Below are positions 1 to 39,595 of a stretch of DNA of 39,595 nucleotides, piece after piece. Each line of letters starts with the position of its first letter. Position 1 is the first letter of the stretch. Both the position numbers and the translations under genes were made by a program. This DNA comes from an uncultured Erysipelotrichaceae bacterium. GTDB taxonomy: Bacteria; Bacillota_I; Bacilli_A; Erysipelotrichales; Erysipelotrichaceae. The DNA lies in contig CASFOT010000040.1 in the NCBI GenBank assembly GCA_949296305.1, positions 1 to 39,595 of the forward strand. The letters are read 5' to 3'. The notes under the pieces are model-generated. The model had not been told where the DNA came from. It saw only the letters and a program-made list of their open reading frames with translations, and searched no databases.

Positions 1-460
1 AGTGACGACCCTTACAACAATTCGCTTATGTTAATCATATACATCTTTCCTCGCAATAGAGCGGATGTAGTTTCCACTTTTCTCACTTTGTTTCGGTTGC
101 TTTGCACCGTTCATTTTTTACTGGGCACTTACCGATAGGAATACTACGAGAAAGAAGTAGTAGCATTTCTACAATTAAAGTAGCGACTTTCAAGTCGTAC
201 ACTACGACCTCAGCTGACTTCCCTTAGTGAACCTTTTTCGACCGATGGTACCATCACTGATTTTAAAGTTTACTGGACTTCATCGTCTAAAGGACCTCCC
301 GGGGTAATTCACTAATCCTATCTCTTTCACAACGCCTTCTTATCCACCATTTAGCCTTATATCAAGTTTCTGTTCGTACGATCGAAAGAGTCACTACACT
401 TGGCGGTAACTACCTGTGGCTGGTTTATCTCCAACTGAATTAGTGCCATGCCCGGCACAC
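1..460 (-). mobile_element. Group IIC-type intron, 5' part (cut by window edge)
   Basis: Read on the minus strand, the segment begins GTGTGCCGGGCATGG, fitting the group II 5' consensus GUGYG and the start of class C introns such as the Bacillus halodurans one. Further class C hallmarks follow in order: CGAACAGAAACTTGATATAAGG (positions about 399-378), TTACCCCGGGAGGTC, and GGGAAGTCAGCTGAGGTCGTAG just before the usual position of the intron-encoded protein. The 5' splice junction is at 460/461. It lies immediately downstream of an intrinsic terminator hairpin and U-tract, the preferred target of group IIC introns. The reverse transcriptase, domains V and VI and the 3' junction would lie beyond the left edge, so whether the intron is complete or active cannot be judged. 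A short reading frame (114 to 31) ends in TAA inside the window. Confidence 0.85.
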
Positions 461-490
461 AAAGAAAACGATGATCAAAAATGACCATCG
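461..490 (-). terminator. Intrinsic terminator of the 6S-like RNA; intron target
   Basis: On minus, CGATGGTCA (490-482), loop TTTT and TGATCATCG (477-469) form a 9-bp stem with one G-U pair, followed by TTTTCTTT. The group II intron starts on the next base. Confidence 0.8.
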
Positions 491-653
491 TATTTTTTAT
501 GTACCTTGAGAAGCGAGATCTTTTCCCTGTATATACAGGTGGGCAACCTGTGTAAATTTTTAGGATTCCTGCGCGTAGCAGGCGTTCACACCAAATTACA
601 ACATCCGGTTTCCCGTATCTCAAATTGTCGGAAAAATGTATACTTCTCAAGGC
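461..653 (-). ncRNA. ssrS: 6S RNA (bsrA/ssrS type) candidate
   Basis: 6S RNA binds the housekeeping RNA polymerase holoenzyme and mimics an open promoter. This locus has the expected architecture. An extended -10 (TGCTATACT, -10 at 665-660) lies about 7 nt before a ~190-nt transcript that ends in an intrinsic terminator. A perfect 10-bp closing stem pairs CCTTGAGAAG (652-643) with CTTCTCAAGG (513-504). Between the arms is a rod-like region with local hairpins (CCTGC/GCAGG near 583-569; CAGGT/ACCTG near 551-536) and an unpaired stretch that could form the central bubble. Position supports it: in Bacillus subtilis bsrA lies just downstream of aspS, and here it follows hisS-aspS on the same strand. 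No protein product is credible. I have not folded it or compared it with the covariance model; another structured RNA is possible. Confidence 0.68.
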
Positions 654-659
654 AACTTT

Positions 660-665
660 AGTATA
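660..665 (-). promoter_or_regulatory. Extended -10 promoter of the 6S-like RNA
   Basis: TATACT preceded by TG one base upstream (TGcTATACT). I see no convincing -35 hexamer at 16-18 bp. Start predicted near 653. Confidence 0.55.
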
Positions 666-771
666 GCAAATTTTTTTTGAAAGTATACTCTTGACATTTA
701 TATTTTCAGATGAAATGGCATTTTCAGGCAAAATCGGTTAAAATATTGGTAAGAAACGGATGTGAATCATA

Positions 772-1365
772 ATGTCAAATAAGGAAAAATTTATCGAGAT
801 CTATCGTACCTATATCCATCGGGATGGAAGTGACAAACTATTGGATTTTCTCTTAAGCCGAAATTGTGATTTTTTTGAAGCTCCTGCGAGCACCCGTTTT
901 CACGGTTCTTATAAAGGAGGTTTGGTCGAACACAGCCTCAACGTATACGAATGTCTGAAGGATTATCTTTCGAGAGAACGTGTGCGCGAGCTGTATGGCT
1001 TGAAAGGAATAAGCGAAGAAAGCATTGCTATTACAGCCTTGCTTCATGATATTTGCAAAGTAAATGTCTATCATCCTTCAAAACGTAATGTAAAAATCGA
1101 TGGTCAATGGCAAAGTGTCGATACTTTTGAATTTCAGGATGATCTGCCATACGGACATGGAGAAAAAAGCGTATATATGATCACTGGTTTTATGCGTTTG
1201 ACCCGCGATGAAAGTTTTGCAATTCGCTATCATATGGGGTTTGCAAGCGAATTTGATAATCCACGCAGCGTCGGATATACATTCGAACATTTCCCGCTTG
1301 CTTTTGCACTAAGCACAGCTGATATGGAGGCTACTTATTTTTTAGAAAGCAGCAAAAGCAAATGA
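772..1365 (+). CDS. HD-domain phosphohydrolase-family protein
   Basis: A 197-aa soluble protein with a complete HD metal site: H54 in LVEHSLNV, the H92-D93 doublet in LLHDICK, H129 in the GHGEKS motif, H154, and D184 in STADMEAT. HD proteins are metal-dependent phosphohydrolases acting on nucleotides, cyclic nucleotides or nucleic acids. The substrate here cannot be read from sequence, though the GHGEKS signature recurs in small stand-alone HD hydrolases of gut Firmicutes and in the HD part of YhaM-type exonucleases (family recollection). It is transcribed divergently from the 6S-like RNA, has a weak Shine-Dalgarno (GGATGTGA), and ends before a strong hairpin terminator. It is one of only two protein genes on the plus strand. 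Confidence 0.85.
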   Translation: MSNKEKFIEIYRTYIHRDGSDKLLDFLLSRNCDFFEAPASTRFHGSYKGGLVEHSLNVYECLKDYLSRERVRELYGLKGISEESIAITALLHDICKVNVYHPSKRNVKIDGQWQSVDTFEFQDDLPYGHGEKSVYMITGFMRLTRDESFAIRYHMGFASEFDNPRSVGYTFEHFPLAFALSTADMEATYFLESSKSK

Positions 1366-1440
1366 TCTTCTTTTTATGTCAAAGAACTTCTTTTTGTTAT
1401 GTTAATGAATGGCTTCAACACAGCCAATAATGACAATCGA

Positions 1441-1488
1441 TAATGAACCTCATTATTTAGACACTCAAATAATGGAGGTTCATTTTTA
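1441..1488 (+). terminator. Terminator of the HD-domain gene
   Basis: Long stem ATGAACCTC-ATTATTT against AAATAAT-G-GAGGTTCAT with a single bulged G, then TTTTTATT. Confidence 0.8.
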
Positions 1489-1490
1489 TT

Positions 1491-2007
1491 ATGATGAAAT
1501 GTACAAAATCCAAACATAGATTTAGATGGCCAACGAAAGCAAAATTATCCTCTTTTTTAAGCATTTCATCATTTCTAGAGACCTTTTTTCAATATACCAA
1601 CAACCCTGAATTGTTTCAATATGCAGAATCATGCGTTTGATAAACAGGAAATTTTAGATTATCCTCTAATCCTATTTTCATTTTAAGAAGGAAACTGCTC
1701 GTACAATTGAACAAAGTAACTTTCTATAGATCAATGGAATGCCGCAAGACTATATGTATACGCCACAAACATCTGCGGATTGAACGTTTATGATGAAAGA
1801 ATGTCACGAACAAAACATACAAAGATTCATAAAACAAAAGGATCGTTCCTGTTCAGTATGGGGCAAACTTCAATCGTTATATTTTTCCAACTAACTTTTT
1901 GGTCATCTCCGTACAGGAATCAATCCTTTTTAATTATATGTAAATCAATCTTTGTATGTAGTCAATCAATCAAGTTCTCTTCAATCAGTTATTTGTTTAT
2001 TTTGCTT
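1491..2007. other. Gene-poor interval, possibly decayed coding sequence
   Basis: About 500 bp between the HD-gene terminator and the stop of the flavodoxin gene. Open frames are short and broken. The frame from 1491 runs 50 codons with plausible composition and then stops, and an 83-codon frame at 1780-2031 has no Shine-Dalgarno and no recognisable motif. Neither strand gives a stretch I can assign to a transposase or other family. It may be the remnant of a lost gene or insertion sequence. Confidence 0.4.
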
Positions 2008-2472
2008 TCATCTGTCATTCGTGCTTATTAAAAGCAATCGATCTATTTTATTGGTCATCTTGTGCATGTCTTTTTCATTTGGATGTCCTTTTGCAATGCC
2101 TCCAACATATCGTAGCAACCCATACGTATCATAACCACGGCAATAAACAGATCCAACATAGTCGCTTTTACGTTCGATCAACAGCTGCTTGACTTCTTTT
2201 TCATAATTAAGATAACGAAGTCCGCATGTATACAGGAACATCGTCTTCTTTTCTTTCAAAGGCAGATGTCTGATCCATTCGATCAGCTTTTTATGAGCAT
2301 GATTGCAGTAAATCCCCGAAGCAAAGATCACCAGGTCATAATGAGCTATATCAGGCACTGGCTCATGAAGCACAGAAATTACCGTAGCATTTAAATGATC
2401 AGCTATTCTTCGTACTGTCTTTTCTGTGTTTTGATGATGAATCGAAGCATATAAAATAAGTACGTTTTGCAT
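2008..2472 (-). CDS. Flavodoxin-domain protein (HemG-like family)
   Basis: A 154-aa flavodoxin-fold protein. The N-terminus NVLILYASIHHQNTEKT is a strand followed by the phosphate-binding loop for FMN, in the form seen in small flavodoxins with an S-x-H-x-x-N-T-x-K pattern. FASGIYCNHAHKKL matches the second FMN-contacting loop. Members serve as electron carriers or as HemG-type quinone oxidoreductases; which applies here is unknown. I chose the start at 2472 (MQNVLIL) rather than the longer frame starting inside aspS, because it falls one base after the aspS stop and begins exactly at the first strand. No clear Shine-Dalgarno is present, so translational coupling to aspS is likely. Third gene of the hisS-aspS unit. 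Confidence 0.8.
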   Translation of the reverse strand: MQNVLILYASIHHQNTEKTVRRIADHLNATVISVLHEPVPDIAHYDLVIFASGIYCNHAHKKLIEWIRHLPLKEKKTMFLYTCGLRYLNYEKEVKQLLIERKSDYVGSVYCRGYDTYGLLRYVGGIAKGHPNEKDMHKMTNKIDRLLLISTNDR

Positions 2473-2473
2473 A

Positions 2474-4213
2474 TCAAGCTTTGATGGCAATGTGCAGTTC
2501 ATCCAATTGCTTTTCATCTACACTGCTTGGTGCCTCACTCATCAGATCGCTCGCACTGGCAGTTTTTGGAAATGCGACAACATCTCGTATATTGTCTGTT
2601 CCTGCCAAGATCATGACCAATCGTTCTAACCCGATTCCAACTCCACCATGAGGCGGCGTGCCATAACGGAAAGCTTCTAAGAAGAAACCAAAACGGCGTT
2701 TAGCTTCTTCTTTGCTCATGCCGATTGCTTCGAAAACCTGTTCTTGCAGCTGCTGATCATGAATACGAATAGAACCACTTAACAGCTCGTAACCATTCAA
2801 GACTAAATCATACGCTCTAGAATAACAATTCGCTTTATCATTCATCAATTTGTCTACATCTTCTAAGTTTGGTGATGTAAAAGGATGATGAGCAGCGACA
2901 TAACGGCCTTCCTCTTCGCTATATTCAAACATCGGGAAGTTTGTTACCCATAAGAATCGATAAGTTTGTTGATCAATCAGATCCAGATCGTGTCCAAGCT
3001 TCACACGCAATGCGCCTAAAGCTGTTTGTGAAACTGTTTTTTTATCCGCAACGAACAACAACAGATCATTCTCTTCGACTTGAAGTTTCTGCTTCAAAGC
3101 GTCCTTTTCAGCATCACTGATCACTTTCGCAATGCTGCCAGAGAAGCCATCTTTTCCGTATTTCAAGAAAGAAAGTGCTTTGGCACCATAGATCCGAACG
3201 TGTTCTTGCAATTTGTCAAGTTGTTTACGTGAGAATCGATCGGCAGCATTTTTTACAACGATCGCATTGATCTCACCACCTTGTTCTAAGATATTTTTAA
3301 AGATGGTAAATTCTGTCTGTTCAAATATTTCATTTACTTGCTGCAATTCCATTCCAAAACGCAGATCTGGCTTGTCGCTGCCAAAGCGGCGCATACATTC
3401 GACATATGGGATCCGTTCAAAACCAGATAATTCGATTCCTTTTGTCTTTCTGAAAATTTCGCGCATCAGTCCTTCCACCATTGCGAAAACATCCTCTTCT
3501 TCAACAAAGCTCATCTCAATATCGATTTGTGTAAATTCTGGCTGACGGTCTGCTCGAAGATCCTCGTCACGGAAGCAGCGCGCTATTTGAAAGTATTTTT
3601 CTAATCCGCCAATCATTAACAACTGCTTATAAATCTGCGGAGACTGCGGCAAAGCATAAAATCCTCCTTTGGTAATACGGCTTGGAACCAAATAATCACG
3701 TGCGCCCTCAGGTGTAGATTTACATAAAATTGGTGTTTCAATTTCTAGAAAACCGCAATCCGACAAATAATTACGTGTGATCATTGTAACTTGATGACGC
3801 AATTTTAAATTCTTTTGTAAGCAAGGTCGACGCAGATCTAAATAACGATACTTTAAACGCGTATCTTCCAATGCATCAGTTTCATCTGCAATGATCAAAG
3901 GCGTCGTATCTGCCGTATTGATGATTTCAACGGAAGAAACCTTGATTTCAATATCGCCAGTCGGTAAATTCGGATTTTTATCTTGACGTTCTACAACGAC
4001 TCCTTGTGCACATAATACATATTCGTTTCTTACATCAACGACCTGAGGTGAAATCGTTTCATCAAAGACCAACTGCGTGATTCCTTCACGATCGCGGAGA
4101 TCGATAAAGACCAACGCACCAAAATTACGCCTTTTTGCAACCCATCCCTCTAATACGACTTGTTTGCCTGCATCCTGTAAACGCAGTTCCCCATTGTTAT
4201 GTGTTTTTCTCAT
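2474..4213 (-). CDS. aspS: Aspartyl-tRNA synthetase
   Basis: A 579-aa class II synthetase, close to the ~590 aa usual for bacterial AspRS. An OB-fold anticodon-binding domain comes first (EGWVAKRRNFGALVFIDLRD). The catalytic core follows, with motif 2 (FRDEDLRADRQPEFTQID), the bacterial GAD insert in the middle, and motif 3 near the end (GIGLERLVMIL). It charges tRNA-Asp in the cytoplasm. It lies 11 nt downstream of hisS, the same pairing as in Bacillus and many Firmicutes, and shares the hisS T-box leader. From sequence alone I cannot tell whether it is discriminating or also charges tRNA-Asn. Confidence 0.97.
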   Translation of the reverse strand: MRKTHNNGELRLQDAGKQVVLEGWVAKRRNFGALVFIDLRDREGITQLVFDETISPQVVDVRNEYVLCAQGVVVERQDKNPNLPTGDIEIKVSSVEIINTADTTPLIIADETDALEDTRLKYRYLDLRRPCLQKNLKLRHQVTMITRNYLSDCGFLEIETPILCKSTPEGARDYLVPSRITKGGFYALPQSPQIYKQLLMIGGLEKYFQIARCFRDEDLRADRQPEFTQIDIEMSFVEEEDVFAMVEGLMREIFRKTKGIELSGFERIPYVECMRRFGSDKPDLRFGMELQQVNEIFEQTEFTIFKNILEQGGEINAIVVKNAADRFSRKQLDKLQEHVRIYGAKALSFLKYGKDGFSGSIAKVISDAEKDALKQKLQVEENDLLLFVADKKTVSQTALGALRVKLGHDLDLIDQQTYRFLWVTNFPMFEYSEEEGRYVAAHHPFTSPNLEDVDKLMNDKANCYSRAYDLVLNGYELLSGSIRIHDQQLQEQVFEAIGMSKEEAKRRFGFFLEAFRYGTPPHGGVGIGLERLVMILAGTDNIRDVVAFPKTASASDLMSEAPSSVDEKQLDELHIAIKA

Positions 4214-4224
4214 TATTCTTACTC

Positions 4225-5547
4225 CTATTCATGATGGTGACCGCATGTACAGCCACTTTCTTCTGCTTGATCTTCACCAAACAATCGGTCCATAACCGCT
4301 ACGATATCTTCCATTGGAACAGTATGCTGTTTTTGTGTCTCAATTTCTTTGATTGTTACTTGTTTGGTTTCTAATTCTTTATCTCCTAAGAATACCGCCA
4401 TTTTTGCGTGTTTTCGCTCAACGCTCTTAAACTGTGCTTTAAATGAACGGCCTAAATAGTCCATATCACAGCGATATCCATTGCTGCGCAGCTCTGTAAC
4501 CATCTGTAATGCTGCAGTCTTTGCTTCAGCAGCAAGACAGAGCACATACACATCGAGTCCATTCTCTTCACTTAATTCAATACCTTCAGCCTCACAAGCA
4601 ATCAACAGGCGTTCTAACCCCATTGCCCATCCGATGCCGCTCATTCCTTTAGGTCCGCCAAAGTATTCTACCAAACCATCATAGCGCCCGCCGGCAAACA
4701 CAGTGGACTGTGCTCCCATTTCTTTATTCATCGATACTACTTCGAATACTGTATGCGTATAGTAATCTAATCCTCGTACCAAACGATCATCGATCTCATA
4801 TGGAATACCAAGAGCATCTAATCCCTCAAGGACTGCTTTGAAATAGGCTTGTGATGCATCATTCAAATAATCGCTCATCTTTGGTGCACTTTTCATCACA
4901 TCCAGATCATGATCGATCTTGCAATCCAAGATTCGAAGCGGATTTTGTTCATATCGCCGCTGGCAATCCGGACACATCGTTGTGATTGCATCTTTAAAAT
5001 GTGCACGAAGTGCCTTTCGATAGGCATTGCGTGATTCATCATCGCCTAATGTATTGATCAGTACTTTTAGATCACTTAAACCTAATGCTGAAACAAAAGA
5101 CCACCCTAAAGCAATTGCTTCAACATCGATCATTGGATCTTTGGCACCAAGAACTTCTACGCCAAACTGATTAAAAATGCGCATACGGCCTTTTTGTGGG
5201 CGTTCATGGCGAAATTGTGGACCAACATAATACATTTTTAGCGGCAGATCCGGCTGGCCATATAATTTATGTTCAACAAAGGAACGGACTACTCCAGCAG
5301 TACCTTCTGGCCGCAATGTGAGTGAAGTAGAACTATTTTCTAATTGAAAAGTATACATTTCTTTATTGACCATATCGCTGGAATCATTTCCACGTTTGAA
5401 AACATTTGTATGTTCAAAGATTGGTGTACGAATCTCTTCGTAATTATACACATAACAAAACTGACGGATCAATTCTTCCAGTCGATGCCATTTGCTAATA
5501 TCCTGCGGCAAGATATCTTGTGTTCCTCTAGGTACTTGATAACTCAT
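4225..5547 (-). CDS. hisS: Histidyl-tRNA synthetase with Cys/His-rich tail
   Basis: A 440-aa class II synthetase that charges tRNA-His. It starts with MSYQVPRGTQDILP, the typical HisRS opening. It carries motif 2 (FRHERPQKGRMRIFNQFGVE), the HisA loop LVRGLDYYTHTVFE, motif 3 (GIGWAMGLERLL), and a C-terminal anticodon-binding domain. The start has a strong AAAGGAGG six bases upstream. Unusual feature: the last dozen residues include GCTCGHHHE, two cysteines and three histidines beyond the normal domain end, which look able to bind a metal. First gene of the hisS-aspS-flavodoxin operon, controlled by the T-box leader immediately upstream. Confidence 0.97.
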   Translation of the reverse strand: MSYQVPRGTQDILPQDISKWHRLEELIRQFCYVYNYEEIRTPIFEHTNVFKRGNDSSDMVNKEMYTFQLENSSTSLTLRPEGTAGVVRSFVEHKLYGQPDLPLKMYYVGPQFRHERPQKGRMRIFNQFGVEVLGAKDPMIDVEAIALGWSFVSALGLSDLKVLINTLGDDESRNAYRKALRAHFKDAITTMCPDCQRRYEQNPLRILDCKIDHDLDVMKSAPKMSDYLNDASQAYFKAVLEGLDALGIPYEIDDRLVRGLDYYTHTVFEVVSMNKEMGAQSTVFAGGRYDGLVEYFGGPKGMSGIGWAMGLERLLIACEAEGIELSEENGLDVYVLCLAAEAKTAALQMVTELRSNGYRCDMDYLGRSFKAQFKSVERKHAKMAVFLGDKELETKQVTIKEIETQKQHTVPMEDIVAVMDRLFGEDQAEESGCTCGHHHE

Positions 5548-5563
5548 AATTTCCTCCTTTAAA

Positions 5564-5590
5564 TAAAAAAAACGCCCTATCTAAGGACGT
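5564..5590 (-). terminator. Conditional terminator of the hisS T-box
   Basis: ACGTCC-TTAGATA-GGGCGT stem-loop followed by TTTTTTTT. It is mutually exclusive with the antiterminator that contains the T-box core. Confidence 0.85.
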
Positions 5591-5776
5591 AATTGTACGC
5601 GGTACCACCTTAGTTCACATCAAAAGATGTGCCCTTCTCTCCATAACGCCGATCCCGCGATCATCCATTTCCTGATGATTCCTCCAAAGTGTCTGTTTTC
5701 ATTCAAAGACAAAGTGTTGCACCAACCCACTCTTCTCTACGCTCTTTTTCATGAAACACTCTTTTTCAACAGATAT
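5564..5776 (-). promoter_or_regulatory. T-box leader of the hisS-aspS operon (specifier GAC/CAC)
   Basis: Transcription-antitermination riboswitch that senses uncharged tRNA. The T-box core AAGGTGGTACCGCG is at 5611-5598. The terminator stem ACGTCC/GGGCGT is at 5590-5572 and is followed by an eight-U tract. The apical part of stem I has the GGTTGGTGCAAC signature. In the 3' side of stem I the sequence is CAGACACTTTGGAG. Aligned with the alaS leader in this window (CAGCTACTTTGGAG), the specifier register gives GAC (Asp; 5693-5691), with CAC (His; 5691-5689) overlapping it. Confidence 0.93.
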
Positions 5777-5782
5777 ACCTAT

Positions 5783-5811
5783 AGTTTATTCATTGTTTTC
5801 TTCTTTGTCAA
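5783..5811 (-). promoter_or_regulatory. Sigma-A promoter of the hisS operon
   Basis: TTGACA (5811-5806), 17-bp spacer, TAAACT (5788-5783). It sits just downstream of the stop codon of the zinc-ribbon gene and predicts a start near 5776. Confidence 0.85.
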
Positions 5812-5829
5812 TCATTTTTAAAAGATTGC

Positions 5830-6213
5830 TTAATACCATTCTCCAAAGACATTGTCCCAATCTGAAGAATGATGATCAAAAGAATCATATTGATCAGATA
5901 CATCATACCAATCATTTAAGTGAAAAGGATTCAATTGAAACATACACGCTAAGACCACAACAACAAGAAGCAGTCCACCAAAAATTGATGAAAAGATAAC
6001 TGCCAACGTTTTTCCAACACCAAAAGGCTTTCTGTGCAAGCCATCAGAAGATAGATCTTCCTTTTGGTTATCCACGATAGTCTGATCTATATCATCAGTT
6101 TTTTCCTCCATTTGTTCAGCTATATGATCTTTTTCAATTGAGTTCATCACATAACCGCAAAACGGGCAATGATCAAAGCCTTCGCTTTCTTTACCACAAA
6201 AAGCGCATTTCAT
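5830..6213 (-). CDS. Zinc-ribbon single-pass membrane protein
   Basis: A 127-aa protein. An N-terminal zinc ribbon has two CxxC pairs (CAFC at residues 3-6, CPFC at 16-19), then an acidic linker of about 50 residues, one hydrophobic span (about 73-92, rich in Val, Leu and Ile), and a short acidic, aromatic tail ending DNVFGEWY. The layout suggests a cytoplasmic ribbon and a short external tail. No function can be assigned. It lies 13 bp downstream of the VanY-type carboxypeptidase gene and is probably cotranscribed with it, so a role near the envelope is plausible but only inferred. Confidence 0.75.
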   Translation of the reverse strand: MKCAFCGKESEGFDHCPFCGYVMNSIEKDHIAEQMEEKTDDIDQTIVDNQKEDLSSDGLHRKPFGVGKTLAVIFSSIFGGLLLVVVVLACMFQLNPFHLNDWYDVSDQYDSFDHHSSDWDNVFGEWY

Positions 6214-6226
6214 TTTTTACCTCCTT

Positions 6227-7393
6227 TTAACGATTCGAATAATATTCTTCTAAAGAAAGAATTTGTTCATGAAGATAGTGCGCTAAAGGCACACCGACGT
6301 AGCGATAATGCCAAGGCTCATAAATATATTGCGTAATATCTTCTTTTCCTTCTGGATAACGAACAATCCAACCATATTGGTATGCGTGTTTTTCCATCCA
6401 TTGTCCTAAAACACTTGTTTGTAGATCATCATGCAATTGATCATCATAACTAAGATCTAAAGCAAGTCCAAGTTCATGTTCGCTGGAACGTGGACGAGCA
6501 CTATAGCTAGCTGCATCAGGATCTATTTCTAAATAACTATTAAATAACATTTCTTGGTAAGCTTGTGTGCGAAACGAACTGACAACATTGACTGCAATGC
6601 CATCTTGTTTTGCTGCAGCATACAATTGCTCCCATGCATCAGCTGCTTCTTTTCGTAGATAGTGAGCAGTGTTCGCATCATGATTGATCATCTGCAGATC
6701 ATCTGGCTCCCAGCCATCCGGAAGAACATGAGAAGGATTTAATAAGAGCGTCAGATCTTCCGTATCCTTTTGTAAAAACAATTGTTCTCCTTGCTCATTA
6801 TTTACTGTTTTATCTAGCACCTCTATTTCAATTTCCATCGTAGATTCATTACCGCTTTGATCATGGATCTTCACGATTCCTTTTTTGATCCCTGCTTTGC
6901 TCGTATCAATATCTGATAAAGAAATGGTTGATAATAGATCCATATCATATGCATCATAGACGGTTAACTGTAAATTTTCTTTTGTAAATGGCTTTCCTAT
7001 TTGTGCCACATATGATTTAGTTCCATCGATCACAGGTGCAGTTGTATCTACGATTTCCACCACATAACGAACATACATTTCATCGTCGATTCCATAATCG
7101 AATGTATAAGTACCTAAATTTACTGGTTCATTCATATTCGTTAATAATTCAATATCTGCAGTGATGTCTTGATCATCTTTGGTTACTTTCAATTGACTTA
7201 AAAACTGATCGGAAATCTCTTGCAGCACCAATCCCTGTCTATATTCAATCGTTTCTCGGTATTGATCTCGAATCTGCTGGCCTTGGTACTCAATCTGTAC
7301 ATTTGAACCTGATAAGAAGAAGTATACAGCCGTCGCCAAAAAAAGGAGCGGTATTCCTAGTAAGATCATTTTATTTAATTTTACATTGTTCAT
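6227..7393 (-). CDS. VanY-type D-Ala-D-Ala carboxypeptidase with Ig-like domain
   Basis: A 388-aa exported or membrane-anchored peptidoglycan hydrolase. Residues about 8-28 form a signal anchor. A region with a bacterial Ig-like fold follows (APVIDGTKSYVAQIG...DQSGNESTMEIEIEV). The C-terminal third is a VanY/DdcY metallopeptidase: VVSSFRT, the zinc-ligand motif SSEHELGLALDLS, and EPWHYRYVG near the end. The enzyme removes the terminal D-Ala from muropeptides and is penicillin-insensitive. I start at 7393 because AGGAGTGATAAA precedes that ATG; the longer frame has no Shine-Dalgarno. There is no sign of a van gene cluster, so a housekeeping wall-trimming role is more likely than glycopeptide resistance. 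Confidence 0.87.
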   Translation of the reverse strand: MNNVKLNKMILLGIPLLFLATAVYFFLSGSNVQIEYQGQQIRDQYRETIEYRQGLVLQEISDQFLSQLKVTKDDQDITADIELLTNMNEPVNLGTYTFDYGIDDEMYVRYVVEIVDTTAPVIDGTKSYVAQIGKPFTKENLQLTVYDAYDMDLLSTISLSDIDTSKAGIKKGIVKIHDQSGNESTMEIEIEVLDKTVNNEQGEQLFLQKDTEDLTLLLNPSHVLPDGWEPDDLQMINHDANTAHYLRKEAADAWEQLYAAAKQDGIAVNVVSSFRTQAYQEMLFNSYLEIDPDAASYSARPRSSEHELGLALDLSYDDQLHDDLQTSVLGQWMEKHAYQYGWIVRYPEGKEDITQYIYEPWHYRYVGVPLAHYLHEQILSLEEYYSNR

Positions 7394-7441
7394 TTTATCA
7401 CTCCTAAGTAACATTCTAGCATAGAAATCCGTCCTCGTATA

Positions 7442-7473
7442 TGAAAATAACCTCTGTCTACAAGACAGAGGTT
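7442..7473 (-). terminator. Terminator after the YebC gene
   Basis: Strong stem AACCTCTGTC-TTGTA-GACAGAGGTT on minus, followed by a weak T-tract (ATTTTC). Confidence 0.7.
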
Positions 7474-7476
7474 AGC

Positions 7477-8205
7477 TTAGTCGTTTAAATTGCTGACATT
7501 ATGATAAACGTTTTGAACATCGTCTACATCATCAAGCAAAGTTACTAAACGCTTGAATAAATCAAGGTCTTCCCCTTGCAATTCAACAGTATCATTTGCC
7601 AACATCGTATCTTCCATCACACGGAAAGTAACATCAGGAATCAGTTGTTCAATTGCTTCTTTCGCCTGAGATAAATGTTGCGGTTCTACGGTAATGGTCA
7701 TGATACCATCTTCTACTTCAATATCTTTCAGATCGACTTCTGCCATGATCAGTGCATCCATCATCGCTTCTTCATCTTCATAATCAATGACGATCAAGCC
7801 CAGATGTTCATAATTGAAAGATACAGATCCTCCCACACCTAGTTTTGCGTGAGATTTATTAAAGCAAGCACGCAGATTTGCAATCGTGCGATTTGGATTA
7901 TCAGTTAAGCAATCAATAATGATACTGCTTCCCCCGCCACTTCCAAATCCTTCATAACGAGCAGACGAATAATTCTCTGTATCATTGCTTTTCGCTTTTT
8001 CAATTGCGCGTTTGATGACATCTGCAGGGACATTATTTGCCTTTGCTCGTTCAATGGTCTTTTTCAGTGTCTGATTCATTTCCGGATCTGGTTCCCCGTT
8101 TTTTGCAGCTACTAATATTTCTTTGCTGTAACGAGAATAGATCTTTGCCTTCTGATTTGCCGTTTTCTGCATAGCAGCAGCACGAACTTCAAAATGTCTT
8201 CCCAT
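7477..8205 (-). CDS. YebC/PmpR (TACO1) family protein
   Basis: A 242-aa protein beginning MGRHFEVRAAAMQKTANQKAK, a variant of the usual MAGHSKWANIK(H/R)RK start of the YebC family, of normal length (~240 aa). Hallmarks include IERAKANNVPADVIKRAIEKA and YEGFGSGG. YebC proteins were long described as transcription regulators (PmpR); more recent work links the family to translation of difficult sequences such as polyproline, by acting on the ribosome. Both are family knowledge and I cannot decide between them. It is a single gene between its own terminator and the ccpA terminator. Confidence 0.92.
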   Translation of the reverse strand: MGRHFEVRAAAMQKTANQKAKIYSRYSKEILVAAKNGEPDPEMNQTLKKTIERAKANNVPADVIKRAIEKAKSNDTENYSSARYEGFGSGGGSSIIIDCLTDNPNRTIANLRACFNKSHAKLGVGGSVSFNYEHLGLIVIDYEDEEAMMDALIMAEVDLKDIEVEDGIMTITVEPQHLSQAKEAIEQLIPDVTFRVMEDTMLANDTVELQGEDLDLFKRLVTLLDDVDDVQNVYHNVSNLND

Positions 8206-8279
8206 TTTTCTTCACCTCGTAAATTGACTACACAAGTATATCACAAAGATAAAATCTCTTCAATCCCTCTTTCTCTTAC

Positions 8280-8308
8280 AAAAAAATCCCAGATTGGATC
8301 ACTGGGAT
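8280..8308 (-). terminator. Terminator of the murC-ccpA operon
   Basis: ATCCCAG-TGATCCAAT-CTGGGAT followed by seven T on minus, 10 bases after the ccpA stop. Confidence 0.9.
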
Positions 8309-8317
8309 AAATGATTC

Positions 8318-9316
8318 TTACTGAATGGTTGTTTGACGTGGAATGAAGACATAGCTTAATTCCATTTCTTTGCTTAACAGTTCATCTTCTTCATGCAGCA
8401 TTTTTGTCAGCAACCGCATAGACATTGCTCCCATATCATAATCTGGTATCTTAAATGCAGATATTTGCGGACGTTGCATAGCATTGTATTTACTGTCTAA
8501 TATACATACGAGTTCTGCATCTTCAGGGATGGAATATCCAGCTTCTTTTGTTGCGTTCAAAACGGCAATGGCCTGTGAATCACGATAAGCCATGATTACT
8601 TTTGCTGGTTTATGAGATTTATAGTAATCTGTCAAAAAAACATAAGATGACCGATATTCTTTTGGTATATTGATAAACTTTTCAAACTTCATTCCGTGCT
8701 CATCAAATGCTCTTTTCAGACCTTCTAAAATCTGATTGATCATAGACGGATTCTTTCGATCCTCCACCAAAGAAATATCTGTTTTTCCTGCAGCGATGCA
8801 TTCACAGGCAAAATCATAAGCCAACGTTGCATAATCAATATAAACTGAACCAATCGTATCTTCAGACATGCGATTACCAATAACAACAATTGGCACATTG
8901 TAATGATTCAATGTATTCAATTCGTCCTGATCTAATTTATCATTAAAAATTACGACCCCATCCACTCTTGATTTGATGATGCTCTCAATAACATCTGTCA
9001 TTTCATTGATGCCAGCAGAGGTTGAATGTAGCATTATGTTATATTTATAAATTTTTGCTGTATCTAACAAGCCATTTAAAATTCCGCCTGTATAGAAAAA
9101 GCTGGATTCAGGCATGACGATCGCAATTGTCGTTGTTTTTTGCAAAGCGAGCCCTTGTGCAATCGCATTTGGTTTATAACCAAGTTTTTCAATTGCTTCT
9201 TGTACCTTCACGCGTGTATCTTCCCGAACAACATCAGAACCGTTGATTACGCGTGATACAGTAGCTAAAGATACATCTGCCTCCTTGGCAACATCATAAA
9301 TCGTGATACGCTTCAT
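8318..9316 (-). CDS. ccpA: Catabolite control protein A, LacI family
   Basis: A 332-aa LacI/GalR regulator. The N-terminal HTH is textbook: TIYDVAKEADVSLATVSRVING, followed by the hinge helix KPNAIAQGL and a two-lobed periplasmic-binding-like domain. CcpA with HPr-Ser-P binds cre sites to control carbon catabolite repression. Assignment as CcpA, rather than another LacI member, rests on the HTH wording and above all on synteny: it closes the same murC-ytxG-ytxH...ccpA run as in Bacillus subtilis. Start 9316 has AAAGGAGA upstream. The 21-bp gap to the previous gene means it is cotranscribed. I did not find a clear cre site in front of it. Confidence 0.85.
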   Translation of the reverse strand: MKRITIYDVAKEADVSLATVSRVINGSDVVREDTRVKVQEAIEKLGYKPNAIAQGLALQKTTTIAIVMPESSFFYTGGILNGLLDTAKIYKYNIMLHSTSAGINEMTDVIESIIKSRVDGVVIFNDKLDQDELNTLNHYNVPIVVIGNRMSEDTIGSVYIDYATLAYDFACECIAAGKTDISLVEDRKNPSMINQILEGLKRAFDEHGMKFEKFINIPKEYRSSYVFLTDYYKSHKPAKVIMAYRDSQAIAVLNATKEAGYSIPEDAELVCILDSKYNAMQRPQISAFKIPDYDMGAMSMRLLTKMLHEEDELLSKEMELSYVFIPRQTTIQ

Positions 9317-9337
9317 AACTGATCTCCTTTCCCTTTT

Positions 9338-9898
9338 CTATTCTTCATCATTTTCTTTATTCAAGATGCGCTTAATCCCATCATATGCACGATCAGCAAC
9401 TTTCATCGTACCTTCTCTTAAACGCTGGGCGCCATCCTGAAAGCGTTCATCTTCTTTTATTACTTCAACTCTGTCATTTACTCTATTAACGAATGAAGAA
9501 ATCTTTTCATTCTCCATCAATTTGTCAGCCCCAGCACGTACTCCGCTGGCAAGTAAATGACCACTGCCGATAATAAATTCTTTTCCGCTGCGTAATGTAT
9601 TCTGAAAATCTTCATTTTGTGAAATTTCAATTGCCTTTTCTTTTGTTTGACCAAGTAATTGAATACATTCTGAGCGGAAACGAGCCAAATTTTCACTTAA
9701 CTTCTCGCGCTCTGTATTTTCTTTCAACCATTTTGCAGTATCAGAAAACATTTTGCTCATCTTCGCGCGCGCTTCTTCGATCAAACGGCGATTTTCTTCA
9801 TTTCCGTTCTCGCGAAGTTCTTCTAATTCATGCTGTACATCATCACATATGTTCTGTACTTCTGTCTTTGCTTCTTCCTTCCATTTTTCAAATTCCAT
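9338..9898 (-). CDS. Coiled-coil protein in the ytxH position
   Basis: A 186-aa, highly charged, almost entirely helical protein with heptad-like stretches (VQHELEELRENGNEENRRLIEEA) and no convincing transmembrane segment. One mildly hydrophobic patch occurs near residues 108-120 (FIIGSGHLLASGV). It occupies the place of ytxH between the ytxG-like gene and ccpA, but lacks the YtxH membrane anchor, so I do not transfer the name. It overlaps the upstream gene by 11 nt, so the two are translationally coupled and the products may work together at the membrane. Function unknown. Confidence 0.72.
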   Translation of the reverse strand: MEFEKWKEEAKTEVQNICDDVQHELEELRENGNEENRRLIEEARAKMSKMFSDTAKWLKENTEREKLSENLARFRSECIQLLGQTKEKAIEISQNEDFQNTLRSGKEFIIGSGHLLASGVRAGADKLMENEKISSFVNRVNDRVEVIKEDERFQDGAQRLREGTMKVADRAYDGIKRILNKENDEE

Positions 9899-10253
9899 CG
9901 CCGCTTACCTCCTGCTCAACTTCCATGGTATCTTTATTTTTCTTTTTAGATAAGACCCATTCCTTGATGCTTGAAGCGTTTTCAATGATCGTTACCAATG
10001 CACTTCGGACAGCATTGCGGCTTGCCTCATGTACAAGATCAACTGTCTCACTTAATTCATTTACCGTCTTTAATGGTTTTTCTAATTTCTGCAGATCAGC
10101 ATCAACGGTATCTAAAGTTTTCTTTGTCTGCTTCACTAAAGTAATCGTATGACGAAGCAATACGATAAAATAGATCAAAAGCACAACAAGCACAACAGGA
10201 ACTAATTTCCATGCTGTATCACTCAATAAAATGAGAAAGCTATCTAACGTCAT
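9888..10253 (-). CDS. YtxG-like (DUF948-type) membrane protein
   Basis: A 121-aa protein with one N-terminal transmembrane span (about residues 13-33, WKLVPVVLVVLLIYFIVLL), followed by a helical cytoplasmic tail with TLDTVDADLQKLEKPLKTVNELSETVDL. This repeat-like pattern is typical of the DUF948/YtxG family. It lies 45 bp after murC and overlaps the next gene, as in the Bacillus murC-ytxG-ytxH order. The family is known only as general-stress or envelope-associated proteins. Confidence 0.75.
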   Translation of the reverse strand: MTLDSFLILLSDTAWKLVPVVLVVLLIYFIVLLRHTITLVKQTKKTLDTVDADLQKLEKPLKTVNELSETVDLVHEASRNAVRSALVTIIENASSIKEWVLSKKKNKDTMEVEQEVSGDGI

Positions 10254-10298
10254 ATTTCACACCTCATTCTTTTATATCTTAGCATAACTTGTAAGTGG

Positions 10299-11612
10299 TT
10301 ACAATCTATATTGAAAATTTTTCACTTTGTTTTTCAACTTATAAATATCCTTGCTGCTCATAAAAAGATATACAGCAGGTCCGCGCAGCGCTAAAGATTT
10401 TGCAGCAGCTTCATCTTCCTGAATCAACGTTGCTTTCTTACTGCGCGATACCAGATCATCGATCGTGACCGTTACACCCGGTTCACGTACTGCGTTTGCA
10501 GGAAAATCACAGACATACGCCTCATCAGCCATATCGAGTGCACTTGCAAAATCGTCTACAAAATAAGCAATTCGAGAATAACGATCCGGTTTGAAGATCG
10601 CAATCACTTTTTTATCTGGATATTTGATTCTTGCTGCTTCAATCATATAACGAACAGCCGTCGGGTGATGTGCATAGTCATCGATATAAATATTTTCCCC
10701 ATTTTCTTCAATGATAAACCTACGTTGAACACCTGGGAAAGTTTTTAATGCAGTTTCTAAAGTGGCTGCATCAACATCAAACAATATACCTAAAGCAATG
10801 ACCCCTATACTGTTATATAAAAGCGGATAACCGACAAATGGAAGATCAAAATGACCAAAAAATTTGCCTTGAAAGAAAATGTCAAATGCCATGCCATCTG
10901 CTCTTTGATCAACGTGATCGGCTCGTACATCATTGTTATCTGATAGACCATACGAATATGCCTTTATCGGATAAGTAAATGTCGGTAAATACGGATCATC
11001 ACCAAAATAGACGATTCCTTTTTTTACTTGCTGAATGAAACTTTGGAATGCATCACAATAATCTTGAATATCGTGATAATAATCAACATGATCGAGTTCA
11101 ATATTCGTGATGATCGCATAATCAGGATGATAAGCAAGAAAATGACGCTTAAATTCACAAGATTCCAGTATAAAATTTTCTGCGCCTGATGGCATTTCTC
11201 CATGGCCATCTCCAATAAGGAATCCGGTCGGAGACACATGGGACAACACATGTGCCAGCATGCCAGTTGTAGTGGTTTTTCCATGTGTACCTGCAACTGA
11301 AACCGATGTATAATGTGTCAATAGTTCGCCTAAAAAATCATTATACCAATAGGCTTTTACGCCCGGTGTTGACAAAGCTTTTTTTACTTCAGGATTGCTT
11401 TCATCAAAGGCAAGTCCAATAATGACAGTATCCCCCTCTTTAATGTTTTTTTCATCAAATGTTGTGATCGGAATACCTCTTTCTTCTAATGGCTTTTGTG
11501 TGAATATATATTTTTCGATATCGGACCCTGTTACTTCATCTCCACGATCTGCTACAATTTCAGCTAAAGAGGCCATGCCTGAACCTTTAATCCCGATAAA
11601 ATGATACCGCAT
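10299..11612 (-). CDS. murC: UDP-N-acetylmuramate--L-alanine ligase
   Basis: A 437-aa Mur ligase adding L-Ala to UDP-MurNAc, the first peptide step of peptidoglycan synthesis. Seen: the N-terminal Rossmann motif HFIGIKGSGMASLA, the ATP loop SVAGTHGKTTTTGML, the central-domain ITNIELDHVDYYH, and DDYAHHPTAV in the C-terminal domain. I start at the ATG at 11612 (MRYHFIGIKG), with AGGAAGTG upstream, rather than at the in-frame GTG three codons earlier. It lies in the operon with trmB, thioredoxin and ccpA. Confidence 0.96.
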   Translation of the reverse strand: MRYHFIGIKGSGMASLAEIVADRGDEVTGSDIEKYIFTQKPLEERGIPITTFDEKNIKEGDTVIIGLAFDESNPEVKKALSTPGVKAYWYNDFLGELLTHYTSVSVAGTHGKTTTTGMLAHVLSHVSPTGFLIGDGHGEMPSGAENFILESCEFKRHFLAYHPDYAIITNIELDHVDYYHDIQDYCDAFQSFIQQVKKGIVYFGDDPYLPTFTYPIKAYSYGLSDNNDVRADHVDQRADGMAFDIFFQGKFFGHFDLPFVGYPLLYNSIGVIALGILFDVDAATLETALKTFPGVQRRFIIEENGENIYIDDYAHHPTAVRYMIEAARIKYPDKKVIAIFKPDRYSRIAYFVDDFASALDMADEAYVCDFPANAVREPGVTVTIDDLVSRSKKATLIQEDEAAAKSLALRGPAVYLFMSSKDIYKLKNKVKNFQYRL

Positions 11613-11624
11613 ATCGTTCACTTC

Positions 11625-12296
11625 CTATTCTTTTTCTTGAAAAACCGTTTCTTCTTTCGCAGCAACTTCTTTGATTGGTGTCGATTCACCAAATAAAGAA
11701 ATCTGTACTGGTTCACTATCGCTTACATCTTCATCTGCCAGCATCTCTTCCAATGATAAGATCGTTTCTTCTTCATCGTCATCTGCTTGGAAAGAAGATT
11801 CCACATGTAATGGGAGTTCTTGTTCCTTGCGTTCTTTGATCTGCGCCCTCGCATCCTTTTTAAAATCTTCCAGCTCATATTCCCCATACATAGGCGAAAG
11901 AACCGTGTTTAATGGGTTTTTTGTTTTCGATTTATGTAAATGAATAGCATCATGTACTTCTTTTGGGTTTTTCTCCGATTCATTCATATTACCAAAAATA
12001 GGTGAAAGAACTGGCTTAAATTCATACTCTGCAGGCGATTCATTTTTTGTTTCCTTGTGAACATAAACCGTTTCTTTTGCTTTTATCTCTTTTTCGTTTG
12101 TTTTTTCTACATCGACATTGATGCCAGTAAATGGTTTTTTATCCTCTTTCGGTTCTTCTTTTTCAACTTGAATGAGAGGTTCTTGCATATAACTAGATGC
12201 GTCTTTTTTTGGTAATTCGATATCGGTAATAATCCCTTCTTCGCTGACATCTTCCACATCTGTGTTAAAAATCAGTTTTCTTAGACTTTTCAGCAT
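11625..12296 (-). CDS. Acidic protein with repeated SP[IM][FY]G motifs (unknown)
   Basis: A 223-aa, strongly acidic, low-complexity protein of Lys/Glu-rich linkers with no predicted transmembrane segment. A short basic helix opens it (MLKSLRKLIFN). Two copies of one short motif stand out: FKPVLSPIFG near residue 95 and LNTVLSPMYG near 134, spaced about 40 residues apart. Near the C-terminus (about 200) is a related hydrophobic patch, PVQISLFG. This is the layout of a disordered scaffold carrying binding motifs, not an enzyme. In Bacillus the equivalent place, between ytpP and murC, includes sftA, whose N-terminal part I recall having a similar S-P-I-Y-G segment; that needs checking. Shine-Dalgarno AGGAGG precedes the start, and murC follows directly. 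Confidence 0.72.
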   Translation of the reverse strand: MLKSLRKLIFNTDVEDVSEEGIITDIELPKKDASSYMQEPLIQVEKEEPKEDKKPFTGINVDVEKTNEKEIKAKETVYVHKETKNESPAEYEFKPVLSPIFGNMNESEKNPKEVHDAIHLHKSKTKNPLNTVLSPMYGEYELEDFKKDARAQIKERKEQELPLHVESSFQADDDEEETILSLEEMLADEDVSDSEPVQISLFGESTPIKEVAAKEETVFQEKE

Positions 12297-12308
12297 CGTG
12301 AAGTCCTC

Positions 12309-12644
12309 CTATTCATGTACCGACTGCAGAAATGCATCGATTTCAGCTTCTGTCTTTCGATTTTTTGATACAAAACGTCCAATTTCTTTTCCTTCTTTTA
12401 ATGCAATGAAGCTAGGAATGCCCATGACACCAAAATCTGCACATACTTGCATCCATTCGTCACGATCAATATACCAAAAATGATAATCCGCATATTTTTC
12501 AATAAGCTTTGGTAAAAAAGGTTCAATGAATCGGCAATCTGGACACCAGTTAGCACTAAACACTAAAATGTTGACTTCTTCGTCGGTTTTTATCTGTTCC
12601 AACTGTTTTAATCCAGTCATCTCATTCATAAATTCCTTCATCAT
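12309..12644 (-). CDS. Thioredoxin-family protein (YtpP-like)
   Basis: A 111-aa thioredoxin-fold protein with active site SANWCPDCRF (CPDC, not the CGPC of housekeeping thioredoxin) and the cis-proline loop VMGIPSFIAL. The position next to trmB and upstream of murC matches Bacillus YtpP. I start at 12644 because GAGGAGG lies six bases upstream; the longer frame begins inside trmB. Even so it overlaps the end of trmB by 23 nt, so translation is probably coupled. Likely a cytoplasmic thiol-disulfide reductase or bacillithiol-type protein; the partner is unknown. Confidence 0.87.
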   Translation of the reverse strand: MMKEFMNEMTGLKQLEQIKTDEEVNILVFSANWCPDCRFIEPFLPKLIEKYADYHFWYIDRDEWMQVCADFGVMGIPSFIALKEGKEIGRFVSKNRKTEAEIDAFLQSVHE

Positions 12645-13293
12645 GGCTGCCCTCCTCATATTTTTTCCATACAGCTCGATATATTGGCTGTCCTGCATTC
12701 AAAAATCGTTTTTCATATTCTGTGATCACATCTTCTTCATGATTTTCACGTCGATAATCAACACTGAAATCGATCAGCTTCCATCCTGCCTCTTGAAATT
12801 GCAGCACAGAAAATTCAAACAAGGAAGAATTATCTGTTTTCATTTGCACTTCGCCATTTTTAGCAAGAATCTGCTCATATTGAGCCAAAAAAGATGGGCT
12901 GCTTAAACGTTTCTTATGTGCTCTTTTCTTTGGCCAAGGATCCGAAAAATTTAAATGAATCACATCGATTTCACCATCTGCAAACCACTGGGTCAGCTCT
13001 TGTGCATCTCCCCAGATAAACCGCATATGTGTGATATCATTTTCTAAATGATCAAACTTTCGCACAGCAATTCCTGACACACTAACATTTTTTTCAATTG
13101 CGATCCATCCGTCTTGCGGATATTGTTTCGCCATCAGATTCCAGTAATCACCTTTACCACAGCCAATTTCCAAATGTATTTTTTCTCCGTTTACAAGCGT
13201 ACGCCAATTCCCTTTTTGTTCTGCAGGGGCTTTAACAACCACTTGTGATTCTGACAAATAATCTTCTGCCCAAGGCAGTTTTCGCATCCGCAT
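12622..13293 (-). CDS. trmB: tRNA (guanine-N7-)-methyltransferase
   Basis: A 223-aa SAM-dependent enzyme making m7G46 in tRNA. It starts MRMRKLPWAEDYL, as in Bacillus TrmB. The SAM loop is HLEIGCGKGDYW, and the substrate-binding motif is LNFSDPWPKKRAHKKRL, typical of the family. Shine-Dalgarno AGGAGA precedes the ATG. It lies 10 bp after pepV and overlaps the thioredoxin gene, inside a long operon. Confidence 0.95.
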   Translation of the reverse strand: MRMRKLPWAEDYLSESQVVVKAPAEQKGNWRTLVNGEKIHLEIGCGKGDYWNLMAKQYPQDGWIAIEKNVSVSGIAVRKFDHLENDITHMRFIWGDAQELTQWFADGEIDVIHLNFSDPWPKKRAHKKRLSSPSFLAQYEQILAKNGEVQMKTDNSSLFEFSVLQFQEAGWKLIDFSVDYRRENHEEDVITEYEKRFLNAGQPIYRAVWKKYEEGSHDEGIYE

Positions 13294-13303
13294 GTAATTT
13301 CTC

Positions 13304-14701
13304 CTATTTAGCTAAGGATTCTAATGCGGCCGCATAGATGGCAACTGCTTTTAGAAGATCCTCGATCTTGACACCTTCATCGCGTTGATGCGGTCCACCA
13401 ACGAAAGCGTTTGTTGTTTTTTCACTATTTGGAAATTCCGGCCCAAAAGCAACAAAATTTTCAAACTTACGAGCATACGTTCCCCCGCCGATCGTTTTTG
13501 CTGGAGAGAATTCATCTCCTGAATATTGACGGTACACATTCATCAGCGAAGTAACCAACGTTGAATTAGGGTCAACAAATAATGGCTTTGAATCGCTCTC
13601 CATCACTGGCTGAAGATCATATTGACGCTCTTTGCATGCATGTTCAAAACTTGACATGATCTTATCAACATCGGCATCATTTGGATAGCGAATGTCAATT
13701 GTAATGACGCATTCTCCATCTTCTTTCAAAGAAATCACACCTGTATTCATCGTCAAGAATCCCATATAGGCTCCAAACTGTTGAATTCCTAATGGTTTTC
13801 CCTGCCAATCACAAAGCATTTCATAAGTATTTCGTGCAAATGCATCATCATATGCAATTCCAACAAAATTTAATAAATGCAATGCGGCATTCACACCATA
13901 ATATGGTTCTGCTGCATGTGAAAAGACACCATCGATATGCAAACATACGTGATCACCTTTCATTTTTGCATAACCTTCCAGTTGATTGCTTTTTAAATAG
14001 AATTCAAATTGTTCTTTTATTTTCTCATTAAAATATGGCATTTCAATTTCTGCTTTTCCAATAACGATATTCGGACGGGTACCGGCTTCCATAGAAATGA
14101 TCTTTGTATTTGCTTTTCCTTTCAACAAAACATGAAGTCCGCCTTTTTCACCATAAGTAGCAGGGAAATCAGCATCAGGGACAAAACCACATGCAGGGAT
14201 TTCACCATGATCCTTATAGTAATCCATACACTCCATGCCGCTTTCTTCGTCACATCCTAAAATCAACATGATCTTTTTATTTAAATTAACCTGATTATCC
14301 TTTAGCATTTTTAATGCGTAAAAACCAGCCATTGCTGGTCCTTTATCATCCAGCACACCACGGCCAAACAAATAGCCGTTTTCTTCAGTTAAAGCCAAAG
14401 GCTCTTTTGTCCAGCCTTCGCCAATTGGAACAATATCTAAATGGCCTAAAACGCCAACACTTTCCTCTCCTTCACCATAGGAAATAACGCCTGCATAGCC
14501 ATCAACGTCTTTTGTTTCAAAACCATTTTTTTCTGCTAAGTCAAGAACATAATCTAATGCTTTGCGTGGCCCTTTTCCAAATGGAGCTCCTTCAGATGCT
14601 TCTTCTTTGTTTCTCAAGGATGGAATGCGAATCAACCCATCTAAATCACGAATCATCTCATCCTTATATTTTTCTGCTTCTTTTATCCAGTTAATCAACA
14701 T
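13304..14701 (-). CDS. pepV: Dipeptidase PepV (M20 family)
   Basis: A 465-aa M20 metallopeptidase that cleaves dipeptides in the cytoplasm. Metal-site motifs are visible: VLGHLDIVPIGEGW, GRGVLDDKGPAMAG, ILGCDEESGMECM, PDADFPATYGEKG, and FSHAAEPYYGVNA in the dimer/lid domain. Length agrees with PepV (~470 aa). The ATG at 14701 (MLINWIKEAE) has AGAGGTGATT upstream and is preferred over an in-frame GTG two codons earlier. It heads the operon running to ccpA, as ytjP does near trmB in Bacillus. Confidence 0.94.
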   Translation of the reverse strand: MLINWIKEAEKYKDEMIRDLDGLIRIPSLRNKEEASEGAPFGKGPRKALDYVLDLAEKNGFETKDVDGYAGVISYGEGEESVGVLGHLDIVPIGEGWTKEPLALTEENGYLFGRGVLDDKGPAMAGFYALKMLKDNQVNLNKKIMLILGCDEESGMECMDYYKDHGEIPACGFVPDADFPATYGEKGGLHVLLKGKANTKIISMEAGTRPNIVIGKAEIEMPYFNEKIKEQFEFYLKSNQLEGYAKMKGDHVCLHIDGVFSHAAEPYYGVNAALHLLNFVGIAYDDAFARNTYEMLCDWQGKPLGIQQFGAYMGFLTMNTGVISLKEDGECVITIDIRYPNDADVDKIMSSFEHACKERQYDLQPVMESDSKPLFVDPNSTLVTSLMNVYRQYSGDEFSPAKTIGGGTYARKFENFVAFGPEFPNSEKTTNAFVGGPHQRDEGVKIEDLLKAVAIYAAALESLAK

Positions 14702-14772
14702 AATCACCTCTTAACTATTCTATCATAAAGCATGCAAAAACCGTAGGTCTTTTTTCATTTTCTTTCATAGAT

Positions 14773-14817
14773 AAAAACGCTTATACGCTGAGTTCTTTTC
14801 CTCAACATACAAGCGTT
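14773..14817 (-). terminator. Terminator of pnp
   Basis: Long stem AACGCTTGTATGTTGAG pairing with CTCAGCGTATAAGCGTT (with G-U pairs), followed by TTTTTAT, directly after the pnp stop. Confidence 0.88.
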
Positions 14818-14822
14818 CTTAT

Positions 14823-17006
14823 TTATTCTTCTTTATTTACCGCTTCGTTGTTTGTTTCATTTTTCACTTCGGAATGCTCGTTTTTTTCACGTTTTGGTTT
14901 TGGAAGCAGCGCTTTTGCACTGACATTGATACGACCTTTATTGTCAATCTCCATAACCTTTACTTCGATTTTATCACCGATCTTCAATACATCCTCCACA
15001 CGGTCAACACGGTTGTGAGAAATTTTCGAAATATGAAGCAATCCATCTGTTCCCGGGAATAAAGTGACGAATGCACCGAATTTTTCAATGCGAGATACTG
15101 TAGCATCATAGATATCTCCTACTTTTGCTTCACGGACGATATCTTCGATCATTGCTGCAGCCTTATTGATTGCTTCCCGATCTGTATGATAGATCACCAC
15201 TTGACCATTATCGTCAATATCGATCTTAACATTATCACATGCTTCAATGATCTGATTGATCATCTTTCCGCCTGGACCGATGACATCTTTGATCTTATCT
15301 GTCTGGATGAACATCACATGTGTCTTCGGCGCATAAGGACTTACATCTGGACGTGGTTCACTGATAGCAGTCATCATATTTGCCAAGATTTCTTTTCGTG
15401 CAACCTTTGCCTGGGCAAGTGCTTCTTCAAAAATTTCTTTTGTGATTCCTGTTACTTTTATATCCATCTGCAGTGCAGTGATGCCTTCTTCGGTACCTGC
15501 GACCTTAAAGTCCATATCTCCAAAATGGTCTTCCATACCTTGAATATCTGTTAAAACAGTATATTTTCCTGTTTTTTCATCCATGATCAGACCCATCGCA
15601 ATACCTGCGACCGGCGCCTTGATCGGAACACCCGCTGCCATCAAAGACATTGTTCCAGCACAGATCGACGCCTGAGAAGAAGAACCGTTTGATTCCAGAA
15701 CTTCAGCAACCGTACGAATTGTATAAGGGAACTCTTCTAAAGGCGGCAATACCTGCAATAACGCACGTTCTCCTAATGCACCATGTCCGATCTCACGTCG
15801 GCCCGGACTCCCCATACGTCCAGTTTCACCTACCGAGTATGGTGGGAAATTGTAATGATGCATGAAGCGCTTGCACTCAACCTCAGTCAAGTCATCAATG
15901 ATCTGATTGTCATTGATTGCTCCTAACGTAGTTACGGAAAGAACCTGCGTCTCTCCACGTGTAAACATTGCACTGCCGTGAACTCTAGGCAAGAGCTCTA
16001 CTTGTGAGTCTAACGGACGGATCTCGTTGATCTTTCGGCCATCCGGACGAATCTTATCTTCAACGATCAAACGACGAACTTCATCTGCTTCAATGGAATG
16101 ACAAATTTCTTTTACTTGTTTAATTGCCGTGTTCTTCTCTTTTTCTGTTGCATATTCACGTGCTTCAAACAGATCCACTGCCTGCTGTGTTAATTCATCA
16201 ATTTTTCCATAGCGTTCCAATTTTTTCTCAATTGAAACTGCATCTCGAATTGGCTGTTCGAATTGTGAGCGAACTTCAGCGTTTAATTGCTCATCAACCG
16301 TATACAGCGTGATCTCACGTTTTTCTTTACCTACAGCCGCAATGATTTCTTCTTGGAATTCACAAAGTTTTTTGATATGTTCATGTCCAAACATCAATGC
16401 GCCTAGCATATCTTCTTCACTGACTTCTTTCGCACCGGCTTCCACCATATTGATTGCATACTTGGTGCCAGCCACATTTAAAGATATATCACTTTGTTCA
16501 GCTTGCTCAACACTAGGGTTGATTACATATTCGCCATTGACACGTCCAACCTGCACGCCTGCGATTGGTCCATTAAAAGGAATATCAGAAATACATAATG
16601 CCAAAGAAGCACCTAACATTGCAGTCATTTCCGGTGTACAATCTTGATCGACAGAAAGTACTGTGTTGACAACTTGTACCTCATTACGGAACCCTTCAGC
16701 AAATAACGGACGGATCGGACGATCGATCATACGTGCCGTTAACGTTGCATGTTCACTTGGTCTTCCTTCCCGGCGCAAGAATCCTCCAGGAATCTTCCCT
16801 ACTGAATACAGTTTTTCTTCAAAACTAACTGTTAATGGAAAAAAATCAATTCCTTCTTTTGGCTGATTGCTAGCAGTTGCCGTTGATAACACTGCTGTAT
16901 CTTCATACCGAACCAATACAGAACCGCCTGCTTGCTTTGCAATCTCGCCTGTTTCTACTGTGATCACCCGACCACAGAAATCTAAACGAAATACCTGTTT
17001 AGCCAT
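14823..17006 (-). CDS. pnp: Polyribonucleotide nucleotidyltransferase (PNPase)
   Basis: A 727-aa phosphorolytic 3'-5' exoribonuclease of the RNA degradosome. Domain order: RNase PH 1 ([20 protein letters not shown]), helical linker, RNase PH 2 (the FTRGETQVL and [19 protein letters not shown] region with catalytic acidic residues), KH ([12 protein letters not shown]), S1 ([20 protein letters not shown]), then a short charged tail. I start at 17006 (MAKQVFRLD), preceded by AAGAGGTG, since the upstream in-frame ATG has no Shine-Dalgarno. It follows rpsO, as in most bacteria, but with a terminator and its own promoter between. Confidence 0.97.
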
Positions 17007-17038
17007 TTTTTCACCTCTTATTTTTCTCAATCTATCTT

Positions 17039-17067
17039 ATAATAGCATACTTTAAAAAGGAACACAA
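17039..17067 (-). promoter_or_regulatory. Promoter of pnp
   Basis: TTGTGT (17067-17062), 17-bp spacer, TATTAT (17044-17039), with TG one base before the -10. Confidence 0.7.
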
Positions 17068-17093
17068 AACAATAATTCATACATTTCCTCTGT

Positions 17094-17122
17094 AAAAAAG
17101 AAAAAGTCCTCAATCGGACTTT
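17094..17122 (-). terminator. Terminator of rpsO
   Basis: AAAGTCC-GATTGA-GGACTTT then TTTCTTTTTT on minus, just after the rpsO stop. Confidence 0.88.
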
Positions 17123-17128
17123 CCTTAA

Positions 17129-17395
17129 CTATTTACGCAGACCTAAACGCTCAATCAAAGTTTTATAACGTTCCAGATCCTTGTTTTTCAAATATACCAA
17201 CAGATTTCTACGACGACCAACCATCTTCATCAGACCACGCTGAGAATGATAATCATGTTTATGTTCTTTGAAGTGTTCAGTCAAACGATTGATACGTGCT
17301 GTCAATACTGCGATCTGTACTTCAGGAGAACCTGTGTCACCTTCGAAGCGAGCATATTCTTTCATGATTGCTTGTTTTTCACTTTTTAATAACAT
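17129..17395 (-). CDS. rpsO: 30S ribosomal protein S15
   Basis: An 88-aa protein, the usual length. It contains [30 protein letters not shown] and the basic [11 protein letters not shown] helix that binds 16S rRNA at the central-domain three-way junction. Shine-Dalgarno AGGAGG lies ten bases upstream. It has its own promoter and a ~75-nt structured leader that may mediate autoregulation by S15. Confidence 0.98.
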
Positions 17396-17471
17396 CTTTT
17401 TTTCCTCCTATATTTTTGGTCCTTTTCCACCGAGATATCGTTCGAGGATAGCAGATCCCCAGTGAAAAAGC
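17396..17471 (-). promoter_or_regulatory. rpsO 5' leader, possible S15 autoregulatory RNA
   Basis: The leader holds GC-rich pairing segments between the predicted start (~17471) and the Shine-Dalgarno: CTATCCTCGAACG with CGATATCTCGG, and a GGGGATC block. S15 represses its own synthesis through leader RNAs of differing shape in different bacteria (established for Escherichia coli and Geobacillus). Whether this one binds S15 is inference. Confidence 0.4.
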
Positions 17472-17477
17472 AATATG

Positions 17478-17505
17478 ATTATATCACAAGATGCCAATAA
17501 TGCAA
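17478..17505 (-). promoter_or_regulatory. Promoter of rpsO
   Basis: TTGCAT (17505-17500), 16-bp spacer, perfect TATAAT (17483-17478), downstream of hemW. Confidence 0.8.
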
Positions 17506-17512
17506 CTCTTTT

Positions 17513-18595
17513 CTAAAGAAAATCGATCAGGATCTCATGTAATAAAAATTTCCCCTTTTCTGTGGTACGTAAATACCCTTCTTCAATGATCAGATCATTT
17601 CCTAAATGCTTTTGTATAGCATCTTCAAATTGCTTCGTCAAAGGAATATGATAGCGTTGTTCAAAAGCATCTAACGAGATTCCGCGATTTAGGCGCAATC
17701 CCATCATAACCGTTTCAAACATCTGCTCTTCATCATTTAACTTTGTCCATTCTGGACATGGACCATCTTTGAGATAACAATTTAATGAACGAGTATTATC
17801 ATAACGGCCAAGTGCTGTCTTGCCGCTGGCACCGCATCCGATTCCATAAAAATCTTCATACTGCCAGTATGTCAAGTTATGCCTGGAACAAGCACCATTT
17901 TTTGCAAAATTTGCAATTTCATATTGTTTAAATCCATGTTTTTCCAAACATTTGATTGCCTCTGCATACATTAGATACTCTATTTCATCATCTGCTTTTT
18001 GAACCCCTCTTTTTCCAAAAACAGAATTCTCTTCAATGGTCAAAGAGTATAGTGAAATATGCTGTATTGGCAACGACACAGCATGCAAGAGGTCTTTTTT
18101 CCACATAGCCAAGGTTTGTCCAGGTAATCCGTAGATAAGATCGATCGACAAACTTTGAATGCCAGCCGCAATCAATATTTTCAGTTTCTCTAGAATTTGA
18201 TCTGAACGATGATGGCGATTCATCATCTTTAATAATTGATCATCAAAACTTTGTACCCCCATAGAAATTCGATTGACACCATGATAAGCACAAATCGACG
18301 CTATTTCAGCATCTAACAATTCTGGATTCACTTCCATTGTATATTCCATCGTCGTTTGATAGAAAGGATCAAAAATAGATAATAAAGCATCTAATTCTTG
18401 ATAGGATAATGCATTAGGTGTTCCTCCACCGATATAAAGCGTTTGTAATGAACCGTTCATTTTTTCCATCGCTTCTTTTTTTAGCTGCGTCAGCCACGGC
18501 CCGATCAATGTTGTTTGATAAGTCGTACGTGCAAAATCACAGTAAGCACAGATAGAACGACAAAATGGCACATGCACATAAGCACTCTTTGTCAT
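17513..18595 (-). CDS. hemW: Radical SAM heme chaperone HemW
   Basis: A 360-aa radical SAM protein with the CxxxCxxC cluster motif in VPFCRSICAYCDFA, GGGTPNALS, the SIDLIYGLPGQT strand and a C-terminal winged domain. HemW (often annotated as oxygen-independent coproporphyrinogen III oxidase) transfers heme to respiratory enzymes in some bacteria. The cysteine after the cluster (CAYCDFA, not CxxCxF-C) fits HemW rather than true HemN. In Bacillus it follows lepA directly; here two extra genes separate them. No hrcA follows in this window. Confidence 0.9.
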   Translation of the reverse strand: MTKSAYVHVPFCRSICAYCDFARTTYQTTLIGPWLTQLKKEAMEKMNGSLQTLYIGGGTPNALSYQELDALLSIFDPFYQTTMEYTMEVNPELLDAEIASICAYHGVNRISMGVQSFDDQLLKMMNRHHRSDQILEKLKILIAAGIQSLSIDLIYGLPGQTLAMWKKDLLHAVSLPIQHISLYSLTIEENSVFGKRGVQKADDEIEYLMYAEAIKCLEKHGFKQYEIANFAKNGACSRHNLTYWQYEDFYGIGCGASGKTALGRYDNTRSLNCYLKDGPCPEWTKLNDEEQMFETVMMGLRLNRGISLDAFEQRYHIPLTKQFEDAIQKHLGNDLIIEEGYLRTTEKGKFLLHEILIDFL

Positions 18596-18605
18596 GAGAT
18601 CCTCC

Positions 18606-19313
18606 TCAAGAAATTCCTTTTAAACAAGTATAAACATACATGATCACTTTTCGATTTGTCGCCTCACCATGAAAAATCTCATGATAATCCGCAGGAATTG
18701 GTGCTGCATGTATGGCGCTTCGAATACATTTTTCTACACGGCTTGATGTTGAATGACAACGTTTGGCAATCATTGAATAAATATTTTTCATAATAATTTG
18801 GCGACTGGTCGGTATGGTCACAACGATCAAACAAGCCATCTTTAAATAATGAAAACCATTTAGATGACTAGGAATCATCAATTTTAATAGTAATGCAGTA
18901 ACATGTGTGTCTAAATCATTTTGGATCCGTTGCTGTTCCAACTCAAAGTGTTGCTGTTTGCATAAGGTCTCATACAATCGTCTTCCATCAAATGGTTCAA
19001 GCAAATACGCATCAATGGAATAACGTAACAACAATAAAACACTTTCCTCATGCAAGCATGAAAATGAAATGACCAAACGAATCCCATATTTAGATAATAA
19101 TGGATAAATCGTGTCAAACCATCGTTGCCAACAAGTTTTGATTTGCGAAAATTGCAAATAAAGTACATTTATTTCATCTTTCGCTAATAAAAGGGGATCA
19201 ATCAGCGCTTTTGAACTAAAGCCCTGAATGAGAAAGTCTTGCTTTTGGCGTTGAATCAAAATCAGTTGGGCAAGCAATTCATAATTCTGACTACAGATAA
19301 ACACTTTGAGCAT
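18606..19313 (-). CDS. Spo0A-like protein with degenerate receiver domain
   Basis: A 235-aa protein whose last ~105 residues match the Spo0A C-terminal DNA-binding domain: THVTALLLKLMIPSHLNGFHYLK, then STSSRVEKCIRSAIHAA, equal to the Spo0A recognition helix (TASRVERAIRHAIEVA in Bacillus), then ATNRKVIMYV. The N-terminal ~115 residues follow the receiver fold, but every phosphorylation residue is changed. The acidic pair becomes S8-Q9, the phospho-acceptor Asp is Q54 in VLYLQFS, the Thr/Ser position is S83, and the conserved Lys is E106 in LLEPFD. So it cannot be phosphorylated in the usual way. The start at 19313 matches the Spo0A N-terminus; a longer frame overlaps the upstream gene. Probably a phosphorelay-independent Spo0A homologue or a divergent paralogue. 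Confidence 0.8.
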   Translation of the reverse strand: MLKVFICSQNYELLAQLILIQRQKQDFLIQGFSSKALIDPLLLAKDEINVLYLQFSQIKTCWQRWFDTIYPLLSKYGIRLVISFSCLHEESVLLLLRYSIDAYLLEPFDGRRLYETLCKQQHFELEQQRIQNDLDTHVTALLLKLMIPSHLNGFHYLKMACLIVVTIPTSRQIIMKNIYSMIAKRCHSTSSRVEKCIRSAIHAAPIPADYHEIFHGEATNRKVIMYVYTCLKGIS

Positions 19314-19348
19314 GAACTTTTCTATCCCCTTTCCTTCAAGTACATGTT

Positions 19349-20191
19349 CTAATGTCCAGCTATCGTCGTATAATAAAAGCGTTTCCCTATTTTTCTGCGC
19401 CAATACCATCCTTGTTTGACAAAATCCTCCATTGCCATTCGAGCTGTTTCATAACAAACATCCGCATATTCCTTATATTCTTGAATGGAATAATAAGCTT
19501 TTTGTTCTCGGTGCGTTACAAAAAATGCAATCTGTTGTTTTGAAAATTGAGGAAATCGATGTTCCAATTGTTCTTTTGTCATACGCAGATATTCATCACC
19601 ATCACTTTTTAATAATAACAGACATTCCTCAAATTTCAACTCTGCCTGTGTCAGAAACAATAAAAACAAATAGGTCTTGTCACTAGATAAAAAAGCACTT
19701 TTATACAATATTTCATCTACGAAAAACATAGATTCCGCCATTGGTGCTTGCGGTATGACCAGCTGTTTCCATAAACGCACCATCTGCTGGTTGATCGATT
19801 CAGGCAACAGGGTCAAACAAAATAGGACCAACAAAAGATCACAGTATTTTTTTTGTAACTCTTGATAAAGAAACAAATCGGCATGATAAAAAGTTGAGTA
19901 GTGCTGTAATTCATGATCAATTGCCTGCATAGCTAATAATGGTGTTTTTTTATCACGATAATATAATTGCAAATATAACAAGAGAGCAAGCACTTCCTTT
20001 TGCCTTCTTATTACAAAAGGAGTAAAACACAAGTAATCATGTTTGTCCCTTAAAACTGCTCGGATGCTGTTTTCTTTTCGAACAGCTTCTAGTTCTTGCC
20101 AAATAGCTTCGGCAGCCAATGCGCCTTGTTGTTTGCAGAGTGCAGAATAAGATACATAATCATCTTCCATCAGCTTTGTTATTATCTTCAT
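19349..20191 (-). CDS. Unknown protein with C-terminal winged-helix-like end
   Basis: A 280-aa protein, mostly helical, that I do not recognise. It has a long hydrophobic-helical middle (KEVLALLLYLQLYY; CDLLLVLFCLTLLPES) that looks like a helical bundle rather than transmembrane segments. The C-terminus, about residues 232-278, reads like a winged helix (YKEYADVCYETARMAMEDFVKQ then WYWRRKIGKRFYYT). It starts with ATG after AGGTGATCTG and ends 35 nt before the Spo0A-like gene, so the two are very likely cotranscribed. Position beside a Spo0A homologue, among gpr and spoIIP, suggests a regulatory role in sporulation; this is inference only. Confidence 0.72.
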   Translation of the reverse strand: MKIITKLMEDDYVSYSALCKQQGALAAEAIWQELEAVRKENSIRAVLRDKHDYLCFTPFVIRRQKEVLALLLYLQLYYRDKKTPLLAMQAIDHELQHYSTFYHADLFLYQELQKKYCDLLLVLFCLTLLPESINQQMVRLWKQLVIPQAPMAESMFFVDEILYKSAFLSSDKTYLFLLFLTQAELKFEECLLLLKSDGDEYLRMTKEQLEHRFPQFSKQQIAFFVTHREQKAYYSIQEYKEYADVCYETARMAMEDFVKQGWYWRRKIGKRFYYTTIAGH

Positions 20192-20253
20192 CAGATCACC
20201 TGTCTTTCAGAATACCACATTTCTGTGATGAAACTGTAAATTTCGTCAAAAAT

Positions 20254-20284
20254 AGAAAAAAGCAGACATTTTATCTGCTTTTTT
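20254..20284 (-). terminator. Terminator of lepA (bidirectional form)
   Basis: AGCAGA-TAAAATG-TCTGCT with T-runs on both sides; on minus it lies about 40 nt after the lepA stop. Confidence 0.85.
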
Positions 20285-20322
20285 CTATATACCTAAAAGA
20301 AGCTGATTTTTCCATAGGATAT

Positions 20323-22125
20323 TTAATCATCATCCATTGAAAGGACAGCCATAAATGCCTCTTGCGGGATATCTACGCTGCCAACTGATTTCATGCGTTT
20401 CTTTCCTTCTTTTTGTTTCTCTAACAACTTCTTCTTACGAGAAATGTCACCACCATAACATTTTGCTAAGACATTCTTTCGAAGTGATTTAATGTTGGTA
20501 CGGGCAATGATCTTGCCGCCAATAGCAGCTTGAACCGGAATTTCAAACTGGTGCTTTGGAATGAGGTCTTTTAACTTTTGCGTCATCTGATTACCGCGAT
20601 GATAAGCAAAATCACGGTGAACGATGATGCTGAGCGCATCGACAATCTCTCCATTCAACAAGATATCCATTTTAACTAGATTGCTTTGCTTATATTCCGA
20701 AAGATCATAATCTAATGAAGCGTAGCCTTTTGTACAAGATTTCAAACGATCAAAGAAATCAAAGATAATTTCTGCCAATGGCATTTCATAAATAATATTC
20801 ATACGATTGGTATCGATTACCTGCATATCCAGATAGATGCCACGTTTTTTTTGACATAATTCCATCACAGCACCTACAAAATCATTAGGAACCATAATTT
20901 GAGCCTTGACGTAAGGTTCTTCAATATGATCCGTTTTTTGCGGTTCTGGTAAAAACGCAGGATTGTCAACTTGGATCATCGAACCATCAGTTAGATAAAC
21001 GTGGTAGATGACCGATGGAGATGTAGCAATCAAATTGATATTATATTCCCGTTCGATTCGTTCTTGGATCACATCCATATGCAAAAGCCCTAAAAACCCA
21101 CAACGAAATCCAAAACCTAAGGCTTGCGAAGTTTCTGGCTCAAACTGCAGAGAAGCGTCGTTCAGCTTCAATTTTTCCAACGCATCCCGTAAATCATTAT
21201 ATTTTGCGTTATCAATCGGATACAATCCACAATAAACCATCGGGTTCATCACACGGTATCCCGGTAATGCATGGTCTGCTGGGTCAGCAACAAGAGTGAT
21301 GGTATCTCCTACATGTACATCACTGATATCTTTGATTGCTGCAGTAATCCATCCAACTTCACCGCAATGCAAGGTTTCTCTTTTTACTTCTTTTGGATTA
21401 CGGATACCTACTTCCAGCACTTCATATTCAGCATGGCTTGCCATAAAACGTATGCGGTCTCCAACAGAGACACATCCTTCTTTCACACTGATAAAAGCAA
21501 TGACGCCACGGTAAGAGTCATACAAGGAATCAAACACCAAGGCTTGTAACGGTGCATTCATATCCCCTTTCGGTGCAGGGATCTTCGCAACGATAGCTTC
21601 TAGAACATCTTCAACATTTAATCCACTTTTTGCAGAAATCATTGGAGCATCACTGCAGTCTATTCCAATGACATCTTCAATTTCTTTCTTTACCACCTCA
21701 GGTTGTGCGCTTGGTAAATCAATCTTGTTGATAACAGGAACAATTTCTAGGTCGTTATCCAATGCAAGATATACATTTGCCAAAGTTTGTGCTTCTATTC
21801 CTTGTGCGGCATCTACGACCAAAACAGCGCCTTCACAGGCAGCTAATGAGCGAGACACCTCATAACTAACGTCAACATGACCAGGTGTATCAATCAAATG
21901 AAAGAGATATTCTTCTCCATTTTTCGCTTGATATGTCAACTGTACTGCGTTTAATTTGATCGTGATCCCACGCTCTTGTTCCAGATCCATCGAATCTAAG
22001 ATCTGTGCTTTCATTTCCCGTTTCTCGACTGTATTTGTCAATTCTAAGATCCGGTCTGCAAGCGTTGATTTCCCATGATCAATATGCGCAATGATAGAAA
22101 AATTACGAATATGACTCTGATCCAT
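20323..22125 (-). CDS. lepA: Elongation factor 4 (LepA)
   Basis: A 600-aa translational GTPase, normal length. GTPase motifs: [14 protein letters not shown] (G1), RGITIKL (G2), DTPGHVD (G3), NKIDLPSA (G4). The LepA-specific C-terminal domain carries [15 protein letters not shown] and [23 protein letters not shown]4 acts on stalled or pre-translocation ribosomes and influences initiation. It has its own promoter and the start is preceded by GAGGAGG. As in Bacillus it is downstream of gpr-spoIIP-yqxA, but here fmt lies between. Confidence 0.97.
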
Positions 22126-22149
22126 ACGCTACCTCCTCAAAACAGAACA

Positions 22150-22177
22150 ATTATAACAAATCTTTGTCTTCTTGCAA
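22150..22177 (-). promoter_or_regulatory. Promoter of lepA
   Basis: TTGCAA (22177-22172), 16-bp spacer, TATAAT (22155-22150), about 20 nt before the Shine-Dalgarno. Confidence 0.7.
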
Positions 22178-22295
22178 AGAAAAAGACAGAGATTTGAGCA
22201 GCTCTCCATCACCTAGACACCCCTTTCTAAAAGGGACAATGAACAAGAAACGAGCGGTTAAATCTGTTTTGTCTTTGATATCATGCTTCATCATC

Positions 22296-22355
22296 AAAAA
22301 ATCTCGCCGCGATCGAAGAATGAAGATTCTTTCATATTTCTGCATTAGCGAGATT
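22296..22355 (-). terminator. Terminator of fmt with a long inner loop
   Basis: AATCTCGC (22355-22348) pairs with GCGAGATT (22307-22300), followed by T6. The 40-nt loop holds a second hairpin (AAGAAT/ATTCTT). Confidence 0.65.
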
Positions 22356-22369
22356 CTCGAATATCCTTG

Positions 22370-23308
22370 TTAAATATCAAAAGATGTATGCAGCCACTGT
22401 TTGCCGATCCCATTATAGAATGAACGTGCATCCGTTCGTTTTTTTCCTTCCAGCTGAATCTCATCGACCAACAAATAGCCGCCTTTAACCGCAATGGCCA
22501 TGCCATTTTCGATCATGCCGACGAATTCACCTGCAGGATATTCATGTTCTTTTTCCATTTTCCGCACGCTATGCAATTTTACTTTCTTTCGATCATGCAT
22601 GATATAGCCGACAGGAAATGGAATAAGTCCACGTGCATGATTATAGACATCCCGTATATCTTGATTCAAATCAATTTTTTCTTCCTCCGGCGTGATGGTA
22701 TAAGCAAACGTGGCCTGCGCTTCATCTTGTTCGATAAAGACTGCAGTTCCATCGAATACTGAAGGAAGATGTGTGATCAACAGATCTGCACCAGCAACTG
22801 CCAATTTATCAAAAAGAGTACCAGCGGTATCTTTCTCATCGATCATAACTGAACATTGTGCCATTATTGCGCCTGCATCCATCCGTTTTTCCATCCGCAT
22901 CATCGTCATACCTGTTACGGCATCTCCTTGAATGATTGCCTTATGAACAGGAGCTCCTCCACGCAGTTTTGGCAATAATGAAGCATGAAGATTGATTGCC
23001 CCAAAACGAGGATGTCTCAACAAAGGATCAGGCACAAATTGCCCATATGCACATGTTACGATCAGATCTGCATCTACATTCATGATCTGCATATATTCTT
23101 GTTTGATGTTTTGCGGCTGAAACAATGAAAGACCTTTCTCCAAAGCATAACTTTTCACCGCTGACATGGTCAATTGCTGTTTTCGACCGCTTTTACGATC
23201 CGGCTGTGTCACCACTAATGTGATTTCATAACCTTCTTCTACCAAACGTTCTAAGATCGTCTTTGCAATTGGTGGTGTCCCCATAAAAATAATCTTTTCT
23301 TTTTCCAT
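22370..23308 (-). CDS. fmt: Methionyl-tRNA formyltransferase
   Basis: A 312-aa enzyme, usual length, that formylates initiator Met-tRNA using 10-formyl-THF. Motifs: IIFMGTPPIAKTILERL, LVVTQPDRKSGRK, the catalytic AINLHASLLPKLRGGAPVHKAIIQGD (Asn-His pair), and the C-terminal OB-type domain. It is usually beside def or rsmB; here it stands between yqxA and lepA, with no def nearby. It probably shares transcription with the spore genes upstream or has an unseen promoter in the 34-bp gap. Confidence 0.97.
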   Translation of the reverse strand: MEKEKIIFMGTPPIAKTILERLVEEGYEITLVVTQPDRKSGRKQQLTMSAVKSYALEKGLSLFQPQNIKQEYMQIMNVDADLIVTCAYGQFVPDPLLRHPRFGAINLHASLLPKLRGGAPVHKAIIQGDAVTGMTMMRMEKRMDAGAIMAQCSVMIDEKDTAGTLFDKLAVAGADLLITHLPSVFDGTAVFIEQDEAQATFAYTITPEEEKIDLNQDIRDVYNHARGLIPFPVGYIMHDRKKVKLHSVRKMEKEHEYPAGEFVGMIENGMAIAVKGGYLLVDEIQLEGKKRTDARSFYNGIGKQWLHTSFDI

Positions 23309-23342
23309 ATATTCACTTCCGATTTCTTAAAATATTATACAC

Positions 23343-23627
23343 TTATACTAATAGTGCTGTAAAGAAATCTGTAACAGCCAATGTTCCGATACGAACACTG
23401 TCAACGATCATGTTGCTCATAAACAGAGCAAATGAAGATGCTTTATTTTCGTCGATCGTATAAAATGGATCTTCATCTTTCTGACTTTTCCATGGAAGAC
23501 CTGCCTGTTGCTGCAATTCGAAATCTTCAATTTTATCATTCATATCTTGTACACTTACCTCTTTCAATGAGGATCCGATGATAATGATCATCGCAATCAA
23601 TGCTGCATCAAACAAAAAACGTTTCAT
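23343..23627 (-). CDS. yqxA: YqxA-like small protein
   Basis: A 94-aa protein with an N-terminal hydrophobic anchor (FLFDAALIAMIIIIGSSL), a polar linker (QQQAGLPWKSQKDEDPFY), and a C-terminal amphipathic or second hydrophobic segment. Sequence alone is weak. The name comes from its place directly after spoIIP, as in Bacillus gpr-spoIIP-yqxA, and from similar size and topology. Function unknown; a role in the sporangium is inferred. Shine-Dalgarno GAGGTGG lies upstream. Confidence 0.65.
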   Translation of the reverse strand: MKRFLFDAALIAMIIIIGSSLKEVSVQDMNDKIEDFELQQQAGLPWKSQKDEDPFYTIDENKASSFALFMSNMIVDSVRIGTLAVTDFFTALLV

Positions 23628-23637
23628 TTTCCCACCT

Positions 23638-24489
23638 CTATGCTAGATATTCACATATCCCTTTTGCTAATACTTGTATTGAATTCTCTACTTCTTCAAA
23701 TGTATTGTTGTTTGTTCCGACCTCAACTAAGATCATGTGTTCGCTTATATGTTGATTGTAATACGCTTCTCTCGTCATCGTTTTTTTCATTATACCTGGT
23801 TGCAGCTGTTCAATATTGTCATATAATGTTTGTGCTAATGCTTGTGTTTCTTCACAACGTCCGCTCAATCCTCCAACGACAAACATCATCCGCGCATAGT
23901 TTTTTCCATTGATCGTAACAAAACTATTTGCTCTTGGTACGGCATCTCGATGAAAATCAATAATCAAATCAAATGGACCATAATTCACCAAAGCCTCATT
24001 AAGAAAGCTTGCTGAAATCTGATAACTATCATTATAATTTAATCCATTCTCCTTCATATATTCTGAAAAAGAATTGGTTTCAACGATAACCTCGAACCCA
24101 TTTTGTTCTAAGATTTCGGCTAATTCCATAGCACCGTCCAAAACTGTTTTTCCTTTTAAATATTCTTCACTCTGATGCGTATCATAAATATAAATTCTTT
24201 TTGCTTCTTTTTTCTTATTTTTAACTTCAGGAACACTAACGGTTTCATCTGTTGTGGTAATTGTCTGCTCCACCACACTGTTCTTCGTCGTTTCTTGCTT
24301 CGCAGCAGAAAGAACATTTAATTGGCTTTTTAATGAAAAATTTTCTGTCCTCGTCTCTTGTTTCACAACAAATAAATTCAAGAAATGGCTTTGCTCGATC
24401 AATTGTTTCATCCCTTCAAAAAAAGGCGTATAAAACAAAAATAAGCCAAGCAAGATGAGCTTTAAAAAAATTTTGATCCGAACGCGCAC
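23638..24489 (-). CDS. spoIIP: Stage II sporulation protein P (SpoIIP)
   Basis: A 283-aa membrane-anchored peptidoglycan amidase and endopeptidase that, with SpoIID and SpoIIM, drives engulfment of the forespore. One N-terminal span (IFLKLILLGLFLFYTPFF) is followed by a low-complexity linker. The SpoIIP catalytic domain has IYIYDTHQSEEY, LIIDFHRDAVPR and VEVGTNNNTFEEVENS, which carry the zinc ligands and the glutamate. I take the GTG at 24489 as the start because GGAGGTGAG lies four bases upstream; the longer TTG frame overlaps the gpr stop and has no ribosome site. Between gpr and yqxA as in Bacillus. Confidence 0.92.
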   Translation of the reverse strand: MRVRIKIFLKLILLGLFLFYTPFFEGMKQLIEQSHFLNLFVVKQETRTENFSLKSQLNVLSAAKQETTKNSVVEQTITTTDETVSVPEVKNKKKEAKRIYIYDTHQSEEYLKGKTVLDGAMELAEILEQNGFEVIVETNSFSEYMKENGLNYNDSYQISASFLNEALVNYGPFDLIIDFHRDAVPRANSFVTINGKNYARMMFVVGGLSGRCEETQALAQTLYDNIEQLQPGIMKKTMTREAYYNQHISEHMILVEVGTNNNTFEEVENSIQVLAKGICEYLA

Positions 24490-24536
24490 ACACTCACCTC
24501 CACAGGAAGTATATGTCTGCGCTTTCAACAAAATGC

Positions 24537-25397
24537 TCAAAATCGCTCACAATTTGGATGACAGGCACGATTGATTCCTGCAGCAATTATGGAGGACAGA
24601 TGTAATAATTCCTCATCCATTGCTTTTGGTGTCACAACAAAATCTGCTTGACGTTCATAAAAAGAACGTATCCATTCTTCTTTTTCACCAACTGCTTCTT
24701 GCAAAATCGCATAAATGCTCGTAACCGTCGCAACGCCTAACGCAATGACTGGTACATGTACTGTCTTTTCGTTTAGCGCTCGGCGATGATTTCCTACTCC
24801 GCTGCCAGGTTGGATTCCTGTATTGCTGATTTGGATCACCCGATTGATTCGTTGAAGCTGACGGGTCGCCAATGCGTCAATCGCAAAAATCAGATCCGGT
24901 TGATATGCTGCGGCAACATGTTCAATGATCACGCTGCTTTCTAGTCCCGTTTGTCCCATAACACCCGGAGCTAAAACTGCGACATTTCGCATCCCTTGCA
25001 AATGATGCGTATCTGCATGTGCAAATAAATGAGCAGTCACCAAGATTTCCTTAGCCACACGAGGACCTAATGCATCACTGACAAAATCCCGATTACCCAA
25101 ACCGACAACCAATATTTTCTGAATTTTTTTCATATTCTCCGTCATTTTTGTTAAACAATGATCGATTGATTCGATCAATTCCTTTCTTTGTTCAAGATCT
25201 TGAAGTTTTGAAAAAGAAATACTGATATAATCTCCGGGTTCTTTTTCTATCGGATTTTCCCTATCATGAACATGAATGTGGTTAATCGAAACGTATTTCC
25301 CTTGCTTTTTGACATGAGTATATCCTCTCGCATCCATCTGTTCTTCAACCATTTCATCTGCAAAATCAGTACGAATCATAGCATATTCTTTCTGCAT
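24537..25397 (-). CDS. gpr: Germination protease GPR
   Basis: A 286-aa A25-family protease that degrades small acid-soluble spore proteins at germination. It is made as a zymogen. The opening AMIRTDFADEM matches the GPR autoprocessing region (RTDLA in Bacillus). The core has VVGLGNRDFVSDALGPR, VLAPGVMGQTGLES, FAIDALATRQLQRINRVIQ, and GIQPGSGVGNHRRALN, all typical. Shine-Dalgarno GAGGTGAT precedes the ATG. It is divergent from rpsT and followed by spoIIP. Its presence with SpoIIP is the strongest evidence that this organism makes endospores. Confidence 0.95.
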   Translation of the reverse strand: MQKEYAMIRTDFADEMVEEQMDARGYTHVKKQGKYVSINHIHVHDRENPIEKEPGDYISISFSKLQDLEQRKELIESIDHCLTKMTENMKKIQKILVVGLGNRDFVSDALGPRVAKEILVTAHLFAHADTHHLQGMRNVAVLAPGVMGQTGLESSVIIEHVAAAYQPDLIFAIDALATRQLQRINRVIQISNTGIQPGSGVGNHRRALNEKTVHVPVIALGVATVTSIYAILQEAVGEKEEWIRSFYERQADFVVTPKAMDEELLHLSSIIAAGINRACHPNCERF

Positions 25398-25415
25398 AAC
25401 GGATCACCTCATCTA

Positions 25416-25422
25416 TAGTATG
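25416..25422 (-). promoter_or_regulatory. Possible sigma-G/sigma-F -10 of gpr
   Basis: CATACTA fits the sigma-G -10 consensus CATWHTA and lies 18 nt before the gpr start codon. The -35 region (GCAAT, 18 bp upstream) matches GHATR only partly. Confidence 0.35.
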
Positions 25423-25441
25423 GCTTTTTTTTAGCTAATTA

Positions 25442-25470
25442 TTGCTTTTTCAATTCAGGTTTGCTATAAT
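25442..25470 (+). promoter_or_regulatory. Promoter of rpsT
   Basis: TTGCTT (25442-25447), 17-bp spacer ending TTTGC, perfect TATAAT (25465-25470) preceded by TG. Confidence 0.85.
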
Positions 25471-25506
25471 TTACAAGCATTGAAAAGAAAACAGGAGGTG
25501 TACAAC

Positions 25507-25770
25507 ATGCCACAAATCAAATCACAGAAAAAACGTGTAAAGACAAACAACAAAAGACACTTAGCAGTGGTTTCTCAGAAGTCTGCTCTGAAAACAGCAA
25601 TCAAAAAAGTATTGAATGCAGTAGAAGCAAACGATAAGGATGCTGCTGTTGCTGCATACAAAGAGGCATGCTCTAAGCTGGACAAGGCGGTTGTAAAAGG
25701 TCTGCACCATAAAAATTACGCAAACCGTCAGAAATCACGTTTGAGCAACGCTGTTAACAGCATCGAATAA
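25507..25770 (+). CDS. rpsT: 30S ribosomal protein S20
   Basis: An 87-aa, Lys/Arg/Ala-rich three-helix protein with the typical start MPQIKSQKKRVKTN, the middle SALKTAIKKVLNAVEA, and the end HHKNYANRQKSRLSNAVNS. It binds the 5' domain of 16S rRNA. AGGAGGTG precedes the ATG at 25507, so the nine-codon longer frame is rejected. Position between the com genes and gpr, opposite to both, is exactly that of Bacillus rpsT. Confidence 0.97.
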   Translation: MPQIKSQKKRVKTNNKRHLAVVSQKSALKTAIKKVLNAVEANDKDAAVAAYKEACSKLDKAVVKGLHHKNYANRQKSRLSNAVNSIE

Positions 25771-25774
25771 AATT

Positions 25775-25798
25775 GCCGGATATCCGGCTTTTTCTTTT
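25775..25798 (+). terminator. Terminator of rpsT
   Basis: Palindromic stem GCCGGATATCCGGC followed by TTTTTCTTTTT. Confidence 0.85.
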
Positions 25799-26047
25799 TA
25801 TAAAAAGAAGCTCTGCAAATTTTGCGAAAAGAAAATCCAGATCAATAAGAAAAGAATCTTTGCTTTCTTTCTGCATATGTATGATGCCTCTTTTCGTATT
25901 ATAAAAGCAGGAAGAAAACTATCCTGCTTATAAGAAAAAAATAAGAAAGTAAAAAATGTATATTGTGATGTATGATGAGTTAGACATAATGACATAATTA
26001 TCATCTATTCTTATTTATGAGCTAGGATATCCTATTCCTAGTTTTTT
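25799..26047. other. Convergent intergenic interval with two hairpins
   Basis: About 250 AT-rich bases between rpsT and holA with no credible gene. A stem AAGCAGGA/TCCTGCTT (25905-25929) has a short T-tract on minus (TTTTATAA) and could end the comEA-comEC-holA transcript. A second hairpin at 26022-26041 is followed by eight T on plus. Confidence 0.5.
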
Positions 26048-26049
26048 TT
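26022..26049 (+). terminator. Plus-strand terminator facing into holA
   Basis: CTAGGA-TATCCTAT-TCCTAG then TTTTTTTT; the T-run reaches the holA stop codon. It is either a backup terminator for rpsT or the end of an unseen small transcript. Confidence 0.6.
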
Positions 26050-26992
26050 ATATACCATTTTGAATCAAATAAAGTTCAAAACCTAATTTTTTATCTATTT
26101 GACCACTTTTTATTCGCTGATCAAGCGATGCAAGCTGTTTTAATTGCCGTAAAAAAGAATCGCTTCGATAGGAACGGCATTGTCCCATTGCCATTTGGAC
26201 ACGATATGGATGTGCTGCTAATTCACTGACGATTGCCTGCTTTGTCAACCCTTGATCAATCAATACTTTTGTTTGGAACAAGAAGCGAAATTGAGCAGCC
26301 AAAGTAGCAATCAAATAGATGGGATCCATTTGTTGTGCATCTAGATCCTTCCATAAGCGCATTGCTTTTGTTAGATTTTTTTTCTGTAAAGCCTCTGCAA
26401 GATCAAATACATTGTCTTCCAGTGCACGAATCGTTAAATTACGGATTGTTTCAACATTGATCTTGTCTTGATAAAGTTTCAGTTTTGCTAACTCATTTTC
26501 AATGATTGCCATATCCAAGGGCATACGATCAATGAACAGACGTAAGGCATCTTCATCAATCTTTAATTTGCTTTGTGTGATCATTGAACGAATCGTCTCT
26601 GCTTTATCATATTCTCGTATTCGTGCGCATTCTATTACTTTACACTGCTTCATGAATTCTTTCACTATCTTCTTGCGTTGATCCAGCTTTGCACAAGCAC
26701 AGCTCAAGATAAGGGTCGTAGAATCCAACGGGTCATTTAAATAAGCAGCAAGAGCCTTTAAATCATATCCAGTCGTATCTTTTGGTGATAGGAAAGTTGC
26801 ATTTTGAATCAAGACGACTTTTCGATCACCGAAGAAAGGAATGCTTCCAGCATCTTCTAATATATACTTCAGATCGATTTGTTCAGCATCATAAATAGAT
26901 ACCTGATCCATGTCTACTTTTTCTTTTTCTGCGATCTGCTTTATTTTTTTTCGCATAGTTGCTGCTTCTTCTCCAAACAATAGATAGTTCAT
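26048..26992 (-). CDS. holA: DNA polymerase III, delta subunit
   Basis: A 314-aa clamp-loader subunit that opens the sliding clamp. It begins MNYLLFGEEAATMRKKI, followed by SIPFFGDRKVVLIQNA, LILSCACAKLDQRKKIVK, the lid region ENELAKLKLY, and the collar domain VFDLAEALQKKN...QFRFLFQTK. Diverged, as this subunit usually is, but complete. The ATG at 26992 has AGGTGAT five bases upstream; the longer frame starts at a GTG inside that site. It lies 5 bp after comEC, as in Bacillus comEC-holA. Confidence 0.93.
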   Translation of the reverse strand: MNYLLFGEEAATMRKKIKQIAEKEKVDMDQVSIYDAEQIDLKYILEDAGSIPFFGDRKVVLIQNATFLSPKDTTGYDLKALAAYLNDPLDSTTLILSCACAKLDQRKKIVKEFMKQCKVIECARIREYDKAETIRSMITQSKLKIDEDALRLFIDRMPLDMAIIENELAKLKLYQDKINVETIRNLTIRALEDNVFDLAEALQKKNLTKAMRLWKDLDAQQMDPIYLIATLAAQFRFLFQTKVLIDQGLTKQAIVSELAAHPYRVQMAMGQCRSYRSDSFLRQLKQLASLDQRIKSGQIDKKLGFELYLIQNGI

Positions 26993-26997
26993 ATTGA

Positions 26998-28956
26998 TCA
27001 CCTGTCTTCTATTATAACAAAATCTCCTCGTGCTGTGATCATGTATTTAAATAGTTGCGTGCTACGGATACAAATTGCTCCATTCTCAGCAGTGGAAAAA
27101 TAAGGAATCTTTTCCCTCTCTAATGAGTCTAATACGGAAGCAGAAGGATGTCCGTAACGATTGTTTTCACCAACAGAGATCAATGCATATTGCGGATGCA
27201 TCTCATGAAGAAATGATAAGGAAGAACTGCTGTCACTACCATGATGTCCTAATTTTAAAATATCACAAGGCAAGCCGTCATATGCCTCTAGCAATGTTTG
27301 TTCTGCTTCTATTCCTGCATCCCCCATAAACAAATAAAAGATATTGTCTCGACCAAACCAGTTTATGAGACTGTTCTCATTGGCATCACTGCCTTGATAT
27401 TGAGCCAAAAGAGAATAAATCGAAAATGGTTCCTTGACACTTTCTTTTGCAGTTATCACTGTTTTTATATTTACGATTTCCTTTAGCTCTTCGTATCCGC
27501 CGCTATGATCATAATCATCATGTGTAATGATCAAAACATCAATGGTTTGGATCTGCTTATCTTTTAAGATTGGCCCTACGATGCTTTCTGGTATATTTTT
27601 ATATAAGCTCCCTGCAATATCGATCATAACTACGCCCTGATGATGCGGCAGTACGATCAAAGCGCAGTCTCCTTGTCCGACATCAATGACCGTCACTTCA
27701 AAAAAAGGATCAAAATAAGGTTCGATCTTGCCAATGCCTAACAGGATGACCATAATGAGCAAGCACTTTCTTCGTGCGCTCACTAACCAGAAATAACTAA
27801 CGATCAACCATGCAATGATCCAAAAAAAACTAGGTGCATAATGGTAAACGAATAAAGAAAGCAATTTTGCATATTCTTCAATACATTTACTTGCAGTGAT
27901 AACAAATGGAATCGACTCATGATGGATCATGCCAAAAAGCATGCAAACATAGAGCAAACAATAAATTATGCGAAAAGGACGAAAGAATATCGTTTGCAGC
28001 CACTCAACCTCATGAAAATAACAAAGTTGAAATAAAACCAAGATTGGAAAAGCTTGCAACTTTCTCCTGCGATTTGTTCTGCTATTAAAAAAATAATTGA
28101 TCAATCGAAATGCCACCGGCAAAACAAAAGTAAGTTCACGGACCAGATATCCTCGCACGCTTAAGATCAAAAAAATGCTTGCTCCAATTTGGTCTCCCTT
28201 CTTTTTAAAGAAAAGAGAAGAAATGCGAAAACACAACACGCGAAATAAAGAATCAAAATAACCAAAACACGTTCCCATCAGAATCAAGAACAAACAAGTA
28301 ATGCCATTGGCTGTTCCATTCGATAATCTTCGACTCAACCGCTTGCTTATAAAATACGCTAAAGTGGCAATGTGCAGTCCGCTGGCACGCAAAAAATAAC
28401 TGCTATCTTGTTCTGAAATACCAAACACCATCGAATTCAAAAACTCTTTATGTGCATCCTTTTGTTCCTGTATGGAACGATACAACCTGCTTTGCAAAGA
28501 GTCTCCTTTTTTGATGACATAATAATCTTTAGGCTGCATGCAAAAATAAATCGCTCGAGCAGCTAAATACTCTTTAAATGAAAATTGATTAAAGTTCTGG
28601 TTCGATTGAATTGTTTTCCAATCTCCTTTTAAATAGATGATATCTTCAAAGCTAACATTCTCTAATCCATAGATTACTACTTTTTCTTTTCCTGTATCCC
28701 CGATTACATATGATGGATGGATAGAGGATACTGAAATATAAGAAGAGGACGGCATGAAGACTTCTTTAGGCTGTGAAAGAAAAAGAAAGGACAGAAACAT
28801 GATCATGATCATCAATTGCGTACAATATTGTTTACGACGAAGCCATAAACTGATGACTAATAACACGGTTCGCTGCCATAATAAAGGACAAAAGAGAAAT
28901 AAACCATAAACAAAGGCACAGCTTAAAAGATCAAAATGATCATAACATGATCTCAT
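26998..28956 (-). CDS. comEC: ComEC/Rec2 DNA-uptake channel protein
   Basis: A polytopic membrane protein of about 652 aa that moves single-stranded DNA across the membrane in transformation. An N-terminal OB-like region comes after two spans, then the competence domain with RASGLHIATLAYFISKRLSR (the SGLH signature), several spans, and a C-terminal metallo-beta-lactamase-like domain (VIDVGQGDCALIVLP, ITHDDYDHSGGYEE, LFMGDAG, LGHHGSDSSSS). Shorter than the 776 aa of Bacillus ComEC, mainly in the membrane part. The start is uncertain: ATG at 28956, or TTG at 28971 with GGAGAT upstream. It overlaps comEA either way. No comEB gene lies between. Confidence 0.88.
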   Translation of the reverse strand: MRSCYDHFDLLSCAFVYGLFLFCPLLWQRTVLLVISLWLRRKQYCTQLMIMIMFLSFLFLSQPKEVFMPSSSYISVSSIHPSYVIGDTGKEKVVIYGLENVSFEDIIYLKGDWKTIQSNQNFNQFSFKEYLAARAIYFCMQPKDYYVIKKGDSLQSRLYRSIQEQKDAHKEFLNSMVFGISEQDSSYFLRASGLHIATLAYFISKRLSRRLSNGTANGITCLFLILMGTCFGYFDSLFRVLCFRISSLFFKKKGDQIGASIFLILSVRGYLVRELTFVLPVAFRLINYFFNSRTNRRRKLQAFPILVLFQLCYFHEVEWLQTIFFRPFRIIYCLLYVCMLFGMIHHESIPFVITASKCIEEYAKLLSLFVYHYAPSFFWIIAWLIVSYFWLVSARRKCLLIMVILLGIGKIEPYFDPFFEVTVIDVGQGDCALIVLPHHQGVVMIDIAGSLYKNIPESIVGPILKDKQIQTIDVLIITHDDYDHSGGYEELKEIVNIKTVITAKESVKEPFSIYSLLAQYQGSDANENSLINWFGRDNIFYLFMGDAGIEAEQTLLEAYDGLPCDILKLGHHGSDSSSSLSFLHEMHPQYALISVGENNRYGHPSASVLDSLEREKIPYFSTAENGAICIRSTQLFKYMITARGDFVIIEDR

Positions 28957-29419
28957 CTTTGATCTGATCAAAGATCTTATCTCCTATTCCCTTTACTTCT
29001 TTTAACTCATCTAGTGTGGTAAAAGGTGTTTTCTGGCGATATTCGATTATTCGTTGGGCAATCGCTGGTCCAATGCCTGGTAATGTATCTAATTCCTCTA
29101 AGTCTGCACTATTGATTGATATTTTTTTCTTTTGCGTCTTCTTTGGGATTACTATAACACTTTCATTTGCAACGATCTGCGCAAGAGCAATTGAAGAAAG
29201 ATCTGCATCCTTATTTGCCCCTCCTGCTTGTTCAATAATCTTTTCGATATTTGCATCCCATGCAACCTCATAAATCCCCGGCTGATTTACTTCACCTTTG
29301 ATTTCTACGGTTTTTACCAAACGTACAAAATCCTGCGGACTCCATGTATTTGCAAATGATGGCAATAAGCTAAAAACAAAAGCTATGAGAACAGCTGCAG
29401 GAATCCATTTATTTTTCAT
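28940..29419 (-). CDS. comEA: ComEA DNA-binding competence protein
   Basis: A 159-aa protein: signal anchor (WIPAAVLIAFVFSLLPSF), an SLBB-type domain (TVEIKGEVNQPGIYEVAW), a Lys-rich linker, and a C-terminal double helix-hairpin-helix (INSADLEELDTLPGIGPAIAQRIIEYR and LKEVKGIGDKIFDQI) that binds double-stranded DNA outside the membrane. It receives DNA and passes it to ComEC. ATG at 29419, after GGGGGACGTG. It is the first gene of comEA-comEC-holA. Confidence 0.93.
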   Translation of the reverse strand: MKNKWIPAAVLIAFVFSLLPSFANTWSPQDFVRLVKTVEIKGEVNQPGIYEVAWDANIEKIIEQAGGANKDADLSSIALAQIVANESVIVIPKKTQKKKISINSADLEELDTLPGIGPAIAQRIIEYRQKTPFTTLDELKEVKGIGDKIFDQIKDEIML

Positions 29420-29481
29420 CACGTCCCCCTTTCAACCGTTTTATACGAAAAAAATTGTGATTACATTAGTGAGCCTTTCAT

Positions 29482-29518
29482 AAAAAAAGATATCTACTGC
29501 AAATCACAGTAAATATCC
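29482..29518 (-). terminator. Terminator of the HAD phosphatase gene
   Basis: GATATTTACTG-TGATTTG-CAGTAGATATC with one T-G pair, then seven T on minus. Confidence 0.88.
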
Positions 29519-29556
29519 TTTGCCTTTTGACCAAAATGTAAATGATAGCGTATAAA

Positions 29557-30210
29557 CTAATCTAATGAATCATCAAATGATTGAACACACGTAAGAAGAT
29601 CCTCAAAACAATCAATTTTCGCATCATACTGATCTACTTTGCCAAAACCGTAGGAAGCGTAGATAAAAGGAACCTGAGCAAGCTGACAAGCTTCTTGATC
29701 TTTTTTTGTATCACCGATATAAACCGCCTTTTTAATGTGATTGCGTTCCATAACCAAAGCAATATTTTTCCCTTTTACCAAATTCGTACGCCCATACATT
29801 TCAAAATCAATGAAATACTGTCCGATAGGATGTGCAGAAAACATCGCTTGAACATAACCATCATCTGCATTGGTGACGATCATTAACGGATGTTCTTCAG
29901 AAAGTTTCTTGAGTGTTTCTGCAACTTTTGGATAAAGAGCACCTCCGTGTTTAGACAAATATTCATTTTCGTATCCCATACATTGTTTTACCAAATCATA
30001 ACGTTCTTCTCGTTTTAATGTTGGAAACAATGCATCTGCAATTTCTTCAATTTCTAAACCCGTGATATTGATGATGTCTTGTTGCGTAAGATAATCTTTC
30101 CATCCTTTGACCCGATATAAATAATCATTGTAAGCATCGGTTACACCTTTCGTTGCATCCCACAATGTACCATCCATATCAAAGATCATGCATATCTTAT
30201 TTTTTTCCAT
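29557..30210 (-). CDS. HAD-superfamily phosphatase (Gph-like)
   Basis: A 217-aa HAD subfamily IA hydrolase. Motif I is IFDMDGTLWD (nucleophile and acid Asp), motif II is IVTNAD (T in place of the common S/T), motif III is the Lys in NLVKGKNIAL, and motif IV is YIGDTKKDQEA. A four-helix cap lies between motifs I and II. Family members include phosphoglycolate phosphatase and pyrophosphatase PpaX; the substrate cannot be told from sequence. It follows greA, with the greA terminator between. Confidence 0.88.
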   Translation of the reverse strand: MEKNKICMIFDMDGTLWDATKGVTDAYNDYLYRVKGWKDYLTQQDIINITGLEIEEIADALFPTLKREERYDLVKQCMGYENEYLSKHGGALYPKVAETLKKLSEEHPLMIVTNADDGYVQAMFSAHPIGQYFIDFEMYGRTNLVKGKNIALVMERNHIKKAVYIGDTKKDQEACQLAQVPFIYASYGFGKVDQYDAKIDCFEDLLTCVQSFDDSLD

Positions 30211-30223
30211 AGATTCTCCTTTT

Positions 30224-30246
30224 AAAAAACAGCCTGATCGACTGTT
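30224..30246 (-). terminator. Terminator of greA
   Basis: AACAGTC-GATCA-GGCTGTT followed by TTTT on minus, directly after the greA stop. Confidence 0.8.
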
Positions 30247-30247
30247 T

Positions 30248-30736
30248 TTATTTTAATTCCAAGATTTTTACATCATAAGGTTCTTCGACGTTTGAAATAT
30301 GAACGATCTCATTTACCTTATGATCCATCAAAGCAACTGCCAAAGGTGTAATATTTGAAAGACGTCCGTTCATCGGATCCGCTTCGATCGATCCAACGAT
30401 CGTGTATGTCTCTTCCGTATTATCGCTTAAATCAAGAATGGTTACCGTAGATCCTAATGTAACTGATTTCGAAGAAACAGCTTCTTTGTCTCCTTCGATG
30501 ATAACCGCATTGGAAATCATATTCTCTAATTCACGAATACGGGCTTCTACTTGTGCCTGATGATCTCGTGCTGCATCATAATCCGCGTTTTCGCTCAAGT
30601 CACCTTGTGCACGTGCTTCCTGCAATTCGACGATAACTTCTTGACGAACGACATGAATCAGATTATCTTGTTCTTTCAATAATTCATCTAAACCTTCTCT
30701 GGTTACAAAAAACTTCTGTTCATTTTCCTGAGCCAT
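30248..30736 (-). CDS. greA: Transcription elongation factor GreA
   Basis: A 162-aa protein of the usual size. The N-terminal coiled coil carries the ARAQGDLSENADYDAARDHQ tip, with the acidic residues that reach into the polymerase secondary channel and stimulate RNA cleavage in backtracked complexes. The C-terminal FKBP-like domain is also present. AGGAGTGA precedes the ATG. It has its own promoter (TTGAAT 30787-30782, 16 bp, TATAAT 30765-30760). It lies downstream of mltG, as in Bacillus. Confidence 0.96.
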   Translation of the reverse strand: MAQENEQKFFVTREGLDELLKEQDNLIHVVRQEVIVELQEARAQGDLSENADYDAARDHQAQVEARIRELENMISNAVIIEGDKEAVSSKSVTLGSTVTILDLSDNTEETYTIVGSIEADPMNGRLSNITPLAVALMDHKVNEIVHISNVEEPYDVKILELK

Positions 30737-30759
30737 TGTATCACTCCTATTCGCTCGGT

Positions 30760-30787
30760 ATTATATCATGTTTTCAAGTAAATTCAA
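30760..30787 (-). promoter_or_regulatory. Promoter of greA
   Basis: TTGAAT (30787-30782), 16-bp spacer, TATAAT (30765-30760). Confidence 0.7.
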
Positions 30788-30803
30788 ACAAGAATTTGTT
30801 TGG

Positions 30804-31901
30804 TTAAAAAATCAGTTTTAATTCTTTCTGAAGCTTTTGGTGTTCTTCATAAGTTGTACTGTAATACACTTTTCCAGTCTCTCCTTTTACACCGTTGATA
30901 TCTGCGATGAAATAATAATAATCACTCGTCTGTGGATGAAGTACCGCATCGATCGCATCTTCTCCAGGATTGACGATCGGGCCGATCGGCAATCCATCAT
31001 ACAAATACGTGTTATACGGGGAATCGATGTCCGTACTTGATTCACAAGTACGCCAGCTATCCTTATCACTTCGATCAAGATCATCATAAAGTGCATAGCA
31101 TACCGTCACTGTTGATTGAAGCGGCATATCGGCATTCAAACGGTTATAAAACACACCAGCGATCATCTTCATATCTTCACTGGTTGCAGATTCATATTGA
31201 ACGATGCTTGCTAACGTGATTATCTCCTGTAAAGAATAATCGCTTGCTTTCATATCTGTTTCATATTTTTGATAAATATCAGCAAACTGATCCAAGAAAG
31301 TACGCGTCACATCATCTGCCGTTGCTGTCTTATTAAAAGCGTATGTTTCCGGAAAAAGATATCCTTCTAATTTAACACGATATTCTTTATTGTCCAGCGC
31401 TTTTGTATCAATAAAATCATACGTTTCTGCTAATGTTTCAATATAGGAAGAATCGTTCCAAAGTTTCAACAACTCGTCCTGGTCGATTCCTAGCTGTTCT
31501 TCAATTAACTCCGCATAGTCTTTTGCCCAACGCCCTTCCGGAAATGTAATCAGGACCTGATCTCTTTGAGCCAGTGAAGAATCGTTCATGATTCGTAAGA
31601 TCTCGTCTGTTGACATCTGATCATTTAAAATAAACGATCCCGCCTTATATTGCGTGAGATTCGATAATTTGGCATGGATCAAAGCAAACGAACGATTCTT
31701 AATAAGATGTTCTTCCTGCAGACGATTCAAAACACTGCCAAAAGACTCTCCATCTTCAACAACAAATACGATGTCTTCTTTTTTATCGTTTACAGCAGAT
31801 AATTCATTGATGTAATAGGCATAGCAGAAACCGATAAAAACAACGATTGCTACCGCTACCGATAGTAATATCTTCCGCTTTTTACTCAGTTTCTTCATCA
31901 T
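30804..31901 (-). CDS. mltG: Endolytic murein transglycosylase MltG
   Basis: A 365-aa single-span membrane protein (ILLSVAVAIVVFIGFCYAYY), then a LysM-like region and the YceG catalytic domain. Motifs: LEGYLFPETYAFN, ITLASIVQYESATSED (glutamate in YES aligns with the catalytic Glu), IAGVFYNRLNADMPLQS, and GLPIGPIVNPGEDAI. It cuts nascent glycan strands and sets their length. The start is chosen at 31901 because AGGAG lies nine bases upstream; it overlaps the DUF1292 gene by 20 nt. Last gene of the alaS run (yrrL position). Confidence 0.94.
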   Translation of the reverse strand: MMKKLSKKRKILLSVAVAIVVFIGFCYAYYINELSAVNDKKEDIVFVVEDGESFGSVLNRLQEEHLIKNRSFALIHAKLSNLTQYKAGSFILNDQMSTDEILRIMNDSSLAQRDQVLITFPEGRWAKDYAELIEEQLGIDQDELLKLWNDSSYIETLAETYDFIDTKALDNKEYRVKLEGYLFPETYAFNKTATADDVTRTFLDQFADIYQKYETDMKASDYSLQEIITLASIVQYESATSEDMKMIAGVFYNRLNADMPLQSTVTVCYALYDDLDRSDKDSWRTCESSTDIDSPYNTYLYDGLPIGPIVNPGEDAIDAVLHPQTSDYYYFIADINGVKGETGKVYYSTTYEEHQKLQKELKLIF

Positions 31902-32136
31902 CCGCAAACGCTCCTATTACTTCTTCAATCATCGACCATTCCTCGTCTGTTTCAACTGGTAATAAGTTCCCGTCATCGTCGTATGCAGATGCAAATACCT
32001 CTCCATCCTCTTTTGAAGGATCCTCAAAAACAACATATTTACGTTGATATTCATCACTTTCAAAAGTAAATAATATAGTCATTTGCTTCTCATTTCCATT
32101 TTCATCCACTACGTACAAACTGTTTGAATCCAGCAT
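31882..32136 (-). CDS. DUF1292 family protein (YrzB-like)
   Basis: An 84-aa acidic protein with the family pattern VVDENGNEKQMTILFTFESDEYQRKYVVFED and YDDDGNLLPVETDEEW. Small cytoplasmic protein of unknown function, always found between ruvX and mltG in many Firmicutes, as yrzB in Bacillus. Preceded by AGGAGG and by a GC hairpin that ends ruvX. Confidence 0.88.
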   Translation of the reverse strand: MLDSNSLYVVDENGNEKQMTILFTFESDEYQRKYVVFEDPSKEDGEVFASAYDDDGNLLPVETDEEWSMIEEVIGAFADDEETE

Positions 32137-32158
32137 ATGTATCCTCCTAATTCATAGA

Positions 32159-32178
32159 AAGGGGCTGTCTTAGCCCCT
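32159..32178 (-). terminator. Attenuator-like hairpin at the ruvX stop
   Basis: AGGGGCT-AAGAC-AGCCCCT then TTCT; the ruvX stop codon TAA lies in the loop region. The short T-tract suggests partial termination or RNA protection inside the operon. Confidence 0.5.
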
Positions 32179-32592
32179 GTTTGAATAATCCAAATAGCTT
32201 TGAAGTATTTGAACTGCTGCCATCTGATCAATGACTTTCTTTCTTTTTTTTCGGGAGACATCCCCCTCCAGCAAGAGCCGATTTGCGGCTACCGTCGTCA
32301 AACGTTCATCCCATAAGACGACTTTAATTCCGATATCTTCAAAACGTTTTGAAAAAGCAATTGAGATTTCTCCACGTTCACCAACATCTCCGTTCATATG
32401 TTTTGGCAAACCTAATACGATCATATCTGCTTTTTCTCTATCAATGATATCTTTAGCCTGCTGAAAAGCATCTGCATAATCATCACTTTGAAAGCGTACG
32501 GTCGTCAAAGCTCTGGCAATCATCCCAAGTGGATCACTGATGCTGATGCCTAACGTCTTGCTGCCAAGATCAAATCCTAGTATTCTATTCAT
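32170..32592 (-). CDS. ruvX: RuvX/YqgF nuclease-fold protein
   Basis: A 140-aa RNase H-like protein with LGFDLGSKTLGISISD, VLGLPKHMNGDVGERG, VVLWDERLTTVAA and the C-terminal DQMAAVQILQSYLD; conserved acidic residues are all present. Family work links YqgF to processing of the 5' end of pre-16S rRNA and to Holliday-junction resolution. It overlaps ireB by 8 nt. Confidence 0.94.
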   Translation of the reverse strand: MNRILGFDLGSKTLGISISDPLGMIARALTTVRFQSDDYADAFQQAKDIIDREKADMIVLGLPKHMNGDVGERGEISIAFSKRFEDIGIKVVLWDERLTTVAANRLLLEGDVSRKKRKKVIDQMAAVQILQSYLDYSNRG

Positions 32593-32842
32593 TTTCCTCC
32601 AAATAAGCTCTTACAAGCTCTTCAATGATTTCATAGCGCTCTACACTTTGAATAATAGTACGAGCATTCTTATGGGAAGAAATATAAGCAGGGTCATTTG
32701 ATATCAAATAACCAGCTAATTGATTCACTGAATTATATCCTCTTTCTTCAAGTGCTTCCTGAACCAGACGAAGTACGTGTTTGATAGTATCTCGTCTTAG
32801 ATCCTCCGAACGAAACGACATAGTTTCTGTAATGTCCTTCAT
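32585..32842 (-). CDS. ireB: IreB family regulatory phosphoprotein
   Basis: An 85-aa DUF965 protein (YrzL): FRSEDLRRDTIKHVLRLVQEALEERGYNSVNQLAGYLISNDPAYISSHKNAR is the family core, quoted here only as positions 10-61 in outline. Enterococcus IreB is phosphorylated by the PASTA kinase IreK on N-terminal threonines; here the start MKDITETMSF offers T5 and T7. It joins alaS and ruvX as in Bacillus. AGGAGG precedes the start. Confidence 0.93.
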   Translation of the reverse strand: MKDITETMSFRSEDLRRDTIKHVLRLVQEALEERGYNSVNQLAGYLISNDPAYISSHKNARTIIQSVERYEIIEELVRAYLEENE

Positions 32843-32890
32843 ACTATTACCTCCTATCCTGTATATAGCATCATTTTACCTTATTTTTGA

Positions 32891-35527
32891 TCAAATGGAA
32901 AGAGTTTCAGTCAGCATATTTTCAACAACAGAAAGCGCTTCATCCAATTTCTGAAGATCTTTTCCACCTGCTTGCGCCAGATCCGGCTTGCCGCCGCCAT
33001 TTCCGCCACAGATCACTGCTGCTTGTTTTACCAAATCACCACAACGTACTCCATTAGCAACTGCGCCTTTGCCAGCGCCTGCAACAAATACGAGTTTATC
33101 TCCATTAACACATGCAAAGAATACAACGCTGTTTTCCTTTTGAGCCTTGATATTTGATGCGATATCTTTCAATGCTTTGGCATCCATCTGATCAAATCGT
33201 TCGATGAGAACCTCTCCTTTGCCGCAAGGTTTCAGTTGGTTGACCAGATCATTCGCTTTCAACGCAAAGATCTGCTCATTCAGCTGTGCACATCGTTTAT
33301 TTGCCGAAGCAAGTTCCGTTGATAATTGAACGACTTTTTGTTCTACATTTGAAATACCATTCATTTTCAAAGCATGCGCAATATGGAGCAATGTCTTCTG
33401 ATTCTCTGCAAATTCCTGATAAGCAGCATATCCTGTTTTTGCCGTGATACGGCGAACACCAGAGCCGATGCTTTCTTCCGATACGATCTTGCAAAGACCA
33501 ATCTGATTCGTGTTATCTACGTGACAGCCACCGCAGAATTCACAAGAAACTTCACCCATTGTAACAACACGGACGATATCGCCGTATTTTTCATCAAACA
33601 GTGCAGTTGCATTGCGTTTTTTTGCTTCTTCGATCGGCAGTTCTTCCTTCGTTACGGGGTAACATCCAGTGATATACTGATTAACCAGTGCTTCGATCTC
33701 CATAAGCTGCTCTTCACTGATTTTTTCGAAATGAGTAAAATCAAATCGCAGATAATCAGGGCAATTATAAGAACCTGCCTGTGCGATATGTGTACCGATG
33801 ACTTGTTTCAAAGCGCTTTGCAGAAGATGCGTACAAGAATGATTTGCTGTTGTTTGGTTTCGTTTTTTAATATCAACTGCTAAAGAAACGCTATCCCCTA
33901 CACGCAAAGTTCCTTTTTCCATCACTACATGATGCAGCGGCTGTCCATGTGGTGCTTTATGAACTTCATTGACTGATGCGGTCGTATTTTCATTTTGGAT
34001 CGTTCCGCAATCTCCGATCTGACCACCGCTTTCTGCATAAAAACAAGTCGTATCAAAGATAACGCTGCCTTCTCCATCAATTTCATCTACATGAACACCA
34101 TCTTTGAACAAAGCAATGACTTTTCCAGTACAGCTCAATCGATCATAACCGACAAATGTACTCTTTTCAGTAAAATTCATCAGATCTGCTGCTTGTGAAC
34201 TCATTGAATTTACATCTCCGCGTGCAGCACGAGCTCGTTCTTTTTGTAAACGCATTTCCTCATTAAATTCATCATGGTCTACTTTTAAACCATTTTCTTC
34301 AGCGATTTCTGCAGTCAACTCATAAGGAAATCCATATGTATCATATAAACGGAAGACAACCTTTCCGCTCAGCGTTCCATTTTCTGCTTTCTGCATCTCT
34401 TCATTCAATAAACGTTCGCCGTTTGCCAATGTTTTATGGAACGTTTCCTCTTCAATGCGCACTAAATTTTCGTTGTATGCAACTTTTTCTAAAAGATATG
34501 GATAGAAATCTTTCATCTCATCTGCAACGACCTGAACGAGCTGATACATAAATGGTTTGTCGATTCCAAGCTTGATTCCATAACGCACGGCACGGCGCAA
34601 TACTCTGCGCAAAACATAACCCCTGCCATTGTTTGAAAAGTTCGCTCCATCGCTCAATGCGAAAGTAACTGTACGAATATGATCAGCAATTACCCGGTAT
34701 GCCATCTTATATTCGCCTTCATACGGATACTTCGCTAATTTTTCAGTAGCATGGATGATCGGTAAAAACAGATCTGTATCAAAATTTGTTTCTCCGCCTT
34801 GGATCAAAGACACCAATCGTTCTAACCCCATACCAGTATCAATATTTTTCTGAGGCAGTTCTTTATATTCTTTACGTGAAATGGCTGGATTACAGTCATA
34901 TTGTGAGAAGACGACATTCCAAACTTCGATATATCGATCATTTTCCAATTCCTCAAAGAATAGACGTTCTCCTAATCCCTGAGGATCATATGCTTCGCCT
35001 CGATCATAGAAAATCTCAGAATCTGGACCGCCAGGTCCTTCACCAATCTCCCAAAAATTGTCGCTTGTACGAAGGATATGCGATGGATCTACCCCACATT
35101 CTTGCGTCCATACGCGATAAGCCTCATCATCATCTGTATAAACAGAGATATATAGTTTTTCTTTCGGAAATCCGATCCATTTGGGATCTGTTAAAAATTC
35201 CCATGCAAAATGGATAGCTTCTGTCTTAAAGTAATCGCCAATGGAAAAATTCCCCAGCATTTCGAAAAAAGTATGGTGACGAGCAGTCTTTCCAACATTT
35301 TCGATGTCATTCGTTCGAATTGATTTTTGTGCATTTGCTATTCGATTACATTTAGGCTTTTCAGTTCCATCAAAATATTTTTTCAAAGCTGCTACACCTG
35401 CATTAATCCATAATAACGTTGGATCATTATGCGGAACCAAAGAAGCGCCTGGTTCGATCATATGACCTTGTTGTGCAAAATAATCAAGAAACATTTGTCG
35501 AACTTGATTTCCAGTTAATTGTTTCAT
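32891..35527 (-). CDS. alaS: Alanyl-tRNA synthetase
   Basis: An 878-aa class II synthetase of normal length. The N-terminal catalytic core has MFLDYFAQQGH, DPTLLWINAGVAALK and GMGLERLVSLIQGG. The editing domain has ATANHSCTHLL-type HxxxH (NHSCTHLLQSAL) and the CEFCGGCHV metal site. The C-terminal oligomerisation domain is also present. It charges tRNA-Ala and clears mischarged Ser and Gly. The start at 35527 is seven bases after AGGAGG; an adjacent ATG at 35530 is possible. Controlled by the T-box leader upstream. Confidence 0.97.
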   Translation of the reverse strand: MKQLTGNQVRQMFLDYFAQQGHMIEPGASLVPHNDPTLLWINAGVAALKKYFDGTEKPKCNRIANAQKSIRTNDIENVGKTARHHTFFEMLGNFSIGDYFKTEAIHFAWEFLTDPKWIGFPKEKLYISVYTDDDEAYRVWTQECGVDPSHILRTSDNFWEIGEGPGGPDSEIFYDRGEAYDPQGLGERLFFEELENDRYIEVWNVVFSQYDCNPAISRKEYKELPQKNIDTGMGLERLVSLIQGGETNFDTDLFLPIIHATEKLAKYPYEGEYKMAYRVIADHIRTVTFALSDGANFSNNGRGYVLRRVLRRAVRYGIKLGIDKPFMYQLVQVVADEMKDFYPYLLEKVAYNENLVRIEEETFHKTLANGERLLNEEMQKAENGTLSGKVVFRLYDTYGFPYELTAEIAEENGLKVDHDEFNEEMRLQKERARAARGDVNSMSSQAADLMNFTEKSTFVGYDRLSCTGKVIALFKDGVHVDEIDGEGSVIFDTTCFYAESGGQIGDCGTIQNENTTASVNEVHKAPHGQPLHHVVMEKGTLRVGDSVSLAVDIKKRNQTTANHSCTHLLQSALKQVIGTHIAQAGSYNCPDYLRFDFTHFEKISEEQLMEIEALVNQYITGCYPVTKEELPIEEAKKRNATALFDEKYGDIVRVVTMGEVSCEFCGGCHVDNTNQIGLCKIVSEESIGSGVRRITAKTGYAAYQEFAENQKTLLHIAHALKMNGISNVEQKVVQLSTELASANKRCAQLNEQIFALKANDLVNQLKPCGKGEVLIERFDQMDAKALKDIASNIKAQKENSVVFFACVNGDKLVFVAGAGKGAVANGVRCGDLVKQAAVICGGNGGGKPDLAQAGGKDLQKLDEALSVVENMLTETLSI

Positions 35528-35546
35528 CATTTTTCCTCCTAACAAT

Positions 35547-35756
35547 AAAAAAACGTCCCCTGCTCCAGGAACGTAATTGATACGCGGTACCATCCTAGTT
35601 CATCGATTGATGCCCTCAATGTCGTTATTTCGCTGACCAGCGTTTGACTCCAAAGTAGCTGTTCCCAATGATCATCAGAAAGCTTTCACCAACCGCTTCT
35701 TCTCTATGCTGCCTGAACAAAGGTACTTTTCTTTTTCATCGCCAAGTTATTGAACA
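35547..35756 (-). promoter_or_regulatory. T-box leader of alaS (specifier GCU)
   Basis: T-box core AGGATGGTACCGCG at 35596-35583; terminator ACGTTCC-TGGAGCAG-GGGACGT followed by seven U (35574-35547); stem I apical GGTTGGTG. The specifier GCT (Ala) is at 35659-35657 in CAGCTACTTTGGAG, matching the downstream gene. Senses uncharged tRNA-Ala. Confidence 0.95.
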
Positions 35757-35762
35757 CTGATA

Positions 35763-35791
35763 ATATTATCACATGTGTCTGAAAGAAGCAA
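35763..35791 (-). promoter_or_regulatory. Promoter of the alaS operon
   Basis: TTGCTT (35791-35786), 17-bp spacer, TAATAT (35768-35763), start near 35756. Confidence 0.75.
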
Positions 35792-35815
35792 ATGGTTCAT
35801 GCTTTTTTCAATGAA

Positions 35816-35838
35816 AAAGAGCACTGAATCAGTGCTCC
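35816..35838 (-). terminator. Terminator overlapping the small membrane protein gene
   Basis: GAGCACTG-ATT-CAGTGCTC then TTTTTC. The upstream arm encodes the last residues (Glu-His) and the stop codon of the preceding gene. Confidence 0.88.
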
Positions 35839-36002
35839 ATGCAATCACATACCTTTCGATATGCACGTTGTGCCTTGCGTGACATCCGTTTTTGATTTTT
35901 ATGCATGACATGTGCCATTTCTTCTAGCTCTTCTTCATTTGTGTAGCCAAGATAAGCACCCATCACCAAACCGACGCCTAAGGCAATGATACATTTATTC
36001 AT
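35829..36002 (-). CDS. Small single-span membrane protein (YtxH-like size)
   Basis: A 57-aa protein: one N-terminal span (CIIALGVGLVMGAYLGY, Gly-rich), then a basic cytoplasmic helix (MHKNQKRMSRKAQRAYRKV) and a CDCMEH tail with two cysteines. The start at 36002 has AAGGAGTTGATAAG upstream; the longer frame has none. Downstream of recD2 by 54 bp. Function unknown. Confidence 0.72.
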   Translation of the reverse strand: MNKCIIALGVGLVMGAYLGYTNEEELEEMAHVMHKNQKRMSRKAQRAYRKVCDCMEH

Positions 36003-36056
36003 TCTTATCAACTCCTTACTGTTAGTATGCAAGTTTTCGATAAAAATATACACGAA

Positions 36057-38258
36057 TCAAAATACGGGCGGCTTAGTTAGGATGATCGGAGGAAATTGTG
36101 GCGTTTCATCGAAAAAACGATCTAGCTGCTCTGTTAATGAAGTATATCGTTTTCCATGCTCTTTTTTTCCTAGTGCTTTTTCAAATAAAGAACGATCGCC
36201 GATCAACACCAAACTGCTTTTTGCTCGTGTTACTGCCGTATACAGCAAACGTCGATTTAACATAAAATGATAATCACTAACAATCGGCAAGAGAACGATC
36301 GGATATTCATTCCCTTGTGACTTATGAATAGAGATGCAATAGGCATGTGTTAAATAATATAAAGTCTCATTTTCATATTCGACGATTTGGTCATCAAAAG
36401 CTACTACGATGACAGGTCCTTGTAATCCATCTTCAATTTCTATGATTTCTCCTATATCGCCATTGTATACTGCATCTTCTCGCATATTACGTAATTGCAA
36501 AACTTTATCTCCCTCACGAAATATCTTTCCAGCAATACTTTTTTCTTTCTTAAAAGCATCCGCTGGATTCAATAATTCCTGAAGATCCTTGTTAAGAAGA
36601 TCGATACCGAAAGCACCCTGATATTTTGGTGCCAACACTTGCACATCTTTAGCCTCATACCCTTTATCTAACGCATTTTTCACAATATCGATGATACCCT
36701 TTCGCAGCTGTGCCGGCATGCAATCGATAAAAGAAACATCTCCATCAAAAACAAGCGGTTCTTCCTCACGGATTTGCGCTGCTAAAGCAGCGATGCCGCT
36801 TCCATCTGCTTGACGGTAAATGTGTTGCAATGAATACAATGGAAAACGTTTTGATTGGATCAGATCATATAACACACGGCCGCTAGAAACACTCGGTAAC
36901 TGATCATAATCCCCAATGATGAGCAATTTTGTATTTGCTGGTATCGCTTTTAACAGTTGAGCGAAAAGACGGTTGTCTACCATTGAAAATTCATCTACTA
37001 TGACCGCATCACAACGCAAAGGATCTTTTTCATCAACAAGAAACGTATTTGTTTCCAGGTCCCATTTCAATAAGGAATGAATCGTAGAAGCTGGATATGA
37101 GCTTAACTCGCTCAAGCGCTTGCTGGCTCTGCCGGTCGGTGCTGCTAAAATAATTTCTGCGTTTGGATATAGACGCTGATAAAGTGTCAACACACCACGA
37201 ATCGTCGTTGTTTTTCCAGTACCAGGTCCACCATTCAAAATCAAAAAGGAATGCTTGAAAAAGCCGATCATCGCTTCGATCTGCCGCTCATCATAACGAA
37301 TATGAAACTCTTCTTCCATAGCTTTGATCAAAGAAAGCAGCATCTCTTCATCTGGAGATTCTTGTTCTTCGCATAACTGTTTTAATTTTCTTGCAATTGT
37401 TATTTCCGCATCAAATTCTTTATGTTCGTATAGTTTCTCATTCCACTCCACAACATGACCTTGAACACATAGTTCTCGTAAAACCTCTTCGACATTCATC
37501 TGATCAAGAAAACGACGATCTGCCGTTTCCAAAAAGGAATCTTTTGGAAAGTAGGTAGAACCATGCTGAAAACAAAGTTGTTTTAAAAAATACAATAAAT
37601 TTGCTTGATCATGACGCTCTTGCAAATCATCAATTGCAAAGCTTTGTGCAAATTTCTCACAGCTTCGTAATGAAAAACCTTCAATTTCAAAAAACGGCCG
37701 ATATGGATCTTGCTTAAGCACATCTATAAAATCATCACCGTAAACATCTTCTAAACGTGCGATTTGTTTATTGCTGAAACCATTCGCCGTTAAACGAACA
37801 TAATCATCGTCAAAAAGGGATGCATTACGCAATCCTTGTAAAATAATTTGTTTTTTCTTCTCATTGATTCCCTCCACTTGATCTAAAACATTTGCATTTT
37901 TACGAATATCTTCGATCAAATGATTGCCTAATGATTCAACTAAACGTTTTGCCGTTGATTTTCCTATTCCAGGAAAATATGAACTACTGATAAAACGAAT
38001 CAATAGATCGGTATCATCTGATAAGATTCGTTCATATGAACAAATCTGAAATTGCAATCCATATTTTGGATGTTCAACAAAGCTGCCTTGTAAACGATAA
38101 AGTGCTCCGCGTTCCAATTGTTTTAAATACCCTACGCCGATAAAGTGTCCATGTGTGTCATCATTGCATTCGAATCGTGCAACTACGTAATGATTATTCG
38201 GATTTTCAAATAAAATAAATACACACTTGGCTTTATATTCAATTTGCTGTTCAGCCAT
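36057..38258 (-). CDS. recD2: RecD2 SF1B DNA helicase
   Basis: A 733-aa 5'-3' helicase of the RecD-like family found without RecBC. An N-terminal OB-like and helix-hairpin-helix region (FPGIGKSTAKRLVESLG, VEGINEKKKQ) distinguishes RecD2. Helicase motifs: I LNGGPGTGKTTTIRG, Ia APTGRASKRL, II VDEFSMVD, III IGDYDQLPSVSSG, V/VI AYCISIHKSQGNEYP and LYTAVTRAKSSL. It acts in replication-fork maintenance and repair. Two bases separate it from mnmA; yrrC lies near mnmA and alaS in Bacillus too. Confidence 0.95.
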   Translation of the reverse strand: MAEQQIEYKAKCVFILFENPNNHYVVARFECNDDTHGHFIGVGYLKQLERGALYRLQGSFVEHPKYGLQFQICSYERILSDDTDLLIRFISSSYFPGIGKSTAKRLVESLGNHLIEDIRKNANVLDQVEGINEKKKQIILQGLRNASLFDDDYVRLTANGFSNKQIARLEDVYGDDFIDVLKQDPYRPFFEIEGFSLRSCEKFAQSFAIDDLQERHDQANLLYFLKQLCFQHGSTYFPKDSFLETADRRFLDQMNVEEVLRELCVQGHVVEWNEKLYEHKEFDAEITIARKLKQLCEEQESPDEEMLLSLIKAMEEEFHIRYDERQIEAMIGFFKHSFLILNGGPGTGKTTTIRGVLTLYQRLYPNAEIILAAPTGRASKRLSELSSYPASTIHSLLKWDLETNTFLVDEKDPLRCDAVIVDEFSMVDNRLFAQLLKAIPANTKLLIIGDYDQLPSVSSGRVLYDLIQSKRFPLYSLQHIYRQADGSGIAALAAQIREEEPLVFDGDVSFIDCMPAQLRKGIIDIVKNALDKGYEAKDVQVLAPKYQGAFGIDLLNKDLQELLNPADAFKKEKSIAGKIFREGDKVLQLRNMREDAVYNGDIGEIIEIEDGLQGPVIVVAFDDQIVEYENETLYYLTHAYCISIHKSQGNEYPIVLLPIVSDYHFMLNRRLLYTAVTRAKSSLVLIGDRSLFEKALGKKEHGKRYTSLTEQLDRFFDETPQFPPIILTKPPVF

Positions 38259-38260
38259 AT

Positions 38261-39442
38261 TTATGAATCCTTCTTGACAGATGAATTCAACGTATAGGTC
38301 TGTGCAGTTCTTAGAATTTTTTCATTCATGTCTTCCCCCTGAATAAAGGTATTTTCAATGACACCGCCGCCCAAACATTCTTCTCCTTGATAGAATACGG
38401 CTTCCTGCCCACAAGTAACTGCAGACACTTTCTGCGGATATTTCACGTAGGCTGTCGTTTCATCGATGAAATGAAGAATGACTGGATGGTCCTGCTGACG
38501 ATAACGAAATTTTGCGGTGCATTCGTAATCTCCCTGCGGTTTTACATTTGGAAACCAATTGATCCCGCCTACCAAACAACTATCTGTCATTAACCAATCA
38601 TTTTCATTTTTATTACAAACATATAGTTTATTCTTTAAAACATCCTTCCCAACAACAAACCAAGGTCCCATATTTCCACCAATGCCAAGACCTTTACGCT
38701 GACCGATCGTATAGTAAAGCACACCAACATGTTCGCCGACGATTTCACCAGTATGGATATCCACAATATCGCCTTCTTTGCTAGGAAGATAATTCTGCAG
38801 GAATTGACGAAAATTTCGTTCACCAATAAAACAGATCCCGGTCGAATCTTTTTTTGAAGATACTGAATCTAATTGCAAATCACGTGCAATCGCACGGACT
38901 TCATTCTTTTCTAAATTGCCAATTGGAAATAATGTATGTGCTAATGCTTCTTTTGGCATCTGACATAAGAAATAGGTCTGATCCTTATTTCTATCTTTTC
39001 CACGCAATAAATGAGCATAACCGTCACAATCCTCCATTTGAGCATAGTGACCAGTAGCCACCGTATCAAAGCCTTGTTTCTTCGCATAGTCAAAAAAAGC
39101 TTTAAACTTTATGTGCTTATTACATAGGATATCTGGATTCGGTGTCCGGCCACGTTGGTATTCAGATAAAAAAACAGAAAAAACATCATCCCAATATTCT
39201 TTCACAAAGTCGACACGCAATAAAGGTAAACCTAATTTATCAGCAACTTTCATTGCGTCTGCATAATCTTGTTCTTGAGGACAAACATCATCTTGAATGG
39301 TTGGATTTCCTAAAATATCATTATTGGCAAATGAATCCCAATTCCGCATAAACGCACATGTTACATCATATCCCTGTTCTTTCAAGCAATAAGCTGCAAC
39401 GGCAGAGTCCACTCCGCCCGATAATCCTAATAATACCTTCAT
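38261..39442 (-). CDS. mnmA: tRNA-specific 2-thiouridylase MnmA
   Basis: A 393-aa enzyme that puts sulfur on wobble U34 of tRNA Glu, Gln and Lys. The PP-loop is LLGLSGGVDSAVAAYCL. The two active-site cysteines are in PNPDILCNKHIKF and STGICFIGERNF, and the HYAQMED and GLGIGG segments are standard. It is some 20 residues longer than usual at the C-terminus (EDMNEKILRTAQTY onward). Shine-Dalgarno GGAAAGGGTG precedes the ATG. First gene after the rRNA operon. Confidence 0.96.
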   Translation of the reverse strand: MKVLLGLSGGVDSAVAAYCLKEQGYDVTCAFMRNWDSFANNDILGNPTIQDDVCPQEQDYADAMKVADKLGLPLLRVDFVKEYWDDVFSVFLSEYQRGRTPNPDILCNKHIKFKAFFDYAKKQGFDTVATGHYAQMEDCDGYAHLLRGKDRNKDQTYFLCQMPKEALAHTLFPIGNLEKNEVRAIARDLQLDSVSSKKDSTGICFIGERNFRQFLQNYLPSKEGDIVDIHTGEIVGEHVGVLYYTIGQRKGLGIGGNMGPWFVVGKDVLKNKLYVCNKNENDWLMTDSCLVGGINWFPNVKPQGDYECTAKFRYRQQDHPVILHFIDETTAYVKYPQKVSAVTCGQEAVFYQGEECLGGGVIENTFIQGEDMNEKILRTAQTYTLNSSVKKDS

Positions 39443-39470
39443 TCAAAACACCCTTTCCATCGTAAGACCC

Positions 39471-39476
39471 ATTATA
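39471..39476 (-). promoter_or_regulatory. Extended -10 promoter of mnmA
   Basis: TGTATAAT about 30 nt upstream of the ATG, just after the rRNA terminator; no clear -35 because the T-tract occupies that place. Confidence 0.55.
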
Positions 39477-39486
39477 CACGAAAACC

Positions 39487-39513
39487 AAAAAAAAAGCGAT
39501 CACAAATGATCGC
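39487..39513 (-). terminator. rRNA operon terminator
   Basis: GCGATCA-TTTG-TGATCGC (39513-39496), perfect 7-bp stem, then nine T on minus, right after the 5S 3' end. Confidence 0.92.
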
Positions 39514-39520
39514 GAAAGAG

Positions 39521-39595
39521 ACCGGCAACGTGCTATCTTCGCAGGGGCGAGCCCAACTATTGTCGCCGCTGGAGTGCTTAACTTCTGTGTTCGGT
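39521..39595 (-). rRNA. rrf: 5S ribosomal RNA, 3' part (cut by window edge)
   Basis: Read on minus, ACCGAACACAGAAGTTAAGC is the conserved 5S loop C region, and CACGTTGCCGGT closes helix I at the 3' end. About 75 of ~117 nt are present; the 5' portion and the 23S and 16S genes would lie to the right. Confidence 0.93.

Follow-up and report, generated by a model that had tools for sequence, protein, structure and literature searches.

The T-box leader of hisS-aspS operons in Bacilli has already been described. As reported in one later paper (PMC5313534, citing Gutierrez-Preciado 2009), the sequence GACAC is characteristic of hisS-aspS T-boxes, which mainly interact with tRNA-Asp, and another paper (PMC4342826, citing the same work) puts forward the idea that a single element may adopt two structures and thereby respond to tRNA-His as well as tRNA-Asp. 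Since both have been published, neither the GACAC overlap nor the idea of dual sensing is new; the present work adds a comparison in which the His codon is tested against both control T-boxes and the variable base of the UGGN bulge. A two-codon T-box for tRNA-Asn and tRNA-Glu is on record from Clostridium acetobutylicum (Saad et al. 2013, as cited in PMC7778990) and, going by that citation, resembles the present case in that two sense codons are readable near the specifier site. The third point of reference, the hisZ T-box of this genome and of its family, belongs to the same riboswitch class as the hisS-aspS leader.

The window, that is, the whole stretch of 39,595 nucleotides that was analyzed, carries the hisS-aspS operon and its leader on the minus strand, and its relevant features are as follows:

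5580–5778, minus strand: T-box leader of hisS-aspS (RF00230, 109.4 bits, E = 1.7e-23, cut-off 93)
4225–5547, minus strand: hisS, histidyl-tRNA synthetase (TIGR00442, 477 bits)
2474–4213, minus strand: aspS, aspartyl-tRNA synthetase of the bacterial type (TIGR00459, 788 bits)
5691–5693, minus strand: specifier GAC (Asp) in the canonical register of the Rfam and R1 alignments
5689–5691, minus strand: overlapping CAC (His) at +2; the pair of its last base (5689) with G5761 is the closing pair of the lower Stem I helix
5761–5764, minus strand: AAAG, 5' strand of the helix below the specifier loop, with its partner CUUU at 5689–5686
5604–5607, minus strand: UGGU of the T-box bulge for the tRNA 3' NCCA, with N = U at 5604 (sequence and R1 alignment)
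5583–5611, minus strand: antiterminator with the T-box element, AAGGUGGUACCGCG ... ACGUCCUU
5572–5590, minus strand: intrinsic terminator, hairpin ACGUCCUUAGAUAGGGCGU with a U run after it (1 found versus 0.2 expected)
5560–5553, minus strand: ribosome-binding sequence ahead of hisS
35564–35748, minus strand: alaS T-box with a GCU specifier, used as register reference (RF00230, 95.7 bits)

In operon, architecture and GACAC the leader is like the published hisS-aspS T-box of Bacilli, and nothing essential differs from that element as it is portrayed in the citing papers. It belongs to the T-box class by an RF00230 score above the cut-off and by an antiterminator with a UGGN bulge that competes with an intrinsic terminator, the sequence ACGUCC being common to the antiterminator and the terminator at 5590–5572. 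Against our own covariance model R1 it scored 170 bits, a value obtained with a training alignment that includes this same leader. In alignment A4, in which 43 leaders were aligned to the same structure, 92.9% of the cells in the stems were paired and both-sided changes were seen in 32 of 42 pairs. Two other RNA elements were matched on the minus strand of the window, 6S RNA at 498–657 (RF00013, 64.5 bits) and a Group II intron D1D4-7 match at 10–160 near the contig end (RF02012, 40.9 bits).

The plus strand reads GTGTC at 5689–5693, i.e. GACAC on the minus strand. The initial annotation had placed this run in a T-box before an operon for HisRS and AspRS, with GAC in the specifier register by comparison with alaS and with CAC starting two bases after the start of GAC, and all of these points held: the RF00230 match is genuine, TIGR00442 and TIGR00459 identify the two synthetases, CAC lies at 5691–5689, and GAC shares the register of the alaS GCU both in the Rfam alignment and in R1, the model from 21 hisS leaders. 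Specifier positions across leaders were called by covariance model; T-boxes and tRNAs of the genome were taken from search matches, and the tRNA counts may be incomplete. Within the same order, the specifier was GAC in 43/43 leaders (L055 re-registered by eye by one base), and overall in 85 of the 99 hisS leaders, the 85 consisting of these 43 and 42 from named genomes. L127 of the named genomes was likewise re-registered by eye by one base. Thermodynamic folding, which was applied to the isolated Stem I only, gave a non-native fold with the specifier itself paired and does not weigh the slipped register against the canonical one.

The overlap can be taken to mean that the leader is a dual sensor, in which GAC is read by tRNA-Asp and CAC by tRNA-His via a two-base slip or an alternative fold. 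CAC is present, both synthetases are encoded in the operon and a His signal would suit hisS; the two-structure, two-tRNA proposal and the Clostridium precedent, as cited above, point the same way. We compared the hisS leaders with 47 control T-boxes bearing other C-ending specifiers, taken from the source genome and eight relatives. No conservation of the His codon beyond this C-ending-specifier background was found: CAC followed in overlap with GAC in 57/85 hisS leaders and with the specifier in 33/47 controls (p = 0.85), and CAY in 69/85 and 41/47, respectively (p = 0.47), Fisher p-values that are only indicative because leaders and controls share ancestry. When only the same order was considered, CAC was somewhat commoner than in controls, as dual sensing would have it, but not significantly so (36/43, 84%, versus 33/47, 70%; p = 0.14).

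As a rule, a T-box specifier has a purine next to it, after which comes the closing base of the lower Stem I helix. Among the controls, the C-ending specifier was followed by A in 41/47, and the next base was normally C or U. A C-ending specifier with the usual A and a closing pyrimidine therefore tends to turn NNC into NNCAY, and a His codon then lies at +2. Within the source genome, TAC (tyrS), ATC (ileS), AGC (serS) and CTC (leuA) all show CAC or CAU at this place. As judged from these sequences, the CAC overlap is most likely a by-product of the C-ending specifier, the following A and the helix-closing pyrimidine. In control alignment A7, the third base of the specifier and the base next to it went together, the latter being A in 41/47 after C and G in 26/33 after G or A, counts that include many orthologous leaders and hence are not independent.

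Regarding the structure, the specifier loop does not leave the second codon accessible, as the position of the last base of CAC is paired in nearly all of the 43 leaders. The pair equivalent to 5689–G5761 was G–C in 21/21 leaders of alignment A3, and in the 43 leaders of A4 it was G–C in 41, A–U in one and unpaired in one; all four pairs of the AAAG/CUUU helix covary, with 97.7% of the cells paired. In many Bacillaceae the closing pair is A–U and the sequence becomes GACAU, so that the third base of CAC follows the helix. Since TBDB weighs only the specifier frames −1, 0 and +1 (PMC7778990), CAC at +2 would not be considered there. Both the paired third base and the +2 frame speak against dual sensing.

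The initial annotation had looked to relatives for conservation of GACAC over GAC alone, and had itself counted leaders that keep only one codon against the double reading. Such leaders were found: 16/85 retain GAC without CAC or CAU, where loss was counted only as loss of CAY and GACAU was kept as His-bearing, since CAU also encodes His. Five of the 16 come from the same family as the source. Within the same order CAY was absent from 6/43 leaders, which read GACGC in L024, L027 and L029 (HisRS identity 64–71%), GACAG in L052 and L055 (HisRS identity 72–73%) and GACCC in L045. It was also absent from ten of the 42 named-genome GAC leaders, for instance with GACCU and GACUU in Paenibacillus; GACAA and GACCA are further forms without CAY among the GAC leaders. 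Overlap at the control frequency together with this loss in 16/85 relatives argues against dual sensing as well.

The tRNA discriminator bases are G73 for tRNA-Asp and C73 for tRNA-His in the source genome, the latter tRNA having an encoded G-1 paired with C73. At N of UGGN, the 85 GAC-type hisS leaders had U in 56 and C in 28, one being unscored, and neither A nor G occurred among the 84 scored. The U of UGGU in the window can wobble with G73 of tRNA-Asp, whereas C73 of tRNA-His is left unmatched. On the other hand, the same genome has a separate His T-box before hisZ (L004, G000:C96:10176-10407) with an in-register CAC and UGGA, and among 18 hisZ leaders CAC was in register in 18/18, with N = A in 17 and G in one. 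The hisZ T-box thus differs as a dedicated His element from the hisS-aspS leader, which is without these features, and GAC with UGGY at hisS-aspS and CAC with UGGA at hisZ indicate that the clade uses two distinct elements. Because TBDB finds that discriminator matching is no firm criterion for His T-boxes (PMC7778990), we regard this evidence as strong but not conclusive. With N being U or C in all scored GAC leaders, never A as in hisZ, and with C73 in tRNA-His, dual sensing is unlikely. The leader also departs from the C. acetobutylicum T-box in that its second codon is partly paired and conserved no better than a chance overlap, and in that the tRNA for this codon mismatches the bulge. An element sensing tRNA-His alone in the +2 register, with GAC a coincidence, would fit hisS as the first gene and a PKZ18 study that refers to the hisS-aspS leader of Staphylococcus aureus as a histidine T-box (PMC7927825), but this is very nearly untenable in view of the canonical-register GAC in 85/99 leaders, the loss of CAY in 16 of those 85 and UGGY in 84/84 scored GAC-type leaders.

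In 14 leaders of hisS-aspS taken from named genomes of Bacillales the specifier is AAC instead of GAC, eight of them in Bacillaceae, with UGGC or UGGU (L082, L083, L086, L088, L091, L092, L093, L098), and six in Planococcaceae, with UGGA (L074, L075, L079, L081, L087, L101). In a wider sample of Planococcaceae (L340–L400), UGGA was found in 58/58 leaders; the specifier was AAC in 54, one of which was assigned by eye, and GAC in the other 4, and CAY was absent from 3/58 (L361, L363, L399). UGGA is otherwise the mark of hisZ leaders. Since tRNA-Asn and tRNA-Asp both carry G73 in the Planococcaceae genomes checked, the A of UGGA would be unpaired with either. A +1-frame reading of these leaders as ACA (Thr) was rejected, tRNA-Thr(UGU) having A73 there.

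These AAC leaders and the UGGA of 58/58 Planococcaceae despite G73 in tRNA-Asn and tRNA-Asp could suggest a family-wide shift, in which the specifier moves between GAC (Asp) and AAC (Asn), Planococcaceae leaders now respond to His or Asn, and the overlapping codon served as a bridge. We consider this highly improbable: it is inapplicable to the leader in the window with its GAC and UGGU, three Planococcaceae leaders (L361, L363, L399) are without CAY, and AAC occupies the canonical register, which would allow Asn to be the signal, with UGGA left unexplained. It is also quite improbable that breathing of the closing G–C pair gives a weak but useful response to tRNA-His via CAC, RACAY being an evolutionary bridge completed in Planococcaceae (UGGY to UGGA, usually with GAC to AAC). 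The leader in the window has GAC and UGGU, and the UGGA of Planococcaceae has no bearing on it.

Taken from the anatomy, the register, the comparative conservation and the discriminator bases observed here, the leader is very probably an ordinary transcriptional T-box specific for tRNA-Asp that controls hisS-aspS. It has an Asp codon at the specifier and an N that can pair with G73, as a tRNA-Asp-specific T-box should. By analogy with studied T-boxes, uncharged tRNA-Asp would bind the leader and cause antitermination: its anticodon GUC would read the GAC in the loop of Stem I, and its GCCA end would pair with UGGU in the antiterminator bulge with one G–U wobble, which would prevent terminator formation and switch on both hisS and aspS. 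Thus, of the initial suggestion that the leader might answer to tRNA-Asp, tRNA-His or both, GAC as the specifier stands, and the part of tRNA-His or a register slip is not supported, given the control-rate overlap, the 16/85 loss, the paired third base and UGGU facing C73.

The comparison supplies a simple null for every claimed overlapping specifier that ends in C. Dual sensing, if true, would mean that a single riboswitch integrates two tRNAs for an operon of two synthetases, a rare situation. For this clade, the comparison settles on Asp T-box as the annotation of the published ambiguous case, in which His would have no direct input to the expression of hisS.
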